Assembly: GCA_902777325.1 (NCBI GenBank)
Contig: CACYTH010000006.1
Coordinates: forward strand, 1-64,000
Origin: an uncultured Coriobacteriaceae bacterium
Lineage (GTDB): Bacteria; Actinomycetota; Coriobacteriia; Coriobacteriales; Atopobiaceae
Direction of reading: 5' to 3'
Length of the DNA stretch: 64,000 nucleotides
Shown here piece by piece: positions 1 to 64,000 of the stretch (positions are counted from its first letter, which is position 1; every line of letters starts with the position of its first letter). The notes beneath the pieces were generated by a model. That model made no database searches. It was not told the origin of the DNA and saw nothing but the letters and a program-made list of their open reading frames with translations. Both the position numbers and the translations under genes were made by a program.

Positions 1-245
1 CCTCTTCCGGGTATTCCATGCGGACTCCTCACCGGACCAATTGGTCCAACTTTTCGTCCGCACCCCCACGTCCCCTGTCCCACGTCCCCTGTCCCACCCC
101 CGACCCGCCCGCAGCCCCCGACCAGACCCGGCAGACCCTGTTCCTGTATTCCGTGCGAGATAAGAGAAACAGGTGCCTGTCCCCTGTTTCCCCAGAAACG
201 AGTTGGGTAAAGTAGGCTCCGTCAACGCAATCGTTTGGAGAGACC
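1..245. repeat. Intergenic stretch with repeat fragments
   Basis: No gene is visible in these 245 bases. They hold a perfect 14-bp palindrome at 34-47 (GGACCAATTGGTCC), two tandem copies of the 14-mer CACGTCCCCTGTCC at 67-94, and a hairpin at 166-190 whose arms are GAAACAGG and CCTGTTTC. The 14-mer matches the arms of the two long palindromes at 47085-47163 and 57321-57471, so this looks like a broken copy of the same dispersed element. The start codon of the M16C gene follows directly. Confidence 0.6.
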
Positions 246-3188
246 ATGCCCAGAGACACCAAGGACTTCACCACGCCCATCCCCGAGCTTTCCGTGGGCA
301 CCGCCCACCAGGGCTTCACGGTAGAGGCCATCGAGCCCCTTGCCGAGCTGACTGGCACCGCCTACGTCATGCGCCACACCTCCGGCGCGCGCCTGATGTG
401 GCTCGCCACCGCAGACACCAACCGCTCGTTTGCCATCGCCTTCAAGACCCCGCCTGCCGACGACACGGGCGTGTTTCACATCCTCGAGCACTCGGTGCTC
501 TGCGGGTCCGAGCGCTTCCCCGTCAAGGAGCCCTTCGTCAACCTGCTCAAGAGCTCCATGCAGACCTTCCTTAACGCCCTCACCTTCCCCGACAAGACCA
601 TGTATCCCGTCTCGTCCACCAACGTGGCCGACCTCGAGAACCTCATGGACGTCTACCTCGACGCCGTGCTGCACCCGGCTATCTACCAGCGCCCGCGCAT
701 CTTCGAGCAGGAGGGCTGGCACCTCGAGTACGACGAGGACTCCGACAGCCTGACCTACAACGGCGTCGTCTTCAACGAGATGAAGGGCGCGCTCTCCGAC
801 CCCGACGACGTCTCCTTCATGCACCTGCAGCGAGACCTCTTCCCCGACACGCCCTATCGCTTCGAGAGCGGCGGCGACCCGCGCGCCATCCCAACGCTCA
901 CCTACGAGCGCTTCATCGACCACCACGCGCGCCACTACAACCTCCCCAACAGCTACACCATCCTCTACGGCGACCTCGACATAGAGCGCGAGCTCGCCTT
1001 CATCGCCAAGCGCTTTGACGCGGTGGCGGACCGCAAGGCCGGCACGCCCAACGCACTGCCCCTGCAGCAGCCCGTCGTCTCCCCCATGCGCAAGGTCGAG
1101 ATGGCGACCGCCGAGGAGAACGCCTCGGTCTCGCTCGCCTATGTGCTGGGCACCTCCGCGGACCGCGAGCGCGTGCTCGCCGCCGACATCCTGCTCGACA
1201 CCCTGGCCGGCTCCAACGAGGCACCCCTCAAGCGCGCCGTGCTCGACGCCAAGCTCGGTGACGACTTCCGCGTCCAGCTGGTCGATGGGCTCCTGCAGCC
1301 CCAGGTGGTCTTCGTGCTCAAGGGCGCCAAGCCCGGCGTGGCCGACCGCTTCGCCGAGCTCGTACGCGACACCTGCGCCAGGCTCTGCACCGAGGGCATC
1401 GAGCGCGAGCGCCTCGCCGCCTCGCTCTCCCAGGCCGAGTTCAACCTGCGCGAGAACGACTGGGGCAGCTACTCCGACGGCGTGGCGCTGTCCATGCAGG
1501 CGCTCTCCGGCTGGCTGTACGACGACGCCCGTCCCGTTGACTACCTGCGCTACGAGCAGGAGATCGCCCACATGCGCGCGGGCCTCGAGCAGGGCTACTT
1601 CGAGCGGCTGCTGGACGAGGTCGTCTGCCACAGCACGCACAACGCGGCCATCGAGCTGGTACCGGTGGAGAGCGGCGACGCCGCCGACGAGCTCGCGGAG
1701 CTCGAGAGGCTGCGCGCCGGCATGGACGACAGCCAGATCGAACAGGTGGTGCGCGAGGTCGAGGCCCTGCGCGAGGAGCAGGAGCGCGAGGATGCGCCCG
1801 AGGACCTCGCCAAGCTCCCCCGCCTCTCCGTTGCCGACATCGGCGACGCGCCGGAGGAGACCCCGGCGCGCATGGTTGAGGCCCCGCTGCCCTGCCTCGC
1901 CCACGAGCTCGACACCCACCACATCCTCTACGCGTACCACTACTTCGACCTGCGGCGCCTTGCCTGGGAGGACCTCCCCTACGTGGGCGTTCTCACCGAC
2001 GTGCTGGGCAAGCTCGACACCGAGCGCCTCTCCGCCGCGCGTCTCGACACGGTGGTCGAGGAGAACCTCGGTGCGCTGAGCTTCTTCACCGAGGTCTACG
2101 GCGACGACAACGACCAGACCTACGTCCGACCCCTGCTGGTGGTCGGCGCAAGCGCCCTTGCCGAGAAGGTCGACCAGCTGGCGACACTGCCCGCCGAGGT
2201 GTGGTCCACCACGCGCTTCGACGACCTCGAGCAGATCCACGACATCCTTCAGCAGCGGCGCCTCTCCATGGAGCAGTACTACACGGGAGCGGGCCACAGC
2301 GCGGCCTCTGCCCGTCTCGCCACCTACTTCTGGACTGCGTCGCAGGCCAACGCCGCCATGAGCGGGGTCGACTACTACCTCTTCGTCAAGGACCTCCTTG
2401 CCCACTGGGACGAGCGCGCGCCCGAGCTCTCCGCGCGCCTCGAGGGTCTCGTCGCCAAGATCTTCACCGCCGACGAGGTGCAGGTGAGCCTCACCTGCCC
2501 GGCCGAGGACCGCGAGGCCTACTGGCAGGCTGCGGGCACCCTGGGCCTTCCCGTGGCAGGCGAGGCCGCCTGCGAGCACCGTCTGGCGCTGCCCGAGCCC
2601 AAGATCCTGAACGAGGCCTTCGTCGTGCCGGCCAACGTGTGCTTTGTCGCCGAGGGACAGCCCCGAAGCGCCCTTGACACCGGCGACCACGGCACCTGGA
2701 ACATCGCCTCGCGCGCGCTCTCCTTCGACTACCTGTGGAACGAGGTGCGTGTCAAGGGCGGAGCCTACGGCGCGGGCTTCAGGCACACCAACCAGGGCAT
2801 CATGCAGTTCTGGACCTACCGCGACCCGGCAGCCGCCCCCTCGGTCAGGCGCTTCGAACAGGCGGCCGACTGGATTGCCGGCTGGAACCCCACCGAGGAG
2901 GACCTGGCGGGCTACATCGTGTCGGTCGTCGCCTCCCATGACGCCCCGCAGAAGCCCCGCCAGCTCGCCCGCAGGCAGGATAGCCTCCACTTTGGCCGCC
3001 GTCCCGCAGACTGGCGCAACCAGATCCGCGAGCAGGACCTGTCCGTGAGCGTGGAGGCCGTGCGCGGTCTGGCGCCCGCCATGGCCGAGCTGCCCGAGAG
3101 GCGCGCGATCTGCGTCTTTGGCGGCCGCGAGAAGATCGAGGCCTGCGCCGAGGAGCTCGGCCTCAACGTGGTCGAGCTGATGGGCTAG
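246..3188 (+). CDS. M16C zinc metallopeptidase, presequence-protease (PreP/Cym1) type
   Basis: A 980-residue protein with the inverted zinc motif HxxEH at residues 78-82 (HILEH) and the third-ligand region FEQEGWH near 153-159. It has the four-domain length (about 970-1000 residues) of the M16C subfamily, whose members degrade short unfolded peptides inside a clam-shell chamber. The C-terminal half carries the Arg/Tyr-rich segment around RVKGGAYGAGF expected for substrate binding in M16 enzymes. No signal peptide is visible, so it should act in the cytoplasm as a peptide scavenger. The ATG at 246 follows a GGAG ribosome site. It is monocistronic, with an intrinsic terminator about 30 bp downstream. 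Family assignment is secure; the natural substrates are unknown. Confidence 0.93.
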   Translation: MPRDTKDFTTPIPELSVGTAHQGFTVEAIEPLAELTGTAYVMRHTSGARLMWLATADTNRSFAIAFKTPPADDTGVFHILEHSVLCGSERFPVKEPFVNLLKSSMQTFLNALTFPDKTMYPVSSTNVADLENLMDVYLDAVLHPAIYQRPRIFEQEGWHLEYDEDSDSLTYNGVVFNEMKGALSDPDDVSFMHLQRDLFPDTPYRFESGGDPRAIPTLTYERFIDHHARHYNLPNSYTILYGDLDIERELAFIAKRFDAVADRKAGTPNALPLQQPVVSPMRKVEMATAEENASVSLAYVLGTSADRERVLAADILLDTLAGSNEAPLKRAVLDAKLGDDFRVQLVDGLLQPQVVFVLKGAKPGVADRFAELVRDTCARLCTEGIERERLAASLSQAEFNLRENDWGSYSDGVALSMQALSGWLYDDARPVDYLRYEQEIAHMRAGLEQGYFERLLDEVVCHSTHNAAIELVPVESGDAADELAELERLRAGMDDSQIEQVVREVEALREEQEREDAPEDLAKLPRLSVADIGDAPEETPARMVEAPLPCLAHELDTHHILYAYHYFDLRRLAWEDLPYVGVLTDVLGKLDTERLSAARLDTVVEENLGALSFFTEVYGDDNDQTYVRPLLVVGASALAEKVDQLATLPAEVWSTTRFDDLEQIHDILQQRRLSMEQYYTGAGHSAASARLATYFWTASQANAAMSGVDYYLFVKDLLAHWDERAPELSARLEGLVAKIFTADEVQVSLTCPAEDREAYWQAAGTLGLPVAGEAACEHRLALPEPKILNEAFVVPANVCFVAEGQPRSALDTGDHGTWNIASRALSFDYLWNEVRVKGGAYGAGFRHTNQGIMQFWTYRDPAAAPSVRRFEQAADWIAGWNPTEEDLAGYIVSVVASHDAPQKPRQLARRQDSLHFGRRPADWRNQIREQDLSVSVEAVRGLAPAMAELPERRAICVFGGREKIEACAEELGLNVVELMG

Positions 3189-3219
3189 ATGCCATTTGCC
3201 AATGGGCCCTGCGTCTTTG

Positions 3220-3280
3220 GCGGCCCCTCCCGTCCGGTAGCTGCGCCTTTGCGCGGCACCACGGGAGGGGCCGCTTCTTT
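3220..3280 (+). terminator. Intrinsic terminator of the M16C gene
   Basis: Perfect 14-bp arms GCGGCCCCTCCCGT (3220-3233) and its complement (3261-3274) are followed by TTCTTTG. Confidence 0.8.
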
Positions 3281-3706
3281 GCTCGAGCGCGGGACGCTGT
3301 CCGCGGCTGCGTACCCCCAGGCCACGGTGACGCACGCGCGGACACAATCGGGGCCGAATCAGCCCAAACCTGTCTACGGCTGCGTACCCGTCCGACACGC
3401 ATGCACATCGAGCAGACAAGTATCTACGTTTTTTCCGCTTTGGCAATGCCTTTTAGGTATGTGGTGGAGGACGGAAAATCCCAAAATTTATTAGTCGATT
3501 CTGCCCGTCTCACCTACCTGCGGCGATGCGAGTTATCTACAGACTATCAACGTGGTTTCGACAATATCTAGTGTTGTCAACACCCCCTCAACACAAGAGA
3601 TTGTGGCATAGTATGTGCGCGCGCAATCTCTTGCGCAAGACGGAAACCCCGGCAGACGCGCCTAAGGCGTCTGTCGTGCACGCCAAAGACGGAGGGGACG
3701 CACTTC
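3281..3706 (+). promoter_or_regulatory. nrdDG leader region
   Basis: A non-coding, comparatively AT-rich stretch between the M16C terminator and nrdD. A 12-mer (GGCTGCGTACCC) occurs twice, near 3303 and 3379. The section 3410-3620 is the most AT-rich and carries the two NrdR boxes listed separately. A small hairpin with arms CAGACGC/GCGTCTG lies near 3654-3674, just before the nrdD ribosome site GGAGGGG. I could not place a convincing -35/-10 pair. Confidence 0.55.
3559..3606 (+). promoter_or_regulatory. Tandem NrdR boxes
   Basis: Two 16-bp sites fit the NrdR consensus acaCwAtATaTwGtgt, each at about 13 of 16 positions: CGACAATATCTAGTGT (3559-3574) and ACACAAGAGATTGTGG (3591-3606). Their start-to-start distance is 32 bp, about three helical turns, the arrangement known for NrdR repressor sites in front of ribonucleotide reductase operons. 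The nrdD start is 101 bp beyond the second box. nrdR itself is not in this window. Confidence 0.8.
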
Positions 3707-5881
3707 ATGAAGATCATCAAGCGCAACGGCTCCGAGGTCAGCTTCGACCTCTCTAAGATCGAGAACGCCATCAAGGCGGCAAACCGCGAGGTCCCCGAGG
3801 ACGAGCGCCTTGGCGAGCGCGAGATCAAGTTCGCCTCCCTCAACGTCGAGGACAAGTGCAAGGCCGCCGGCCACACCGTCACCGTCGAGGAGATCCAGGA
3901 CATGGTCGAGGACCAGCTGATGGCCCTCGACCGCTTCTCCGTGGCCCGCAAGTACATCATCTACCGCTACGAGCAGAACAAGAAGCGTCACAAGAACACG
4001 ACCGACGACAAGATCCTCGCCCTCATCGAGTGCGTGAACGAGGAGGTCAAGCAGGAGAACTCCAACAAGAACCCCACCGTCGTCTCGGTCCAGCGCGACT
4101 ACATGGCCGGCGAGGTCTCCAAGGACCTCACCATGCGCTCCCTGCTGCCCGCCGACGTCGTCGACGCCCACGAGAAGGGCATCATCCACTTCCACGACGC
4201 CGACTACTTCGCGCAGCACATGCACAACTGCGACCTCGTCAACCTCGAGGACATGCTGCAGAACGGCACCGTCATCTCCGGCACGCTCATCGAGAAGCCG
4301 CACAGCTTCAGCACTGCCTGCAACATCGCCACGCAGATCATCGCGCAGGTCGCCTCCACCCAGTACGGCGGCCAGTCCATCAGCCTCACGCACCTCGCGC
4401 CCTTCGTGGACGTCTCCCGCAAGAAGATCCGCCGCTCGGTCTACTCCGAGATGGAGACCATCGGCTTCAGCGCCACCAAGGAGCAGATCGACACCATGGT
4501 CGAGAAGCGTCTGCGCGAGGAGGTCGCCCGAGGCGTCCAGACCATCCAGTACCAGGTGGTCACCCTCATGACCACCAACGGCCAGGCGCCGTTCATCACC
4601 GTGTTCATGTACCTCAACGAGGCCCGCAACGCCCAGGAGAAGGCCGACCTCGCCCTCATCATCGAGGAGATGCTCAAGCAGCGCCACCAGGGCGTCAAGA
4701 ACGAGAAGGGTGTCTGGATCACCCCCGCCTTCCCCAAGCTCATCTACGTGCTCGAGCCGGACAACCTCACCGAGGGCACCCCGTACTTCTACCTCACCAA
4801 GCTCGCCGCCAAGTGCACCGCCAAGCGCATGGTGCCTGACTACATCTCCGAGAAGAAGATGTTCGAGTACAAGCTCTCCAAGGGCGAGACCGAGGGCAAC
4901 GGCGACTGCTACACCTGCATGGGCTGCCGCAGCTTCAAGAACTACGACCCCAGCAAGCCCAAGTACTACGGCCGCTTCAACCAGGGCGTCGTCACCATCA
5001 ACCTTCCCGACGTAGCCCTCTCCTCCTCCGGCGACATGAAGCGCTTCTGGGAGATCTTCGACGAGCGTCTTGACCTCTGCCATCGCGCACTGCGCTGCCG
5101 CCACGAGCGCCTCAAGGGCACCGTCTCCGACGCTGCCCCCATCCTGTGGCAGTACGGCGCCCTCGCGCGCCTCGACAAGGGCGAGACCATCGACAAGCTC
5201 CTCTATGGCGGGTACTCCACCATCAGCCTGGGCTACGCCGGCCTCTACGAGTGCGTCAAGTACATGACCGGCCACAGCCACACCGACCCCAAGGCCACCG
5301 AGTTCGCGCTCTCCGTCATGCAGCACATGAACGACAAGTGCACCGAGTGGAAGCTCGCCGAGGACATCGACTACTCCGTCTACGGCACGCCCATCGAGAG
5401 CGTCACCTACAAGTTCGCCAAGTGCCTGCAGCGTCGCTTTGGCATCGTGCCGGGCATCACGGACAAGGGCTACATCACCAACAGCTACCACGTCCACGTC
5501 ACCGAGGAGATCGACGCCTTCACCAAGCTGAGCTTCGAGAGCGCCTTCCAGCGCCTCTCCCCCGGCGGAGCCATCTCCTACGTCGAGGTGCCCAACATGC
5601 AGGACAACCTCGAGGCCGTCATCAGCGTCATGCAGTTCATCTACGACCACATCATGTACGCCGAGCTCAACACCAAGAGCGACTACTGCCAGTGCTGCGG
5701 CTACGACGGCGAGATCCAGATCGTGGAGGACGACGGCAAGCTGGTGTGGGAGTGCCCCAACTGCGGCAACCGCGACCAGAGCAAGATGAACGTCGCGCGT
5801 CGCACCTGCGGCTACATCGGCACCCAGTACTGGAACCAAGGCCGCACCCAGGAGATCAAGGACAGGGTGCTGCATCTGTAG
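3707..5881 (+). CDS. nrdD: Anaerobic (class III) ribonucleoside-triphosphate reductase
   Basis: A 724-residue glycyl-radical enzyme that makes deoxyribonucleotides without oxygen. The N-terminal ~95 residues are an ATP-cone allosteric domain (starting MKIIKRNGSEV). The C-terminus has the glycyl-radical loop RTCGYIG, with the radical glycine at about residue 702, preceded by the zinc-site cysteines in CQCCG and CPNCG. Length and domain order are normal for NrdD. The ATG at 3707 is preceded by GGAGGGG. The activase nrdG follows 87 bp downstream, separated by a hairpin. Two NrdR boxes upstream imply repression by NrdR when dNTPs or ATP analogues are abundant. Confidence 0.97.
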   Translation: MKIIKRNGSEVSFDLSKIENAIKAANREVPEDERLGEREIKFASLNVEDKCKAAGHTVTVEEIQDMVEDQLMALDRFSVARKYIIYRYEQNKKRHKNTTDDKILALIECVNEEVKQENSNKNPTVVSVQRDYMAGEVSKDLTMRSLLPADVVDAHEKGIIHFHDADYFAQHMHNCDLVNLEDMLQNGTVISGTLIEKPHSFSTACNIATQIIAQVASTQYGGQSISLTHLAPFVDVSRKKIRRSVYSEMETIGFSATKEQIDTMVEKRLREEVARGVQTIQYQVVTLMTTNGQAPFITVFMYLNEARNAQEKADLALIIEEMLKQRHQGVKNEKGVWITPAFPKLIYVLEPDNLTEGTPYFYLTKLAAKCTAKRMVPDYISEKKMFEYKLSKGETEGNGDCYTCMGCRSFKNYDPSKPKYYGRFNQGVVTINLPDVALSSSGDMKRFWEIFDERLDLCHRALRCRHERLKGTVSDAAPILWQYGALARLDKGETIDKLLYGGYSTISLGYAGLYECVKYMTGHSHTDPKATEFALSVMQHMNDKCTEWKLAEDIDYSVYGTPIESVTYKFAKCLQRRFGIVPGITDKGYITNSYHVHVTEEIDAFTKLSFESAFQRLSPGGAISYVEVPNMQDNLEAVISVMQFIYDHIMYAELNTKSDYCQCCGYDGEIQIVEDDGKLVWECPNCGNRDQSKMNVARRTCGYIGTQYWNQGRTQEIKDRVLHL

Positions 5882-5921
5882 GGCCTTGCGAGGCCTTGCG
5901 CCCACACATTTTGGCTGCGAC

Positions 5922-5949
5922 AGGGGGCATGGGGCAACTCATGCCCCCT
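5922..5949 (+). other. Hairpin between nrdD and nrdG
   Basis: Nine-bp arms AGGGGGCAT (5922-5930) and ATGCCCCCT (5941-5949) are followed by TCTTCGGG. The U-run is weak, so this looks more like a partial attenuator or mRNA-stabilising hairpin than a full terminator. It would let nrdD be expressed above nrdG. The role is inferred. Confidence 0.55.
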
Positions 5950-5968
5950 TCTTCGGGAGGACGAGGGC

Positions 5969-6517
5969 ATGAACTACGCGGAGATCAAGTACTGCGACAT
6001 CGCCAACGGCGTGGGCGTGCGCACCACGCTCTTTGTCTCGGGATGCCGCCATCATTGCGAGGGCTGCTTCAACCCCGTGCAGTGGGACTTCGCGGCCGGC
6101 GAGCCCTTTACCCCCGAGGTGGAGCAGAAGATCATGGAGAGCCTGGAGCCTCCCTACGTGGCGGGGCTCACCATCCTGGGCGGCGAGCCCATGGAGATGG
6201 AGAACCAGGCCGGCCTTCTGCCCTTCCTGCGGCGCGTGCGCGAGCGGTTCCCCCAGAAGAGCATCTGGGTCTACACCGGCTTCACGTGGGAGGCGCTCAC
6301 CCAAGGCCCCAGCCGCGCCACGTCCGAGATGGTCCCCCAGCTGCTCTCGCTTGTCGACGTGCTGGTGGACGGGCCCTTCGTGCTCCCGCTCAAGGACATC
6401 AGCCTGCGCTTTAGGGGCTCCTCCAACCAGCGCCTCATCGACGTGCCCGCGACGCTCGCCTCAGGCGAGGTCACCCTCTGGCAGGACGAGCCGGTCTTCT
6501 CGAGTCACGCCTGGTAG
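5969..6517 (+). CDS. nrdG: Anaerobic ribonucleotide reductase activating protein
   Basis: A 182-residue radical-SAM activase for NrdD. The [4Fe-4S]-binding CxxxCxxC motif is at residues 26-33 (CRHHCEGC), followed by the GGEP motif (ILGGEP) typical of radical-SAM activases. It generates the glycyl radical on NrdD with SAM and a flavodoxin-type reductant. It starts at an ATG preceded by GGGAGGACGAGG. It is cotranscribed with nrdD and ends 7 bp from the convergent stop of the next gene. Confidence 0.96.
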   Translation: MNYAEIKYCDIANGVGVRTTLFVSGCRHHCEGCFNPVQWDFAAGEPFTPEVEQKIMESLEPPYVAGLTILGGEPMEMENQAGLLPFLRRVRERFPQKSIWVYTGFTWEALTQGPSRATSEMVPQLLSLVDVLVDGPFVLPLKDISLRFRGSSNQRLIDVPATLASGEVTLWQDEPVFSSHAW

Positions 6518-6524
6518 GGCCGCG

Positions 6525-7058
6525 TCACTCGGCAAAGGCGTCGTAGCGGTCCACGCGCAGGAGCATCTGCTCGATATCGAGCAGGCACCAGATGCGGAGC
6601 CTGCGGCCCGTCCGTGGGGTGATGCCGAGGTCGTGCAGGCGCGGGTCGAGCACCGATGGCAGCCACTCCATCTGCTCGATCTCGTCGTAGTAGATGGTGC
6701 GCGTGGGACGGAAGGCCAGCCGGACGACCATGTGGTCGTCGTAGAGCGTCACCCGGTAGGCCAGCACGAACATCAAGATCAGATACAGCGAGACGAGAAA
6801 CGCGGTGAAGAAGAGGGCGGGAACCAGCGGGTCGGCAGAGAAGACCCCCAGGTGGCAGAGCCAGCCCACGAGGGTGCCAAGCATGCCCATGAAGAGCATG
6901 TTGAGCACGTACGAGCGACCGATGACCGGCGAGATCGTATAGGTGTCGTGGTGCAGGTGATGGCGCTCTGGCATCTCGAGACCAGACAGCAGGGTGACCA
7001 CGACCGCAACGGTGGGCAGCACCAACAGCAGGGTCATCAGGATCCAGCGCACGTCCAT
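6525..7058 (-). CDS. Small membrane protein with PH-like C-terminal domain
   Basis: A 177-residue protein with three probable membrane helices (about residues 5-25, 50-70 and 80-105), followed by a soluble half. That half includes YRVTLYDDHMVVRL and TIYYDEIEQMEW, a pattern common in bacterial PH-like membrane proteins, where the domain sits at the inner face of the membrane. It lies 5 bp downstream of pepT and is probably cotranscribed with it. Function is unknown; the PH-like call is from pattern only and is tentative. Confidence 0.65.
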   Translation of the reverse strand: MDVRWILMTLLLVLPTVAVVVTLLSGLEMPERHHLHHDTYTISPVIGRSYVLNMLFMGMLGTLVGWLCHLGVFSADPLVPALFFTAFLVSLYLILMFVLAYRVTLYDDHMVVRLAFRPTRTIYYDEIEQMEWLPSVLDPRLHDLGITPRTGRRLRIWCLLDIEQMLLRVDRYDAFAE

Positions 7059-7063
7059 CGGTC

Positions 7064-8311
7064 TTAGGCCTCCTGGGCAACGGCAAACTTCGCCACAAGA
7101 TGCTCCAGCATATCGACGGTGAGTTCAAGGCTCTTAACCGGCACAAACTCCCGTACGGAATGCATGCTGTAGCCACCGGTGGCCAGGTTGGGGCAGGGCA
7201 GCCCGCGGAAGGTGAGCTCGGCGCCATCGGTGCCGCCGCGGACCGGCTCGATCCACGGCTCGATCCCCACCTCGCGGTTTGCCTCGAGCGCGTTGTCGAT
7301 GAGGAACCTCTTGTCGGCAAAGTGCTCCGCCATGTTGCGGTACTGCCTCTTGAGACTGACCTCGACGGTTCCCTCGCCATAGCGGACGTTGAGGAACTCC
7401 GCGATGTCGCGCAGGGTCTGCTCGCGGCGCTCGAAGCTCGCGGAGTCAAAGTCGCGCAGGATGTAGGAGAGCGTGACCTCGGAGGCGGTGCCATCGATGC
7501 GGATGGGGTGATAGAAGCCCTCGCGACCGCAGGTGTGCTCTGGACGCTCGAAGGCCGGCACCATGCCCGCAAACTCGCCGGCAACCGTGATGGCGTTGAT
7601 CATCACGTCCTTTGCCGTGCCCGGATGGACCATGACGCCACGGACGCGCACCGTGGCCTCGCTCGCCGTGAAGCACTCGTAGCTGAACTCCCCCACCGGA
7701 CCGCCGTCGACGGTGTAGGCCCAAGCGGCACCAAAGCGCTCCAGGTCGAGCAGCGCGGCCCCGTGGCCGATCTCCTCGTCGGGCACGAAGGCGATCTTGA
7801 GGCACGGGTGCGGAAGGCTCGGGTCGGCCTTGAGGCGCGCGATCAGCGAGCAGATCTCCGCCACGCCCGCCTTGTCGTCCGCCGCGAGCAACGTGGTGCC
7901 GTCGGAGCAGACGATGTCCTGTCCGACCATCTGCTCGAGGTAGGCGATCTCGTCGGGGGTCGTGCTGACCGGCTTTCCGTCGACCACGCCCGCCACCAGG
8001 GCACCGCCCTCGTAGTGCACCACATGCGGGCGCACGCCCTCGCCAGGGGCGTCCGGAGCGCTGTCGATGTGCGCGATGAGCCCAAGCGCCGGCAGGCCCT
8101 CTGCGCCGGCGGAGGCGGGCAGCGAGGCCGTCACGTAGGCATGCTCGTCCACTACCACGTCGTCGCAACCAAGGTCGCGCAGCTCCTGCCCCAGCAGCGC
8201 CGCCATGTCATGCTCGCGCGGGGCCGAGGGCACCTGGTCCTCGGGGGCAAGCGGGTCGGACTGCGAATTCACCTGCACATAGCGCATGAAGCGCTCCAGC
8301 ACATCACTCAT
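7064..8311 (-). CDS. pepT: Peptidase T (tripeptide aminopeptidase, M20B)
   Basis: A 415-residue cytosolic zinc aminopeptidase that releases the N-terminal residue of tripeptides. The metal-binding motifs of M20B are in place: the HID motif at residues 81-83 (LIAHIDSAPD), the Asp in LAADDKAGVAEI and the catalytic Glu pair in PDEEIGHGA. Length matches PepT (~410). The ATG at 8311 is preceded by AAGGA. The small membrane protein gene follows 5 bp downstream. With the M16C and M18 peptidases it suggests a peptide-using lifestyle. Confidence 0.95.
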   Translation of the reverse strand: MSDVLERFMRYVQVNSQSDPLAPEDQVPSAPREHDMAALLGQELRDLGCDDVVVDEHAYVTASLPASAGAEGLPALGLIAHIDSAPDAPGEGVRPHVVHYEGGALVAGVVDGKPVSTTPDEIAYLEQMVGQDIVCSDGTTLLAADDKAGVAEICSLIARLKADPSLPHPCLKIAFVPDEEIGHGAALLDLERFGAAWAYTVDGGPVGEFSYECFTASEATVRVRGVMVHPGTAKDVMINAITVAGEFAGMVPAFERPEHTCGREGFYHPIRIDGTASEVTLSYILRDFDSASFERREQTLRDIAEFLNVRYGEGTVEVSLKRQYRNMAEHFADKRFLIDNALEANREVGIEPWIEPVRGGTDGAELTFRGLPCPNLATGGYSMHSVREFVPVKSLELTVDMLEHLVAKFAVAQEA

Positions 8312-8404
8312 CGGGGGTTCCTTGTCTCGTATTCAACAGCAAGAGCATAGCCCAAAGCCACTGCCGATGCGCCAAATGACCGATGTGCACACATAGCGCG
8401 TGAG

Positions 8405-8468
8405 ACCTGCCATGGGGGGTAACCCCCCGTGACATGGGGCGTGCGACCTGCCATGGGGGGTAACCCCC
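8405..8468. repeat. 23-bp direct repeat with internal GGGGGTAACCCCC palindrome
   Basis: The same 23-mer occurs at 8405-8427 and 8446-8468. Each copy begins ACCTGCCATGG and contains a G-run/C-run mini-palindrome around TAA. The second copy is built into the terminator hairpin described next. Confidence 0.7.
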
Positions 8469-8486
8469 TTTGGCAGGTCGCACGCC
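8438..8486 (-). terminator. Long hairpin, probable terminator of the YD-repeat lipoprotein gene
   Basis: Perfect 16-bp arms GGCGTGCGACCTGCCA (8438-8453) and its complement (8471-8486) enclose a loop that itself folds through GGGGG/CCCCC. It lies between the lipoprotein stop (8525) and the pepT start (8311), both on the minus strand. No clear U-run follows on that strand, so termination may depend on the hairpin alone. Confidence 0.55.
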
Positions 8487-8524
8487 GTTGCAAGGCCATC
8501 TCGGATGGCTATGGCCGTCTGTCG

Positions 8525-9409
8525 CTAGACGCCCCTCGTGTGGGACTGGATCCTAGCCGCAATGGAGGGATTGGCCACCTCTACGTAGCCGTACTCGTAC
8601 GTGGAGGTGCCGTACTCGTCCTCGAGCACCTCCTTGACCAGGTTGCCATGCTCGTCGTACTCGAAGCTCGCCGTTGCGGTGGTCGCGGTGTCCTCGTACT
8701 CGTTTCCGTCGGCATCGAAGTTGCGGTTGTCGATCGTGACGCTCGTGGGAAGGCCGTCGTCACCATACTCGTAGGCGTAGGACGTCTCCAGCCTGCCATC
8801 AGAGAAGACATGGACCCTCAGGAGCGGGAAGCCGTTCTCGTCGTACGTCGTCTTGGTGGTCGCCGTGTCGTCGGAGCCCTCGACCCTGTTGCCCTCCTCG
8901 TCGACCGAGAAGATGGCGGAGGTGGCAGTCGTCTCGGTGACAAAGCCCTGATCGTTGTACGTGTAGGCAATGCTGGACTGCTCGCCCTTCTCGACGGTGA
9001 GGCGACCCTGGTCGTCCTTCTCGAGCTCGTAGGTCCAGGTGAGCTCGCCCGACTCGATCTTGGTAGCCCAGCCGTCCTCGTCGAGGGTGTAGGTGACCTC
9101 GCTGCCCTCGCTGTCGGTCTCCTTGACCAGGTTGCCCGCCTCGTCGAGCTCGTAGGTTGAGCTGTACTCGGTCACGTTGCCGTCGGAGTCAGTCTGGCTC
9201 AGCTTGTACGAGGAGGCAACCCACACCGAGGCCTCCTCGGGAGTAGCCGCGGTGTCCTCCTGCTCGGTGGCATCGGCCTCCTCCTGCGCGGGAGCCGGCT
9301 CGGGCGCGGCGCCATCGGAAGAGGCACAGCCCGCCAGCGGCACGAGGGCGAGCGAGGCGGCAAGGCCTGCCGACAGCGCCCATTTGGTCATCGTCTTCAA
9401 CTTGTACAT
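8525..9409 (-). CDS. YD-repeat-like secreted lipoprotein
   Basis: A 294-residue protein with a lipoprotein signal peptide and lipobox LAGC (Cys 28), so it should be anchored outside the membrane. After an acidic, Ala/Glu-rich spacer there are about seven repeats of roughly 20 residues with the pattern [YF]x[YL]DExGNLVKE. Examples are YELDEAGNLVKE, YTYNDQGFVTE and FEYDEHGNLVKE, resembling RHS/YD or MORN-like repeats. The ATG at 9409 has a GGGGGA ribosome site. A longer open frame extends upstream to 9958, but it runs into the next gene and has no matching start. Function is unknown; it is probably a surface protein. Confidence 0.8.
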   Translation of the reverse strand: MYKLKTMTKWALSAGLAASLALVPLAGCASSDGAAPEPAPAQEEADATEQEDTAATPEEASVWVASSYKLSQTDSDGNVTEYSSTYELDEAGNLVKETDSEGSEVTYTLDEDGWATKIESGELTWTYELEKDDQGRLTVEKGEQSSIAYTYNDQGFVTETTATSAIFSVDEEGNRVEGSDDTATTKTTYDENGFPLLRVHVFSDGRLETSYAYEYGDDGLPTSVTIDNRNFDADGNEYEDTATTATASFEYDEHGNLVKEVLEDEYGTSTYEYGYVEVANPSIAARIQSHTRGV

Positions 9410-9459
9410 GCGTCCCCCATTCCGGCCGGTTGCAGAAACGACGCACTGTAATGGTACCC

Positions 9460-9494
9460 GTACGCGCAGGGAAGTATAGGTTCCCTGCGCGTAC
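9460..9494. terminator. Inverted repeat between activase and lipoprotein genes
   Basis: Perfect 14-bp arms GTACGCGCAGGGAA (9460-9473) and its complement (9481-9494) with a 7-nt loop, 26 bp past the stop of the activase gene (minus strand). There is no U-run. It is either a terminator-like hairpin or an operator for the lipoprotein gene that starts at 9409. Confidence 0.5.
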
Positions 9495-9519
9495 TGACTG
9501 GCGGAATATGGGGGTTTGC

Positions 9520-12500
9520 CTAGCGGACGCCCGCACGCTCCTTTGCGCGCTCGATCTGCTCGAGCTGGCTTGCGCTCAGGTGGATGGGGCCACTCGTCTC
9601 GCCGCGGGCGTCGATGTCGTCGCCCTTGAGCCTGAACTCGCCCTCCTCGCGCAGGTTCTCCTTGGCCACGCTGATCATCAGCTTGATGCGGTTGAGCTGG
9701 TTGACCTCGCTCGCGCCGGGGTCGTAGTCCACGGCCACGATGTTGCTCTGCGGGTACATCTGACGCAGGCGCTTGATCACGCTCTTGCCCACCACGTGGT
9801 TGGGCAGGCACGCGAAGGGCTGGGCGCACACCACGTTGGGCGTGCCGCTCTCGATGAGCTCGATCATCTCGGCCGTGAGCAGCCAGCCCTCGCCCATGTT
9901 GTTGCAGAGCGACAGCACGCGCTTGGCCTTCTCCGCAAGATCGAAGATGGAGGGCCACGGCTCGAAGCGCGTCGAGGCGGCCAGCATCCGGTTGAGGGGC
10001 TCGCGGATCTTTTCGACCAGCGTCACCTCGGCACGGTTGGCCATGCGGCCCCTTGCGCTGCTGCCCAGCTCGGCCTCCATGTTGAGCTCGTGGGTCATGC
10101 CCATCGTGAAGAAGTCGAGAAGCCCCGGCACGTCCGCCTCGCAGCCCTCAGACTCGATCACCTTGACGAGCTCGTTGTTTGCCGTCGGGTGGAACTTGAC
10201 CAGGATCTCGCCCACCACGCCCACGCGCGGCTTGGAGCGGTCGTTGGCCAGCGGCAGTGCGTCGAAGGCGTCCACGGTGTCCTTGCACAGGCGGTAGAAC
10301 TCGCGTCGGCCGCAGCTGGGAAGCACCGTGCGCGCGCGACGCATGAGACCCCCGTAAACGCGGTCCGCGGCGCCCGGCTCGGCCTCGTAGGGACGCGTGC
10401 GGTAGAGCAGCTTCATGATGAGGTCGCCGTAGATGATGGCGTAGAGCGCGTGCATGAGCATCTTGGGCCGAAGCAGGTTGAAGCCTGAGTTGTTCTCGTC
10501 GAGGCCTCCCGCCATCGCCAGCGAAATCACAGGCACCTCCGGGTGTCCCGCGTCGCGCAGCGCCTTGCGGATGAGGCCGATGTAGTTGGTGGCACGGCAG
10601 CCGCCGCCGGTCTGCGAGATGAGCACCGCGGTGCGGGTGAGGTCGTACTCGCCCGAGATGACCGCGTTGATGAGCTGGCCGCATACCAGGATGGACGGGT
10701 AGCAGATGTCGTTGTTGACGTACTTGAGGCCGGTGTCGACGGCCTCGTGGTCAACCGAGGGCAGAAGCACGATGTTGTAGCCAAAGCCGCGCAGGACCGG
10801 TTCCACCAGGTCGAAGTGGATCGGCGACATCTGCGGGCAGAGGATGGTGTAGCCCGCATCCTGCATCTCCTTGGTGTAGCGCACCTTCTCGAAGGCGGCG
10901 CTCGAGGCCTTGCGATAGATGGGCACCCGACGGGAGAGGTCGGTCTTGCGGGCGCGCTCGAGGGAGCCGTCGGCCATGTGCACGCCCACCGGCTCCTCCT
11001 CTCTCGCCAGGCCCGCGGCGGTGTTGCGCTCGAGCTCGAAGCGCTGCTCCTTGAGGGCGGCCATCAGCGAGCGCACGCGGATGCGCGCGGCACCGAGGTT
11101 GGACACCTCGTCGATCTTGAGGCAGGTGTAGATCTTGCCGCTTGCCTCGAGGATCTCCTGCACCTCGTCGGTGGTGAGCGCGTCAAGGCCGCAGCCAAAG
11201 CTGTTGAGCTGCACCAGGTCGAGGTCGTTGCGGCTGGCCACGAAGCGCGCCGCGCGATACAGGCGCGCGTGGTACATCCACTGGTCGACCACGCGGATCG
11301 GGCGCTCGGGAGTCATCTTGTGGGCCACGGAGTCCTCGGTGAGCACCGCAAAGCCAAAGCCGTTGACCAGCTCGGGGATGGCGTGGTTGATCTCGGGGTC
11401 GTTGTGGTAGGGACGACCTGCCAGGACGATGCCGTGGCGGTCGTTCTTCTCCATCCACTCGAGTACTTCGTCGCCGCGGCGCCGGATCAGCTCCTTGAAC
11501 TCCTCGTCGGCCTCCCATGCGACGTTGACCGCCTCGTCGATCTCGGCCCGCGTGATGTGCGGCCCACGGACGCGCCCGTGCCCCGCCGCCGCGTCGGCCT
11601 CGCGCTGCTCGGAGACCACCTCGTAGAGGCGCCGCTTGAGCTCGCGCTTGTTGTCGTAGGGGATGAAGGGTGCCAGGTACTCGACGCCCTCACCCGCCAG
11701 CTCGTCCATGTTGAGCTGCAGCGACTGCGGGTAGCTCATGACGATGGGGCAGTTGTAGTGGTTGGTGGTCGTCTCGTCCTCGGTGCGCTCCCAGCGGACG
11801 CAGGGCATCCAGATGAAGTCCGGGTCCTTGGAGAGGAGGTTCATCACGTGGCCGTGGCTGAGCTTCGCCGGGTAGCACACGCTCTCGCTCGGCATGCTCT
11901 CGATGCCCGCCTCGTAGGTGCGCTTGCTCGTCTGGTCGGACAGCACCACCGCAAAGCCCAGGTGCGTGAAGAAGGCGTGCCAGAAGGGATAGTTCTCGTA
12001 CATGTTGAGCGCACGCGGGATGCCCACGGTGCCGCGCGGCGCGTCCGCGGGGTCCAGGCACTCGCGCTCGAAGAGCAGCTTGTTCTTGAACTTGAAGAGG
12101 TTCGGGGCCTCGTCGGCCGCGGAGCGCTGCTTGCCCGCGCCCTTCTCGCAGCGGTTGCCCGTGATGAAGCGACGGCCGTGGCCGAAGTCGTTGATGGTGA
12201 GCAGGCAGTTGTTGGAGCAGCGCCCACAGTGGGCCTGGCGCTGCCTTACCTGCAGGTTGTCGATCTCCTCGCGCGAGAGGAGCTCGGAGGTGCCATGTGC
12301 GCCGGCGCGGTCGCGCGCGAGCAGGGCCGCCCCGTAGGCGCCCATGACGCCCGCGATGTCCGGGCGGATGACGTTGCGCCCGGTGAGCAGCTCGAAGGCG
12401 CGCAGCGTGGCGTCGCTCATGAAGGTGCCGCCCTGGACCACCACGTCGGAGCCGATCTCGTCGTAGTCGCGCAGCTTGATGACCTTGAACAGCGCGTTCT

Positions 12501-14151
12501 TGATGACGGAGTAGCTGAGGCCGGCGGCCACGTCGGAGATGGTGGCGCCCTCCTTCTGGGCCTGCTTGACGCGCGAGTTCATGAAGACGGTGCAGCGGCT
12601 GCCCAGGTCGACGGGGGCGTCGGCATGCACGGCCGCGCGCGCGAACTCCTGGACGCTCATGCCCATGGAGTCGGCGAAGCTGGCCACAAAGGAGCCGCAG
12701 CCGCTGGAGCAGGCCTCGTTGAGCATGATGTGCTCGATGACGCCGCCGCGCACCTGCAGGCACTTCATGTCCTGGCCGCCGATGTCGAGGATGAACTCGA
12801 CGTCCGGCACGAAGGCCTTGGCGCCACGCAGGTGGGCGACCGTCTCGATCTCGCCGGAGTCGGCGCGCAGGGCCTCGATGAGAATCTGCTCGCCATAGCC
12901 GGTGGTGGTCACATGCCCGATGGTGCAGTCGGCGGGCAGGTGGTCGAAGATGTCGTCCATGATGCGACGCGCGGTACCCAGCACGTCGCCGTTGTTGACG
13001 TCGTACCAGGTGTAGAGCAGCTCGCCGTCCTCGCCCACGACGGCCGCCTTCATGGTGGTGGAGCCGGCGTCCAGGCCGATGAAGACGCGCCCGTGGTAGC
13101 TGGCCAGCTCGCCCTTGGGCACGACCTCCCTGTCATGGCGGTCCTTGAAGTCGCGGTAGTCCTCCTCGCTCTCGAAGAGCGGGTCGAGGCGCGGCACCTC
13201 GGAGCCCTGGGCCCCGTGGAGGTTCTCCAGCGCGGCGATGACCTCGTCGAAGGTCACGTAGCGGTCGCTCTCGCCTGCCAGCGCGGCGCCCGTCGCCACA
13301 AAGAGGTGCGCATTCTCGGGGATGATGCGGTGCTCCTCGTCGAGGTCGAGCGTCTCGTAGAAGCGCTCGCGCAGCTCGGAGAGGTACTGCAGCGGGCCAC
13401 CCAAGAACGCCACGTATCCGCGGATGGGATGTCCGCAGGCGAGGCCGGAGACCGTCTGGTTTGCCACGGCCTGGAAGATGGAAGCTGCGATGTCCTCGGA
13501 GGCTGCGCCTTCGTTGAGCAGGGGCTGGACGTCAGACTTGGCAAAGACGCCGCAGCGGCTCGCGATGGGATAGATGTGCTTGTAGCCGCGGGCGAGCTCG
13601 TTCAGGCCGGGTGCGTCGGTCTTGAGCAGCGAGGCCATCTGGTCGATGAAGGCGCCCGTGCCACCGGCGCAGGTGCCGTTCATGCGCTGCTCGATGCCGT
13701 TGTCGAAGTAGATGATCTTGGCGTCCTCGCCACCGAGCTCGATAGCGCAGTCGGTCTGGGGGATGAGGCGCTCGACGGCGCGCTTGCTGGCGATGACCTC
13801 CTGGACGAACTCGAGGTCGAGCCACGTGGCAAGCAGCATGCCGCCCGAACCCGTGATGGACACGCGCATCGGCGCACGGCCGACCACGCGACGCGCCTTG
13901 GCAAACAGGTCGCACGCCGTCGCACGGATGTCGGTGTGATGGCGCTCGTAGTTGGCGTAGACGAGGTTATCGTTGTCGTCGATGACCGCCAGCTTGACGG
14001 TGGTCGAGCCCACGTCGATGCCCAGACGCAGGTGGGCGTGGGTGAGGTCGACGGGGCCCTTGGGCAGCAGCTCGGCTCCGCGCTGCACCAGGGTCAGGGG
14101 CTGGCGCGCCTCTATCTGAGCCTTCTGGGAAGCATCATACCTAGCGGACAT
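9520..14151 (-). CDS. Large acyl-CoA dehydratase activase (BadF/BcrA-type ATPase, DUF2229)
   Basis: A 1543-residue multidomain protein. Two BadF/BadG/BcrA/BcrD ATPase domains lie at about residues 41-300 (LGIDVGSTTVKLAV) and 350-610 (IGLDAGSTTMKAAV). Each has the cysteine pair that holds a bridging [4Fe-4S] cluster in HgdC-type activases (GTCAGGTG with SRCGVF; ACSSGCGS with SRCTVF). A DUF2229 region (about 700-920) and a C-terminal HgdB/D-like region (about 1110-1480) follow. Such proteins drive ATP-dependent electron transfer to 2-hydroxyacyl-CoA dehydratases or related enzymes. No separate dehydratase subunits are nearby. The ATG at 14151 (AAGGAGGA 8 bp upstream) overlaps the TetR gene by 11 bp, so the two form an operon. 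Confidence 0.9.
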   Translation of the reverse strand: MSARYDASQKAQIEARQPLTLVQRGAELLPKGPVDLTHAHLRLGIDVGSTTVKLAVIDDNDNLVYANYERHHTDIRATACDLFAKARRVVGRAPMRVSITGSGGMLLATWLDLEFVQEVIASKRAVERLIPQTDCAIELGGEDAKIIYFDNGIEQRMNGTCAGGTGAFIDQMASLLKTDAPGLNELARGYKHIYPIASRCGVFAKSDVQPLLNEGAASEDIAASIFQAVANQTVSGLACGHPIRGYVAFLGGPLQYLSELRERFYETLDLDEEHRIIPENAHLFVATGAALAGESDRYVTFDEVIAALENLHGAQGSEVPRLDPLFESEEDYRDFKDRHDREVVPKGELASYHGRVFIGLDAGSTTMKAAVVGEDGELLYTWYDVNNGDVLGTARRIMDDIFDHLPADCTIGHVTTTGYGEQILIEALRADSGEIETVAHLRGAKAFVPDVEFILDIGGQDMKCLQVRGGVIEHIMLNEACSSGCGSFVASFADSMGMSVQEFARAAVHADAPVDLGSRCTVFMNSRVKQAQKEGATISDVAAGLSYSVIKNALFKVIKLRDYDEIGSDVVVQGGTFMSDATLRAFELLTGRNVIRPDIAGVMGAYGAALLARDRAGAHGTSELLSREEIDNLQVRQRQAHCGRCSNNCLLTINDFGHGRRFITGNRCEKGAGKQRSAADEAPNLFKFKNKLLFERECLDPADAPRGTVGIPRALNMYENYPFWHAFFTHLGFAVVLSDQTSKRTYEAGIESMPSESVCYPAKLSHGHVMNLLSKDPDFIWMPCVRWERTEDETTTNHYNCPIVMSYPQSLQLNMDELAGEGVEYLAPFIPYDNKRELKRRLYEVVSEQREADAAAGHGRVRGPHITRAEIDEAVNVAWEADEEFKELIRRRGDEVLEWMEKNDRHGIVLAGRPYHNDPEINHAIPELVNGFGFAVLTEDSVAHKMTPERPIRVVDQWMYHARLYRAARFVASRNDLDLVQLNSFGCGLDALTTDEVQEILEASGKIYTCLKIDEVSNLGAARIRVRSLMAALKEQRFELERNTAAGLAREEEPVGVHMADGSLERARKTDLSRRVPIYRKASSAAFEKVRYTKEMQDAGYTILCPQMSPIHFDLVEPVLRGFGYNIVLLPSVDHEAVDTGLKYVNNDICYPSILVCGQLINAVISGEYDLTRTAVLISQTGGGCRATNYIGLIRKALRDAGHPEVPVISLAMAGGLDENNSGFNLLRPKMLMHALYAIIYGDLIMKLLYRTRPYEAEPGAADRVYGGLMRRARTVLPSCGRREFYRLCKDTVDAFDALPLANDRSKPRVGVVGEILVKFHPTANNELVKVIESEGCEADVPGLLDFFTMGMTHELNMEAELGSSARGRMANRAEVTLVEKIREPLNRMLAASTRFEPWPSIFDLAEKAKRVLSLCNNMGEGWLLTAEMIELIESGTPNVVCAQPFACLPNHVVGKSVIKRLRQMYPQSNIVAVDYDPGASEVNQLNRIKLMISVAKENLREEGEFRLKGDDIDARGETSGPIHLSASQLEQIERAKERAGVR

Positions 14152-14848
14152 TGCTGCACTCCTCCTTAAACGCAACGGCCTTTGCGGCCATGCCGGGAAT
14201 GTCAAAGTCGATGGGACGACCGTACAGGTCGCCCGGACGCACGAAGAGAAGGGCCGTCATCATGCGGGCCATGATCTCGGGCGGCTCGGCCATGCCGGTG
14301 TTGAGCCAGCGGACCACGACGCCTACCTCGGCAGATATGACGAAGGTGAGGTAGTAGTCGAGCATCGACACGGCCACGGGACTGATGTCCTTGAGCACGA
14401 AGCCCTCCGACGCGCGCGCATGCACGACCTCGCGCACCATGCCCTTGATCTTCTCCGCGAAGGCTGGGTCGCCTGACTCGCTGAGCAGCGGGGCGAGGTG
14501 GGAGCCCTCGCTCAGGAAGTAGTCGAACACCTCCATGGAGCGCGGGCAGGGCTCGAAGTGGTTGATTGCCGTCTCCAGCTCGGGGAGCGTCACCTGCGCG
14601 ATCTCACGCACCAGCTGGCTGAGGTCGCAGAGGGCCTCCTCCTCGATGCAGGAGACGAGATCCGCGATGTCGCGGTAGTGCGAATAGAAGGTGCGGCGCG
14701 TGATGCCCGCCCGGTCTGCGACGGCGGTGACGGTCACCTGACCGAGGTCGCCCGTTGCCACGATCTCGGCAGCCAGCGCCTCGCGCAGGGCCTTGCGCGT
14801 GCGAGCCGTGCGGCGGTCGAGTCGAGGAGCCTCGCTGAGCTGAACCAT
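14141..14848 (-). CDS. TetR/AcrR-family regulator
   Basis: A 235-residue regulator. Residues about 15-65 form the TetR DNA-binding domain, with the recognition segment AGITRRTFYSHYRD; the remaining ~170 residues are the ligand/dimer domain. The ATG at 14848 was chosen because AGAAGGA precedes it; an upstream Met at 14872 lacks a ribosome site. Its 3' end overlaps the activase gene, so it probably controls that gene and itself. A perfect palindrome 37 bp upstream is the likely operator. The inducer is unknown. Confidence 0.88.
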   Translation of the reverse strand: MVQLSEAPRLDRRTARTRKALREALAAEIVATGDLGQVTVTAVADRAGITRRTFYSHYRDIADLVSCIEEEALCDLSQLVREIAQVTLPELETAINHFEPCPRSMEVFDYFLSEGSHLAPLLSESGDPAFAEKIKGMVREVVHARASEGFVLKDISPVAVSMLDYYLTFVISAEVGVVVRWLNTGMAEPPEIMARMMTALLFVRPGDLYGRPIDFDIPGMAAKAVAFKEECSNVR

Positions 14849-14884
14849 ACGATTCCTTCTCACTCTGTGCAATACTTCACATGT

Positions 14885-14900
14885 TGAGTATTTTTACTCA
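14885..14900 (-). promoter_or_regulatory. Probable TetR operator
   Basis: Perfect palindrome TGAGTA-TTTT-TACTCA, flanked by the partly matching CACATGT and CTGTGTG. It sits 37 bp upstream of the TetR start in the only AT-rich patch of the intergenic region, a typical position for TetR autoregulation. Confidence 0.6.
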
Positions 14901-15017
14901 CTGTGTGCAGATTTCAACTACGCGGCGGCGATTGTCACAAGAGGCCCATACGGGTTTCTTGACGTGCTGAAAGTTGGAATGTGTTGGACGCAAGCGGTGG
15001 ATGGCGATGTCACGGTG

Positions 15018-15119
15018 ACTGGTCCGCTGCCGCGGACGGAACGGGGCGTCGTTCCGGCTCAAGGGACGGACCAGTGGCGCTATCTCGTCACCAGCGCACC
15101 AACTGGTCCGCCGCCGCGG
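15018..15119. repeat. Dispersed repeat, GGACCAGT/CCGCCGCGG family
   Basis: ACTGGTCCGCTGCCGCGG (15018-15035) recurs as ACTGGTCCGCCGCCGCGG at 15102-15119. The latter can pair with GGACCAGTGGCG at 15068-15079 to form an imperfect hairpin just past the M18 peptidase stop. A short version of the same unit lies at 47038-47067. It may also end transcription of the M18 operon. Confidence 0.55.
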
Positions 15120-15126
15120 CGAGCCC

Positions 15127-16455
15127 CTACCCCAGGTGCACCGTATCCGATCCGTCAATTCGCAGGTCGCAGCCAAAATACTCCGTAAGCGCCCGCATCA
15201 GGTAACCCGTATCGTTCACGCCCGCAGTCTCGTAGCTGGAATGCATGGCAAGCTGCGCCAGGCCCACGTCCACCGAGGCCACGCTCACCTTGCGGGCAGA
15301 CAGGTTGCCCAAGGTCGACCCGCCCGCAGAGTCGCTCCTGTTGGCAAAGGTCTGCACCGGCACACCTGCGCGCTCGCACACCGCGGTGAACACCGCACGG
15401 CTGAAGGCGTCGGTGGTGTACTTTTGGCTCGCGACCTCCTTGATCACGACGCCACCGTTGATATGTCCGCAGTTATGGGCGTCATAGAGCTCGGGGTGAT
15501 TGGGGTGCACGGCATGGCTGTTGTCGCAACTCACCATGAAGGAGCCCGCCAGCGCCCTAAGCAGCTGCTCCTGCCCAAAGCCCAGCGCGGCGTTGGCACG
15601 CACAAGCGTGTCGTACAGCAGCGTGGAGAGCGCGCCTTGCCTGGTGCCCGAGCCGACCTCCTCGTTGTCGAAGCAGGCGAACACCGTGATGCACCTCTCG
15701 TTTGCCGCCGCAAGGTGCGCCCTTAGCGCCGGGAACACGCACTGCAGGTCATCGAGGTGCGGCGCAGAGACAAACTCGTCCGCCCAGCCCCAGACGCGGG
15801 CGGGCGTGCGGTTATAGAGGAAGAGGTCCTTGCCCAGGATGCGCTCGGTCGTGGTCCCGGCGAGCTCGGCCACCATGGCGTCAAACGCACCACGCTCGAG
15901 CCTGCCTGCGGAGAAGAGAGGGCAGAGGTCAACCTGGCGGTTGAAGGCAAAGCCCTTGTTGGCGTCGCGGCGCTGGTGGATGGCCACGTTCGGGATGAGC
16001 GCCACGTCCTTGTCGGTGGCAACCAGGCGCGACTCGATGCCGCCCTCGTCGGTGCGCACCATGACCCTGCCGGCTATGCCCAGCGGGCGGTCGAGCCAGG
16101 TTGCGTCGAGCATGCCGCCATAGCCCTCCACGTTGAGGCACAGTACCTCGCCGGGACCGTCGAGCTCGGGGACATGCTTGACCTTGAACGCAGGCGAGTC
16201 ACCGTGCGCGGACGCCATCCTAAAGTGATAGTCATCGCCGGAGACCTGCTCGCCCACCCTGAAGGAGATGACGCTGGACCCGTTGCAGGTCACGTAGTAG
16301 CTGCCGCCCGGGCGCACCTGCCACGGCTCGCTCGCCCTGAGGCGGACAAAGCCCTGCTCGTCAAGGGAGCGGGCGATAGTCGCGGTGGTATGGAACATGG
16401 TCGGGCACTGCTCGATGAAGGCGCACAGGTCGCGCGACAGGTCCACGTCGGTCAT
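15127..16455 (-). CDS. M18-family aminopeptidase
   Basis: A 442-residue zinc aminopeptidase of the aspartyl-aminopeptidase (M18) family, which removes acidic or neutral N-terminal residues. The dinuclear zinc ligands are visible in MASAHGDSPAFKVK, CFDNEEVGSG and SCDNSHAVHPNHPE, and the C-terminal motif AMHSSYETAG is typical. The ATG at 16455 has AAGGA upstream; longer forms of the frame start inside xylB. It follows xylB by 55 bp on the same strand and probably shares its transcript. It is cytosolic, with no signal peptide. Confidence 0.93.
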   Translation of the reverse strand: MTDVDLSRDLCAFIEQCPTMFHTTATIARSLDEQGFVRLRASEPWQVRPGGSYYVTCNGSSVISFRVGEQVSGDDYHFRMASAHGDSPAFKVKHVPELDGPGEVLCLNVEGYGGMLDATWLDRPLGIAGRVMVRTDEGGIESRLVATDKDVALIPNVAIHQRRDANKGFAFNRQVDLCPLFSAGRLERGAFDAMVAELAGTTTERILGKDLFLYNRTPARVWGWADEFVSAPHLDDLQCVFPALRAHLAAANERCITVFACFDNEEVGSGTRQGALSTLLYDTLVRANAALGFGQEQLLRALAGSFMVSCDNSHAVHPNHPELYDAHNCGHINGGVVIKEVASQKYTTDAFSRAVFTAVCERAGVPVQTFANRSDSAGGSTLGNLSARKVSVASVDVGLAQLAMHSSYETAGVNDTGYLMRALTEYFGCDLRIDGSDTVHLG

Positions 16456-16510
16456 GGGTTGTCCTTCTTTGCTTGCTTGGTCTTCTCTTGGTAATGGGGC
16501 TCGCGTCGCA

Positions 16511-17983
16511 CTAGCGCATGCGGACGAACTTTGGCGCCAGCACGGGATAGAGCGAGTGCCAGATCTCGTAGCGCTCCTGGTAGAGCGTGGAGGTCCAGCG
16601 GTCCGGCTCGATGATGTCCGCGGTCTTGACCAGCGCGTGCGAGCAGCTGCGCACGTCAGGCCAGGCCCCGCAGGCCACACACGCCAGCATGGCTGCGCCA
16701 AAGCTCGTCACGTCGGACACCTTGTTGGTGATCAGCTGGATGCCCAGCACGTTGGCAAAGATCCGCTTCCAGAGCGGCGTCACCGTGTTGCCGCTGATGG
16801 TGGCACCCTTCACCTGCACCTCCTCCGCCCGCGCGATGTCCAGGCAGTCGCGCATGGCAAAGGCCACGCCTTCCAGCACCGCCTGCGTCATGTCCTCGCG
16901 ATAGCTGTGCAGGTGCATGCCGATAAAGGCGCCGCGCGCGTTGGGGTCGTTGTAGGGGCTGCGCTCCCCCATCAGATACGGCAGGAAGAACACCTTGTTC
17001 TTGCCGAGGTTCTTGGGGTTTATGCGCGCCTGCTCGCCATTGTAGTCGTGGCTCTTGAGAATGTCGTTCATCCACCAGCGGTTTGACGCGGACGCGGAGA
17101 GCATGCAGCCCAGGAAGTGATAGCTGCCGTCGGCATGGGCAAAGCTGTGGAGGGCGTTGTGCTCGTCCACCATGAAGTTGTCGTTGCTTACCAGGATGGT
17201 GCCTGAGCTGCCGATGCGGATGTTGCAACGGCCGGTGCCCACGGTGTCGGTGCCGATGGCGGCTGCCGCGTTGTTGCTGGCACCCGCGCACACCACGACA
17301 TCGGGACTCAGGCCCAGGTCGGCAGCCACGTCGGGCAGGAGCGTCCCAACGGGCTCGTAGCTCTCAAAGACGCGTGGCATCTGGGCCTCGCGAAGGCCGC
17401 AGATGCTAAGCATCTCCTTTGACCATTCGCGTTTGCGCACGTCAAAGAGCAGGGTTCCGCTTGCGTCCGAGCAGTCGGTCGAGTGCACGCCCGTCAGGCA
17501 GTAGTTGATGTAGTCCTTTGGCAGCATGAGCTTGGAGATGCGGGCGAAGCTCTGCGGCTCCTCCTCGCGCAGCCACAGGAGCTTGGGGGCCGTGAAGCCC
17601 GCATAGGAGACGTTGCCGGTCTTGGCGGAGATCCACCGGCGTCCCACCTCGCGGTTGAGGTAGTCGCTCTGGAACTGCGCACGGTTGTCGTTCCAGAGGA
17701 TGGCCGGGCACACGGGCTTGTCCTCGGCATCCAGCGCGACCAGGGCGTGCATCTGCCCCGCCACGCCGATGCCCCTGACCTCTGCAGGGTCGTACCCACG
17801 CACCAGCTCGCGCACGCCCATGCGCACCGCCGCCCACCACACGTTGGGATCCTGCTCGCACCAGCCCGGCTGGGGGAAGTACAGCGGGTAGGCCTTGGCG
17901 GTCGTACGTCGCACCTGCCCCTCCTCATCCATCAGCATGAAGAGTGCGGTGGTCGTGCCAAGGTCTACGCCAACATACAGCAT
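16511..17983 (-). CDS. xylB: Xylulokinase-like FGGY carbohydrate kinase
   Basis: A 490-residue FGGY kinase; by family it phosphorylates D-xylulose with ATP for entry into the pentose phosphate pathway. The N-terminal phosphate-binding loop is VGVDLGTTTALF, and the sugar-contact motifs GQMH (76-79) and WNDNRA (97-102) match XylB. An oddity is residue 237: the usual catalytic Asp of the GGGDNAA motif (D233 in E. coli XylB) is Asn, read as GASNNAA. The kinase may be altered in substrate or activity. No xylose isomerase or transporter is adjacent. It is divergent from an aldose epimerase gene. Confidence 0.85.
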   Translation of the reverse strand: MLYVGVDLGTTTALFMLMDEEGQVRRTTAKAYPLYFPQPGWCEQDPNVWWAAVRMGVRELVRGYDPAEVRGIGVAGQMHALVALDAEDKPVCPAILWNDNRAQFQSDYLNREVGRRWISAKTGNVSYAGFTAPKLLWLREEEPQSFARISKLMLPKDYINYCLTGVHSTDCSDASGTLLFDVRKREWSKEMLSICGLREAQMPRVFESYEPVGTLLPDVAADLGLSPDVVVCAGASNNAAAAIGTDTVGTGRCNIRIGSSGTILVSNDNFMVDEHNALHSFAHADGSYHFLGCMLSASASNRWWMNDILKSHDYNGEQARINPKNLGKNKVFFLPYLMGERSPYNDPNARGAFIGMHLHSYREDMTQAVLEGVAFAMRDCLDIARAEEVQVKGATISGNTVTPLWKRIFANVLGIQLITNKVSDVTSFGAAMLACVACGAWPDVRSCSHALVKTADIIEPDRWTSTLYQERYEIWHSLYPVLAPKFVRMR

Positions 17984-18096
17984 GGCTGTCCTTCCGAGGG
18001 GTGCGCGAGCGCGCAGGGGTATCCCAAAATCATAGCAAGTTTACCTTTCGTCTGAGCCGATGCGCCCGCATTTGCACGACACCCCTCAAATCGCGG

Positions 18097-18121
18097 CAGG
18101 GCCAGCGCCGCGCTGGCCCTG
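18097..18121. promoter_or_regulatory. Inverted repeat between xylB and galM
   Basis: Perfect 11-bp arms CAGGGCCAGCG and CGCTGGCCCTG around a 3-nt loop, in the 235-bp divergent intergenic region. No U-run follows, so an operator or mRNA hairpin is more likely than a terminator. Confidence 0.45.
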
Positions 18122-18218
18122 CTCGTCGAGACAAACTGCCTGTCATGCCATGCATCACGGCCCATGCGCGCCCAAGCGAGTAGAGTGCAGGTAGCCACCA
18201 CGAGAACAGGAGCCCACC

Positions 18219-19238
18219 ATGCTGACCATCTTCCCCTTTGGAGCCACGCCCGCCGGCCGGCAGGCCCGTCTCTTTGTGCTGAGCAACAGCGTGGGGACCT
18301 CCGTCGGCATCACCGACTTTGGCGCGAGCATGGTGAGCTGCAAGGTGCCCGACGGGCATGGGAACTTTCCCGACGTCGCCCTCGGATACTCGGGAGCCGC
18401 CGGGTATGCGAGCGACACCATGAACCTCGGCGCCATCGTGGGCAGGTGCGCCAACAGGATCGCCGGCGCCAGCTTTGAGCTGGGCGGCAGCAGCTATCGC
18501 CTCGCGGCCAACGACGGCGCCAACAACCTGCACAGCGGTCCGCACCGTTGGTCGGAGCGGCTCTGGGACGTCACCCACACGAGCGCCTCGTCGGTCACCT
18601 TCTCGCTCTCCAGCCGTCGGGGCGACCAGGGCTTCCCGGGCTCGGTGAAGGCGAGCGTGACCTACGAGCTCTCCGAGGGCAACGCGCTCACCCTGCGCTT
18701 TGACGCCACGCCCTCGGACCCCACCATCGTGAACCTCATCTCGCACGCGTACTGGAACCTCAACGGCCACGCATCGGGCGACGTGCTCGGCCACAGCCTG
18801 CAGATCGACGCGCAGAGCTACACGCCCATGGTCGACCACATCCCCACCGGCGAGGTCTCCCCCGTCGAGGGCACGCCCTACGACTTCCGCCAGCCGCAGA
18901 CGCTCGGTGCGCGGCTCGAGCAGCTGCCCCATGGCTACGACGACAACTACTGCCTGGACAACCGGGGCAGGCTCGCGCAGGCGGCGCGACTCGTGGGCGA
19001 CAAGACCGGCATCACGCTCACCGTCTCGACCGACGCTCCGGGCATGCAGGTGTTCGACTACGACGCCTTTGACATCGAGGGTGCCAAGGACGGCGTGCAC
19101 TACGGGGCCTTTGCCGGAGTCGCGTTGGAGACCCAGCACTACCCCGACGCCATCCACCACAAGAACTTCCCGCAGCCGGTCTACACGCACGACCGTCCCT
19201 TCAGGAGCACCACGGTCTTTGCGTTTGGCATCGGCTAG
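18219..19238 (+). CDS. galM: Aldose 1-epimerase
   Basis: A 339-residue mutarotase that interconverts alpha and beta anomers of free aldoses. The family's active-site residues are present: His in NNLHSG, the catalytic His in SHAYWNLNGH and the catalytic Glu in GVALETQHYPD. The substrate-binding Arg is in VGRCANRI. Length is normal. The ATG follows CAGGAG. It is divergent from xylB, with which it may share sugar-responsive control. Confidence 0.94.
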   Translation: MLTIFPFGATPAGRQARLFVLSNSVGTSVGITDFGASMVSCKVPDGHGNFPDVALGYSGAAGYASDTMNLGAIVGRCANRIAGASFELGGSSYRLAANDGANNLHSGPHRWSERLWDVTHTSASSVTFSLSSRRGDQGFPGSVKASVTYELSEGNALTLRFDATPSDPTIVNLISHAYWNLNGHASGDVLGHSLQIDAQSYTPMVDHIPTGEVSPVEGTPYDFRQPQTLGARLEQLPHGYDDNYCLDNRGRLAQAARLVGDKTGITLTVSTDAPGMQVFDYDAFDIEGAKDGVHYGAFAGVALETQHYPDAIHHKNFPQPVYTHDRPFRSTTVFAFGIG

Positions 19239-19333
19239 GCCTTGCGAGTCGCCTCGGCCATCTGTAAATCCTGCAGTCTTGCTGCGCCTCGTGCATAATG
19301 GGGGAGCTACTCCCACACGAAACGAGGACAGCT

Positions 19334-20698
19334 ATGGCAATCACTCCCGAGGAGGTCGCCGAGACGCTCAGCATGGTCTCGCAGCAGAACCTCGACCTGC
19401 GCACCATCACCATGGGCATCTCGCTGGGCGCCTGCGCCGACGAGAGCATGGAGCGCATGTGCACCAAGGTCTACGACCGCATCACGCATACCGCAGAGCA
19501 TCTGGTTGAGGTGGCGGACGACCTCGAGCGCGAGTACGGGATCCCCATCGCCAACAAGCGCGTGTCGGTGACGCCCATCGCGCAGATCGCCGCCGCCTGC
19601 CCCGACAAGGACCTCACTCCCCTTGCGGTCACGCTCGACCGCGCGGCAGAGACCCTGGGCATCGACTTTCTTGGCGGGTTCTCGGCCCTCGTACAAAAGG
19701 GCATGGGCGACGCCGATCGGCGCCTGATCACGTCGATCCCCTCCGCGCTGGCGACCACCGAGCGCGTGTGCTCCAGCGTCAACGTGGCCTCCACCCGTGC
19801 CGGCATCAACATGGACGCGGTCATGCTCATGGCCGACACCATCGTCAAGACCGCGGCCGCCACCACCGAGCGCGACTGCTGCGGCGCGGCCAAGCTCGTG
19901 GTGTTTGCCAACATGGTCGAGGACTCCCCCTTCATGGCCGGTGCCATCCACGGCTCCGGCGAGGCTGACGCCGTCATCAACGTCGGCGTCTCCGGGCCGG
20001 GCGTCATGGCTGCCGCGCTGCGCGAGCTGCCCGAGACCGCGAGCCTCATGGCCGTTGCCGAGAAGATCAAGGAGACCGCCTTCAAGATCACGCGCGCCGG
20101 CGAGCTGATGAGCCGACAGGCAAGCGCCCGTCTCGGCGTGGAGAAGGGAATCGTCGACCTCTCGCTTGCCCCCACGCCTGCCGCAGGGGACTCCGTGGCG
20201 GAGATCCTGGAGATCATCGGCGTCGGTCGCACGGGAGGCCCCGGCACCACCTGCGCCCTCGCCCTGCTCAACGATGCCGTCAAGAAGGGCGGCGTCATGG
20301 CCAGCTCCAGCGTGGGAGGCTTGTCCGGCGCCTTCATCCCCGTCTCCGAGGACGCCGGCATGATCCGCGCCACCGAGGAGGGTGCCCTCACGCTCGAGAA
20401 GCTCGAGGCGATGACCAGCGTCTGCTCGGTCGGCCTCGACATGATCGCCGTGCCGGGCGACACGACGGCCGAGACCATCGCCGGTCTCATCGCCGACGAG
20501 ATGGCCATCGGCGTCATCAACACCAAGACCACGGCCGTGCGCGTCATCCCGGCCATCGGCCACGACGTGGGCGACACGCTGGTCTTTGGCGGGCTTCTCG
20601 GCACCGCTCCGGTCATGCCCATCAACCAGTTTGCGGGCAGCGTGCTGGCGCACCGCGGCGGGCGCTTCCCCGCCCCGCTCAACTCTCTCAAGAACTAG
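19334..20698 (+). CDS. UPF0210/DUF711 (PFL-family) protein
   Basis: A 454-residue protein that matches the UPF0210 family over its whole length (family norm about 450), starting [15 protein letters not shown]. Members have a fold related to pyruvate formate-lyase but no glycyl-radical motif, and their biochemical role is unknown. The ATG at 19334 has GAGGA upstream; an alternative start at 19298 lacks one. In many genomes a small ACT-domain protein sits directly upstream; here it is absent. The following gene starts 1 bp after this stop. Confidence 0.88.
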
Positions 20699-20699
20699 C

Positions 20700-21731
20700 A
20701 TGTCGCTTCGCCAGGCATCCACCCAGGCCATCGTCTCCGTCGTCAGCCTTGCCATAGGCCTCGCGGTGACGCCAGCCTTCTCGTGGTGCATCGTCGACGA
20801 CACGAGGCCGGCCGGGACCACGGTTGACCTGTCACCGCTGCGCGCGAGCATGGCAGACTCTCCGCAGGGCCTGGTCGAGGACGGCATCGACGAGGCTACG
20901 GGCGCCACAGCCGCGCTCGAGCGCAGCGTCTCCCTCGACGGGCTTGCCCACGGTCTGACGGTCACGGGCTCCATCGCAAGCGACAGCGAGCTCAAGGGCC
21001 TGCTCAGGGACTTCCAGAAGACGATTGGCGCCTTCGAGGCCTCGGGCGGGAAGGCGGCCGTCGTCATCCGGTGCCTGGACACCGGCAGCTCGCTCGCCTA
21101 CAACCAGGACGAGCTCATGTACCCGGCAAGCTCCATCAAGGGGCCGTACGTCATCAGCCTGTACCAGGCGTTGGAGAGGGGCACGCTCGAGGGTGCGGGC
21201 TCTGACGGCGAGAAGGCCGCCACCATCGCGCGTCTCGCAAAGCCGGTCATCGTCAGCTCGGACAACGACTCCTACATCAAGCTGCACGACGCCTTTGGCG
21301 GTGAGGTCTTTGCAGACTGGTGCGCCAAGCAGGGCATATGCCAGGCCGGATCAGACGCCTACGAACGCCTCTGTTGCAAGGACACGCACTACCCCTTTGT
21401 CACGTGCGCAGAGCTTGCCACTATGTGGCAGGCCGGCAACGGATACCTCGCCTCTGGGAGCGACAAGGCCGGTGAGCTGCGCGGCTTCTTTGAGAAGCGC
21501 AAGGAGTCGCCCTTGCGCGAGGGAGTCGGCGAGCTCGCCACGACCATCTCCAAGGCGGGCTGGTACCCAAAGGACACCATAGACAAACTCGCCGCGACCG
21601 TCGACGCAGGCATCGTGACACAGGACGGGCGCACCTACGTGGTGGCCATCATGACCAACGCGCCTGCCGACCTCGACAGGTTGGCGGCATTGGTGCCCGG
21701 CATCTGGACCGCCCGCGCCGTGCTGATGTAA
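20700..21731 (+). CDS. Beta-lactamase-fold serine hydrolase, exported
   Basis: A 343-residue protein with an N-terminal hydrophobic segment (about residues 8-28) that acts as signal or membrane anchor, then a class-A beta-lactamase fold. The catalytic SxxK is S144-S-I-K147 (PASSIKGPY), the SDN motif is at 187-189, and the third motif is KAG (285-287) rather than KTG. This combination suggests a penicillin-binding-protein-like or peptidase-like hydrolase; resistance to beta-lactams cannot be inferred. The ATG at 20700 lies 1 bp after the previous stop with only a weak ribosome site, so expression may be translationally coupled to the UPF0210 gene. Confidence 0.8.
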   Translation: MSLRQASTQAIVSVVSLAIGLAVTPAFSWCIVDDTRPAGTTVDLSPLRASMADSPQGLVEDGIDEATGATAALERSVSLDGLAHGLTVTGSIASDSELKGLLRDFQKTIGAFEASGGKAAVVIRCLDTGSSLAYNQDELMYPASSIKGPYVISLYQALERGTLEGAGSDGEKAATIARLAKPVIVSSDNDSYIKLHDAFGGEVFADWCAKQGICQAGSDAYERLCCKDTHYPFVTCAELATMWQAGNGYLASGSDKAGELRGFFEKRKESPLREGVGELATTISKAGWYPKDTIDKLAATVDAGIVTQDGRTYVVAIMTNAPADLDRLAALVPGIWTARAVLM

Positions 21732-21744
21732 GGGGAAGGGCGCC

Positions 21745-22668
21745 CTACGGCAGGAAGCGCACCTCGGGCTCGAGACGCACGCCAAACTGGCGCTCGACCT
21801 CGTCCTGCACGTGCTCGATCACGGCATGCACGTCAGCAGCCGTCGCACCGCCCAGGTTGACCACAAAGCCCGCATGCTTCTTGGACACGGCCGCGCCACC
21901 CACCTGGTATCCCTGCAGCCCGGCATCCATGATGAGCTTGCCGGCAAAGTAGCCCTCGGGGCGCTTGAAGGTGGAGCCCGCGCTCGGCTTGTCGAGCGGC
22001 TGCTTGCTCTCGCGCTTGTGGGTCAGGTCGTCCATACGCGCGCGAATGGCATCGGGGTCACCCTTGCGCAGGGCAAACGTGGCGGTGAGCACCACCAGGC
22101 CTTCGTCGCGAATCCGGCTTGCGCGATAGCCCAAGGCCAGATCGTCCACGCCGATGGTCTCCTGCGTCCCGTCGGGCCTCAGCACGCGCACGCACTTGAG
22201 GACGTCGGCGATGCAGCCGTCGTAGGCGCCGGCGTTCATGAAGCAGGCACCACCGATGGTGCCGGGGATGCCACAGGCAAACTCGAGGCCCGTCAGCCCC
22301 AGCTCGCAGGCCATCTCCGACGCCTCGCGCAGGGAGACGCCCGCCTGGCAGGTGATCTCGGTGCCCTCGATGGACACGTTGGTGAAGCCGTCGGCCAGGC
22401 CGATGATCACGCCGCGATAGCCGTCGTCGGAGACGAGCAGGTCAGAGCCGTTGCCCAGCACAAAGAAGGGAACCTCCGCCTCTCGGCAGGCCGCGACGAC
22501 ATCGCGCACCTCGTCGGAGGTCTCGGGCACCACGTACGCGTCGGCAGGACCACCGATCTCAAAGGTGGTGTGCTCGGACAGGGGCTCGTCGAGGCTCACG
22601 TTGTCCTCGCCCACAATCTGGCGCAAGCGCCAAATCAGCTCCGTGCGTTCTCGGCCGTCTCCGGTCAT
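21745..22668 (-). CDS. murB: UDP-N-acetylenolpyruvoylglucosamine reductase
   Basis: A 307-residue FAD enzyme that reduces UDP-GlcNAc-enolpyruvate to UDP-MurNAc in peptidoglycan synthesis. The FAD-binding segments LGNGSDLLVSDDG and GIPGTIGGACFMNAGAYDG are intact. The serine-containing motif SAGSTFKRP marks a type II MurB, and the C-terminal Glu is in RLEPEVRFLP. The ATG at 22668 was chosen by family length; a further 40 codons upstream do not resemble MurB. It is convergent with the serine hydrolase gene, so two envelope genes adjoin. Confidence 0.95.
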   Translation of the reverse strand: MTGDGRERTELIWRLRQIVGEDNVSLDEPLSEHTTFEIGGPADAYVVPETSDEVRDVVAACREAEVPFFVLGNGSDLLVSDDGYRGVIIGLADGFTNVSIEGTEITCQAGVSLREASEMACELGLTGLEFACGIPGTIGGACFMNAGAYDGCIADVLKCVRVLRPDGTQETIGVDDLALGYRASRIRDEGLVVLTATFALRKGDPDAIRARMDDLTHKRESKQPLDKPSAGSTFKRPEGYFAGKLIMDAGLQGYQVGGAAVSKKHAGFVVNLGGATAADVHAVIEHVQDEVERQFGVRLEPEVRFLP

Positions 22669-22824
22669 GTGCAGATCACGCTCCCTGACGTGTCGTAAAC
22701 AGTGATGGCTTATCAGTATAGGCGAGAGAGCGCTGCAAAGCGGCCTGTTGACGAAGTGCACATCACAAGAAGCATTCCGCAGTGCCAAGGGCCTGCGCCC
22801 TCACGGCAGTTTCACAATGGTAGC

Positions 22825-22853
22825 TTGCGCACGACATGCAGAATGTCTATGCT
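22825..22853 (+). promoter_or_regulatory. Promoter of the ribU operon
   Basis: A -35 TTGCGC (22825-22830) and -10 TATGCT (22848-22853) with a 17-bp spacer, placing the transcript start just before the FMN riboswitch. Confidence 0.7.
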
Positions 22854-22865
22854 CGTACCGACATA

Positions 22866-22992
22866 GTTTCAGGGCGGGGTGAGATTCCCCACTGGCGGTA
22901 TCGGGACGCGTGTCCCCAAGCCCGCGAACCGCAAAAGGCGGCCGACCTGGTGAGACTCCAGGGCCAACGGTTACAGTCCGGATGGGAGAAAC
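22866..22992 (+). promoter_or_regulatory. FMN riboswitch (RFN element)
   Basis: The conserved RFN core is directly recognisable: TCAGGGCGGGGTGAGATTCC near 22868, the GGCGGT stretch, AGCCCGCGA, a GGTGAGACTCCAGGGCC segment and the closing CAGTCCGGATGGGAGA at 22975-22988. It binds FMN and shuts off riboflavin synthesis or uptake genes when FMN is plentiful. The ribU ATG is about 13 bp downstream and the final GGAG is close to it, so control is probably at translation initiation. I see no separate U-run terminator. Confidence 0.95.
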
Positions 22993-23004
22993 GGAGGCGC
23001 CATT

Positions 23005-23583
23005 ATGGCCACCATCTCAAATTCACGTCATGACACCCACGCTACCACCGCCTCTGGCGGCTGGAGCACCAAGCGCATCGCCACGACCGCGCTCTTCTGC
23101 GCCGTCGCGGCCATCGCCACGCTCTTCATCGAGTTCCCGATCCTGCCGGGCGTGACCTTCCTCAAGTACGACCCCTCCGCCATCGTCGCGCTCGTCGCCG
23201 GCTTCGCCTTTGGCCCCTCGACCGGCGTGATCGTCTCGGCGCTGCCCTACCTCGTGCACCTCGCCACCCAGAGCGGCGTCTACGGCGCCTTCATGGCCAT
23301 CGTGGCCACGCTCTCGCTGGTGCTGCCCGCCTCGCTGGTCTACCAGCGCAACACCACCTTCAAGGGCGCCGTCACGGGCCTCGTCATCGGCGCCGTGGTC
23401 TGCCTGGCGGTGACCATCGCAGCCAATATCGTGGTGACCCCGCTCTACATGGGCGCGCCGCGCGAGACGGTCATCGGCATGATCGTGCCGGTGCTCCTGC
23501 CCTTCAACGCCATCAAGGTCGCGCTCAACTGCGTGATCACGGCCCTGGTCTACAAGCCGCTCTCCAAGGCCCTCCAGGACTAG
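23005..23583 (+). CDS. ribU: Riboflavin transporter substrate-binding subunit (ECF S-component)
   Basis: A 192-residue membrane protein with five to six helices. It matches RibU, with the diagnostic segment FLKYDPSAIVALVAGFAFGP. It binds extracellular riboflavin and works with the EcfA-EcfA-EcfT motor encoded directly behind it. The FMN riboswitch upstream confirms the substrate. The hydrophilic first ~20 residues precede helix 1 at about 25-45. The ATP-binding gene follows after 15 bp. Confidence 0.96.
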   Translation: MATISNSRHDTHATTASGGWSTKRIATTALFCAVAAIATLFIEFPILPGVTFLKYDPSAIVALVAGFAFGPSTGVIVSALPYLVHLATQSGVYGAFMAIVATLSLVLPASLVYQRNTTFKGAVTGLVIGAVVCLAVTIAANIVVTPLYMGAPRETVIGMIVPVLLPFNAIKVALNCVITALVYKPLSKALQD

Positions 23584-23598
23584 CCCGGACACCGCCCA

Positions 23599-25494
23599 AT
23601 GGACCGGCCCCTGCTCTCACTTGACCACGTAACGCTTCGCTACGAGCACGGCATATGCGCCCTCGACGATGTCAGCCTGGACATCGCCGCAGGTGAGCGC
23701 ATATGCGTGCTCGGCCCCAACGGCTCGGGAAAGTCGACGCTCGCCTCCGTCCTCTGCGGGCTTCTGGCCCCTGACGAGGGGGCCGTAGACCTTCTGGGCG
23801 AGCGCGTGTTTGGCGAGCAGGGCATCGACTTCGATGCGTACCGGCGCGTCCGGCGGCGCCTTGGCCTGGTGTTCCAGAACCCCGACGACCAGATCGTGAC
23901 CTCGGTCGTCGAAGAGGACGTCGCCTTCGGGCCCGAGAACCTGGGCGTCCCCTCGTCTCAGATTGGCGCGCGCGTGGCGCGGGAGCTCCACCGCGTGGCG
24001 CTCGACCGCTATGCCAAGGCCGACCCGAACAATCTCTCCGGCGGGCAGAAGCAGCGCGTGGCCATCGCCGGCGCGCTCGCCATGGAGCCCGAGGTGCTTG
24101 TGCTCGACGAGCCGGGCGCCCTGCTCGACGTGCGCGGACGGCGCGGCATCATGCGCGTGATGGACCAGCTGCACGAGGCCGGCACGACCGTCGTGCACGT
24201 GACCCACTTCATGGAGGAGGCCCTGGCAGCAGACCGCGTGGTGGTGCTCGCCAAGGGTCGCCTCGTGCTCGAGGGCACGCCCTCGGAGGTCTTCTCCCAC
24301 GGCGACGAGCTGACCGAGCTCGGGCTCGAGGAACCCTTCTGCGCACGCCTTGCCGAGGCGCTCCGCGCAAGGGGCGTCGACATCCCCTGGACCTGTGACG
24401 AGGACGAGCTTCTGGCATCGCTCTCGCACGCGCCCGCGGCGGGGACCGACCCCGAGGACCCTCGCGAGGCGGATTGCTCGACGGTGTCTGGCGGGAGCGA
24501 GGACCCAAGCGAGCGAAGCGAGCGCATCCGCAGCTGCCAGGCATCGTCGAGCAATCGCTCTTGCCGAGCCGGGTCCTCGGGGTCGGTCCCCGCCGCGGGC
24601 GCGTGCGAGAGCGCCATCCAGGCGACGGAGCTCTCCTACTCCTATGGTGACACCGACGCTCGAGAGGCACGCCACCCAGCCCTCGACGCCGTCAGCTTCG
24701 GCATCCCGCGCGGATCGTTTACCACCATCGTCGGACAGACGGGGTCGGGCAAGTCCACGCTGCTGCGGCTGCTCTGCGCCCTGGAGACCCCTGATGCGGG
24801 ACGCCTTATGGTGGAGGGCATCGACACCTCCGACCGCAGGCGCAGACGCCAGCTCCATGGCCGCATCGGTTACGTGATGCAGCATCCCGAGCGTCAGCTC
24901 TTTGCCGAGACCGTGCTCGAGGACGTGGCGTACGGGCCCACCAACCTGCGCCTTCCGGCAGACGAGGTCGAGCGGCGCTGCGCAAGCGCACTCGCGCGCG
25001 TGGGGCTGACCGGCCGAGAGCAGTCCTCGCCCTTCCATCTCTCAGGAGGCCAGCAGCGCCTCTGCGCACTGGCGGGCATCCTCGCCATGGAGCCCGACGT
25101 GCTCGTGCTCGACGAGCCGATGGCAGGTCTCGACCCGCATGGCAGGGCCCAGCTTCGCGACATCATCGCAAGCATCAACGCACAGGGCACCACCGTCATC
25201 CAGGTGACCCACTCCATGAACGACGCCGCCACGTCACAGCAGGTCATCGTGCTCAACGAGGGCAACCTGCTCATGCAGGGGGCCCCTGGGGAGGTCTTCT
25301 CGGCAGACACCTTCGACGTTCTGCACAAAAGCGGACTGGGCCTGCCCGATGCCCTCGGTTGGGCGCTTCGCCTCCAGGAGGCGGGCGTTACGGGGCTTGG
25401 CTCTCCCCTCACGCTCGCAGCCCTGGCAGACACCCTTGCTGCTGGCGCGTCACAGACAGCGGAGCCTGGGGAGGTGAGCGTCCGTGGCCTTTAG
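23599..25494 (+). CDS. ecfA: Fused ECF transporter ATPase (EcfA1-EcfA2)
   Basis: A 631-residue protein with two complete ABC domains, usually two genes. Domain 1 has Walker A GPNGSGKS (39-46), signature LSGGQ (146-150) and Walker B VLVLDEP. Domain 2 has GQTGSGKS (379-386), LSGGQ (481-485) and VLVLDEP. In domain 1 the usual DEPT is DEPG. Together they power ECF-type vitamin uptake with EcfT. The linker (about residues 274-339) is Ser/Arg/Pro-rich, matches no ABC sequence and is encoded by a 195-bp near-perfect inverted repeat. It starts at an ATG 15 bp after ribU and overlaps ecfT by 11 bp. Confidence 0.93.
   Translation: MDRPLLSLDHVTLRYEHGICALDDVSLDIAAGERICVLGPNGSGKSTLASVLCGLLAPDEGAVDLLGERVFGEQGIDFDAYRRVRRRLGLVFQNPDDQIVTSVVEEDVAFGPENLGVPSSQIGARVARELHRVALDRYAKADPNNLSGGQKQRVAIAGALAMEPEVLVLDEPGALLDVRGRRGIMRVMDQLHEAGTTVVHVTHFMEEALAADRVVVLAKGRLVLEGTPSEVFSHGDELTELGLEEPFCARLAEALRARGVDIPWTCDEDELLASLSHAPAAGTDPEDPREADCSTVSGGSEDPSERSERIRSCQASSSNRSCRAGSSGSVPAAGACESAIQATELSYSYGDTDAREARHPALDAVSFGIPRGSFTTIVGQTGSGKSTLLRLLCALETPDAGRLMVEGIDTSDRRRRRQLHGRIGYVMQHPERQLFAETVLEDVAYGPTNLRLPADEVERRCASALARVGLTGREQSSPFHLSGGQQRLCALAGILAMEPDVLVLDEPMAGLDPHGRAQLRDIIASINAQGTTVIQVTHSMNDAATSQQVIVLNEGNLLMQGAPGEVFSADTFDVLHKSGLGLPDALGWALRLQEAGVTGLGSPLTLAALADTLAAGASQTAEPGEVSVRGL
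24419..24613. repeat. 195-bp palindromic element inside the ecfA linker
   Basis: Outer arms of 43 bp (24419-24461 and 24571-24613) are perfect complements. Inner arms of 21 bp (24472-24492 and 24536-24556) differ at two positions, both of which become G-U pairs in the sense RNA. The element is exactly 65 codons, carries no stop in the reading frame, and on the opposite strand also encodes the peptide SHAPAAGTDPEDP found in the sense product. It joins the two ATPase domains. Confidence 0.9.
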
Positions 25495-26284
25495 GATCTC
25501 CCTTGGCAGCTACGTGCCCGCAGACTCCGTCCTCCACCGGCTCGACCCGCGCAGCAAGATCGTCTGCGGGCTGGCCATCATGGTGTCAGTCTTCTTCATA
25601 CGCACGCCCCTGCAGCTCGTGTTTGGCTGGGCCGTCGCGCTTGCGCTGGTGCTGCTGTCGCACCTGCCCGCCGGCAAGGTGCTGAGCTCGATCAGGCCCG
25701 TCATCATGGTGCTGCTCGTGCTCTCCGTCTTCAACCTGCTGCTGGTAGACACTGGCAGCACGCTTGTGGCGGTGGGTCCGCTGCGCATCACCACCGGTGG
25801 CCTCTGGGCGGCCGTCAACTACAGCCTGCGCCTGGTGGTCGCGGTCGTCGCGGCGACGCTCATCCTGCTCACCACCACGCCCACCCAGCTAACCGACGCC
25901 TTCGACGCGCTGATGTCGCCGCTGTCGCGCATCGGCCTGCCGGGCCACGAGATCGCCATGGTCTTCTCGCTCATGCTGCGCTTCATCCCCACCATCGCCG
26001 ACGAGGCCTCGGCCATCCTCGACGCCCAGACCGCTCGCGGAGGCGCGCTGGCAGAGGGCTCGCTCGTCGACAGGGTGCGCTCGGTGATACCCATCGTGAT
26101 CGCGCTGCTCGCCAGCTCGCTGCGCCATGCCAACGGCCTCTCGCGCGCACTCGACGCCCGCTGCTACGAGGGCGGGGCGACGCGCAGCCACTGGCACCCG
26201 CTCGAGCTGCATGCCCGAGACGGGGTTGCCGTGGCGTTTACCTGCGTGTATGTGATAGCTCTGCTTATGCTGGGCAGCCTGTAG
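25484..26284 (+). CDS. ecfT: ECF transporter transmembrane subunit
   Basis: A 266-residue integral membrane protein, the scaffold that couples the ATPases to S-components. It has the two Ala-Arg motifs of the coupling helices (QTARGGAL near residue 186 and LDARCYEGG near 228). The N-terminal DPRSK motif is typical of EcfT. The start is GTG at 25484 behind GGGGAGGTGA, overlapping the ecfA stop by 11 bp. It is the last gene of the riboswitch-controlled operon, so the whole transporter motor appears to be under FMN control. Confidence 0.95.
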   Translation: MAFRISLGSYVPADSVLHRLDPRSKIVCGLAIMVSVFFIRTPLQLVFGWAVALALVLLSHLPAGKVLSSIRPVIMVLLVLSVFNLLLVDTGSTLVAVGPLRITTGGLWAAVNYSLRLVVAVVAATLILLTTTPTQLTDAFDALMSPLSRIGLPGHEIAMVFSLMLRFIPTIADEASAILDAQTARGGALAEGSLVDRVRSVIPIVIALLASSLRHANGLSRALDARCYEGGATRSHWHPLELHARDGVAVAFTCVYVIALLMLGSL

Positions 26285-26302
26285 GCCGCTCGCGCCCCGC
26301 GC

Positions 26303-26704
26303 CTAGCGACTGCGATTGGCCTCGAGCGGGGTCTCGTCCAGACCGGGCAGCACCTCAACCCAGCAGCCGTCGGGGTCGGCCACAAAGTACAGGCCCATGC
26401 GCGGGTTCTCCTTGACGATGCAGCCCATCTCCTCGTGCAGGGCGTGATAGGCGTCGTAGTCGTCCACGCGCACGGCCACGTGGGTATCGCCGTTGCCGTT
26501 GTCGTAGGTGCCGTCAAAGCCCCTGTTCCAGGTGAGCTCCAGCTCGAAGTCGGTCTCGTCGTTGCCGATGAAGACGATGAGCCAGCTGCCGTCCTCGGGA
26601 CCCTTGCGGCGACGCTCCTTGAGCCCGAAGGCCTTCTCGTAGAACGCAAGGGTCGCGTCGAGGTCGTAGACGTGGGTGTTGCGGTGGATGACTTTCGCAC
26701 GCAT
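26303..26704 (-). CDS. gloA: Glyoxalase/VOC-family protein, lactoylglutathione lyase type
   Basis: A 133-residue vicinal-oxygen-chelate protein with the metal ligands of glyoxalase I: His near residue 8 (VIHRNTHVYD), Glu in DFELELTWN, His in GDTHVAVRV and Glu in CWVEVLPG. It would isomerise a methylglyoxal-thiol adduct; the thiol used in this organism is unknown. Its stop lies 18 bp from the convergent ecfT stop. It is probably a single-gene unit. Confidence 0.88.
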   Translation of the reverse strand: MRAKVIHRNTHVYDLDATLAFYEKAFGLKERRRKGPEDGSWLIVFIGNDETDFELELTWNRGFDGTYDNGNGDTHVAVRVDDYDAYHALHEEMGCIVKENPRMGLYFVADPDGCWVEVLPGLDETPLEANRSR

Positions 26705-26793
26705 CGAAAAAACCTCTTCCTGGTAGGTGCACCATTGCTTGTACCAGCAAGTTTATCGCCTTGCGGCCATCTGCGCACGTGCGGTGGCACCAC

Positions 26794-27396
26794 CTAGCCA
26801 AACATGGTCAGGCTCATGAGGGCGGATAGCATCATCATGAGCGCTACGCCCGCAGCGGCACCTGCCGCCATCTTGAGCGCGACGCGCGCCGCCTTGGGGA
26901 TCCTGCGCTCGCGCGAGATCTGGTCGGGGTCGGCGCCTTCCATGAACGCCTGCACCTCGCGAATCGTGTCGATGTCGTAGCGCCGCTCGATGCGCTCTGC
27001 GATGTAGGACACCGCCACGCTCGCCACGAGCACCAGCACCGCAAGCACGAAGAGCGGCGAGTGCAGGTCCTCTCCCCTCGCAACCAGAATGGCCATCATG
27101 ACCGCACCCAGCAGGATGAGCCCCGCGGCCACAGCCATGCTCATCCTGATCTTGTACCGCTCCAGCTCGTAGTTCTCGATTGCCTTGCTCATCGTCTCCG
27201 CATCTCCTCTCACCAGAGAATCCACGGACACGCCAAAGAGATTGCTCATCAGAAGCAGGCTCTGCACATCGGGGCAGGTCTTGCCGGTCTCCCAGTTGCT
27301 GACCGTCTGGCGCGAGACAAAGATCTGCCGGGCAAGCTCCTCCTGCGAGATGCCCGCGCGCTCGCGCTCTTCCCGTATGCGCTTGGCCACTTCCAT
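26794..27396 (-). CDS. XRE-family HTH membrane regulator
   Basis: A 200-residue protein. Residues 1-65 are a Cro/C1-type helix-turn-helix (GISQEELARQIFVSRQTVSNWETGK in pieces across 15-39), followed by membrane helices at about 88-107 and 112-132 and a third near the C-terminus (178-198). Membrane-attached XRE regulators of this shape are common in Gram-positive bacteria; targets are unknown. The ATG at 27396 follows GAGGGG. The segment up to 27507 is open but shows no better start. Confidence 0.82.
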   Translation of the reverse strand: MEVAKRIREERERAGISQEELARQIFVSRQTVSNWETGKTCPDVQSLLLMSNLFGVSVDSLVRGDAETMSKAIENYELERYKIRMSMAVAAGLILLGAVMMAILVARGEDLHSPLFVLAVLVLVASVAVSYIAERIERRYDIDTIREVQAFMEGADPDQISRERRIPKAARVALKMAAGAAAGVALMMMLSALMSLTMFG

Positions 27397-27542
27397 GCGA
27401 GACCCCTCTCTGGCACGTCCCTTGGCGAGAGACTGGCATATGACTGGCAGGCAGCGCCACCCAAAGGCTTTGACATGGGGCCCCGGATGGCGCCAAGACC
27501 GCTGCAAAAAGGATTTGACAGGGCTTTGAGCTGGGCAGATAC

Positions 27543-27581
27543 AAAAAAGCGCGCCTCCCCTCTCGCGGAAGGGAGGCGCGC
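27543..27581 (-). terminator. Intrinsic terminator of purL
   Basis: Eleven-bp arms GCGCGCCTCCC and GGGAGGCGCGC with an 11-nt loop. On the minus strand the hairpin is followed by UUUUUU (27543-27548). Confidence 0.9.
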
Positions 27582-27588
27582 AATACGC

Positions 27589-30500
27589 TTACGCGAAGTA
27601 GCTCACGCCGCCGTCAAAGAGCGGCTGGTAGGGGTTGCCCGGGACGTTTTGGAAGTTGCCCTGGCTCCAGCGCTCGGTGTGTCCCATCTTGCCGAGCACG
27701 CGGCCGTCCGGACTGGTGATGCCCTCGATCGAGAGAACCGAGCCGTTGGGGTTCACGGACAGGTCCATGCTCGCCGCGCCTGCCTCGTCCACGTACTGCG
27801 TGGCAATCTGGCCGGCTGCGGCCATCTGCGCCACCAGCTCGGGGCTGGCCACAAAGCGGCCCTCGCCATGGCTGATGGCGATGGTGTGCACGTCGCCGAC
27901 CTCGCACTTGGAGAGCCACGGCGAGAGGTCGCTCGCCACGCGCGTGCGCACCAGGCGGCTCTGGTGGCGGCCGATGTTGTTGAACGTGAGGGTCGGGCAG
28001 GCATCGGTCATGGGCACGATGTCGCCGTAGGGCACGAGACCCAGCTTGACCAGTGCCTGGAAGCCGTTGCAGATGCCCAGGATCAGGCCGTCGCGCTCGT
28101 TGAGGAGGCGACGCACGGCCTCGGTCACCTCGGGCGCACGGAAGAAGGCCGTGATGAACTTGGCCGAGCCGTCCGGCTCGTCGCCGCCGGAGAAGCCGCC
28201 TGGGATCATGATGATCTGGCTGGCATCGATCTGGCGCACCAGCTCATGGGTGCTCTCGGCCACGCGCTCGGGCGAGAGGTTGTTGACGATGAAGGTATAG
28301 GCCTCGGCGCCGGCGCGCTCGAAGGCGCGGGCCGAGTCATACTCGCAGTTGTTGCCCGGGAAGACCGGAATCACCACGCGCGGGCGCGGCATGTGCACGA
28401 GCGGGGACACCTTGGGCGCGTCCTCGTGCTCGGCGCGACGCCAGCTGAGGGTCTCCACGTCCTTGCCCTCGCCGCGATACGGGAAGACCTGCTCGAGCGC
28501 ACCCTCCCAGAGCTCCTGCAGCTCGGCCAGATCCATCTCCTCGCCGCAGGCGACAAGGGCGTAGCGCTCGGTCGTGATGCCCAGCGGACCGGCGGCGACG
28601 TCGTCCGCCGCCTCGGGCACCTGGGCGTCATCGGCAAGCTCCACGATGAAGCTGCCATACGCCAGGCCGAAGAGGGCATCGTCGGTGTAGTGACCATCGA
28701 CCTCGACGCCGATGCGGTTGCCCACGCACATCTTGAAGAGCGCCTCGGCAGGGCCACCGTAACCGCAGGTGGAGACGGACAGGGCGGCACCGGAGCCGAT
28801 GAGCTCCTCCACGTAGTCGAGCGCATGCAGCATGGCCTGGGCGTCGGGGGTGACGTCATCGGCCTGGTAGCGGGGCACGACGGCAATCACGCGATGGCCC
28901 GCGCCCTTGAACTCGGGAGAGGTCACGCGGTCGATCTTGCCCACGGCCGTGGCAAAGCTCACCAGCGTGGGTGGCACGTCGAGGTCCTCGAAGCTACCGC
29001 TCATGGAGTCCTTGCCGCCGATGGAGCCGATGCCCAGGTCGACCTGCGCCATGAGGGCGCCCAGCACGGCCGCCGTCGGCTTGCCCCAGCGCTCGGGCTC
29101 GGTGCGCAGGCGCTCGAAGTACTCCTGGAAGGTGAGGTAGGCGTCGCGATGCAGGAGGCCGGCCGCGACCAGGCGGCTCACGCTCTCGACCACGGCCAGG
29201 TAGGCGCCGGTAAACTGGTTTGCGCTGGTGAGATAGGGATTGAAGCCCCAGGCCATGCCGGAGACCGTGGTGGTCTCGCCCAGAACGGGCAGCTTTGCCA
29301 CCATGGCCATGCTCGGGGTGAGCTGGGTCTTGCCGCCAAAGGGCATGAGCACGGTGCCGGCACCGATGGTGGAGTCAAAGCGCTCGGAGAGGCCCTTGTT
29401 GGAGGCCACGTTGAGGTCGCTCACCAGGCTGCGCATGCGCTCGGACACGGTCTCGCCATCCCAGGTGGGCACGTAGGCGGACTGCTCGGGCACGTGCACC
29501 ACCTGGTGCTTGGGCGCGCCGTTGGAGTTGAGGAAGGCGCGGCTCACGTCGACGATGGTCTCGCCGTCCCACACCATGCGCAGACGCGGCTCGGCGGTGA
29601 CGGTGGCGACCGGCGTGGCCTCGAGGTTCTCCTCGTGGGCATAGCCGATGAACTCGTCCACGTCCTCGGGCGCCAGCGCCACGGCCATGCGCTCCTGGCT
29701 CTCGGAGATGGCCAGCTCGGTGCCGTCGAGGCCCTCGTACTTCTTGGGAACCTTGTTGAGATCGATGAACAGACCGTCGGCGAGCTCGCCGATGGCCACG
29801 GAGACGCCACCCGCGCCAAAGTCGTTGCAGCGCTTTATGAGCTGGCAGGCGTCCGTGCGGCGGAAGAGGCGCTGGAGCTTGCGCTCGACGGGGGCATTGC
29901 CCTTCTGCACCTCGGCGCCGCAGGTCTCGAGGCTCTCGAGCTTGTGGGCCTTGGAGCTGCCCGTGGCGCCACCGATGCCGTCGCGGCCGGTGCGGCCGCC
30001 GAGCAGCACGATCACGTCGCCGGGTGCCGGGCACTCGCGACGGACGTTCTTCTGGGGCGCGGCGCCCACCACGGCACCGATCTCCATGCGCTTGGCCATG
30101 TAGCCCGGGTGGTAGAGCTCGCTCACCTGACCGGTCGCAAGGCCGATCTGGTTGCCGTAGCTGGAGTAGCCGGCCGCCGCCGTGCGCACGAGCTTGCGCT
30201 GCGGGAGCTTGCCGGGGATGGTCTCGGACACGGGAACCGTCGGGTCGGCGGCACCGGTCACGCGCATGGCCTGGTACACGTAGCTGCGGCCGGAGAGCGG
30301 GTCGCGGATGGCGCCGCCGATGCAGGTGGCCGCGCCGCCGAAGGGCTCGATCTCGGTCGGGTGGTTGTGCGTCTCGTTCTTGAAGAGGAAGAGCCAGTCC
30401 TCGTCGGTGCCATTGACGTCGACGGTCACCTTGACGGTGCAGGCGTTGATCTCCTCGGACTCATCGAGACCGGTGAGGATGCCCTTGGCCTTGAGCCACT

Positions 30501-31320
30501 TGGCGCCGATGGTGCCCATGTCCATGAGGCAGACGGGCTTGTCCTCGCGGCCGAGGTCGCGCCTGAGCTCCAGATAGCGGTCGAAGGCCGCCTTGACCAC
30601 GGCGTCATCGATGGTCACCTCGTCGAGCACCGTGCCAAAGGTGGTGTGGCGGCAGTGGTCGGACCAGTAGGTGTCGATCATCTTGATCTCGGTGATGGTC
30701 GGGCAGCGGCCCTCCTCGCCAAAGTACTGCTGGCAGAAGGTGATGTCGGCCAAGTCCATGGCCAGCCCACGCTCGTCGATGAAGGCCTGCAGCTCGTCCT
30801 GGGTGAGCTCGAGGAAGCCGTCGAGCGTCTCCACCATGTCCGGCTTGGGGTACTCCATCTTGAGGGTCTCGCGCGTGGCGAGGGATGCCTCGCGCGCCTC
30901 GACGGGGTTGATCACGTAGTGCTTGATGGCCTCGATGTCCTCGTCGGTGAGGTTGCCCTCCAGCACGTAGACCTTCGCGGAGGCCACGTCGGGGCGCTCG
31001 CCCTGCGAGAGGAGCTGCACGCACTCGCTCGCGGAGTCGGCACGCTGGTCAAACTGGCCGGGGAGATACTCGACGGCAAACACCGTGGCGTCGCCGAGGT
31101 CGGGCAGCTCGGCAAAGGCGTTGTCCGACTGCGGCTCGCTGAAGACGGTCGGGACGCAGCGCTCGAAGAGCTCGCGGCTGATGCCCTCCACGTCATAGCG
31201 GTTGATGAGTCTGAGGTTGGTGAGTCCCTGAATGCTCAGGGTGTGGCGCAGCTCGTGGCTGAGCTGGTGCGCCTCAACGTCAAATCCGGGCTTCTTCTCT
31301 ACATAGACGCGAAAGACCAT
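27589..31320 (-). CDS. purL: Phosphoribosylformylglycinamidine synthase, single-chain
   Basis: A 1243-residue enzyme of purine synthesis that converts FGAR, glutamine and ATP to FGAM. The AIR-synthase-type halves occupy roughly residues 170-940. The C-terminal class-I glutaminase domain shows GNNCEYDSA, PGGFSGGDE and the nucleophile region GICNGFQAL. Length and order match the single-chain form found in Clostridia and Coriobacteriia rather than PurL/PurQ/PurS subunits. The ATG at 31320 has AGGAAGG upstream; a Met 12 codons earlier lacks one. Monocistronic, with a strong terminator. Confidence 0.97.
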   Translation of the reverse strand: MVFRVYVEKKPGFDVEAHQLSHELRHTLSIQGLTNLRLINRYDVEGISRELFERCVPTVFSEPQSDNAFAELPDLGDATVFAVEYLPGQFDQRADSASECVQLLSQGERPDVASAKVYVLEGNLTDEDIEAIKHYVINPVEAREASLATRETLKMEYPKPDMVETLDGFLELTQDELQAFIDERGLAMDLADITFCQQYFGEEGRCPTITEIKMIDTYWSDHCRHTTFGTVLDEVTIDDAVVKAAFDRYLELRRDLGREDKPVCLMDMGTIGAKWLKAKGILTGLDESEEINACTVKVTVDVNGTDEDWLFLFKNETHNHPTEIEPFGGAATCIGGAIRDPLSGRSYVYQAMRVTGAADPTVPVSETIPGKLPQRKLVRTAAAGYSSYGNQIGLATGQVSELYHPGYMAKRMEIGAVVGAAPQKNVRRECPAPGDVIVLLGGRTGRDGIGGATGSSKAHKLESLETCGAEVQKGNAPVERKLQRLFRRTDACQLIKRCNDFGAGGVSVAIGELADGLFIDLNKVPKKYEGLDGTELAISESQERMAVALAPEDVDEFIGYAHEENLEATPVATVTAEPRLRMVWDGETIVDVSRAFLNSNGAPKHQVVHVPEQSAYVPTWDGETVSERMRSLVSDLNVASNKGLSERFDSTIGAGTVLMPFGGKTQLTPSMAMVAKLPVLGETTTVSGMAWGFNPYLTSANQFTGAYLAVVESVSRLVAAGLLHRDAYLTFQEYFERLRTEPERWGKPTAAVLGALMAQVDLGIGSIGGKDSMSGSFEDLDVPPTLVSFATAVGKIDRVTSPEFKGAGHRVIAVVPRYQADDVTPDAQAMLHALDYVEELIGSGAALSVSTCGYGGPAEALFKMCVGNRIGVEVDGHYTDDALFGLAYGSFIVELADDAQVPEAADDVAAGPLGITTERYALVACGEEMDLAELQELWEGALEQVFPYRGEGKDVETLSWRRAEHEDAPKVSPLVHMPRPRVVIPVFPGNNCEYDSARAFERAGAEAYTFIVNNLSPERVAESTHELVRQIDASQIIMIPGGFSGGDEPDGSAKFITAFFRAPEVTEAVRRLLNERDGLILGICNGFQALVKLGLVPYGDIVPMTDACPTLTFNNIGRHQSRLVRTRVASDLSPWLSKCEVGDVHTIAISHGEGRFVASPELVAQMAAAGQIATQYVDEAGAASMDLSVNPNGSVLSIEGITSPDGRVLGKMGHTERWSQGNFQNVPGNPYQPLFDGGVSYFA

Positions 31321-31558
31321 GTGTTCCGCCTTCCTGCAGGTATCGGTATAAAACACCCCTACACTTCAATGATACGCGACGTGCCAGCCGCGTCATGCAA
31401 AGGCAACCACCATGCAAAAAAGCTACGGAGGCTGATGCTGGCGGCGCCGAGCGCGCAAGGGTTGGGCATGCAAGGCGCCACGACCGCCCGCGTAGCGACC
31501 GCAGACGTAAAGTTCGAACAGACGTGCTCTTAAACATAGCACACGTGTTCCCCTTTGC

Positions 31559-31564
31559 TATACT
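31559..31564 (+). promoter_or_regulatory. -10 element of the TerB/BrxD cluster
   Basis: TATACT lies 27 bp upstream of the GTG start of the TerB_N gene in an AT-rich patch. No good -35 is seen 16-18 bp before it, so the promoter may rely on an activator. Confidence 0.45.
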
Positions 31565-31591
31565 TGTTGTTCCAGTACGTGAGGAGAGCCC

Positions 31592-33520
31592 GTGGCCGAC
31601 ATTGACGACATCATCGACAGGCTTCTGTCTGATCGCCGCATACAGGAAGGCGCCGCCTTCTCCACGCGCTCGTACACCGACCAACCCATCATCGAGCGCG
31701 GGAGCGACCTCAAGGCGCGCATGGAGCGCGAGCGCCGCAACGCGGAGCGCGCGGCCAAGCACCAGCGTGACGCGCAGGTGCGCAAGGCCCGTCGCACGGC
31801 GCGGACCACGCGATCCGCCGAGCCCAAGGGTGCCACGCAGCGCGCGGACGAGCCCGCACACGCCGGGTCCACCCCTCCCCTGAGCTTCGCCGAGCTGCTC
31901 TTTGGCAAGGCCAACGCCGCAAAGATCGGCGCGGCCGTCGCAGGCGTCCAGAGCCTCGTCTCGCGCGAGTCCCAGCCCAAGCCCATCCGCGAGATGCGCA
32001 GGCTGGAGACAGGCAGGATGCCCGCCTCGCTCGCTCACGGCTCCAACGCGACCGGCTCGCTCTTCTTCCGCCAGGCGCAGCTCATGGCAGACTACGAGGA
32101 TAGCTACGAGTTCCATGGCAGCTTCTCGCAGTACTACCCCACTTACGCCGACATGTCAGACCAGCAGCTGCGCGGCTACTTCTCCTGGCGCACGCGCGTG
32201 CGCGCGGGCCAGATCGACCAGGCACCGCTCTCCTTTGCCTTTGTGTATGTCTACGAGCTCTTGTGCGGCATCGGCACCGAGCCTGGCGCCAAGGGCCTCG
32301 CAGACCTGCGTGCCTTTGGCGAGGCCTACCGCGAGGCCGACGCCGAGCAAGGCGCGCTCCTGCTCTCCTACCTGCGCCGCTGGGAGTCTGACTACCTCGT
32401 CTACCACGAGCTTGCGTCCGAGATGCCCCCGCAGGACCCTCACGCGCCCTCTGCCGCCGCCCTCACCCTGCTTGCGGCCGAGCATGCGCAGCTGCGCCAG
32501 GCCAAACGCGCGCCGCGCATCGCAAACGAGGCCGCAGACGGGCTCGCCCCCACACCGCAGGAGCTCTACCAGGCCCTGAGCGACGCCTCCACCTACCATC
32601 TGGGCACGGCACGCCTGGCAAAGGACGAGCCGGAGCTGGTGGCAGCCGTTGCCTGCGACGTGTTTGAGGCGCTCGTCATGCACTGCTCCAAGCGCCGCAA
32701 GACCGACTACGTGGAGGGCCTCTTTGGCTACGCCTCGCGCCAGCCCTACGCCATGTTCTCTGCGGCCGTCTTCTTCGAGCCAGAGCCCCACGCCGACTGC
32801 ACCGTGCGCGTGAGCGACGCTCTCGCCTACGTCTGCAAGGACGGCCGGTGGAGCAAGCAGAGCGCCATCGAGGCCCGCGGGCGCAACGCCGAGCTGGGCC
32901 TGGCCCTGCATGCGGTGGACTTCGAGCTCCGCCGGCAGCTCGACTACGCCTATCCTCTCAAGGAGCGCGAGTGCCCCAAGTACCTGCAGAAGATCGTAAG
33001 CGATGCCGTTGCGCGTCGTCTCGCGGAGCGCGAGGAGGCCAAGCGGCGGCGCATCACCATCGACCGCAGCAAGCTCACGGGCATCCGTGCCGCCGCGGCC
33101 CTGACGCAGGAGTCGCTGCTCACCGACGACGAGCGCTCCGAGGTGGAGCTCACGCCCGTCGAGCCAGTGGCAACCGTACCTGTGACCCCGGCGCAGACGC
33201 AGGCACATGAGCCCGACACGCAAAGCTCGCAGGCGGCCGCCACCACACCCACCGCATCCGCCGCGTCCGCTCCTGGCGGCCCCACGGCCTCAGACGGCCC
33301 CTTCACCCCGCTTGAGCTGCGCTTTCTTGCGGGACTTCTGGACGGCGTGCCAGTATCCCAGCTGCTTGCGCCCACCGACCCGTTTGCGTCGGTGGTAGTT
33401 GATAGCATTAACGAGAAGCTCTTCGACCTTATCGGCGACGCCGCCATCGAGTTTGACGGCGACGAGCCATGCGTCATAGAGGACTACATAGAAGACGTCA
33501 GGGAGGTCCTGCCATCATGA
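31592..33520 (+). CDS. TerB_N/TerB_C domain protein
   Basis: A 642-residue soluble protein. An Arg/Ala-rich, probably disordered N-terminus (about 40-95) leads to a TerB_N domain (about 160-370) with its signature QYYPTYADMSDQQLRGYFSWR in parts, RTRVRAG and SFAFVYVYELLCGIG. After another low-complexity stretch (about 490-565) comes a TerB_C-like domain. Domain-level comparative work links TerB_N/TerB_C proteins to ATPases and helicases in predicted stress or DNA-processing systems. The start is GTG behind GAGGAG. Its stop overlaps the ATG of the BrxD-type ATPase by 4 nt, so the two are translationally coupled. The molecular function is not known. Confidence 0.88.
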   Translation: MADIDDIIDRLLSDRRIQEGAAFSTRSYTDQPIIERGSDLKARMERERRNAERAAKHQRDAQVRKARRTARTTRSAEPKGATQRADEPAHAGSTPPLSFAELLFGKANAAKIGAAVAGVQSLVSRESQPKPIREMRRLETGRMPASLAHGSNATGSLFFRQAQLMADYEDSYEFHGSFSQYYPTYADMSDQQLRGYFSWRTRVRAGQIDQAPLSFAFVYVYELLCGIGTEPGAKGLADLRAFGEAYREADAEQGALLLSYLRRWESDYLVYHELASEMPPQDPHAPSAAALTLLAAEHAQLRQAKRAPRIANEAADGLAPTPQELYQALSDASTYHLGTARLAKDEPELVAAVACDVFEALVMHCSKRRKTDYVEGLFGYASRQPYAMFSAAVFFEPEPHADCTVRVSDALAYVCKDGRWSKQSAIEARGRNAELGLALHAVDFELRRQLDYAYPLKERECPKYLQKIVSDAVARRLAEREEAKRRRITIDRSKLTGIRAAAALTQESLLTDDERSEVELTPVEPVATVPVTPAQTQAHEPDTQSSQAAATTPTASAASAPGGPTASDGPFTPLELRFLAGLLDGVPVSQLLAPTDPFASVVVDSINEKLFDLIGDAAIEFDGDEPCVIEDYIEDVREVLPS

Positions 33521-34848
33521 CCCAGCCGCAGCAGAAGGTGCCCAAGCGCATCGCATCGGTCATCATCAACTCGCTCAAGGGCGGCGTGGTGCCACGCGTC
33601 GGCCTCCCCTACATCACGGTCGGACGCGAGGCCGAGATCGCCGCGCTGCTGCACGACCTTGACCTCGTGGCCGACGGCGGCGCCTCCTTCCGCTTTCTGG
33701 TCGGCCGCTACGGCAGCGGCAAGAGCTTCCTCTTGCAGACCATCCGCAACCACGCCATGGGCAAGGGATTCGTGGTCGCCGACGCCGACCTCACCCCCGA
33801 GCGTCGCCTGCACGGCACCAAGGGACAGGGCCTGGCCACGTACCGCGAGCTGATCGGCAACCTCTCCACCAAGACGCGCCCCGAGGGCGGTGCCCTCACC
33901 CTGGTGCTCGAGCGCTGGATCTCAAACGTACAGTCGCAGGTGGCGCTGTCCAGTGGGCTCGCCGCAGACGACCCGGCCTTCGCAGGCGAGGTCGAGCGGG
34001 CCATCATGGCGCAGATCCAGCAACTGCAGGAGCTGGTGCATGGCTTCGACTTCGCGCGGCTGCTCACGCTGTACTGGCGCGCGCACCTCGAGGCCGACGA
34101 CGAGACCAAGGCCAACGTCATCCGATGGTTCCGTGGCGAGTACCGCACCAAGACCGAGGCCCGCGCAGACCTCGGCGTCAACATCGTCATCACCGACGAC
34201 GACTGGTACGACTACCTCAAGCTTTTTGCCAGCTTCTTCAAGGGGGCGGGCTATGAGGGCCTGATCATTCTCGTCGACGAGCTGGTCAACCTGTACAAGA
34301 TCCCCAATGCCGTCAGCCGCCAGTACAACTACGAGAAGATCCTCACCATGTACAACGACACGCTCCAGGGCAAGGCGCGCTATCTGGGCATCATCATGGG
34401 CGGCACCCCGCAGTCCATCGAGGACCGCCGTCGTGGCCTCTACTCCTACGAGGCCCTGCGCTCGCGCCTCACCCAAGGCCGCTTTGCCAGCGAGGGCCTG
34501 GCCGACCTGCTCGCACCCGTCATCCGCCTGCAGCCGCTCACGTACGAGGAGCTGCTCGTGCTGACCGAGAAGCTCGCAGACATCCACGCGGGGCTCTTTG
34601 GCTACGAGCGCACCATCTCCGAGGACGACCTGGTCACGTTCCTGCAGCTGGAGTTTGACCGCGTTGGCGCGGACACCCACCTCACCCCGCGCGAGGTCAT
34701 CCGCGACTTCGTCGAGCTGCTCGACATCCTCTACCAGACGGAGGGGCTCACCATCGAGCAGATCCTGGGCGAACACCAGCTTTCGAGCACTGCTGGCGCC
34801 TCTCAGTCGGGGTCGGCGGGCAACCTCTACGCCGAGTTCGACATCTAA
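33517..34848 (+). CDS. BrxD-type P-loop ATPase (BREX BrxC/BrxD family)
   Basis: A 443-residue ATPase of the family formerly called DUF2791. Walker A is GRYGSGKS (63-70) and the Walker B region is LIILVDEL (249-256). The opening segment KRIASVIINSLKGGVVPR and the ITVGREAE motif are characteristic. In BREX types with brxD and brxHI this ATPase is paired with a helicase, as here. No pglX, pglZ or brxC is nearby. The ATG overlaps the TerB_N stop (ATGA). An open stretch to 33469 lies within the previous gene and is not used. Confidence 0.88.
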   Translation: MTQPQQKVPKRIASVIINSLKGGVVPRVGLPYITVGREAEIAALLHDLDLVADGGASFRFLVGRYGSGKSFLLQTIRNHAMGKGFVVADADLTPERRLHGTKGQGLATYRELIGNLSTKTRPEGGALTLVLERWISNVQSQVALSSGLAADDPAFAGEVERAIMAQIQQLQELVHGFDFARLLTLYWRAHLEADDETKANVIRWFRGEYRTKTEARADLGVNIVITDDDWYDYLKLFASFFKGAGYEGLIILVDELVNLYKIPNAVSRQYNYEKILTMYNDTLQGKARYLGIIMGGTPQSIEDRRRGLYSYEALRSRLTQGRFASEGLADLLAPVIRLQPLTYEELLVLTEKLADIHAGLFGYERTISEDDLVTFLQLEFDRVGADTHLTPREVIRDFVELLDILYQTEGLTIEQILGEHQLSSTAGASQSGSAGNLYAEFDI

Positions 34849-35239
34849 AAAAGGTGGTCCGGCAGATCGATTTGGCTGAGACGCAAAGGCCAAATTACCA
34901 GTACCAATTATCGGGTAGCATCCTCGTGAACACGTACGAAACTTGACCCATCTGCGCCATCGCAGGCAGATGGTCAGCGTTGTGGTGGCAACACGAGAGC
35001 ATGGGCATTTCTGCAGTTGTAGACTATGCAGAAGGCATCAGGACCGCTTGCTGCAACCAAAGAGGGAGCTTGACGCGACGAGCGTAAGAAAGGTGTATAG
35101 AAGTTTACAGTTCGTCCTGGGATTATGGATAAAACAGTCATAAAATTTTGAATCACTTACTCTTATGAACTAGCTATAGAATGATGGAGAGAAACGTTCC
35201 AGTCCTTAATGTGAGTGGAGCATAAGGGGGGTTTGACAG
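34849..35239 (+). other. AT-rich spacer with hairpins inside the TerB/BrxD cluster
   Basis: No convincing gene in 391 bp. Base composition is visibly lower in GC than on either side. Two hairpins are present: 34945-34975, a 10-bp stem with one bulged C between GACCCATCTGC and GCAGATGGTC, and 35009-35033 with arms TTCTGCA/TGCAGAA. A possible -10 TATAGA is at 35175-35180, 60 bp before the HTH gene, which also has an AAGGGGGG ribosome site. A 66-codon frame with a TTG start (34943-35143) is not credible. Confidence 0.55.
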
Positions 35240-35497
35240 ATGCCGATCGTCATGAGGCTCGACCGCGTAATGGCCGAGCGCAAGATAAGCTCGACGGAGC
35301 TAGCAGCTCTAATTGGCACATCTACCGTCAACCTCTCCAACATCAAGAACGGCAAGATTCGCGGCGTGCGCTTCTCCACGCTTGAGGCCATGTGCGAGGT
35401 TCTTAAGTGCAAGCCGGGCGACCTCATCGACTACGTCACCCAGGAGGAGTACGACCAGCAGCGCGAGCTGGGCAGCACACGCAAGCGCGACAAATAG
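35240..35497 (+). CDS. Small Cro/C1-type transcriptional regulator
   Basis: An 85-residue single-domain helix-turn-helix protein. The pattern RLDRVMAERKISSTELAAL, TVNLSNIKNGK and RFSTLEAMCEVLKCKPGDLI is that of the compact Cro-like regulators common in Gram-positive genomes and mobile elements. The ATG at 35240 follows AAGGGGGG by 8 bp. It sits between the BrxD-type ATPase and the helicase, so it most likely represses the downstream half of the cluster or the whole cluster. The 88 bp to the helicase contain no terminator. Confidence 0.9.
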   Translation: MPIVMRLDRVMAERKISSTELAALIGTSTVNLSNIKNGKIRGVRFSTLEAMCEVLKCKPGDLIDYVTQEEYDQQRELGSTRKRDK

Positions 35498-35585
35498 AGT
35501 CAGCCGTCAGCCCCCTTCCCGTCCGCCCTAGCGGTTACCATATCAGGCGTAGATTGCAATCTGCGGCCTTTGGGGAGGGTTACCC

Positions 35586-37955
35586 ATGGACGTCTTCGAC
35601 CGCTACGCACCCTTTGTACAAGACTTCATCTATGACCATGAGTGGGAGCAGCTGCGCGCCATTCAGGTTGCGGCCGGCGAGGCCATCTTCGAGACCGACG
35701 ACAACGTCCTGCTGACGGCGTCGACGGCATCTGGCAAGACCGAAGCCGCCTTCTTTCCCATCCTGAGCCTCTTTGACGAGGACCCGCCAGCCTCGGTGGG
35801 CGCGCTGTACGTCGGCCCGCTCAAGGCACTCATCAACGACCAGTTCATGCGCCTGAACGACCTCTGCGCCGAGGCCCACATCCCCGTCTGGCACTGGCAC
35901 GGAGACGTTGCCCAGTCGCACAAGGCGCGTCTGCTCAAGCATCCCTCGGGCATCCTGCAGATCACGCCGGAGTCGCTCGAGGCACTGCTGCTCCACCGTC
36001 ACAGCGCCATCGCCCATCTCTTTGGCGACCTGCGCTTTGTGGTGATCGACGAGGTTCACTCGCTCATGCGCGGGGACCGAGGCGGCCAGACCCTCTGCTG
36101 CATCGAGCGCCTCTCGCGCCTCGCGGGCGTCAACCCCCGGCGCATCGGGCTTTCGGCCACCATCGGCGACCCAGAGCTCACGGGCCGCTACCTCTCCGCA
36201 GGCACGGGCCGCAACTGCGTCATCCCCCGCATCGAGGTCAAGGGCCAGCGCTGGCGCGTGTCCATGGAGCACTTCTACGTCACCGGCCCGCAGGCTCCGG
36301 AGCGTGCGCGCGCCGGCCGCCAAGCCGCAGACCCTGACGCCTCGTCCGAGCCCACCTACGAGGCGCCCCTCTCCCCCGCCACCACGCAGCGGATTCCAAC
36401 GCGCGAGGAGCGTCCCGTCGAGGCGGAGGCCACGGACACGCAGCTCGGGCTCCCCGCGCCCGAGAGCCCTACGGACATGGCGCCTAGCGGGGCAGACCCC
36501 GGCGTGGGCTACGTCTTCGAGCACACCCGCGGCCACAAGTGCCTGGTGTTCGTCAACTCGCGCGAGGAATGCGAGGCCGTGACCACCACGCTCAGGCAGT
36601 ACTGCGAGGCCAAGGGCGAGCCCGACCGCTTTCTCATCCATCACGGCAACCTCTCCTCGAGCTTCCGCATGACCGCGGAGGACCTCATGCGCGACGAGGA
36701 GAACACGATGACCACGGTGACCACCGCCACCCTGGAGCTGGGCATCGACATCGGCCGTCTCGAGCGCGCCTTCCAGATTGACGCGCCCTTCACGGTCTCG
36801 TCGTTCCTGCAGCGCATGGGGCGCACGGGCAGGCGCGACCAGCCGCCCGAGATGTGGTTCGTCATGCGCGAGGAGGAGCCCGAGCCCCGCTCGCTCCTGC
36901 CCGAGACCATCCCCTGGAAGCTCCTGCAGGGCATCGCGCTGGTGCAGCTCTACCTCGAGGAGCACTGGGTCGAGCCGCCCAGCCTCGACGGGCTTCCCTA
37001 CAGCCTGCTCTATCACCAGACCATGGCCACCCTCGCCAGCTGCGGAGAGCTGTCTCCCAGCGCCCTTGCCGAGCGCGTGCTCACCCTCACGCCCTTCCAC
37101 CGCGTGAGCCTGGACGACTACCGCGTGCTCCTGAGGTTCCTGCTCGAGAAGGATCACATCGAGCGCACCGAGTCTGGTGGGCTCATTGTGGGCCTCGCGG
37201 GCGAGCGGATAACCAACAGCTTCAAGTTCTACGCCGTCTTCCAGGAGAACGAGGAGTACACGGTTCGCTCCGAGTCGCAAGAGATCGGCACCATCGTGCA
37301 GCCGCCACCCGTGGGCGAGCGCATCGCCCTTGCGGGCCACGTGTGGATCGTGGAGGAGATCGACCACAAGCGCCACCTCATCGAGGCCTCCAAGGTGAAG
37401 GGCAAGGTGCCCGCCTACTTCGGCGAGTGCCCGGGCGACATCAACACCCATGTTCTCGAGCGCATGCGCACGGTCCTGCGCGAGGGGTGCGACTACCCCT
37501 ACCTCATGGAAAACGCTCGTGCGCGCCTGGCCCAGGCACGTCACGTCGCGGCAAACGCCCGTCTCGCAGACGAGCCGCTCATCTGCCTTGGCGGCAAGGT
37601 GTGGTGCCTCCTGCCCTGGCTCGGCACCTACGCCTTCCTGGCGCTGGAGCGCTTCCTCAAGATCCGCTGCTCGGAGCAGCTGGGCCTCAAGCGGCTCGAC
37701 TCCGCGCGCCCGTACTTCATCAAGTTCACCATGGAGGCGGACGAGGGCACCTTCTTTGACGTCCTGCGCGAGGAGGCCAACAAGCCCATCGACCCCATGG
37801 AGCTGCTCTATCCCGGCGAGACGCCCTACTTCGACAAGTACGACGACTTTGTCCCCGACGAGCTTGTGCGCAAGGGATTCGCCTTCGGGGTGCTCGATAT
37901 CGAGGGCATGCTCGACCGCATACACCAGTGGACGGCTCGGTTGCTCGAGAACTAG
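35586..37955 (+). CDS. Large DEAD/DEAH-box helicase, BrxHI/Lhr-like
   Basis: A 789-residue superfamily-2 helicase. Motif I is TASTASGKT (44-52), motif II DEVH (155-158), motif III SAT (190-192) and motif VI QRMGRTGR (409-416). Between the two RecA-like lobes is a Pro/Ala/Glu-rich insert (about 232-308) that looks disordered. The C-terminal ~370 residues have a winged-helix and beta-rich region of the Lhr type but no further motif I recognise. Helicases of this kind pair with BrxD-like ATPases in BREX-related loci. The ATG has GGGGAGGG upstream. An intrinsic terminator follows. Confidence 0.87.
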   Translation: MDVFDRYAPFVQDFIYDHEWEQLRAIQVAAGEAIFETDDNVLLTASTASGKTEAAFFPILSLFDEDPPASVGALYVGPLKALINDQFMRLNDLCAEAHIPVWHWHGDVAQSHKARLLKHPSGILQITPESLEALLLHRHSAIAHLFGDLRFVVIDEVHSLMRGDRGGQTLCCIERLSRLAGVNPRRIGLSATIGDPELTGRYLSAGTGRNCVIPRIEVKGQRWRVSMEHFYVTGPQAPERARAGRQAADPDASSEPTYEAPLSPATTQRIPTREERPVEAEATDTQLGLPAPESPTDMAPSGADPGVGYVFEHTRGHKCLVFVNSREECEAVTTTLRQYCEAKGEPDRFLIHHGNLSSSFRMTAEDLMRDEENTMTTVTTATLELGIDIGRLERAFQIDAPFTVSSFLQRMGRTGRRDQPPEMWFVMREEEPEPRSLLPETIPWKLLQGIALVQLYLEEHWVEPPSLDGLPYSLLYHQTMATLASCGELSPSALAERVLTLTPFHRVSLDDYRVLLRFLLEKDHIERTESGGLIVGLAGERITNSFKFYAVFQENEEYTVRSESQEIGTIVQPPPVGERIALAGHVWIVEEIDHKRHLIEASKVKGKVPAYFGECPGDINTHVLERMRTVLREGCDYPYLMENARARLAQARHVAANARLADEPLICLGGKVWCLLPWLGTYAFLALERFLKIRCSEQLGLKRLDSARPYFIKFTMEADEGTFFDVLREEANKPIDPMELLYPGETPYFDKYDDFVPDELVRKGFAFGVLDIEGMLDRIHQWTARLLEN

Positions 37956-37965
37956 CAAACTTGCA

Positions 37966-38001
37966 GGTGGGCGGGGCAAAAGGACCCCGCCCACCGTCTT
38001 T
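37966..38001 (+). terminator. Terminator of the helicase gene
   Basis: Eleven-bp arms GGTGGGCGGGG (37966-37976) and CCCCGCCCACC (37984-37994) followed by GTCTTT. Confidence 0.8.
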
Positions 38002-38043
38002 GGCGCGCCAGAGGCGCGTGTGCGGACCGTGGAGTCGCATGAC

Positions 38044-38070
38044 GTTTTGAGGCATGCCTTTTCTCAAAAC
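38044..38070. promoter_or_regulatory. Inverted repeat upstream of the SEC-C gene
   Basis: Eight-bp arms GTTTTGAG and CTCAAAAC separated by 11 bp, next to a -10-like TATGTT (38075-38080). A possible operator for the gene starting at 38209. Confidence 0.4.
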
Positions 38071-38208
38071 CAACTATGTTGGCGCGCCCGCTGGCTGCGC
38101 AAAGGGACTCACGTGCGAGCTTCGTGCGAGCATGTGGCAACTGGCGACCTACCTTGCGCCAACCTCGCTTCTCTAGGCTCTACCCCACACCACGACGAAG
38201 GGGGAACC

Positions 38209-40230
38209 ATGAGCCTCAGCTCACAGCAACAAGTCCTGACCGACACGCTCGACGCACTGGCGCGCTACGTCAACCGTCGCCACCGCCTCGTAAGGGAGGA
38301 CCCGAATCAAACCGATGAGGAACACATGCTCCGACAGCACCTGGTGCTGCGTTACCTTTGGCAGCACACTGGCCTTTTGGAGAGCTTCGTCCAGCAAAAC
38401 CCCGAGCACCTGGACGCGCCCCACCTCTCTGCCGCACGCGACCTCCAAGGCGTCCTGTATGGGTCGATCTACGTCGAGGAGCAGGGGAAGGATACCCTCA
38501 CCCTGCTGCATGACACGGGCGTCTACCTGGTGAGCACGCCCCCGGACATGGAGCTTCCCAACACGGATGAGGTGATTGAGCTGCGCTGTGCGTTGGTTCC
38601 GTACATGGGCGCCATCGTCGCGTTGCCGCCTCTTGCGGTCTTGGGCACTGTTCCCACCTCCTTTGCCTGTCGCCTGCACGAGAGGCTGACCGCACGTGGG
38701 GACGAGAAGCCCACCAGCGACGGACGCGTGCTGTATGAGCGCGCCCGCGTCTGGCAGAAGAGACGTGAGGCGCAGGAGGCTCGTCGCTCCACCAACGGCC
38801 AGGCGTGCGCCCCTGGCTATCACCAGGGTCCGCTGACTGGCCTTGCCGGGAAGGAGCGCCTTGCCAGGCTCCGCGAGCACAGCGATGCGATGGCGCTTTC
38901 CGACGGCTCCTATCGGCAGTCCATGGAGGCAAGGTCCATCGAGGTCAAGGAGCTGCCCGTCACGCTCGAGGAGGCTCTCGACCTGCTCGACGACGACTGG
39001 CTCGACAACATCGCCTGCATGTTTATGGGAGTTGACGAGATGCCCGACCTTCCTCATGGGCAGCTCGCCCGATGGCTCGCCAAGCAGATGCACTACCAGA
39101 AGAGCGATCTGGAGTTTGCCCTGCTCTGGTGCGAGCAGGCGCAGTTCGACCTCATGCGGCACCTCATGTTTACCAACCCCTACTCGCTCGACGGGATGGC
39201 ACCCTCGGAGTCGCACGGCCTCTACCCGCTCGAACCGCAGATCTTCTTCTTCCGCGAGAAGGGGTCGCTGCTCGCCTGGATGCCCCCTGAGGTCGCCTCC
39301 CTCATGTCGCAGGTAGACGTCGAAGCCATAGCACGTGCGCGCGAGCGCCTGCGTCTCGCCGCGGCAAGCGCGTCGGGCATGGCGACGATGTGCGGCATCG
39401 TCAGCATGTCCGAGGCCTACGACCTGTACCGACGCGCCGTGGATGACCCGCTCGACCGCGACCAGTACGAGACGGCCCTCTCGTCGCTCGCCTCCTGCGC
39501 GTCGCGCGACGGGTTTGCCCTCTGGCAGCATGACGGCACCGAGTACGTCATCTCAGTCGACATATCCGACGAGAGCGCCTTGGCGCGCGTTGCGCGCGAG
39601 TGCTATGCCGACCGCCTCACAACCCCCTGCTCCGACGGCACGGACGACAGCCCCAAGGTCCTCGAGCTGACGGTCGAGGACGAGCAGGACTTCTCGCAGC
39701 GCGTCTCCCAGAAGGAGGCCGAGCTCCAGCGCCTGCGGCTGTCCCTCATGCGGGCCAAGGACGACTGCGCCGCGCACGAGCTGCCTGCCAGCATGCTCGA
39801 CAGCAGCCCCATACAGGCCCTGCTCGAGACCAAGGCCCTGCGCGACCTGCGCGCCTTCGTCGACCGGCACATCCCCGACAACGAGGACGAGTGGGAGTTC
39901 GCCGACCTCTTCGTTCGCTCGGTGGCCGTGTCTGTCGTGCTCATGAACGAGAGCTACAACGAGACCATGGACCTCATCAGACTCTATGGAATGCTAGGCT
40001 GCGAGGGCACGCGGTTCCCGGACACCCTTGGTCGCCTTCTGACCAATGCCTCGAATGCGCTGCCGCGCTGGCAGCACAACGGCTGGTCCCTCGAGGAGCT
40101 CACCGAGCACCTGACCGGCCGAAGGCGCTTCTTTGGGCCTGACGGCAGGGAGATAGCCGTTGCCGCAGGCGAGCCCTGCCCCTGTGGAAGCGGGAAGACC
40201 TACGAGCTCTGCTGCGGAAACGTGGCATAA
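38209..40230 (+). CDS. Unknown protein with C-terminal SEC-C zinc motif
   Basis: A 673-residue soluble protein whose last ~20 residues are a SEC-C motif (EPCPCGSGKTYELCCG), a small zinc-binding tail known from SecA and from many unrelated proteins. The first ~650 residues resemble nothing I recognise; they are acidic and helical, with a possible coiled coil around residues 490-515. The ATG at 38209 has GAAGGGGG upstream. It lies behind the helicase terminator with its own leader, so it may or may not belong to the TerB/BrxD cluster. The gene is intact. Confidence 0.8.
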   Translation: MSLSSQQQVLTDTLDALARYVNRRHRLVREDPNQTDEEHMLRQHLVLRYLWQHTGLLESFVQQNPEHLDAPHLSAARDLQGVLYGSIYVEEQGKDTLTLLHDTGVYLVSTPPDMELPNTDEVIELRCALVPYMGAIVALPPLAVLGTVPTSFACRLHERLTARGDEKPTSDGRVLYERARVWQKRREAQEARRSTNGQACAPGYHQGPLTGLAGKERLARLREHSDAMALSDGSYRQSMEARSIEVKELPVTLEEALDLLDDDWLDNIACMFMGVDEMPDLPHGQLARWLAKQMHYQKSDLEFALLWCEQAQFDLMRHLMFTNPYSLDGMAPSESHGLYPLEPQIFFFREKGSLLAWMPPEVASLMSQVDVEAIARARERLRLAAASASGMATMCGIVSMSEAYDLYRRAVDDPLDRDQYETALSSLASCASRDGFALWQHDGTEYVISVDISDESALARVARECYADRLTTPCSDGTDDSPKVLELTVEDEQDFSQRVSQKEAELQRLRLSLMRAKDDCAAHELPASMLDSSPIQALLETKALRDLRAFVDRHIPDNEDEWEFADLFVRSVAVSVVLMNESYNETMDLIRLYGMLGCEGTRFPDTLGRLLTNASNALPRWQHNGWSLEELTEHLTGRRRFFGPDGREIAVAAGEPCPCGSGKTYELCCGNVA

Positions 40231-40434
40231 GCCACGTGGGCGAGAGGTCCCGCACGCTTCTGCCCCCTCTTGTACCGCTGCCGTAAAAGTCTGCAACATC
40301 GCAGGTAGACCACCGTGAACCACCGTCCGGCTATGCTATGTTCTCTACATTGGAAGAATGCCGGAGCATGGTCTTGGATACAGGTGAGGGGCGTGAGTCC
40401 GAGGTCTTTCGGCCCAAGCAGAAAGGTTAGATCC

Positions 40435-41100
40435 ATGGCTATTTTTTCCCGTATCGCTGACATCCTCAAGGCCAACATCAACGACATGATCGACAAGGCC
40501 GAGGACCCCGAGAAGATGGTCAAGCAGCTGATCATCGAGATCGAGCAGGACGTCGACGAGGCCACCCAGGCCCTCGGCCAGGCCATGGGCTCCCAGAAGA
40601 TGGCCCAGAAGGAGCTCGCCGACGCCCTCGCCAAGTCCGCCGACTGGAACGACAAGGCCAAGCTCGCCCTCAAGGCTGGCAACGAGGAGCTCGCCCGCAA
40701 GGCCCTCGAGTGCAAGGTTGGCGTCGACTCCCAGATCGAGCCGCTGCAGAAGTCCTACGACGAGATTTCCGCCAACGTCGACAAGATGAAGAACCAGGTC
40801 CAGACCCTCAAGATGAAGCTCGACGAGGCTCGCGCCCGCCAGCAGATCCTGATCGCCCGCGCCAAGATGGCCGACGCCGCCACCAACGTGGCCACCTCGA
40901 TCAACACCACCAACATCGACTCTGCCTTCGCCAAGCTCGACAAGCTCGAGCGCAAGATCGTGGAGAAGGAGTCCATCGCCGAGGCCTATGGCGACATCAA
41001 CAGCGCCGAGGTAGACGCCAACGAGCAGTTCGCCGAGATGCAGCACAACGCCGCCATCGACTCCGAGCTCGAGCGCCTCAGGGCCGAGCTCGGGATGTAG
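40435..41100 (+). CDS. pspA: Phage-shock protein A homologue (PspA/IM30)
   Basis: A 221-residue, almost wholly helical coiled-coil protein matching PspA/IM30 from its start (IFSRIADILKANINDMIDKAEDP). Such proteins form ESCRT-III-like assemblies on the inner leaflet of the membrane and counter envelope stress. The ATG is preceded by AAAGG. It leads a three-gene set with a GIDE-domain membrane protein and a four-helix membrane protein, which would be its membrane partners. The known regulators PspF or PspC are not in the window. Confidence 0.93.
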   Translation: MAIFSRIADILKANINDMIDKAEDPEKMVKQLIIEIEQDVDEATQALGQAMGSQKMAQKELADALAKSADWNDKAKLALKAGNEELARKALECKVGVDSQIEPLQKSYDEISANVDKMKNQVQTLKMKLDEARARQQILIARAKMADAATNVATSINTTNIDSAFAKLDKLERKIVEKESIAEAYGDINSAEVDANEQFAEMQHNAAIDSELERLRAELGM

Positions 41101-41179
41101 GTCCCCTGTCGCGTGACACCTTACGGGCCCGGCCTCGCGTCGGGCCCGTCCCTATTGGACCGACCCCACTTGGAGCATC

Positions 41180-42448
41180 ATGGATGACTTCGTCATGATG
41201 ATCGTCTGGATCCTCATCTTCACGATCATCTTCTCCCTCGTACGCAACCTCATGAGCAGGAAGGCCTCTGGCTCCGCGGCCTCCGCGTCTTCCGCCAAGC
41301 CTCAGGCCGAGACCAAGAACCAGATTGCCGAGGACATCAAGGCGACCAAGACCTCCCAGGTCGTCGACGCGGTCGCCATTCTCGACGACCTTGGCACCAC
41401 CAGCTCCAACTATCGCCACTACTGCGAGCTTGTGGGAACCTCCATGGCCTCTGGCGGGGTCACGGCCCCCTACAGCCGCAGGCAGGTCGCCTACTACGAC
41501 ATCAAGTGCTATCGCATCGACGCCACGTATGGTGGCGGCCAGAAGGAGACGCTCGTCGCGCATGAGCGCTCCTTCGAGCCGTTCTTCTTTACGGACGCCT
41601 CCAGCGACACGCCCATCTACGTCGACCTCGAGTCGTTTGGCAACAACGTGATCCTGGTCAACTCGACCAACCACGTCGAGGGTCCCGACTCCGACTTTGC
41701 CAAGGCCTTCAAGAAGAACGCCACCACCGCCACAAGCAGCGGTACCGGCACCGCCTTCGCCATGGTCGCGCGCTCCGTCGCACGCGGCAGCAACGCGCTG
41801 CTGGGAGCAGTCGATGCCCTCAGGCGTGCCCTCGGGCCGCGCCCGGCCCTCGAGCCCGCCCTTGCCTGCGCAGGCGGCGGCTCCCTCACGCCAAGCGAGT
41901 ATGAGTCGCTTGGGTCCAACGTGATGTTCTCCAGAGACGATGATGACCACGACCGTCCCGTCACCAGCGGACGTGGTGGCGGCTCCAGGTCCAGGGGCGG
42001 CGACAGGGACCGCGGGCACATCACCGTCAACATGGGCAACGGCGGCTTCGTCGTCCACACCGGTCCCACCCACATGCCGCAGCACCTCGGCGACTTCATG
42101 GGCGGCTACGGCTCGCCGTGGGTCGTCGGCGGCGGCTACAACACCTATCATCCGACCGCCAACTCCGCCGAGGTCATCCTGGGCATGGGGCTGGGTGCCC
42201 TGCTCAACAGCATGAACACCGTCCAGCAGCAGGTCTCCACCACTACCTCCGGCCAGAACGACACTTTCCGCGGATATCGCCTGGTGGAGAACGTCGTGCC
42301 TCTGCGCAGCCCCATCTACTGCATCGGCGAGATCTATCGCAACGGCATTGACGTCTACATGGGCCGCTCGCTGGCCAAGGACTACCCCACCTCGTACTTT
42401 GCAACCAAGCCCGAGTCCGAGGTGCTCTCGGCAATCGGCTCCGAATAG
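41180..42448 (+). CDS. Membrane protein with GIDE-like domain
   Basis: A 422-residue protein with one N-terminal membrane helix (about 4-22). A GIDE-like domain follows in two parts: CELVGTS through YYDIKCYRID and FFFTDASSDTPIYVDLES (about 90-165), and LVENVVPLRSPIYCIGEI near 375-392. GIDE domains are best known from the mitochondrial E3 ligase MUL1; bacterial versions lack the RING and often sit with membrane-stress genes. A Gly/Arg/Asp-rich middle (about 225-330) is probably disordered. It starts 79 bp after pspA and ends 18 bp before the next gene. Confidence 0.75.
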   Translation: MDDFVMMIVWILIFTIIFSLVRNLMSRKASGSAASASSAKPQAETKNQIAEDIKATKTSQVVDAVAILDDLGTTSSNYRHYCELVGTSMASGGVTAPYSRRQVAYYDIKCYRIDATYGGGQKETLVAHERSFEPFFFTDASSDTPIYVDLESFGNNVILVNSTNHVEGPDSDFAKAFKKNATTATSSGTGTAFAMVARSVARGSNALLGAVDALRRALGPRPALEPALACAGGGSLTPSEYESLGSNVMFSRDDDDHDRPVTSGRGGGSRSRGGDRDRGHITVNMGNGGFVVHTGPTHMPQHLGDFMGGYGSPWVVGGGYNTYHPTANSAEVILGMGLGALLNSMNTVQQQVSTTTSGQNDTFRGYRLVENVVPLRSPIYCIGEIYRNGIDVYMGRSLAKDYPTSYFATKPESEVLSAIGSE

Positions 42449-42466
42449 CGACAGGAAAGGCACATC

Positions 42467-43333
42467 ATGGCAGAGGAAAGCTCGAGGAAGCGCAAGCGCC
42501 CCGTCAACCGCAGGTTCATCGACGCCGAGACCGGAGAGGAGGTGGCCGCCTCCACCGTCGTGACCAACGCCGACGACGTCGCACGCGAGGTGCGCGTGCA
42601 CTCCGTCACCGCGTCAGGCGATCCCGGCAGGCGCCGTCCCATCGCCATCGCCCTGTGGGTGGGTGCCATCGTCTTTGAGGTCCTGGCACTGCTGGTCTTC
42701 AACGGGACGCTCTCCAGGCTTCCGGGCAAGGCGCTCATCTGGCTCATCGCGTTCATCGTGCTCGACCTCATCTGCGTGGTCGTCGCCGGGCAGCTCTGGA
42801 AGCAGGCAAACCACATCGACCCGCCCTCCGAGGCCAACAAGGTCGAGTTCTTCCTCAAGTCCCAGCTTGGCGCCATCCTGTCGGCCGTCGCCTTCGTGCC
42901 GGTGATCATCCTGATGCTCACCGACCAGGAGTCCGACGGCCAGACCAAGAAGCTAGGCGTCATCGCCGCCGTCATCGCGCTGGTCATTGGCATGGGGACC
43001 TCGATCGACTTCCATCCGGTCTCTGCCGAGGACCTCGCCGAGGCCGAGGAGAACGCCATCGCACTTGGCACGGGCACGGTGTACTGGACCGAGTTCGGCC
43101 ATGTGTACCACCTGAACCCCAACTGCCAGGCCATCATCAACTCCGCCGACATCTACCAGGGCGACGTGCAGGCAGCCTTCGAGGCCGGCCGCACCCGCGC
43201 CTGCAAGTTCTGCGCCAACGAGAGTGGCTCTGACGTGCTCAAGGACCTCGCCAGCACCGACGACGAGAAGGCCGACGCCACCGAGAAGGCTGACGCCGCA
43301 ACCGAGGACGCCGAAGCCGACGAGGCCGCATAG
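42467..43333 (+). CDS. Four-TM membrane protein with C-terminal Cys/His motif
   Basis: A 288-residue protein: a basic N-terminus, four membrane helices (about 56-78, 85-107, 124-146, 155-176), then a soluble tail. The tail has a likely metal-binding or small folded unit (VYWTEFGHVYHLNPNCQAI ... RACKFCAN). The C-terminal ~35 residues are Glu/Asp/Ala-rich. Similar Cys/His tails (YHxxPxC) occur in envelope proteins of Gram-positive bacteria. It is third in the pspA operon; function unknown. Confidence 0.75.
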   Translation: MAEESSRKRKRPVNRRFIDAETGEEVAASTVVTNADDVAREVRVHSVTASGDPGRRRPIAIALWVGAIVFEVLALLVFNGTLSRLPGKALIWLIAFIVLDLICVVVAGQLWKQANHIDPPSEANKVEFFLKSQLGAILSAVAFVPVIILMLTDQESDGQTKKLGVIAAVIALVIGMGTSIDFHPVSAEDLAEAEENAIALGTGTVYWTEFGHVYHLNPNCQAIINSADIYQGDVQAAFEAGRTRACKFCANESGSDVLKDLASTDDEKADATEKADAATEDAEADEAA

Positions 43334-43362
43334 GCACCAGCGCAAACACCATCCCCGTATGC

Positions 43363-43395
43363 AAAAGGTCCCCTCCGCACGGAGGGGACCTTTTT
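43363..43395. terminator. Bidirectional terminator between the psp operon and asnS
   Basis: Fourteen-bp arms AAAAGGTCCCCTCC and GGAGGGGACCTTTT with a GCAC loop. A U-run follows on the plus strand and an A-run precedes it, so it can serve both convergent units. Confidence 0.92.
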
Positions 43396-43431
43396 CACAT
43401 GCCCATATGCCTTTTGGCGACAGCCGCGATC

Positions 43432-44835
<1,404 letters not shown>

Positions 44836-44991
44836 AGATATCTCCTTGTTACGTGCGCCAAGGCGCTCTTACGGTCAGCCTATTGATGATAGCGCTACAC
44901 GCCCGCCAACTCCCCCAAGGATGACGCATTGACGAGGGAACAGGACAACTTTTGCGTCTTCCGAACGCACGGCGCGCTCCCCTGTTATTAA

Positions 44992-45060
44992 ACAGGTACC
45001 TGTGTTTTATGGATACGGTGTGAAGGGCAGCCGCTCGCCCGAATTTAAACAGGTACCTGT
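44992..45060 (+). promoter_or_regulatory. Two identical MarR-type operators
   Basis: The 12-bp palindrome ACAGGTACCTGT occurs at 44992-45003 and again at 45049-45060, each preceded by TAA. The second copy ends 40 bp before the MarR start. The region also lies between asnS and the regulator, so both may be affected. Confidence 0.75.
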
Positions 45061-45100
45061 TATTCTTGGAAGCGAAAGCCAACCATGAGAAAGGGCGCAC

Positions 45101-45676
45101 ATGCAGACAAGAGACCAGAGACACCAGTATCCCCGCGGCGAGATGCCGCTCGCCCGTAAGGTCGGGCGCATGGGACACCTCATCCATCGCTACTACACGG
45201 CGCAGTCCCAGAGCCACGGCGGCCTGGGAGACCCGCTGCGCGGGCAGGGCCGCGTGCTCGCCCTGCTCAAGACAAAGCCCGAGACCACTCAGCGCGAGCT
45301 CTCCTTCCTGCTCGACATGCGCCAGCAGTCGCTGTCGGAGCTGCTTGCCAAGCTCGAGGAGAAGGGCTTTGTCACGCGCGAGAAGTCGCAGGAAGACGGC
45401 CGTGTGACCGTGGTGCGTCTCACCGATGAGGGTGCCGCGGCCGCCCCCTCCCCCGAGCAGATGCAGGCCCGCGCCGACGCGCTCGACTGCCTGACCGCCG
45501 AGGAGCGCAGCCAGCTCGAGGGCTTGACCGACAAGGTCATAGCCTCGCTCGAGGGCAAGCTCGAGGAGCTGGGCGCCGACCCGCACAGGGGTCCTCGTCC
45601 CCCGCACGGTCCGCACGGCGACCGTGGGCCGCACGACGACCACCACATGCGCCGCGCGCACGGCGGCAGGGCGTAG
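45101..45676 (+). CDS. MarR-family regulator with His/Pro-rich tail
   Basis: A 191-residue winged-helix regulator. The DNA-binding part covers about residues 55-110 (TQRELSFLLDMRQQSLSELLAKLEEKGFVTR and the wing SQEDGRVTVVRLTDEG, in parts). The C-terminal ~30 residues are rich in His, Pro, Gly and Arg, an unusual tail that could bind metal. The ATG has AGAAAGGG upstream. Two identical palindromes precede it, implying autoregulation. It is convergent with the COG0523 GTPase gene behind a terminator. Confidence 0.9.
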   Translation: MQTRDQRHQYPRGEMPLARKVGRMGHLIHRYYTAQSQSHGGLGDPLRGQGRVLALLKTKPETTQRELSFLLDMRQQSLSELLAKLEEKGFVTREKSQEDGRVTVVRLTDEGAAAAPSPEQMQARADALDCLTAEERSQLEGLTDKVIASLEGKLEELGADPHRGPRPPHGPHGDRGPHDDHHMRRAHGGRA

Positions 45677-45709
45677 TCAGCAAGCCCCTCATATCCGGCA
45701 GACACACAA

Positions 45710-45745
45710 GAAGCGGCTCGTCACAAGGCGAGCCGCTTCCCTTTT
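45710..45745. terminator. Terminator after the MarR gene
   Basis: Eleven-bp arms GAAGCGGCTCG (45710-45720) and CGAGCCGCTTC (45729-45739) followed by CCTTTT. Confidence 0.85.
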
Positions 45746-45763
45746 GCCGCGATGTCTGGGTGC

Positions 45764-46906
45764 TTAGTACAGCTGGCCGCGCTTCCAGTCGACCAGGCAG
45801 GAGTCGAAGCCGGCGATGACCTCGTCGATCTTCATGTGACGGCCGATGACCACGAGCTTGGTCATGCGGTCGCCCACCTCGTCGTCCCACTCGCTCATGA
45901 TCTCGGGGTTGGCCTCGATGATCTTCTTCTTCTCGGCCTCAGGCGCGCTGTCCACAAACAGGCCGTTCTCCTGCAGGTGGATCTGATGGCCGGCCTGCTC
46001 GAAGACGTAGGCCATGTCGGGGTCGTCGGCAAACCAGGCCAGGCCCTTGCAGCGGATGATCTCGTCGGGCCAGTTCTGCGCGAACTGCTGCAGATGGTCC
46101 ATGTCAAAGGGCTTGCGGCGCTGGTAGACGAAGGTCTGGATGTCGTACTCGAGCACCTCCGGGTCCTCGTGCTCCTCGGGATGCTCCATGGCGTCCATCC
46201 AGGCGGCGGAGCCGTAGGCCGCGTTGAAGTCAAAGCGGTCGGTGGAGAGCACCTCGTTGACATCGACCTTGCCGTTCTCGGCCACAACGATGGTGGCGTC
46301 CTTCTGCAGGCCGCGCACCAGCGCGCGCAGCTCGGAGATCTGCTCCTCGCTCACCAGGTCGGCCTTGTTGAGCACCAGCGTGGTGCAGAACTCGATCTGC
46401 TGGATGAGCAGGGCCTCGATGTCCTCCTCGTCGATGTCGTCGGCCAGAAGGTCGCGACCGCCGTTGAACTGGTCGAACATGCGCTTGCTGTCGACGACCG
46501 CGATGATGTTGTCCAGGTCGATGTCGATGCCGCGCGCGGCCTCCTGCTTGCAGAAGTTGTCGATGGTGAAGGCGATGGGGATGGGCTCGCAGATGCCGGA
46601 GGCCTCGATGATGATGTGGTCGAAGTCGCCGGACTCGGCCAGGCTGGTGAGCTGGCGTGACAGGTCGTCGGCGAGCGTGCAGCAGATGCAGCCGTTGGTG
46701 AGCGGCACGAGGGTGTCGTTGACCTCGCTCACCACGCCGCCACGGGCGATGAGGTCGGCGTCGATGTTGACCTCGCCGATGTCGTTGACGATGACGGCGG
46801 CGCGGATGCCCTTGTCGTTTGCGAGGATGTTGTTGAGCAGGGTGGTCTTGCCGGCGCCAAGGTAGCCGGTGATGAGCGCGATGCGCACGGTGTTGCTAGT
46901 GGCCAT
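45764..46906 (-). CDS. COG0523/CobW-family GTP-dependent metal chaperone
   Basis: A 380-residue GTPase. Walker A is GYLGAGKTT (14-22), the metal-binding CxCC motif is C73-I-C75-C76 (NGCICC), the base-recognition motif is NKAD, and a CobW C-terminal domain follows. Family members insert zinc, cobalt or iron into client proteins. The absence of a His-rich stretch and of cobalamin genes nearby leaves the metal open. The ATG has AAAGGACTCC upstream. Convergent with the marR-type gene, whose His-rich tail hints at a shared metal theme (inference). Confidence 0.88.
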   Translation of the reverse strand: MATSNTVRIALITGYLGAGKTTLLNNILANDKGIRAAVIVNDIGEVNIDADLIARGGVVSEVNDTLVPLTNGCICCTLADDLSRQLTSLAESGDFDHIIIEASGICEPIPIAFTIDNFCKQEAARGIDIDLDNIIAVVDSKRMFDQFNGGRDLLADDIDEEDIEALLIQQIEFCTTLVLNKADLVSEEQISELRALVRGLQKDATIVVAENGKVDVNEVLSTDRFDFNAAYGSAAWMDAMEHPEEHEDPEVLEYDIQTFVYQRRKPFDMDHLQQFAQNWPDEIIRCKGLAWFADDPDMAYVFEQAGHQIHLQENGLFVDSAPEAEKKKIIEANPEIMSEWDDEVGDRMTKLVVIGRHMKIDEVIAGFDSCLVDWKRGQLY

Positions 46907-47084
46907 GCAGGAGTCCTTTCGTTATGGCACGTTTCACAAGGCAAGAGTATACCCACCTTAACAGGTGCTCTATGCCTTTATATGCCCATTCGCAACGAAC
47001 CGTCACGAGGGAGGCGCTGGCGGGGCGGGGTGGGAGCGGACCAGTGGCGACCGGTCCGTCGCCGCGGGCTGGGTGTGGGACAGG

Positions 47085-47163
47085 GGGTGGGACAGGGGAC
47101 GTGCCTGGTGTCCCACCTTGATCGAGTCAAGGTGGGACACCAGGCACGTCCCCTGTCCCACCC
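47085..47163. repeat. Long palindrome, GGGACAGGGGACGTGCC family
   Basis: Perfect 37-bp arms (47085-47121 and 47127-47163) around a 5-nt loop. The inner arm GGGACAGGGGACGTGCCTGG continues into TGTCCCAC. About 30 bp of this core is identical to that of the palindrome at 57321-57471. Confidence 0.92.
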
Positions 47164-47184
47164 ACGCCTCCCTCACACAGAAAG

Positions 47185-47216
47185 AAGGGGCCGAGAGCGA
47201 CTGCTCCCGACCCCTT
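47185..47216 (-). terminator. Terminator of the Fe-S/GltD operon
   Basis: Read on the minus strand, AAGGGGTCGGGAGC pairs with GCTCTCGGCCCCTT over 14 positions including two G-U pairs, with an AGUC loop and a CUUUCUUUC tail. Confidence 0.8.
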
Positions 47217-47241
47217 GTCTTAAACCCGTGAGGTTGCCTCG

Positions 47242-47970
47242 CTACTTGCGACGCACCGGAATGGGCTTGGGCGGCGTCTTGGGCTTCTTGGCGCCCGCGC
47301 GCACGATGGCGCCCTCGGGGCAGGCCTCGAGGCACTGTCCGCACTGGGAGCACTTCTTCTGGTTGACGACGTGCACGAACTTGGCCTTGCCGAGAATGGC
47401 GTCGTCGTCGCAGGCCTTGATGCACTTGCCGCAGCCGGTGCACTTGCTTACCAGGATGTGGAAGGTCTTGAAGGCCTCGCAGCCACCCGTCGGGCACTGG
47501 CGCTTGGAGAAGTGCGGCTCGATCTCGGCGGCAAAGAGGTCCAGCGCCTGGGCGGTCACACGACCGATGGCCTGGCCCTCGCCGCAGATGGCCTGCTTCT
47601 CCATCACCGGGGCGAGGTCACGCATCAGGGCGATGTCAGACGGCTTGCCCTTCTTGGTGCAGGCGTCGCCCATGATGGTGTGCAGCTGGTAGCCGCCCTC
47701 ATGGCCGAAGGTGCAGGTGCACTCGGTGGCCATGCGCAGCTCGCCGATCACCTTGTACAGGGCGTCAGCCATGCAGTCGCCCTCGCCATAGGTGCGCAGG
47801 CACTCGGTGCCCTCGGCGACCTCAAGCGTCTCGCCGAAGCGATCGGCCTTCACGAAGGTCGCGGTGGGATAGGAGAGCCAGGCGGCCTTGATGCCCTCGG
47901 CCGAGGCGCCTGCCGCATCAAGCAGCGCCGAGACGGTCGTAGCACCGGATTGGTTGATGGTGTAGTCCAT
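47242..47970 (-). CDS. Two-cluster ferredoxin-like electron-transfer protein
   Basis: A 242-residue protein. The C-terminal third has two [4Fe-4S] ferredoxin motifs (CTGCGKCIKAC and CSQCGQCLEAC). The middle (about 120-165) resembles the Fe-S region of NuoF-type subunits (ICGEGQAIGRV ... RQCPTGGC). The FMN- and NADH-binding parts of NuoF are absent, so it cannot oxidise NADH itself. Extra cysteines near residues 58-86 (ECLRTYGEGDC, ECTCTF) may hold another cluster. It lies 13 bp downstream of the GltD-type flavoprotein and is its likely redox partner. Confidence 0.8.
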   Translation of the reverse strand: MDYTINQSGATTVSALLDAAGASAEGIKAAWLSYPTATFVKADRFGETLEVAEGTECLRTYGEGDCMADALYKVIGELRMATECTCTFGHEGGYQLHTIMGDACTKKGKPSDIALMRDLAPVMEKQAICGEGQAIGRVTAQALDLFAAEIEPHFSKRQCPTGGCEAFKTFHILVSKCTGCGKCIKACDDDAILGKAKFVHVVNQKKCSQCGQCLEACPEGAIVRAGAKKPKTPPKPIPVRRK

Positions 47971-47983
47971 GGTTCCCCCTCCC

Positions 47984-50107
47984 TTAGTATTCGTTCCACA
48001 GACGCGGCTTGGTGATGGTCAGGCGCAGATCGCACTGCAGGCAGCGGCTCGCCTCGCACTTGGCCTCGTCCTCGGTGAACGGGCACTCGTACTGGGCGAA
48101 GTTGCCCTTGCGCTCCTCGGCGGGAGCCATCTGGGGCTGCACGGCGGGCGTGTAGAACTCCGCCGGGGCCTTGCCCAGCTCCTTCTCCACCGGCTCGGGG
48201 TCGAGCAGCTCGGCGGTGATGTCGCCGTCGCCGCCCAGGTAGCGGTCGATGGCACTCGCGGCGTCGCGGCCCTCGGCAATGGCGCCAATGACGCTCTTGG
48301 TGCCCGTGACCACATCGCCCGCGGCAAAGATGCCATCGGCGCTGGTCGCGTGGTTGGCGTCGGCCACCACGTACGGGCCATGGGTGAGCTCGAGGTCAAA
48401 GCCCATGGTGTCCTCGGGCTTCTGGCCCACGCCAAAGATCACGTAGTCGGCCGGCAGCGTGAGCTCGCCACCCTCGACCAGCTCGGTCACTGCGCGATGG
48501 TTCTCGTCAAAGTAGAACTTCGCGATCTTGTGGATGGTCATCGAGCCGACCTTGCCGGTGCCGTCGTCGTTGATGGAGGTGAAGGCGTAGGCGTCGTGCA
48601 GGACGATGCCCTCCTCGGCGGCCTCCTCGCGCTCCTCGGGGGTGGAGGTCATGACGGCCTCGGCCTCGAGGCACGCCACGTCAACGCTCGCGGCACCCAG
48701 GCGCACGGCGGTACGCGCGCAGTCGTAGGCAACGTTGCCGCCGCCCAGCACGACCACGCGACCGCCCTCGACCGGCTGCGGGTTGCCCTCGCGGGCGGCC
48801 TTGAGGAACTCGGTGTTGACGTAGACGTTCTGCAGGTCGTGACCCTTCATGGGCAGCACGTTGCCCTGGAAGGTGCCCACGGTCACCAGCACGGCGTCGT
48901 AGCCCTGCGCGAGCAGCGCCTTGACGTCCTTCACGCGCTCGTTGCACTTGAGCTCGATGCGCGGCTCGGCGTCGTCGGCCTGGCTGATCTCGAGGATGGT
49001 CGCGACCTCGCGGTCGACGATCTCGTCGGGCAGGCGGTAGGCGGGGATGCCGTAGCGCATCTGGCCGCCGACCTTGGCGTTTGCCTCAAAGACGTCGACC
49101 TTGTGGCCCTTCTCGGCGAGGAAGAGCGCTGCGGTGAGGCCACCGGGGCCCGCACCCACCACGGCGACCTTCTTGCCCGTGAGGGGCTCGTGGCGCACGC
49201 GGCTCTTCCACTCGCCGGTGTCGCGCACCGCGGCGGCACGCTTCAGGCGGCAGATGGAGAGCGGCTCCTGCAGGTAGTTGCGCTTGCACTCGCCCTGGCA
49301 GTTGTGGGTGCAGATGTTGCCAAGCGTCTCGGGGAAGGGAACCTTCTCGCGGACGACGGCCGTGGCCTTCTCCCACTCGCCGGCCTTGACGTAGCGCAGG
49401 TAGCGCGGGATGTCGATGTGCGCGGGGCAACCGCTGCGGCACGGGACGACGTTGTCCTCGCGGCTGCGGTTCTCCTTGACGAGACCGACCATGTCCACGA
49501 TGGAGCCGGTGGGGCACACCTCGATGCAGGCTCCGCAGAAGCGGCAGCCCGCCTCCTGCAGGGACGCACCGTTGATGGCGACGCGCATGGAGCCGTCCTC
49601 GGCGCGATGGAAGCCGATGGCGCCCACGCCGCGCAGCTCCTCGCAGGCGCGCACGCAGCGCCCGCAGCGGATGCAGCGGGTGAAGCCGTGGGTGATCAGC
49701 GGGTTGGAGTCGTCGGTGGGAACCGTGCGTCCCTTGCAGCGCCAACGCTGCGGGGAGACGCCCATGTACTGGTACATGGACTGCAGCTCGCAGACGCCGT
49801 ACTTGGGGCAGCCGGTGCAGTCCGCGGGATGGGTGGCCAGGATGAGCTCCATGGCGAGGCGGCGCAGTTTGTCGGCAGCGTCACCCTTGGTGTTGACGAC
49901 CATGCCCTCGGAGGCCTTGGTCATGCAGGCGCGGACGGGCTCGTCCTCGCCCTCCACCTCGACCATGCAGAGCCCGCATCCCCCGATGGGCTCCAGGTCG
50001 GGATGGCCGCACAGATGCGGTACGAAGATGCCAGCATCGAGCGCCGCGTTGAGGACGGACTGGCCCTCGACGGCTTCGACGACTTGACCATCAATCGTCA
50101 GCTTCAT
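47984..50107 (-). CDS. NuoG-like ferredoxin fused to GltD-type NAD(P) oxidoreductase
   Basis: A 707-residue iron-sulfur flavoprotein. Residues 1-75 are a [2Fe-2S] domain (HLCGHPDLEPIGGCGLC, RACMT). A NuoG-type cluster segment follows (HPADCTGCPKYGVCELQ, about 93-109), then two [4Fe-4S] motifs (CIRCGRCVRAC, CRFCGACIEVC). From about 235 on it is GltD-like: CTHNCQGECKR and the FAD Rossmann motif VVGAGPGGLTAALFLA, then the NAD(P) motif VVVLGGGNVAYD. A final CxxC region ends the chain. It should pass electrons between NAD(P)H and ferredoxin. The true acceptor is unknown; it resembles NADPH-dependent glutamate-synthase small-chain fusions but no GltB is nearby. Confidence 0.88.
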   Translation of the reverse strand: MKLTIDGQVVEAVEGQSVLNAALDAGIFVPHLCGHPDLEPIGGCGLCMVEVEGEDEPVRACMTKASEGMVVNTKGDAADKLRRLAMELILATHPADCTGCPKYGVCELQSMYQYMGVSPQRWRCKGRTVPTDDSNPLITHGFTRCIRCGRCVRACEELRGVGAIGFHRAEDGSMRVAINGASLQEAGCRFCGACIEVCPTGSIVDMVGLVKENRSREDNVVPCRSGCPAHIDIPRYLRYVKAGEWEKATAVVREKVPFPETLGNICTHNCQGECKRNYLQEPLSICRLKRAAAVRDTGEWKSRVRHEPLTGKKVAVVGAGPGGLTAALFLAEKGHKVDVFEANAKVGGQMRYGIPAYRLPDEIVDREVATILEISQADDAEPRIELKCNERVKDVKALLAQGYDAVLVTVGTFQGNVLPMKGHDLQNVYVNTEFLKAAREGNPQPVEGGRVVVLGGGNVAYDCARTAVRLGAASVDVACLEAEAVMTSTPEEREEAAEEGIVLHDAYAFTSINDDGTGKVGSMTIHKIAKFYFDENHRAVTELVEGGELTLPADYVIFGVGQKPEDTMGFDLELTHGPYVVADANHATSADGIFAAGDVVTGTKSVIGAIAEGRDAASAIDRYLGGDGDITAELLDPEPVEKELGKAPAEFYTPAVQPQMAPAEERKGNFAQYECPFTEDEAKCEASRCLQCDLRLTITKPRLWNEY

Positions 50108-50213
50108 GTGCTCCTCTCCTTTCGTTGTTCACGTTGCAGGGCGGGTGAGTGTCTGCGATTGGGTGCGGGCCCCTCCGCAACGCCCTCGGCCGCCCTGCGT
50201 CTCAACGCGCAAA

Positions 50214-50242
50214 GCGGGACCCCTGGCACAAAGGGGTCCCGC
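50214..50242 (-). terminator. Terminator of the FAD reductase gene
   Basis: Arms GCGGGACCCCT and AGGGGTCCCGC with a 7-nt loop, followed on the minus strand by UUUGCG. Located 26 bp past the stop at 50268. Confidence 0.7.
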
Positions 50243-50267
50243 AAGGCACGTCAGTCACTGTTGGCGA

Positions 50268-51812
50268 CTAGTCCCAATCGCCGTCGCCGTCGTCCCAATC
50301 CTCGTCGCCACCGTCACCAAAGGCGAGCTCTGCGGCGTTCTCACCGGCGATGCGGCCGGAGTTGAGGCAGAAGCCCATGGTGTTGCCGGGGATGCAGAAG
50401 TTGTAGGAGTCACCGTAGATGGTGCAGGCATCGGTGCCGACGCAGTACAGGCCAGGGATCTTCTCGTAGTCGTCGGTCATGACCTCGAGCCTGTGGTTGA
50501 CGAGCACGCCGCCCAGGGTGCCGTAGGCGCCCATGAACTGCTTGCAGCCGTAGAAGGGGCCCTCCTCCAGCGGAATCATGTACTGGCGGTCCTTCTCGAA
50601 CAGGGCGTCATATCCCTCGGCGCACATCTCGTTGTACTCCTCGACAGCGGCAACGAAGCCGTCGACGTTGATGCCGAGCTTCTCGGCGAGCTCCTCGAGG
50701 GTGTCGGCCTGGGCGATGTAGGGGTTGCCCTCGTCGTCCTTGTAGGTCTCGAGGTCGGCGTTCCACTGGGCCTCGAAGCCCTCGTAGAGGTCATGCGGAT
50801 GCACGTGGGAGACGATGTCCGGACCGTACTTCTTCCAACGCTTGAGCATGTTGGCGTCGAAGATGGCGTAGCCGACCTTACCGGGCAGGTGGTTGATGGC
50901 GTTGCCGACGAAGGTGGTGTTGAAGACCTCGTCCTCGGGCATGAAGCGCTCGCCCAGACGGTCGCACCAGTAGCACGGCTGGCGGAAGGCGCCCTCGACG
51001 TAGAAGTGGTTCATGTTGTCAGGCAGCTGGTACATGAGCTCCATGGTGACGGGGGTGTGGCCCGCGCCGGCCTTGTGGCACATGTTGAAGCCGTCGCCGT
51101 CCATGCCGGGGATGGCGAAGGAGAAGAGGTTCTTGCCCCAGTCCAGGCCGATCTTGTCGTGGATCATCTGGACGTTGTGGCCGAAGCCGCCGGTGGCGAC
51201 GATCGCGGCCTTGCAGGAGATCTCGATCTCCTCGCCGTTCTTGTCGACGGCGGTGACGCCGGTGATGGCGCCATCCTCGTCCTGGATGAGGCCGGTGCCG
51301 GGGGTCTCGAGCATGAACTCGACACCGAGGTCCTGGGCCTTCTCGGTCATGCGCTTGGTCATCGTGGTGGCAGCGCGCGGGCCGGGCTCGGAGCCGTCCT
51401 CGGGCTGGACGACGTGCCAGGTGTACTCGCCGTCAGCATAGGCCTTGGTGCGCTCGCCGGCGCGGAAGGCCGGACGCACGGAGTTGAACTGGACGCCCAT
51501 GTCCATGAGCCACTGGATGGTGTCGCCGGACTTGTCGTAGTAGGCCTTGACCAGCTTGGCGTCAACCTGATAGTGGGTGTAGAACATGTGACGACGGAAG
51601 AGCTCGCCGGGGGTGAGGGTAATGCCGCTCATCTTCTGGACGGGCGAGCCGGCCGCGCAGGGGCCCATGCCCATGTTGGCGGCACCACCGGTGTTGGATG
51701 CCTTCTCCAGGCAGATAACGCTTGCGCCGTTCTCGGCAGCCGAAATGGCTGCTGCGAGGCCGGACAGGCCAGCTGCGATGACGACGACATCGGTCTCGAA
51801 CTGCTTTGCCAT
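50268..51812 (-). CDS. FAD-dependent reductase, fumarate-reductase flavoprotein family, cytosolic
   Basis: A 514-residue flavoprotein (FrdA/urocanate-reductase-like, FAD_binding_2). The N-terminal dinucleotide motif is IAAGLSGLAAA, with Ala in place of the first Gly. Catalytic-core features are the Arg in DRLGERFMPED and the C-terminal PGNTMGFCLNSGRIAGENAA. No Tat or Sec signal, heme motif or FMN-attachment domain is present, unlike most secreted relatives in this class, so it works inside the cell. The tail is very acidic with two Trp (DWDDGDGDWD). The ATG at 51812 has AAGGAGGA upstream. It reduces an unknown unsaturated or oxidised substrate, perhaps supplied with electrons by the neighbouring flavoprotein. 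Confidence 0.85.
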   Translation of the reverse strand: MAKQFETDVVVIAAGLSGLAAAISAAENGASVICLEKASNTGGAANMGMGPCAAGSPVQKMSGITLTPGELFRRHMFYTHYQVDAKLVKAYYDKSGDTIQWLMDMGVQFNSVRPAFRAGERTKAYADGEYTWHVVQPEDGSEPGPRAATTMTKRMTEKAQDLGVEFMLETPGTGLIQDEDGAITGVTAVDKNGEEIEISCKAAIVATGGFGHNVQMIHDKIGLDWGKNLFSFAIPGMDGDGFNMCHKAGAGHTPVTMELMYQLPDNMNHFYVEGAFRQPCYWCDRLGERFMPEDEVFNTTFVGNAINHLPGKVGYAIFDANMLKRWKKYGPDIVSHVHPHDLYEGFEAQWNADLETYKDDEGNPYIAQADTLEELAEKLGINVDGFVAAVEEYNEMCAEGYDALFEKDRQYMIPLEEGPFYGCKQFMGAYGTLGGVLVNHRLEVMTDDYEKIPGLYCVGTDACTIYGDSYNFCIPGNTMGFCLNSGRIAGENAAELAFGDGGDEDWDDGDGDWD

Positions 51813-51947
51813 ACGTTCCTCCTTCAATCGCTCTTTAATCCGTACTGCCGCCCGCGGGTGCAGGCGGCATAAATACCTTGAATGTAACGTTCTCACAGGT
51901 CAGAACGTCAATCTATGTGAGTGCAACCGACTCTCGCCGGCCTTGAA

Positions 51948-51983
51948 ATGAGGGCTCTTGTTTGTTTGCACAAGAGCCCTCAT
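51948..51983 (-). terminator. Terminator of the iron-sulfur flavoprotein gene
   Basis: Thirteen-bp arms ATGAGGGCTCTTG and CAAGAGCCCTCAT with a 10-nt loop, 8 bp past the stop at 51991. No long U-run follows. Confidence 0.7.
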
Positions 51984-51990
51984 GAGCTTG

Positions 51991-53076
51991 CTATGCGCGG
52001 GTCCCGAGGTCCTGGAACTTGGCGTAACGGTCGTCCGCGGGAGGCATGGAGGCAGACAGGAACTCCTTGTAGGAGGCGACGCGCGCCTTGTACTCGGGGG
52101 TCTTCTGCATCTCGGCCAGGATGCCCTCGTTCTTGCCGATGTCCTCGCCGTGGATCTGCTTGCCGCCCATGGTGTCGTGGGCGCGCTCGCGGCCCTCGTC
52201 GTCGTACATGCCGGGGAAGGCGGGCTCGCCGTCCTTGTCGAGCACGGTGTTGCCGTTCTCGTCCTTGAGGTCACGCTCGGCGTACTCGACGGTCACGGCA
52301 CCCTTGGTGTCGATGACGATCTTGCCCTGCAGGCCGCAGACGCAGCAGACGGCGCGGTTGGTGCCGGGGTACAGGTAGAAGTCGTTGCAGTTGCAGTGCG
52401 GGCAGACGCCCTTCTCGCCCTGGTACTCGGCGTGCTCGGGATCCTTGGCGGCAGCCGCGAGGTTCAGGCCGATCTGATGGGCGCGCTCGACGACCTCGTC
52501 CTTCATGAGGGCGGTCTTTGCCCAGGGGATCCACTCGTTATCGATGACCTTCCAGGCCGGGGTCATGGACTGGATCTGGTGGTCGGACTGGATGTGGGTG
52601 CCCCAGTCAGAGCCGCCGATGCCGATGTAGGACACGGGAATGCCGGTGTGGAAGACGCACTCGGGCGGAATCTTGCCCTTGCCACCCTGCTCGATGATGC
52701 CCTTGGCGATCTGCATGCCGATGAAGTTGTTGCCGGTGTCCATGCGGGGCCCGAAGCGGTCCATGATGGTGTGGAACAGGCCGGAGGCGCCGGTCTCGAA
52801 GATCGGGTCGACCATGATGATGCCGTCGGACGTGAACATCTTGTAGGCCAGCCAGTCGAAGTCGTCCTTGTGCACGCACATGTTGCCGCGGCCGCTCATG
52901 AGGGCCTTCACGCAGGCGATGCAGCCGGTGCAGTGCTTGATGTCGAGGCTCTGCGCCTGAATGAACTCCACCTCGCAGCCAGCCTCCTGGGCGCCCTTGA
53001 GCACCTCCTTGCAGATGGAGTCGTTGTTGCCGTTCTTGGTGCCAAACGACACGCCAAGAATCTTGGTCATGGCCAT
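51991..53076 (-). CDS. Iron-sulfur flavoprotein / NADPH-dependent FMN reductase family
   Basis: A 361-residue protein with a flavodoxin-like N-terminal domain (KILGVSFGTKNGNNDSICKEV). It has a compact cysteine cluster CTGCIAC, with a further Cys 12 residues on (residues about 49-68), as in iron-sulfur flavoproteins. A second domain has a four-Cys ribbon (CPHCNCNDF ... AVCCVCG, about 242-270). It would move electrons from NAD(P)H or ferredoxin through FMN, probably to the FAD reductase encoded 178 bp downstream. The start is either Met 1 (53076) or Met 3 (53070), the latter better spaced from GAGAGGGG. Confidence 0.82.
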   Translation of the reverse strand: MAMTKILGVSFGTKNGNNDSICKEVLKGAQEAGCEVEFIQAQSLDIKHCTGCIACVKALMSGRGNMCVHKDDFDWLAYKMFTSDGIIMVDPIFETGASGLFHTIMDRFGPRMDTGNNFIGMQIAKGIIEQGGKGKIPPECVFHTGIPVSYIGIGGSDWGTHIQSDHQIQSMTPAWKVIDNEWIPWAKTALMKDEVVERAHQIGLNLAAAAKDPEHAEYQGEKGVCPHCNCNDFYLYPGTNRAVCCVCGLQGKIVIDTKGAVTVEYAERDLKDENGNTVLDKDGEPAFPGMYDDEGRERAHDTMGGKQIHGEDIGKNEGILAEMQKTPEYKARVASYKEFLSASMPPADDRYAKFQDLGTRA

Positions 53077-53238
53077 CCCCTCTCCGAGACGTAATCCAGC
53101 CTTTGCCTAACAAATAAAGTCTATGGTCAAAGGCACTGTGCAATCGTTTGAATGCGTATGAGCGGGACGTGCGTGAACGGCGCAGCCGTAGGGCAAGAGA
53201 CTAATGAACCTCGACGGCAAGCCCTGGGCGTGCTCCAC

Positions 53239-54852
53239 CTAGCGTTTGGACGAATACCCTACCGCGCGCTTCCACGTGGAGGGCATCTGGTCTGCGTCGA
53301 ACATCAGGCGGTTGTCCATGCCCTCGAGGAACTTGGTGAAGAACGCCACGGCCAGGCGGTCCTCCCCGCTCTTGAGGTCCACGAAGAAGAGCTCGGCGAT
53401 CTTGTTGACGCGATAGAAGTAGGTGTTGCGGTGCACGTTGAGCGCCTTGGCCGCCTCGGCGGGGCTGCCCGGGTGCTCGACCGTCCTGATGGCGGTGTCG
53501 AGGTAGGCGGTGCCGTGGTCGCGGTCGTACAGGCTCATGGCTATGACGCGCTTGTCCAGCATCATGTCCAATTGCCCAAAGGTGTTTGCCATGCTCGCCA
53601 GCACGGAGTAGCGATGCTGCCAGAAGTACACCAGAAGCGCGTCGCTCGAGACATGCGCGGAGTAGAGGTCCGAGACCTGCTGATAGCGGTCGGGGGTCAC
53701 CCCTATCTGCTCGAAGGGCTCGCTCACGTAGCCCCTGAAGCCGTTGCGCGCCAAGGTGGAGACAAACTCCTTGCGCTGACCCAGCACACGCTCCGCGCGC
53801 TCGTAGGCGTCCCAGCCTACGCAGGTCCTTCCCCCGATGGCGACAAGTGCCACCAGGCGCCCGTCCTTGATCGTCCACAGGCAGTTGCGGAAGGCGGCGC
53901 TCACGCGCGCGGCAATGCGTTGCAGGTGCGCGCGCGACACCTCCCGGTCGCCTGTCAGCATGACCAGCACGTAGGTCTCATCGATGGGCATGGAGCTCAG
54001 CGCGAGCTGGGCGCGCATGGTCTTCTCGTTGGCAAAGGTGGCACCGAGCAGGTCGTCGAGCACCGACGAGCCCGATCCCGCGCGCTCCCCCGCGATGCCG
54101 AGCTTGTCGATCATGACGCCCGCCAAAGAGCCCGCAAAGTCGACGAGCTCGAGGTCGGACTCGCGGATGGGCGAGCTCTGCTCGAGCATGTCGAAGCGGC
54201 CCATCTCCATGTGGTGGAAGGTGATGATCGAGGTGACCCAGCGCTGACCGAAGCGCTTGTTCTCCGAGATGATCGAGTGGCCCGCATGCCGGACGTCCTC
54301 GAGGATGCCCGCAACCTCCATCTCCGCGCTGACCTCCTCGGAGATGTAGCCCTGGGTGATCTCCTCGAGCACGTCGGCGCGGTTCTCGGGGAAGTCCCCG
54401 GCGCTTGCCAGGAGGCGGCGGTCGGAGTTGACGATCATGAGCGGGTTGCCGAGGATCTCGCATACGTGGTCCGCGAAGCGCTGGATGTCGTAGGAGCTCT
54501 GGAAGGCCTGGAAGATGCGCTTGCGCTGCAGGTCAAGGTGCACATGGAGCTTCGGGAGGGCGTTGAAGGCCTGCTCGAAGGAGGCGCGGCTGTCATCGGA
54601 GGAGACGTAGATGGTCCTGGGCGCGGGCCTGTCGTTGTGGTCGAGCGGACCCCTGCCGCAAAGCACGAGCGTCGTGCCGGCAAAGCCGGATGCGGGCTCG
54701 CTTGCCCCCTCGGGGGCAAGCACCAGAAGCTCGGAGATGGACTCCTCGTCGGGAGCCGCAGGAAAGACGATGACGTCCCTGTCGAGATGGACGTCAGAAC
54801 CCGTCACGTAATCGTTGATTCCCAGCTCTCTCAGAACCGTCCTGAGTTTCAT
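53239..54852 (-). CDS. PucR/CdaR-type transcriptional regulator
   Basis: A 537-residue regulator. An N-terminal PucR-like region (1-130) and a GAF-like middle (about 130-290) lead to a GGDEF-like spacer and the C-terminal PucR helix-turn-helix. That HTH is recognisable as HPGSPAEAAKALNVHRNTYFYRVNKI in parts (NVHRNTYFYRVNKI). The start is ATG at 54852 with AAGGTGG upstream; a GTG four codons earlier is the alternative. It is the first gene of the minus-strand redox series and is divergent from pta-buk, so it could control both sides. The effector is unknown. Confidence 0.87.
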   Translation of the reverse strand: MKLRTVLRELGINDYVTGSDVHLDRDVIVFPAAPDEESISELLVLAPEGASEPASGFAGTTLVLCGRGPLDHNDRPAPRTIYVSSDDSRASFEQAFNALPKLHVHLDLQRKRIFQAFQSSYDIQRFADHVCEILGNPLMIVNSDRRLLASAGDFPENRADVLEEITQGYISEEVSAEMEVAGILEDVRHAGHSIISENKRFGQRWVTSIITFHHMEMGRFDMLEQSSPIRESDLELVDFAGSLAGVMIDKLGIAGERAGSGSSVLDDLLGATFANEKTMRAQLALSSMPIDETYVLVMLTGDREVSRAHLQRIAARVSAAFRNCLWTIKDGRLVALVAIGGRTCVGWDAYERAERVLGQRKEFVSTLARNGFRGYVSEPFEQIGVTPDRYQQVSDLYSAHVSSDALLVYFWQHRYSVLASMANTFGQLDMMLDKRVIAMSLYDRDHGTAYLDTAIRTVEHPGSPAEAAKALNVHRNTYFYRVNKIAELFFVDLKSGEDRLAVAFFTKFLEGMDNRLMFDADQMPSTWKRAVGYSSKR

Positions 54853-54873
54853 GCGTATGACCACCTTGGCTCA

Positions 54874-54883
54874 ATTGCACAAT
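54874..54883. promoter_or_regulatory. Candidate PucR-type site ATTGCACAAT
   Basis: This 10-mer lies 22 bp upstream of the regulator start. A one-mismatch copy in reverse orientation (ACTGTGCAAT) is at 53135-53144, 59 bp upstream of the iron-sulfur flavoprotein gene, and TGCACAA recurs at 54929-54935 on the pta side. Confidence 0.35.
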
Positions 54884-54983
54884 CCTTAGTTATTTTCTAA
54901 TTAGGAGGTGCATTTGACCTTGTACTGGTGCACAAACTTCGCTTGTCGCATAAAAGCGATTTGAGAGTGCTGTCCATGGGAGC

Positions 54984-55027
54984 TGTCGCACGGAGCACAT
55001 AGTCTAAAACTGTCGTCTTGTGCGACA
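54984..55027. promoter_or_regulatory. Inverted repeat in the pta leader
   Basis: Arms TGTCGCAC (54984-54991) and GTGCGACA (55020-55027), 28 bp apart, in the 247-bp divergent region before pta. Either a regulator site or a leader hairpin. Confidence 0.4.
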
Positions 55028-55099
55028 TAGCCATGCACCCCAACCATACAGCAGACGCCTGAGGGTGCGCGTTTCTGCCCATATCGAAAGGAGCTCCCC

Positions 55100-56095
55100 A
55101 TGAACCAGCAGTTCATCGACGGTCTCACCGAACGCGCACGCGCAGCTCACAAGCGCATCGCGTTTCCCGAGGCCGACTGTGCCGACATCCTGCGCTGTGC
55201 CGAGCAGCTTCTGAAGGACCAGATTGCCGACGTCACGCTCGTGGGAGATCCCAACGAGATTAGTGCTGTTGCACAGTCCGAGGGCATAAACCTCGAGGGT
55301 GCCGACTACTTTGACGTCACGAGCGAGGAGGCGCGCGCCTCCCTGGTGGAGCCGGTGCTCGCAGCGACCGACGTCTTCAAGGAGAAGGCCATCCTGCGCC
55401 GTGCCAAGAAGCCCATCAATGCCGCGATGTTCTTGGTCAAGGCCGGCCTCGCCGACTGCTGCGCCGCAGGTCGCGTGCTCACGACCGGCGACGTGATCAT
55501 CGCCGCCCAGACCATCATCGGCCTGGCACCCGGCGTAGACGCCATCTCCTCGATCGGCATCGTGGACGCACCGGGCTTCGAGGGTCCCGAGGGCCCGATG
55601 CTCGCCATCGGCGACTGCGCCATCAACGTGCAGCCGGACTCCGAGACGCTCGCCTCCATCGCCATCTCCTCCGCCGACACCGTCGCGGGCCTTCTGGGTT
55701 GGGAGCCGCGCGTCGCCATGCTCGCCTTCTCCACCGACGGCTCGGCCGAGCACGAGTCCATCGACGTCATCCGCGAGGGCATCCGCATTGCCCAGGAGCG
55801 CAGGCCCGACCTCGCCATCGACGGCGAGTTCCAGCTCGACACCGCCATCAACCCCGTGACCGCCAGCCGCAAGCTCAAGCGCGAGAGCAAGGTCGCCGGC
55901 AAGGCCAACGTGCTCATTTTCCCCAACATCCACGCCGGCAACATCGGCGTCAAGCTCATCCAGACCTTCGGCCACGCCGACGCCTACGGCCCCGTGCTGC
56001 AGGGCTTTGCCAAGCCGGTCTGCGACTTCAGCCGCTCCGCACCCGTCTCCGAGATGATGGGCAACATCCTCATGCTGCTCGTCCGCGCCGCCTAG
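55100..56095 (+). CDS. pta: Phosphate acyltransferase (phosphotransacetylase family), copy 1
   Basis: A 331-residue Pta/Ptb-family enzyme that exchanges CoA for phosphate on an acyl group. The Pta core is clear: AQTIIGLAPGV, FSTDGSAEHES, IDGEFQLDTAI, AGKANVLIFPNI and HAGNIGVKL. The usual CND(L)SRG(C) segment reads CDFSRSAPVSE here, a variant shared with copy 2 at 62286-63284. Paired with a butyrate-kinase-type gene 26 bp downstream, it forms an ATP-yielding acyl-CoA to acid route. Acetyl, propionyl or butyryl specificity cannot be read from sequence. The ATG has AAAGGAG upstream. Confidence 0.9.
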   Translation: MNQQFIDGLTERARAAHKRIAFPEADCADILRCAEQLLKDQIADVTLVGDPNEISAVAQSEGINLEGADYFDVTSEEARASLVEPVLAATDVFKEKAILRRAKKPINAAMFLVKAGLADCCAAGRVLTTGDVIIAAQTIIGLAPGVDAISSIGIVDAPGFEGPEGPMLAIGDCAINVQPDSETLASIAISSADTVAGLLGWEPRVAMLAFSTDGSAEHESIDVIREGIRIAQERRPDLAIDGEFQLDTAINPVTASRKLKRESKVAGKANVLIFPNIHAGNIGVKLIQTFGHADAYGPVLQGFAKPVCDFSRSAPVSEMMGNILMLLVRAA

Positions 56096-56121
56096 TCCAA
56101 CCACCGTCGAGAGGAATCACC

Positions 56122-57246
56122 ATGGCTTACCGCATTCTCACGCTCTCCCCCGGCTCCACCTCCACCAAGGTCGCCGTCTTCGAGGGCACCGAGCCCGTCT
56201 TCAAGGCCAACGTGCGCCACGACCCCGCCGAGCTCGCGGCCTTTGACCTGGCAGCCGACCAGCTCGACTACCGCATCGCCACCATCGAGCGCGAGCTCGA
56301 CGCCGCCGGCGTCACGCTCGACTCCATCGACGCCTTCTCCGGCTACTGCGGCGGCATGGGCCCCACCGTCGGCGGCATCTTTGCCATCGACGAGACGGTC
56401 TGCGACCACGTGCTCAACTGCGGCATGAACCACCCCGCCATCCTGGGCGCCCCTATCCTGCACTCCTTTGCCCAGAAGACCGGCAAGCCCGCCTTTGCCG
56501 TCAACCAGCCCGACACCGACGAGCTTGACGACGTGGCCCGCATCACCGGATACCCCGGCGTCTACCGCAAGAGCCACGTGCACTGCCTCAACCAGAAGGA
56601 GTGCGCCATCCGTTACGCCACCAGCCTGGGCAAGGCGTATGACGAGATCAACGTCATCGTCGCGCACGTGGGCGGCGGCCTGTCGGTGGCCGAGCACCGC
56701 AAGGGCCGCATGGTCGACACCAACGACGTGCTCGAGGGCTCGGGCCCCTTTGCCCCCAACCGCTCCGGTGACGTGCCCCTGAAGCCCGTCGTGGCGCTGG
56801 CCTTCTCCGGCGAGCACGACAAGAAGGAGATCATGGGCGTCATCGGCAAGACCGGTGGCCTCAAAGGCCTGCTCGGCACCGACGACGCCATCGAGATCAA
56901 CGAGCGCATCGCCGCGGGCGACGAGTGGGCAAAGGTCGTCTACGAGGCCATGGCCTACCAGACCGCCAAGGCGATCGGTGCCTTTGCCGCCACGCTCGAG
57001 GGCCAGGTAGATGGCATCATCCTCACCGGAGGCGTCTCCAACGACAAGGGATTCGTGGCCTACGTCGAGAAGCGCGTGGGCTGGATCGCACCCGTCATCG
57101 CCTACGGCGGCGACTTCGAGATGGAGGGCTCTGCCTCCGGCGCCGTCCGTGCGCTCGAGGGCACCGAGGAGGTCATGACCTACACCGGCGAGCCCTCCTG
57201 GAAGGGCTTCCAGATGGAGGGCGCCTTCGCCGACGTGGAGGGCTAA
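56122..57246 (+). CDS. buk: Butyrate-kinase-family acyl kinase, copy 1
   Basis: A 374-residue ASKHA-fold kinase that transfers phosphate from an acyl phosphate to ADP. The N-terminal motif LSPGSTSTKVAVF and the internal AHVGGGLSVAEH and ILTGGVSNDKGF match butyrate kinase rather than acetate kinase. The ATG at 56122 has GAGAGG upstream. It is cotranscribed with pta. It shares its architecture with copy 2 at 61173-62282 but differs in detail (for example GYCGGMGP against GRGGGLLA), so the two probably handle different acids. Confidence 0.92.
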   Translation: MAYRILTLSPGSTSTKVAVFEGTEPVFKANVRHDPAELAAFDLAADQLDYRIATIERELDAAGVTLDSIDAFSGYCGGMGPTVGGIFAIDETVCDHVLNCGMNHPAILGAPILHSFAQKTGKPAFAVNQPDTDELDDVARITGYPGVYRKSHVHCLNQKECAIRYATSLGKAYDEINVIVAHVGGGLSVAEHRKGRMVDTNDVLEGSGPFAPNRSGDVPLKPVVALAFSGEHDKKEIMGVIGKTGGLKGLLGTDDAIEINERIAAGDEWAKVVYEAMAYQTAKAIGAFAATLEGQVDGIILTGGVSNDKGFVAYVEKRVGWIAPVIAYGGDFEMEGSASGAVRALEGTEEVMTYTGEPSWKGFQMEGAFADVEG

Positions 57247-57622
57247 GGGCTGAAGCCGCACCTATGCGCTCTCCAGGGGCACGCGACGCGCCCTTGGAGA
57301 GCGCTTTTGTGGGACGGGGGGACGGGATGCGACAGGCGGGTGGGACAGGGGACTGGGACAGGGGACGTGCCTGGTGTCCCACTTCGGCTTCGCAGAGTGG
57401 GACACCAGGCACGTCCCCTGTCCCAGTCCCCTGTCCCAGTCCCCTGTCCCACCCGCCTGTCGCATCCCGTCGCACCTGTCGCATCCCGTCGCACCCCATC
57501 ACACGTCTGTCCGAGCTCTTGGAAGGCGCTTTTTGTTCGCCTGCACATGGTCTGTGCGCAGAGCGCCCCCTAGAGTACTTCTTGATATGACACCCGCATC
57601 TGCAAGCCCCGAAAGGACCCCC
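57247..57622. repeat. Repeat-filled intergenic region before the MFS gene
   Basis: No gene in 376 bp. An inverted repeat directly after buk (GCGCTCTCCAGGG at 57268 with CCTTGGAGAGCGC near 57291) followed by TTTTG looks like the pta-buk terminator. Most of the rest is the palindrome at 57321-57471 and short GTCGCATCCC repeats to about 57500. The MFS leader occupies the last ~100 bp. Confidence 0.7.
57321..57471. repeat. Long palindrome with tandem 13-bp units
   Basis: Left arm 57321-57383 and right arm 57396-57471 are complementary except that the right arm has one extra 13-bp unit (GTCCCCTGTCCCA; three copies against two). The core GGGACAGGGGACGTGCCTGG is shared with 47085-47163. Confidence 0.92.
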
Positions 57623-58882
57623 ATGTCTTCTAACCAGAAGGGCGGCTTCCACTACGCCTACGCCATCGTGGCCAGCTGCATCGCCATCACCTGCCTGCCA
57701 TGCGCACTCGTGCTCTCGTGCGCCGGCATCTTCTTCACGCCGGTCTCCGAGTTCTTCGGCGTGCCGCGCGCGTCGTTCACCCTCTACTTCTCGATCCTCA
57801 ACATCATGATGATGCTGACCCTTCCCATGGCCGGCAATCACCTCAGCAGGCTCGACACCCGCAAGGTGCTCTCTGGGGCCACGATCCTTGCAGGCCTCGG
57901 CCTCATCGGCATGAGCTTCGGCAACTCCATGCCCTGGTTCTACGTGTGCGGCGCCATCCTGGGCGTCGGCATGGCCCCGCTCATCTATCTGTCCGTGCCC
58001 ACGCTCATCAATGCGTGGTGCGTCAAGCGCGTGGGATTCTTCGTCGGCCTGTGCATGGCGTTCACCGGCATCGGCGGCGTGATCTTCAACCCCATCGGCA
58101 CGGCCATCATTCAGAGCGGCCCCGAGGGCTGGCGTGTCGCCTACCGCGTCTTCGGCCTCATCGCGCTGGTGGGCACCCTGCCGTTCACCCTCTTTGTGGT
58201 GCGCTCCAAGCCCGAGGACAAGGGCCTGCTCCCCTACGGCGCCGGTGAGGAGGACGCAACCGCCGAGAGCGAGGCCTCTCCCGAGCAGGCCAAGGGCGTG
58301 TCCGCTGCAGTGGCCATGAAGACCCCCGCGTTCTATGCCCTTGCCGTCTTCTGCGGCGTCATCACGCTCAACCAGACCATCTACCAGTTCCTGGCGAGCT
58401 ACGCCACCTCCTTTGCCGACACCCTTCCCGCAATTGCCGCGGCATCCGGCGTGGTCGCCAGCGCCGCCATGGCGGGGCAGGCCATCGGCAAGGTCGTGCT
58501 GGGCGTCATCAACGACAAGTCCGTCCGTCTGGGCATCTTCTTTGGCCTTGGCTGCGGCGTGCTGGGCGTGGCCCTCATGTGGTTCCTCCCGTCCCCGCTC
58601 ATGATGCTGCTGGTGGGCGCCTTCCTCTTTGGCGTGGTCTACGCCATGACCACCGTCCAGACCCCGCTTCTGGTGCGCTCGGTCTTTGGCTCCGCCGACT
58701 ACACCAACATCTACTCGCGCATCTCCATGGTGGGCTCCCTCATGAGCGCCGTCGCGGCCGTGTTCTGGAGCTTTGTGATCGACTCCCCGCTCGGCTTCCC
58801 CGGCATGTATGTTGGAGGCTTCATCTGCATGGGCATCTGCCTTGTCACCAGCCTCTACGCCCTGGGACAGAAGGTCCAGTAA
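57623..58882 (+). CDS. MFS transporter, oxalate/formate-antiporter-like
   Basis: A 419-residue 12-helix carrier of the major facilitator superfamily, most like the OFA (oxalate:formate antiporter) group that exchanges small organic acids. The half-repeat signature is near LSRLDTRKVLSGATI, and the central loop (about 205-235) is acidic. The ATG at 57623 has AAAGGA upstream; earlier in-frame starts run into the repeat. Placed between two acyl-phosphate modules, it may import the substrate or export the acid product (inference). Confidence 0.85.
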   Translation: MSSNQKGGFHYAYAIVASCIAITCLPCALVLSCAGIFFTPVSEFFGVPRASFTLYFSILNIMMMLTLPMAGNHLSRLDTRKVLSGATILAGLGLIGMSFGNSMPWFYVCGAILGVGMAPLIYLSVPTLINAWCVKRVGFFVGLCMAFTGIGGVIFNPIGTAIIQSGPEGWRVAYRVFGLIALVGTLPFTLFVVRSKPEDKGLLPYGAGEEDATAESEASPEQAKGVSAAVAMKTPAFYALAVFCGVITLNQTIYQFLASYATSFADTLPAIAAASGVVASAAMAGQAIGKVVLGVINDKSVRLGIFFGLGCGVLGVALMWFLPSPLMMLLVGAFLFGVVYAMTTVQTPLLVRSVFGSADYTNIYSRISMVGSLMSAVAAVFWSFVIDSPLGFPGMYVGGFICMGICLVTSLYALGQKVQ

Positions 58883-58912
58883 CGGCGTAGCCCCTCATCA
58901 CGCGCACGAGAA

Positions 58913-58948
58913 CGCGGCCCCACCGCTCGCAAGAGCTGTGGGGCCGCG
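58913..58948. terminator. Terminator between the MFS and MBL genes
   Basis: Eleven-bp arms CGCGGCCCCAC (58913-58923) and GTGGGGCCGCG (58938-58948), 31 bp after the MFS stop and 39 bp from the convergent MBL stop. Confidence 0.8.
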
Positions 58949-58986
58949 TCGTCTTGTGAATCCGCGTCGTCTGGCGGCTATGCGCG

Positions 58987-59841
58987 TTAGGCGGTGCGCC
59001 TCTTGCGCCTCTTGCGCGGCGGCAGCTCGTGCCAGTGGTCGATCACCGCGCGGAAGTCCACGCTGTCGGCATCGAAGGTCTCGCACGGGCACAGGTGGAT
59101 GATGCCGCGAAACTCGTGCAGGCGATTGTGCTCCCACTCCATACCACGGTCGGTGAGCGCATACTCCGCCGCAGCGTCAAAGGACGGGATGACCGCCTTG
59201 GGGAAGGCATGGTCGTGGTGGCCGGTGTAGAAGCGCTCGAAGGGCAGCTCGGCCATGCGGGCGAGGGTCTTCTCCCGCCAGTCCTGTATGGTGAGCGACT
59301 GGTCGAAGAAGAGGCACATGATGGGCGTCACGGCATCGCCGGAGAGAAGCACGCCACAGTCCTCCACCAGGTAGGCCACAGACCCCGCCGTATGCCCGGG
59401 CAGCGCCACTACGCGCACCGTGCGTCCGCCCAGGTCGAAGACGTCGCCGTCGGCGACCTGCAGCTCGCGCGGACGCGAGCCGTCACGCAGGGCGAAGGGC
59501 GTGTCGTCCGTGACGAGCCCTTCCTCCATGATCTGCTGGCGGATGCGCGTCGAGTGGTCCTCGACGAGCTCCCAGCACGTGGGACCGCCATCCAGAGGCG
59601 ACAGGTAGGCCTCCTCGTACCAGTACGCGCCTGACAGGTGGTCGTCATGGCCATGCGTGAGCGCCACGCGCACCGGCAGGCGGGTCAGCCCCTCCACGCA
59701 GGCACGCAGGTTGCCGACGCCGCCACAGGTGTCGACGAGCAGCGCCTGCGCCTCGCCAACCACCAGGTAGCAGTGGTTGCCCAGCACGTCCACGATGCGG
59801 AAGAGCCCGTCACCCATATCCGTCGTCTCGAAGTAATCCAC
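58987..59841 (-). CDS. Metallo-beta-lactamase-fold hydrolase
   Basis: A 284-residue MBL-fold protein. The zinc motif is THGHDDHLSG, with downstream ligands in ALPGHTAGS, SGDAVTP and YTGHHDHAF, typical of glyoxalase-II-like or thioesterase-like members. A longer open frame exists, but its first part overlaps the terminator of the upstream gene. I therefore place the start at the GTG at 59841, which follows AGGGAG. The C-terminus is basic (PPRKRRKRRTA). Given the acyl-CoA genes around it, thioester hydrolysis is possible but unproven. Confidence 0.82.
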   Translation of the reverse strand: MDYFETTDMGDGLFRIVDVLGNHCYLVVGEAQALLVDTCGGVGNLRACVEGLTRLPVRVALTHGHDDHLSGAYWYEEAYLSPLDGGPTCWELVEDHSTRIRQQIMEEGLVTDDTPFALRDGSRPRELQVADGDVFDLGGRTVRVVALPGHTAGSVAYLVEDCGVLLSGDAVTPIMCLFFDQSLTIQDWREKTLARMAELPFERFYTGHHDHAFPKAVIPSFDAAAEYALTDRGMEWEHNRLHEFRGIIHLCPCETFDADSVDFRAVIDHWHELPPRKRRKRRTA

Positions 59842-59858
59842 CAAGAAGCTCCCTTCAG

Positions 59859-59892
59859 GAAAGGGGCCGCCAGACATATGCCCGGCGGCCCC
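59859..59892 (-). terminator. Terminator after the 167-residue membrane protein gene
   Basis: On the minus strand GGGGCCGCC pairs with GGCGGCCCC around a 12-nt loop and is followed by UUUCC. It lies 26 bp past the stop at 59918. Confidence 0.75.
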
Positions 59893-59917
59893 ATGCAAGC
59901 AGTTGTACGCGACGTGC

Positions 59918-60421
59918 CTAGTGCATCTGCGGAGCAGGATCGTTGCAGAGCTTGCGAGCCAGGCCCTCGACAGGACCATTGAGCAGGAAGGTCACGATGA
60001 AGCAGGCGATCCACACCGGGATGATGTTCTGGAAGAAGCCGAACACGGAGGCGATGAAGGGAGCGCCACCGAGCACGCAGGCGTCAAGGGCGCCGACCAG
60101 GTAGCCCAGGATGACGGAGTAGATGGTGTTGATGGGGATGTTGACCAGCAGGCCGAACTTGGCGCCCTCGGAGGGGTTGGAGCGCTTCATGGCCCAGTTG
60201 AAGCCAAAGTCCACGATGGCGGGGATCATGCCCAGGATGGTGGCGATGCACCACGAGAACACGAAGTTGATGAAGAACATGGGCCAGATCCAGCCGTTGG
60301 AGGCGTCGGCGGTCTTGAACACATAGAGGGCGAGGAACTCGCACAGCGTGCAGAGCACGAGGGCAACGCACGTGTTGAGGATGGCCGCCTTCACGAAGCG
60401 CGTGGAGGTCTTCATAGGCAT
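59918..60421 (-). CDS. Four-helix membrane protein of unknown function
   Basis: A 167-residue protein with four predicted membrane helices (about 12-33, 45-68, 90-115, 128-150) and the motif FVFSWCIATILGMIPAIVDFGF. It resembles DUF2798-type small membrane proteins only in layout. The ATG at 60421 follows AAGAAGG; Met 3 is an alternative. It is on the same strand as the acyl-kinase module upstream and the MBL gene downstream. Function unknown. Confidence 0.75.
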   Translation of the reverse strand: MPMKTSTRFVKAAILNTCVALVLCTLCEFLALYVFKTADASNGWIWPMFFINFVFSWCIATILGMIPAIVDFGFNWAMKRSNPSEGAKFGLLVNIPINTIYSVILGYLVGALDACVLGGAPFIASVFGFFQNIIPVWIACFIVTFLLNGPVEGLARKLCNDPAPQMH

Positions 60422-60578
60422 GGGAGCCTTCTTTCTCTTAAGCCCAGATGGGCGTCCGATACCAACCTAAAAGGGTAGGTTCTTCGATTGCTCATTCCTT
60501 TGGTTGAGCGTTCGAGCTTTTGCGACGATAGGGCTACAAATCTGTGCGTTTGCACCAAGATTAGGGCACAGGGAGCCG

Positions 60579-61073
60579 TTAGCCCTCCTTGGGACCGATC
60601 ATGCGCGAGAAGACGTCGACCACCCAGCCGGCGTACCAGACGCCCGCGAGCATCGCGACGCCCACCTGGATGGGCATGGACCCAAGGTTGGCAAACCCCA
60701 GCGGGCCCATGACGGTGAGGCCAACCGCCCAACCGGAGAGCACGGCGGGCAGGAAGAAGACCTTCTCCAGGCGCGTGCAGAGCAGGACTGCCAAAAAGCC
60801 CAGCACCGCCAGCGTGATGAAGGTGTTGCCGTCGCCCGGGAAGGGCAGGTTCTCCATAAGCCAGATGGCGCAGACCGCCATGAGGTCAGAGAGCAGAAAG
60901 CCCAGGGACATGGGAAGGCCCAGCTCCACCTTGTTGCCTGCGGTCACGAAGATGCCAGCGCAGATGAGCGCGACGGCTCCGCAGGTAATGCCAAGATGTC
61001 CCGAGACGACCGCCCAGATGGGCGGCAGCAGGCCGATGGAGATGGCAAGGGCGAGACGGGGGTCTTTGATCAT
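60579..61073 (-). CDS. Small membrane protein, DUF1097-like
   Basis: A 164-residue protein with five to six hydrophobic helices and short loops (ISIGLLPPIWAVVSGHLG, AVALICAGIFVTAG, ...). The pattern resembles the DUF1097 family of inner-membrane proteins; the match is by eye and tentative. The ATG has GAAAGGAAG upstream. It starts 99 bp after the stop of buk copy 2 and is probably read from the same transcript. Confidence 0.7.
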   Translation of the reverse strand: MIKDPRLALAISIGLLPPIWAVVSGHLGITCGAVALICAGIFVTAGNKVELGLPMSLGFLLSDLMAVCAIWLMENLPFPGDGNTFITLAVLGFLAVLLCTRLEKVFFLPAVLSGWAVGLTVMGPLGFANLGSMPIQVGVAMLAGVWYAGWVVDVFSRMIGPKEG

Positions 61074-61172
61074 GGGGCTTCCTTTCAGATGGCGCGGAAT
61101 CAGTGGATGGGGCGACCCCCTCGTTCGCGGCGAACGAGATGAGCCGCCCCATCGTAAAGGCAGGGTTTGTCG

Positions 61173-62282
61173 CTAGTCGTCGAAGCCCTGAAACACGGGG
61201 ACGCCCGTGTAGGTCTTGGGCTCCTCCTCGCCGTCGAGCACGCGGATGGCGCCGGCGGCCATGGCCTCGAGCTCGAACTCGCCGGGGTACGCGGAGACGG
61301 GGGCGATCCAGCCGCAGTTGTCCTCGATGCTCTTGACGAGGCCCTTGTTGTGGACCATGCCGCCGCCGAGCAGGATGCCGTCGACCTTACCGCCGAGCAC
61401 GGTGGCCATCGAGCCGATGTACTTGTTGATCTGGTAGAGCATGGCGTCCCAGGCACGGGCGGCAGCCTTGTCGCCGGCTGCGGCGCGGTCGCAGACCTCG
61501 ATGGCGTCGGAGGTGCCCAGAAGGTCGACGAAGCCGCCGGTCTTCATGCACATGCCGCGGACCTCCTTGATGGAGTGCCCGGCCTCGAGGTAGTTGAGGA
61601 CCTCGGCCACGGGCACGGCGCCGCAGCGCGTGGGGGCCATCATGCCCTCGCCGCCCACGATGTCGTAGCCGTCGATCATCTTGCCGGCCTTGTGCGCGGA
61701 GATGGAGATGCCGCCGCCGATGTGGCAGACGATGAAGTTGCACTCGTCGTAGCGCTTGCCCATGCCGTGGGCGTGGCGGATGGCCGTCTCCTTGAGGTTG
61801 AGCGCGTGCAGGTGCACGTTGCGGTAGACGCCCTTGATGCCGGTCATGCGGGCGAGGTCGCAGAGCTCGTCGGTGTCGGGCGGGTTGACCACGAAGGCGG
61901 GCCTGCCGGCCTGGGTGGCAAAGGCATTGGCGAGCTGGCTGCCCAGCTGGGCGGGGTGCTGCACGCCGTTGGCGCCACGGTAGGCGTGGTCGAGCATGAC
62001 GTCGTTGACGGCATAGGTGCCGCCCTCGAGGGCGAGCAGGCCGCCGCCACGACCGACGAAGGCGTCGATGGTGGAGAGGTCCACGTCGTTCTCGGCCAGC
62101 GCCTGAAGGATGAGGTCGCGGCGGTAGGGCATCTGGTCGGAGACGCTCTTGAACTCGGCGAGCTTCTCGGCCTCGTGCGCGACGTTCTTGGTGAAGACCT
62201 CGGTCTCGCCGTCAAAGACGCCGACCTTGGTGGAGGTGGAGCCGGGGTTGATGACCAGGATGCGGTAGGTCTTGTCTGCCAT
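61173..62282 (-). CDS. buk: Butyrate-kinase-family acyl kinase, copy 2
   Basis: A 369-residue acyl kinase with the family motifs VINPGSTSTKVGVF, CHIGGGISISAH and LLGGGMVHNKG. It starts 3 bp after the stop of pta copy 2 and is surely cotranscribed. About half of its residues appear identical to copy 1 by eye, which points to an old duplication or separate acquisition, not a recent one. ATP would be made from an acyl phosphate whose identity is unknown. Confidence 0.92.
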   Translation of the reverse strand: MADKTYRILVINPGSTSTKVGVFDGETEVFTKNVAHEAEKLAEFKSVSDQMPYRRDLILQALAENDVDLSTIDAFVGRGGGLLALEGGTYAVNDVMLDHAYRGANGVQHPAQLGSQLANAFATQAGRPAFVVNPPDTDELCDLARMTGIKGVYRNVHLHALNLKETAIRHAHGMGKRYDECNFIVCHIGGGISISAHKAGKMIDGYDIVGGEGMMAPTRCGAVPVAEVLNYLEAGHSIKEVRGMCMKTGGFVDLLGTSDAIEVCDRAAAGDKAAARAWDAMLYQINKYIGSMATVLGGKVDGILLGGGMVHNKGLVKSIEDNCGWIAPVSAYPGEFELEAMAAGAIRVLDGEEEPKTYTGVPVFQGFDD

Positions 62283-62285
62283 CTC

Positions 62286-63284
62286 TTACGCCTCCTTGAG
62301 GGCCTGGCTGCGCACGCAGCTCATGACGACGTTGCCGACGAGCTCGGAGACCGGCGCGGAGCGGCTGCAGTCGCAGACGATCTTCTTGAAGCCCTGGAGC
62401 ATGGGGCCGTAGTGCGCGAAGTTCTGCACGAGCTTGACGCCGATGTTGCCCACGTTGATGTCGGGGCAGATGAGCACGTTGGCCTTGCCGGCAACGGCGC
62501 TCTCGCGACGCACCTTCTTGGCGGCGACGGCAGGAACGATGGCGGAGTCAAGCTGGAACTCGCCGTCGATGGCGAGGTCGGGACGCTGCTCGTTGGCGAT
62601 GCGCACGGCCTCGCGCACCTTGTCGACCTTCTCGGACTCGGCAGAGCCGTCGGTGGAGTAGCTCAGCATGGCCACGCGCGGCTCCCAGCCCATGAGGGCG
62701 TGGACGGTCTCGGCGGAGGTGATGGCGATGGAGGCAAGCTGCTCGGGGTCGGGGTCGACGCACACGGCGGCGTCGCCGAAGCCCATGAGATGGCCCTCGC
62801 TGCCCTCCCAGCCGGGGATGTTGAAGATGCCCAGGCTGGAAATGGTCTCGATGCCGTCAGCAAGGCCGATGATGGTCTGGCCGCCGATGATGACGTCGCC
62901 GGTGGAGCAGCACAGGCCACCGAAGGTGATGTCGACGTCGCCGATGCGCTGCATCATGAGGCAGCGGTCCATGGGCTTCTTCGAGCGACGACGGACGGCC
63001 TTTGGCTTGAAGGGGCAGTCGGGCTCGGCCTCGAAGCGCACGGCGAAGGCCTCGTTGGCCTCGGCGTCGGCGAGGTCGACGACGTGGATGCCCTCAAGGT
63101 CGACGCCAGCCTGCTCGGCGGTGGCACGCAGGGTCTCGGCGTCACCCACGATGTAGCACTCGGCCAGGCCCTCCTTGGTGAGCTCGCCCACGACCTCCAT
63201 CATCTTGGGGTCGTCAGCCTCGAAGAAGGCCACCTTCTGCACGTCGGCACGTGCCTTGTCGCGCAGCTGCTCCATAAGGTCCAT
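62286..63284 (-). CDS. pta: Phosphate acyltransferase (phosphotransacetylase family), copy 2
   Basis: A 332-residue Pta-family enzyme with GGQTIIGLADGI, YSTDGSAESEK, IDGEFQLDSAI, AGKANVLICPDI and NVGNIGVKL. Like copy 1 it has the variant CDCSRSAPVSE. The ATG at 63284 has AGAGGAG upstream; 16 further codons to 63332 are not likely to be used. First gene of the minus-strand unit pta-buk-DUF1097-like. Confidence 0.9.
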   Translation of the reverse strand: MDLMEQLRDKARADVQKVAFFEADDPKMMEVVGELTKEGLAECYIVGDAETLRATAEQAGVDLEGIHVVDLADAEANEAFAVRFEAEPDCPFKPKAVRRRSKKPMDRCLMMQRIGDVDITFGGLCCSTGDVIIGGQTIIGLADGIETISSLGIFNIPGWEGSEGHLMGFGDAAVCVDPDPEQLASIAITSAETVHALMGWEPRVAMLSYSTDGSAESEKVDKVREAVRIANEQRPDLAIDGEFQLDSAIVPAVAAKKVRRESAVAGKANVLICPDINVGNIGVKLVQNFAHYGPMLQGFKKIVCDCSRSAPVSELVGNVVMSCVRSQALKEA

Positions 63285-63309
63285 GTGTTGCTCCTCTCGT
63301 CGGTGTAAC

Positions 63310-63339
63310 GACATAGTTCTAGCTGTTATCAATTGTCAC
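63310..63339 (-). promoter_or_regulatory. Promoter of the second pta-buk unit
   Basis: On the minus strand, -35 GTGACA (63334-63339) and -10 TATGTC (63310-63315) with an 18-bp spacer, 26 bp before the pta start. Confidence 0.5.
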
Positions 63340-63520
63340 TGGCGCGGGGCGCCCAAACTATGGATGCCCCGCCAAACATTGCTGGATTCATCCTCGACTT
63401 GCTTGTGCGGCCTCACAAGCCCGTCGCAAATCCGCCGCCCTGCAGCACTCTTTGGCGCCCTCCCATGGCTTCCCCTATCATCAGGGCAGCGATATTGGTC
63501 ACGACACAGAGGCAGGCTCC

Positions 63521-64000
63521 ATGGGCAGACATTCCCAACCCAGGCACCGCGGCTGCGGCTGCGCGCTGGTGGTCGCATGGGTCGTCCTCACCCTCGGCGT
63601 GATCGTCCTGCTCAGATCGTGCCTGTTCGATCGCGGCTACGACCACTCGTACGAGGGCTCGTGGGAGGGCTCTCCCGCAGCGGAACCCTACTATAACCGC
63701 AACAGCTTCCGAGTGGTGGGCGGCCGCTGCGTCTACGAGGGGGCGGCCGACATCGTGTGCCCAACCGGAGTCGACGTGTCGGCCTACCAGGCCGACATCG
63801 ACTGGCAGGCTGTGGCCTCCGACGGCATCGGCTTTGCCATGATTCGCGTGGGCTGGCGCGGCAACACCGACGGCTACCTGCACGAGGACATCTGCTTCGA
63901 GCAGAACTACGCGGGTGCGAGCGAGGCAGGGCTGCCCTGCGGCGTCTACTTCTTCTCGCAGGCAACCACCGCTGACGAGGCGCGCGAGGAGGCCCTGTTC
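63521..64000 (+). CDS. GH25 muramidase, N-terminal part (cut by window end)
   Basis: The first 160 codons of a gene that runs off the window. Residues about 15-36 are a membrane anchor or signal (LVVAWVVLTLGVIVLLRS). A spacer with Tyr/Ser/Glu leads to the GH25 catalytic domain, starting GVDVSAYQADIDWQAV with the conserved GVDVSxxQ...IDW pattern, then IGFAMIRVGWRG and GVYFFSQA. GH25 enzymes cleave the MurNAc-GlcNAc bond, here at the cell surface. The ATG at 63521 was chosen as the first one before the hydrophobic segment; the ribosome site (GAGGCAGG) is moderate. Confidence 0.9.
   Translation, partial: MGRHSQPRHRGCGCALVVAWVVLTLGVIVLLRSCLFDRGYDHSYEGSWEGSPAAEPYYNRNSFRVVGGRCVYEGAADIVCPTGVDVSAYQADIDWQAVASDGIGFAMIRVGWRGNTDGYLHEDICFEQNYAGASEAGLPCGVYFFSQATTADEAREEALF

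Follow-up and report, generated by a model that had tools for sequence, protein, structure and literature searches.

The ecfA locus and its palindrome

The window, by which we mean the whole stretch of 64,000 nucleotides analysed here (contig CACYTH010000006.1 of an uncultured Coriobacteriaceae bacterium, genome G000 in this study), carries an ECF transporter operon led by an FMN riboswitch, in which a fused ecfA gene is placed between an S-component-like and an EcfT-like gene:

22861..22997, + strand: FMN riboswitch heading the ECF transporter operon (Rfam RF00050, 104.6 bits)
23005..23583, + strand: ECF S-component-like gene (weak TIGR04518 match, under cut-off)
23599..25494, + strand: fused ecfA1-ecfA2 gene, 631 aa (ORF; TIGR04520 at residues 7-275, TIGR04521 at residues 340-613)
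25484..26284, + strand: EcfT-like gene (TIGR02454, E=1e-24, under curated cut-off)

Judged from the riboswitch, the substrate of the S-component-like protein is probably riboflavin. Domain profiles place ECF_ATPase_1 at residues 7-275 and ECF_ATPase_2 at residues 340-613 of EcfA, and the gap between them (residues 276-339) is entirely filled, in frame, by a palindrome that spans codons 274-339. A first-pass annotation of this DNA had read a 195-bp inverted repeat at 24419-24613 as the in-frame linker of two ABC ATPase domains; the repeat, with 43-nt outer arms that are 100% complementary and imperfect inner arms, was borne out, and it fits the domain ends at 275 and 340. The parts of the hairpin are as follows:

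24412..24621, + strand: whole hairpin with small gaps (gapped pairing; RNA fold)
24419..24461, + strand: left outer arm, sequence specific to this copy, 43/43 complementary to the right arm
24462..24471, + strand: left side of the asymmetric internal loop, 10 nt unpaired, same position as the loop of the hairpin family described below
24472..24499, + strand: left inner arm, 28 nt, 82% complementary to 24529-24556; the inner stem covaries in the hairpin family
24489..24538, + strand: conserved apex GGCGGGAGCGAGGACC..AGCGAGCGAAGCGAGCG..CCGCAGCTGCC, 94-96% identity over ~49 nt to dispersed copies in genomes G016 and G012
24518..24604, + strand: 87 bp (29 codons) absent from the closest relative, G002; alignment ungapped on both sides, flanked by GCGAG direct repeats
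24529..24556, + strand: right inner arm, 28 nt, 82% complementary to 24472-24499
24557..24570, + strand: right side of the asymmetric internal loop, GCTCTTGCCGAGC, which fits the hairpin-family motif GCGYTCTTGCCCGAG
24571..24613, + strand: right outer arm, 43/43 complementary to the left arm

The RNA fold of 24413-24619 reaches -179.6 kcal/mol (z = -15.6), and 0 of 200 shuffled sequences folded as well. All inner mismatches had been described as G-U pairs; this holds for three of them, but a G.G and an A.A stand near the apex, and an unmatched 10-nt/14-nt internal loop separates the outer from the inner arms. That the peptide SHAPAAGTDPEDP is encoded on both strands is correct and is an automatic consequence of the palindrome.

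The linker peptide (residues 274-338) includes ...APAAGTDPEDPR. AlphaFold gives pLDDT <50 at residues 279-335, which are thus predicted to be disordered, and mostly ~90 in both ATPase domains. From the sequence, a 631-residue EcfA would be made and would be working.

A dispersed family of hairpins

BLAST returned a match in another genome at E=5e-16 (96% over 49 nt), and matches of ~80-96% identity to the apex were found at many places in genomes of the same genus. The dispersed copies that were fetched are all hairpins, sharing the ~50-nt apex and the asymmetric internal loop, and among 19 aligned copies both sides have changed at 16 of 31 stem pairs. A covariance model (R2) built with the window and two near-duplicate copies left out finds the window hairpin with 101.9 bits over all 116 positions. 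The window hairpin is a member of this dispersed family.

Model searches of six congeners gave 52, 50, 20, 13, 12 and 11 copies per genome, the copy-rich genomes including G007 (52), G010 (50) and G015 (13), of which G007 and G010 are incomplete drafts. At the level of the taxonomic family the model matches in 44 of 140 genomes and at that of the order in 76 of 397 genomes, spread over 23 of 123 genera, many of these genomes being draft MAGs; genus g107 of family f2 forms a second centre. Both a search of the window's own genome and the model search found no second copy there. A weak match to the model lies at window positions 38817-38936 (12.9-13.6 bits, E 0.18-1.5) and is possibly a chance match or a decayed copy. 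Rfam held no match to the hairpin above the gathering score, only sub-threshold miRNA hairpin matches, and a literature search on Coriobacteriia and palindromic repeats found the family nowhere described.

The hairpins are mostly 165-310 bp long with abrupt ends, and nearly all are intergenic, many of them no more than tens of nucleotides from a stop codon. In-gene copies are few: among ~60 copies with context there are only the window copy and two orthologous copies in a gene for a TerB_N/TerB_C protein, where the element (L343 in G113 and L344 in G112, two species of genus g28) lies in frame and antisense to the gene and scores 47-55 bits. Three g28 congeners have a short linker and no element in this gene. 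In-frame copies are thus found in two unrelated genes, ecfA and the TerB-domain gene. The lengths of 23 of 84 copies are multiples of three, which is no bias, and for this reason the in-frame cases look like those insertions that survived, not like insertions made to fit the frame. The earlier suggestion of a mobile palindromic element within the gene, comparable in principle to the Rickettsia palindromic elements (RPEs), is supported by the dispersed family, the leave-one-out model and the second in-frame gene. The proposed search for the element in this and related genomes likewise bore fruit, with one copy here and many dispersed copies in relatives.

EcfA fusion and linkers in relatives

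EcfA was found in all of 100 related genomes searched, and within the family it is mostly a single frame of ~580-650 aa; 78 distinct fused EcfA ORFs were gathered for linker comparison. The premise that ecfA1 and ecfA2 are normally separate does not apply, since one fused frame is usual in Atopobiaceae. In G012, G005, G015 and G016 the fused EcfA has a short, unrelated linker and no hairpin. Because relatives are fused without the palindrome, the palindrome did not create the fusion; of the two roles first proposed for it, creation or decoration, the comparison of sequences argues for the second, with a fusion that predates the palindrome and an element that decorated a disordered linker. A family copy in G012, which lacks a linker hairpin, lies ~0.9 kb upstream of ecfA (L240, G012:C1:114976-115092).

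The EcfA of G002 is 88% identical in protein to that of the window. Its gene aligns ungapped up to 24517, is without 24518-24604, an in-frame deletion, and then resumes alignment, so that its linker retains the left half only. As this half includes half of the family apex, the likeliest reading of G002 is that it descends from the same insertion by deletion. In the shared linker half, 13 non-synonymous and 6 synonymous-only codon changes separate the two in 51 codons, as against 19 and 59, respectively, in 255 codons of domain 1, which points to relaxed protein constraint on the linker. Conservation of the peptide with synonymous changes that break the palindrome, which would have spoken for an ordinary linker, is not what the comparison with G002 shows, the changes in the shared half being mostly non-synonymous. 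A weak family match in the EcfA linker of G009 (11.7-12.4 bits) may mean that the ecfA insertion is older than the common ancestor of G000 and G002.

Palindromes were found in 12 of 78 EcfA linkers compared with 2 of 311 control windows (Fisher p=1.3e-7, a value that overstates independence since the linkers are partly kin). Olsenella and other genera carry unrelated in-frame palindromes of varied lengths, up to ~212 bp, in their EcfA linkers (loci L083, L081, L084, L087, L069, L113, L093, L094 and L091). A joint query made from the linkers of L083, L081, L087 and L069 gave 45, 105, 123 and 5 matches in their four genomes, and these counts indicate that at least three of the four are copies of dispersed repeats. 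The EcfA linker thus appears as a recurrent landing place for palindromes.

Probable turnover of the element

The single copy in the window's own genome means that movement has to be read from relatives. Between a hydrolase and an ABC-ATPase gene, G003 and G015 carry the hairpin and G000 and G002 lack it; a second site is occupied in G015 and G016 and also in G009, where the copy points the other way. Independent insertions at the compared sites are likely from these patterns, although the sites compared between species have diverged too far to tell such insertions fully apart from ancient vertical inheritance followed by loss. We infer from such occupied and empty sites that the element moves. 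Insertion into a pre-existing long hairpin was considered and dropped: there is none at the empty site of this genome, and G002 has one of 12 bp only.

No transposase or target-site duplication was recognised, and the ends of ~100 copies showed no shared motif by eye. A RAYT as mobiliser was rejected for want of correlation; no Y1_Tnp (RAYT) gene was found in the copy-rich genomes G007, G010 and G015, the first two of them incomplete drafts.

Outer arms and their upkeep

The outer arms of 20 copies in G003 are unrelated to each other (8.9 vs 8.6 for shuffled sequences), and despite this each is near-perfectly complementary to its own partner. They have no match elsewhere in the G003 genome; capture of arms from elsewhere in the genome was ruled out in G003. 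Related copies in G010 differ by ~15-25% from one another, while the two arms within a copy are 96-100% identical in L252, L257, L262 and L263, and 86% identical in L265. Divergence between copies together with identity within them means that the arms change together. Six G010 copies (L252, L257, L262, L263, L265 and L270) share a GAGTCAGTTACCG...TTTTTGACTCA module in their outer arms, which may be a separate repeat or an element end in that genome.

Selection on RNA pairing would tolerate G.U more than A.C. Across the family the outer-arm mismatches comprise 43 G.T and 52 A.C, and this absence of strand bias led us to reject RNA-level selection on the outer arms; the proposal that G-U pairs keep the RNA fold intact is accordingly unsupported for the family. 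The whole-arm count is 197 G.T against 131 A.C, a figure that includes the shared inner sequence, so that copies are not independent. The outer-arm balance fits DNA template switching better than RNA selection. Template switching homogenises the arms of inverted repeats and can create hairpins (PMC8794818, PMC8604942), and by analogy it would be what keeps the arms paired in this family.

Origin of the ecfA linker

We consider it highly probable that a member of a dispersed, non-coding family of RPE-like palindromic elements, found in this order of Coriobacteriales-type Actinomycetota, landed in frame in the linker of an already fused EcfA. The insertion into this disordered linker between EcfA1 and EcfA2 would have occurred in an ancestor shared by this species and the relative closest to it, and the copy would have persisted as its length and frame leave translation uninterrupted and the linker is tolerant of sequence. 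The apex and internal loop are conserved in the family, presumably through recognition by some factor, whereas the arms are free in sequence yet held complementary as DNA, for which replication template switching within the hairpin is the most likely cause.

An unlikely alternative is that only a short core inserts and then copies adjacent host DNA in inverted form, which would make the outer arms duplicated target. The drop in conservation between copies beyond the internal loop in G010 and G007, with outer arms specific to each copy, agrees with such target capture, as do the G003 outer arms found nowhere else in their genome. On the other hand, no empty site matching one arm was found among the sites compared, and the outer arms of some related G010 copies can still be aligned with one another and have changed together since, so that homogenisation after insertion takes place in any case.

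We hold it to be quite improbable that the hairpin is a functional RNA that works between EcfA1 and EcfA2 as a terminator, as a stabiliser or in the control of translation, with arms that covary under RNA selection. The very stable fold, the covarying inner stem, the three G.U pairs among the inner-arm mismatches of the window and the frequent position of family copies directly after stop codons would all suit an RNA function. They are set against outer arms without an excess of G.T over A.C, sites occupied in some species and empty in others, a copy in the opposite orientation in G009 and an in-frame TerB copy that is antisense to its gene. The element as a terminator itself is unsupported at one site, where an ordinary intrinsic terminator precedes it.

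A local inverted duplication, in which one foldback replication event copied the left linker half into the right with no mobile element, was suggested by the ungapped alignment of G002 to the left half without exactly 87 bp of the right half, beside GCGAG microhomology, but we dropped it in its simple form once the apex matched dispersed copies, and it is very doubtful given that the left half in both G002 and the window holds half of the family apex and that the hairpin as a whole matches copies dispersed in other genomes, which have its apex and its internal loop.

Relation to known palindromic elements

The insertion of a family copy into an EcfA linker has its closest counterpart in the RPEs, dispersed palindromes of 100-150 bp that occur between genes and in frame inside unrelated genes, with different palindromes near one another in orthologues, and that are also known from Wolbachia (PMC10969869, PMC3767692). 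The present family resembles them as a dispersed palindrome with up to ~50 copies per congener (one here), in frame in unrelated genes. Its host belongs to a different phylum, however, and the likeness rests on behaviour, so that we set the family beside the RPEs by description. Its hairpins are longer (~165-310 bp), combine a conserved apex with copy-specific arms and are seldom within genes; no description of copy-specific arms was found for RPEs in the literature, and nothing points to a conserved peptide encoded by the family.

REP/RAYT systems also consist of intergenic palindromes, often near gene ends, but the REP unit measures 20-40 bp (PMC3733652) compared with 165-310 bp for most hairpins here (~190 bp copies), and the copy-rich genomes revealed no Y1_Tnp. 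MITEs such as ERIC are likewise small, non-autonomous inverted-repeat elements in many copies and sometimes make in-frame fusions (PMC10969869); in this family the ends are copy-specific, and neither a common terminal sequence nor a target-site duplication nor an autonomous partner was recognised. Mitochondria of Nematomorpha contain long perfect inverted repeats inside translated genes, for which upkeep by template switching has been proposed (PMC6649704). Those lie in conserved protein and form no dispersed family, unlike the linker described here, which is predicted to be disordered. Template-switch mutation at quasi-palindromes is for its part a mutational process and not an element, and accounts for the upkeep of the arms but not for dispersal.

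The title of Ogata et al. 2002, as cited in PMC6649704, presents in-gene palindromic repeats as a feature of Rickettsia. We lean, by a little, towards the wider view that order-wide mobile hairpins with a constrained apex and arms rewritten by template switching, together with other palindromes, repeatedly colonise disordered protein linkers, which would make this a second bacterial lineage besides Rickettsia/Wolbachia that builds protein from palindromes. An independent lineage would allow a general test of whether repeat DNA turns into new protein in linkers. Arms that are specific to each copy and co-evolve offer many natural replicates in which DNA template switching can be weighed against selection on RNA. 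They also advise caution, as covariation alone is no proof of a functional RNA: this family covaries strongly without a G-U excess in its outer arms.

Two further long, near-perfect palindromes in the window, a 37-bp perfect hairpin at 47085-47163 and one with nested 51-59-bp arms at 57316-57495, share GGGTGGGACAGGGGAC and GTGCCTGGTGTCCCAC and form a second family of palindromic repeats in this genome.
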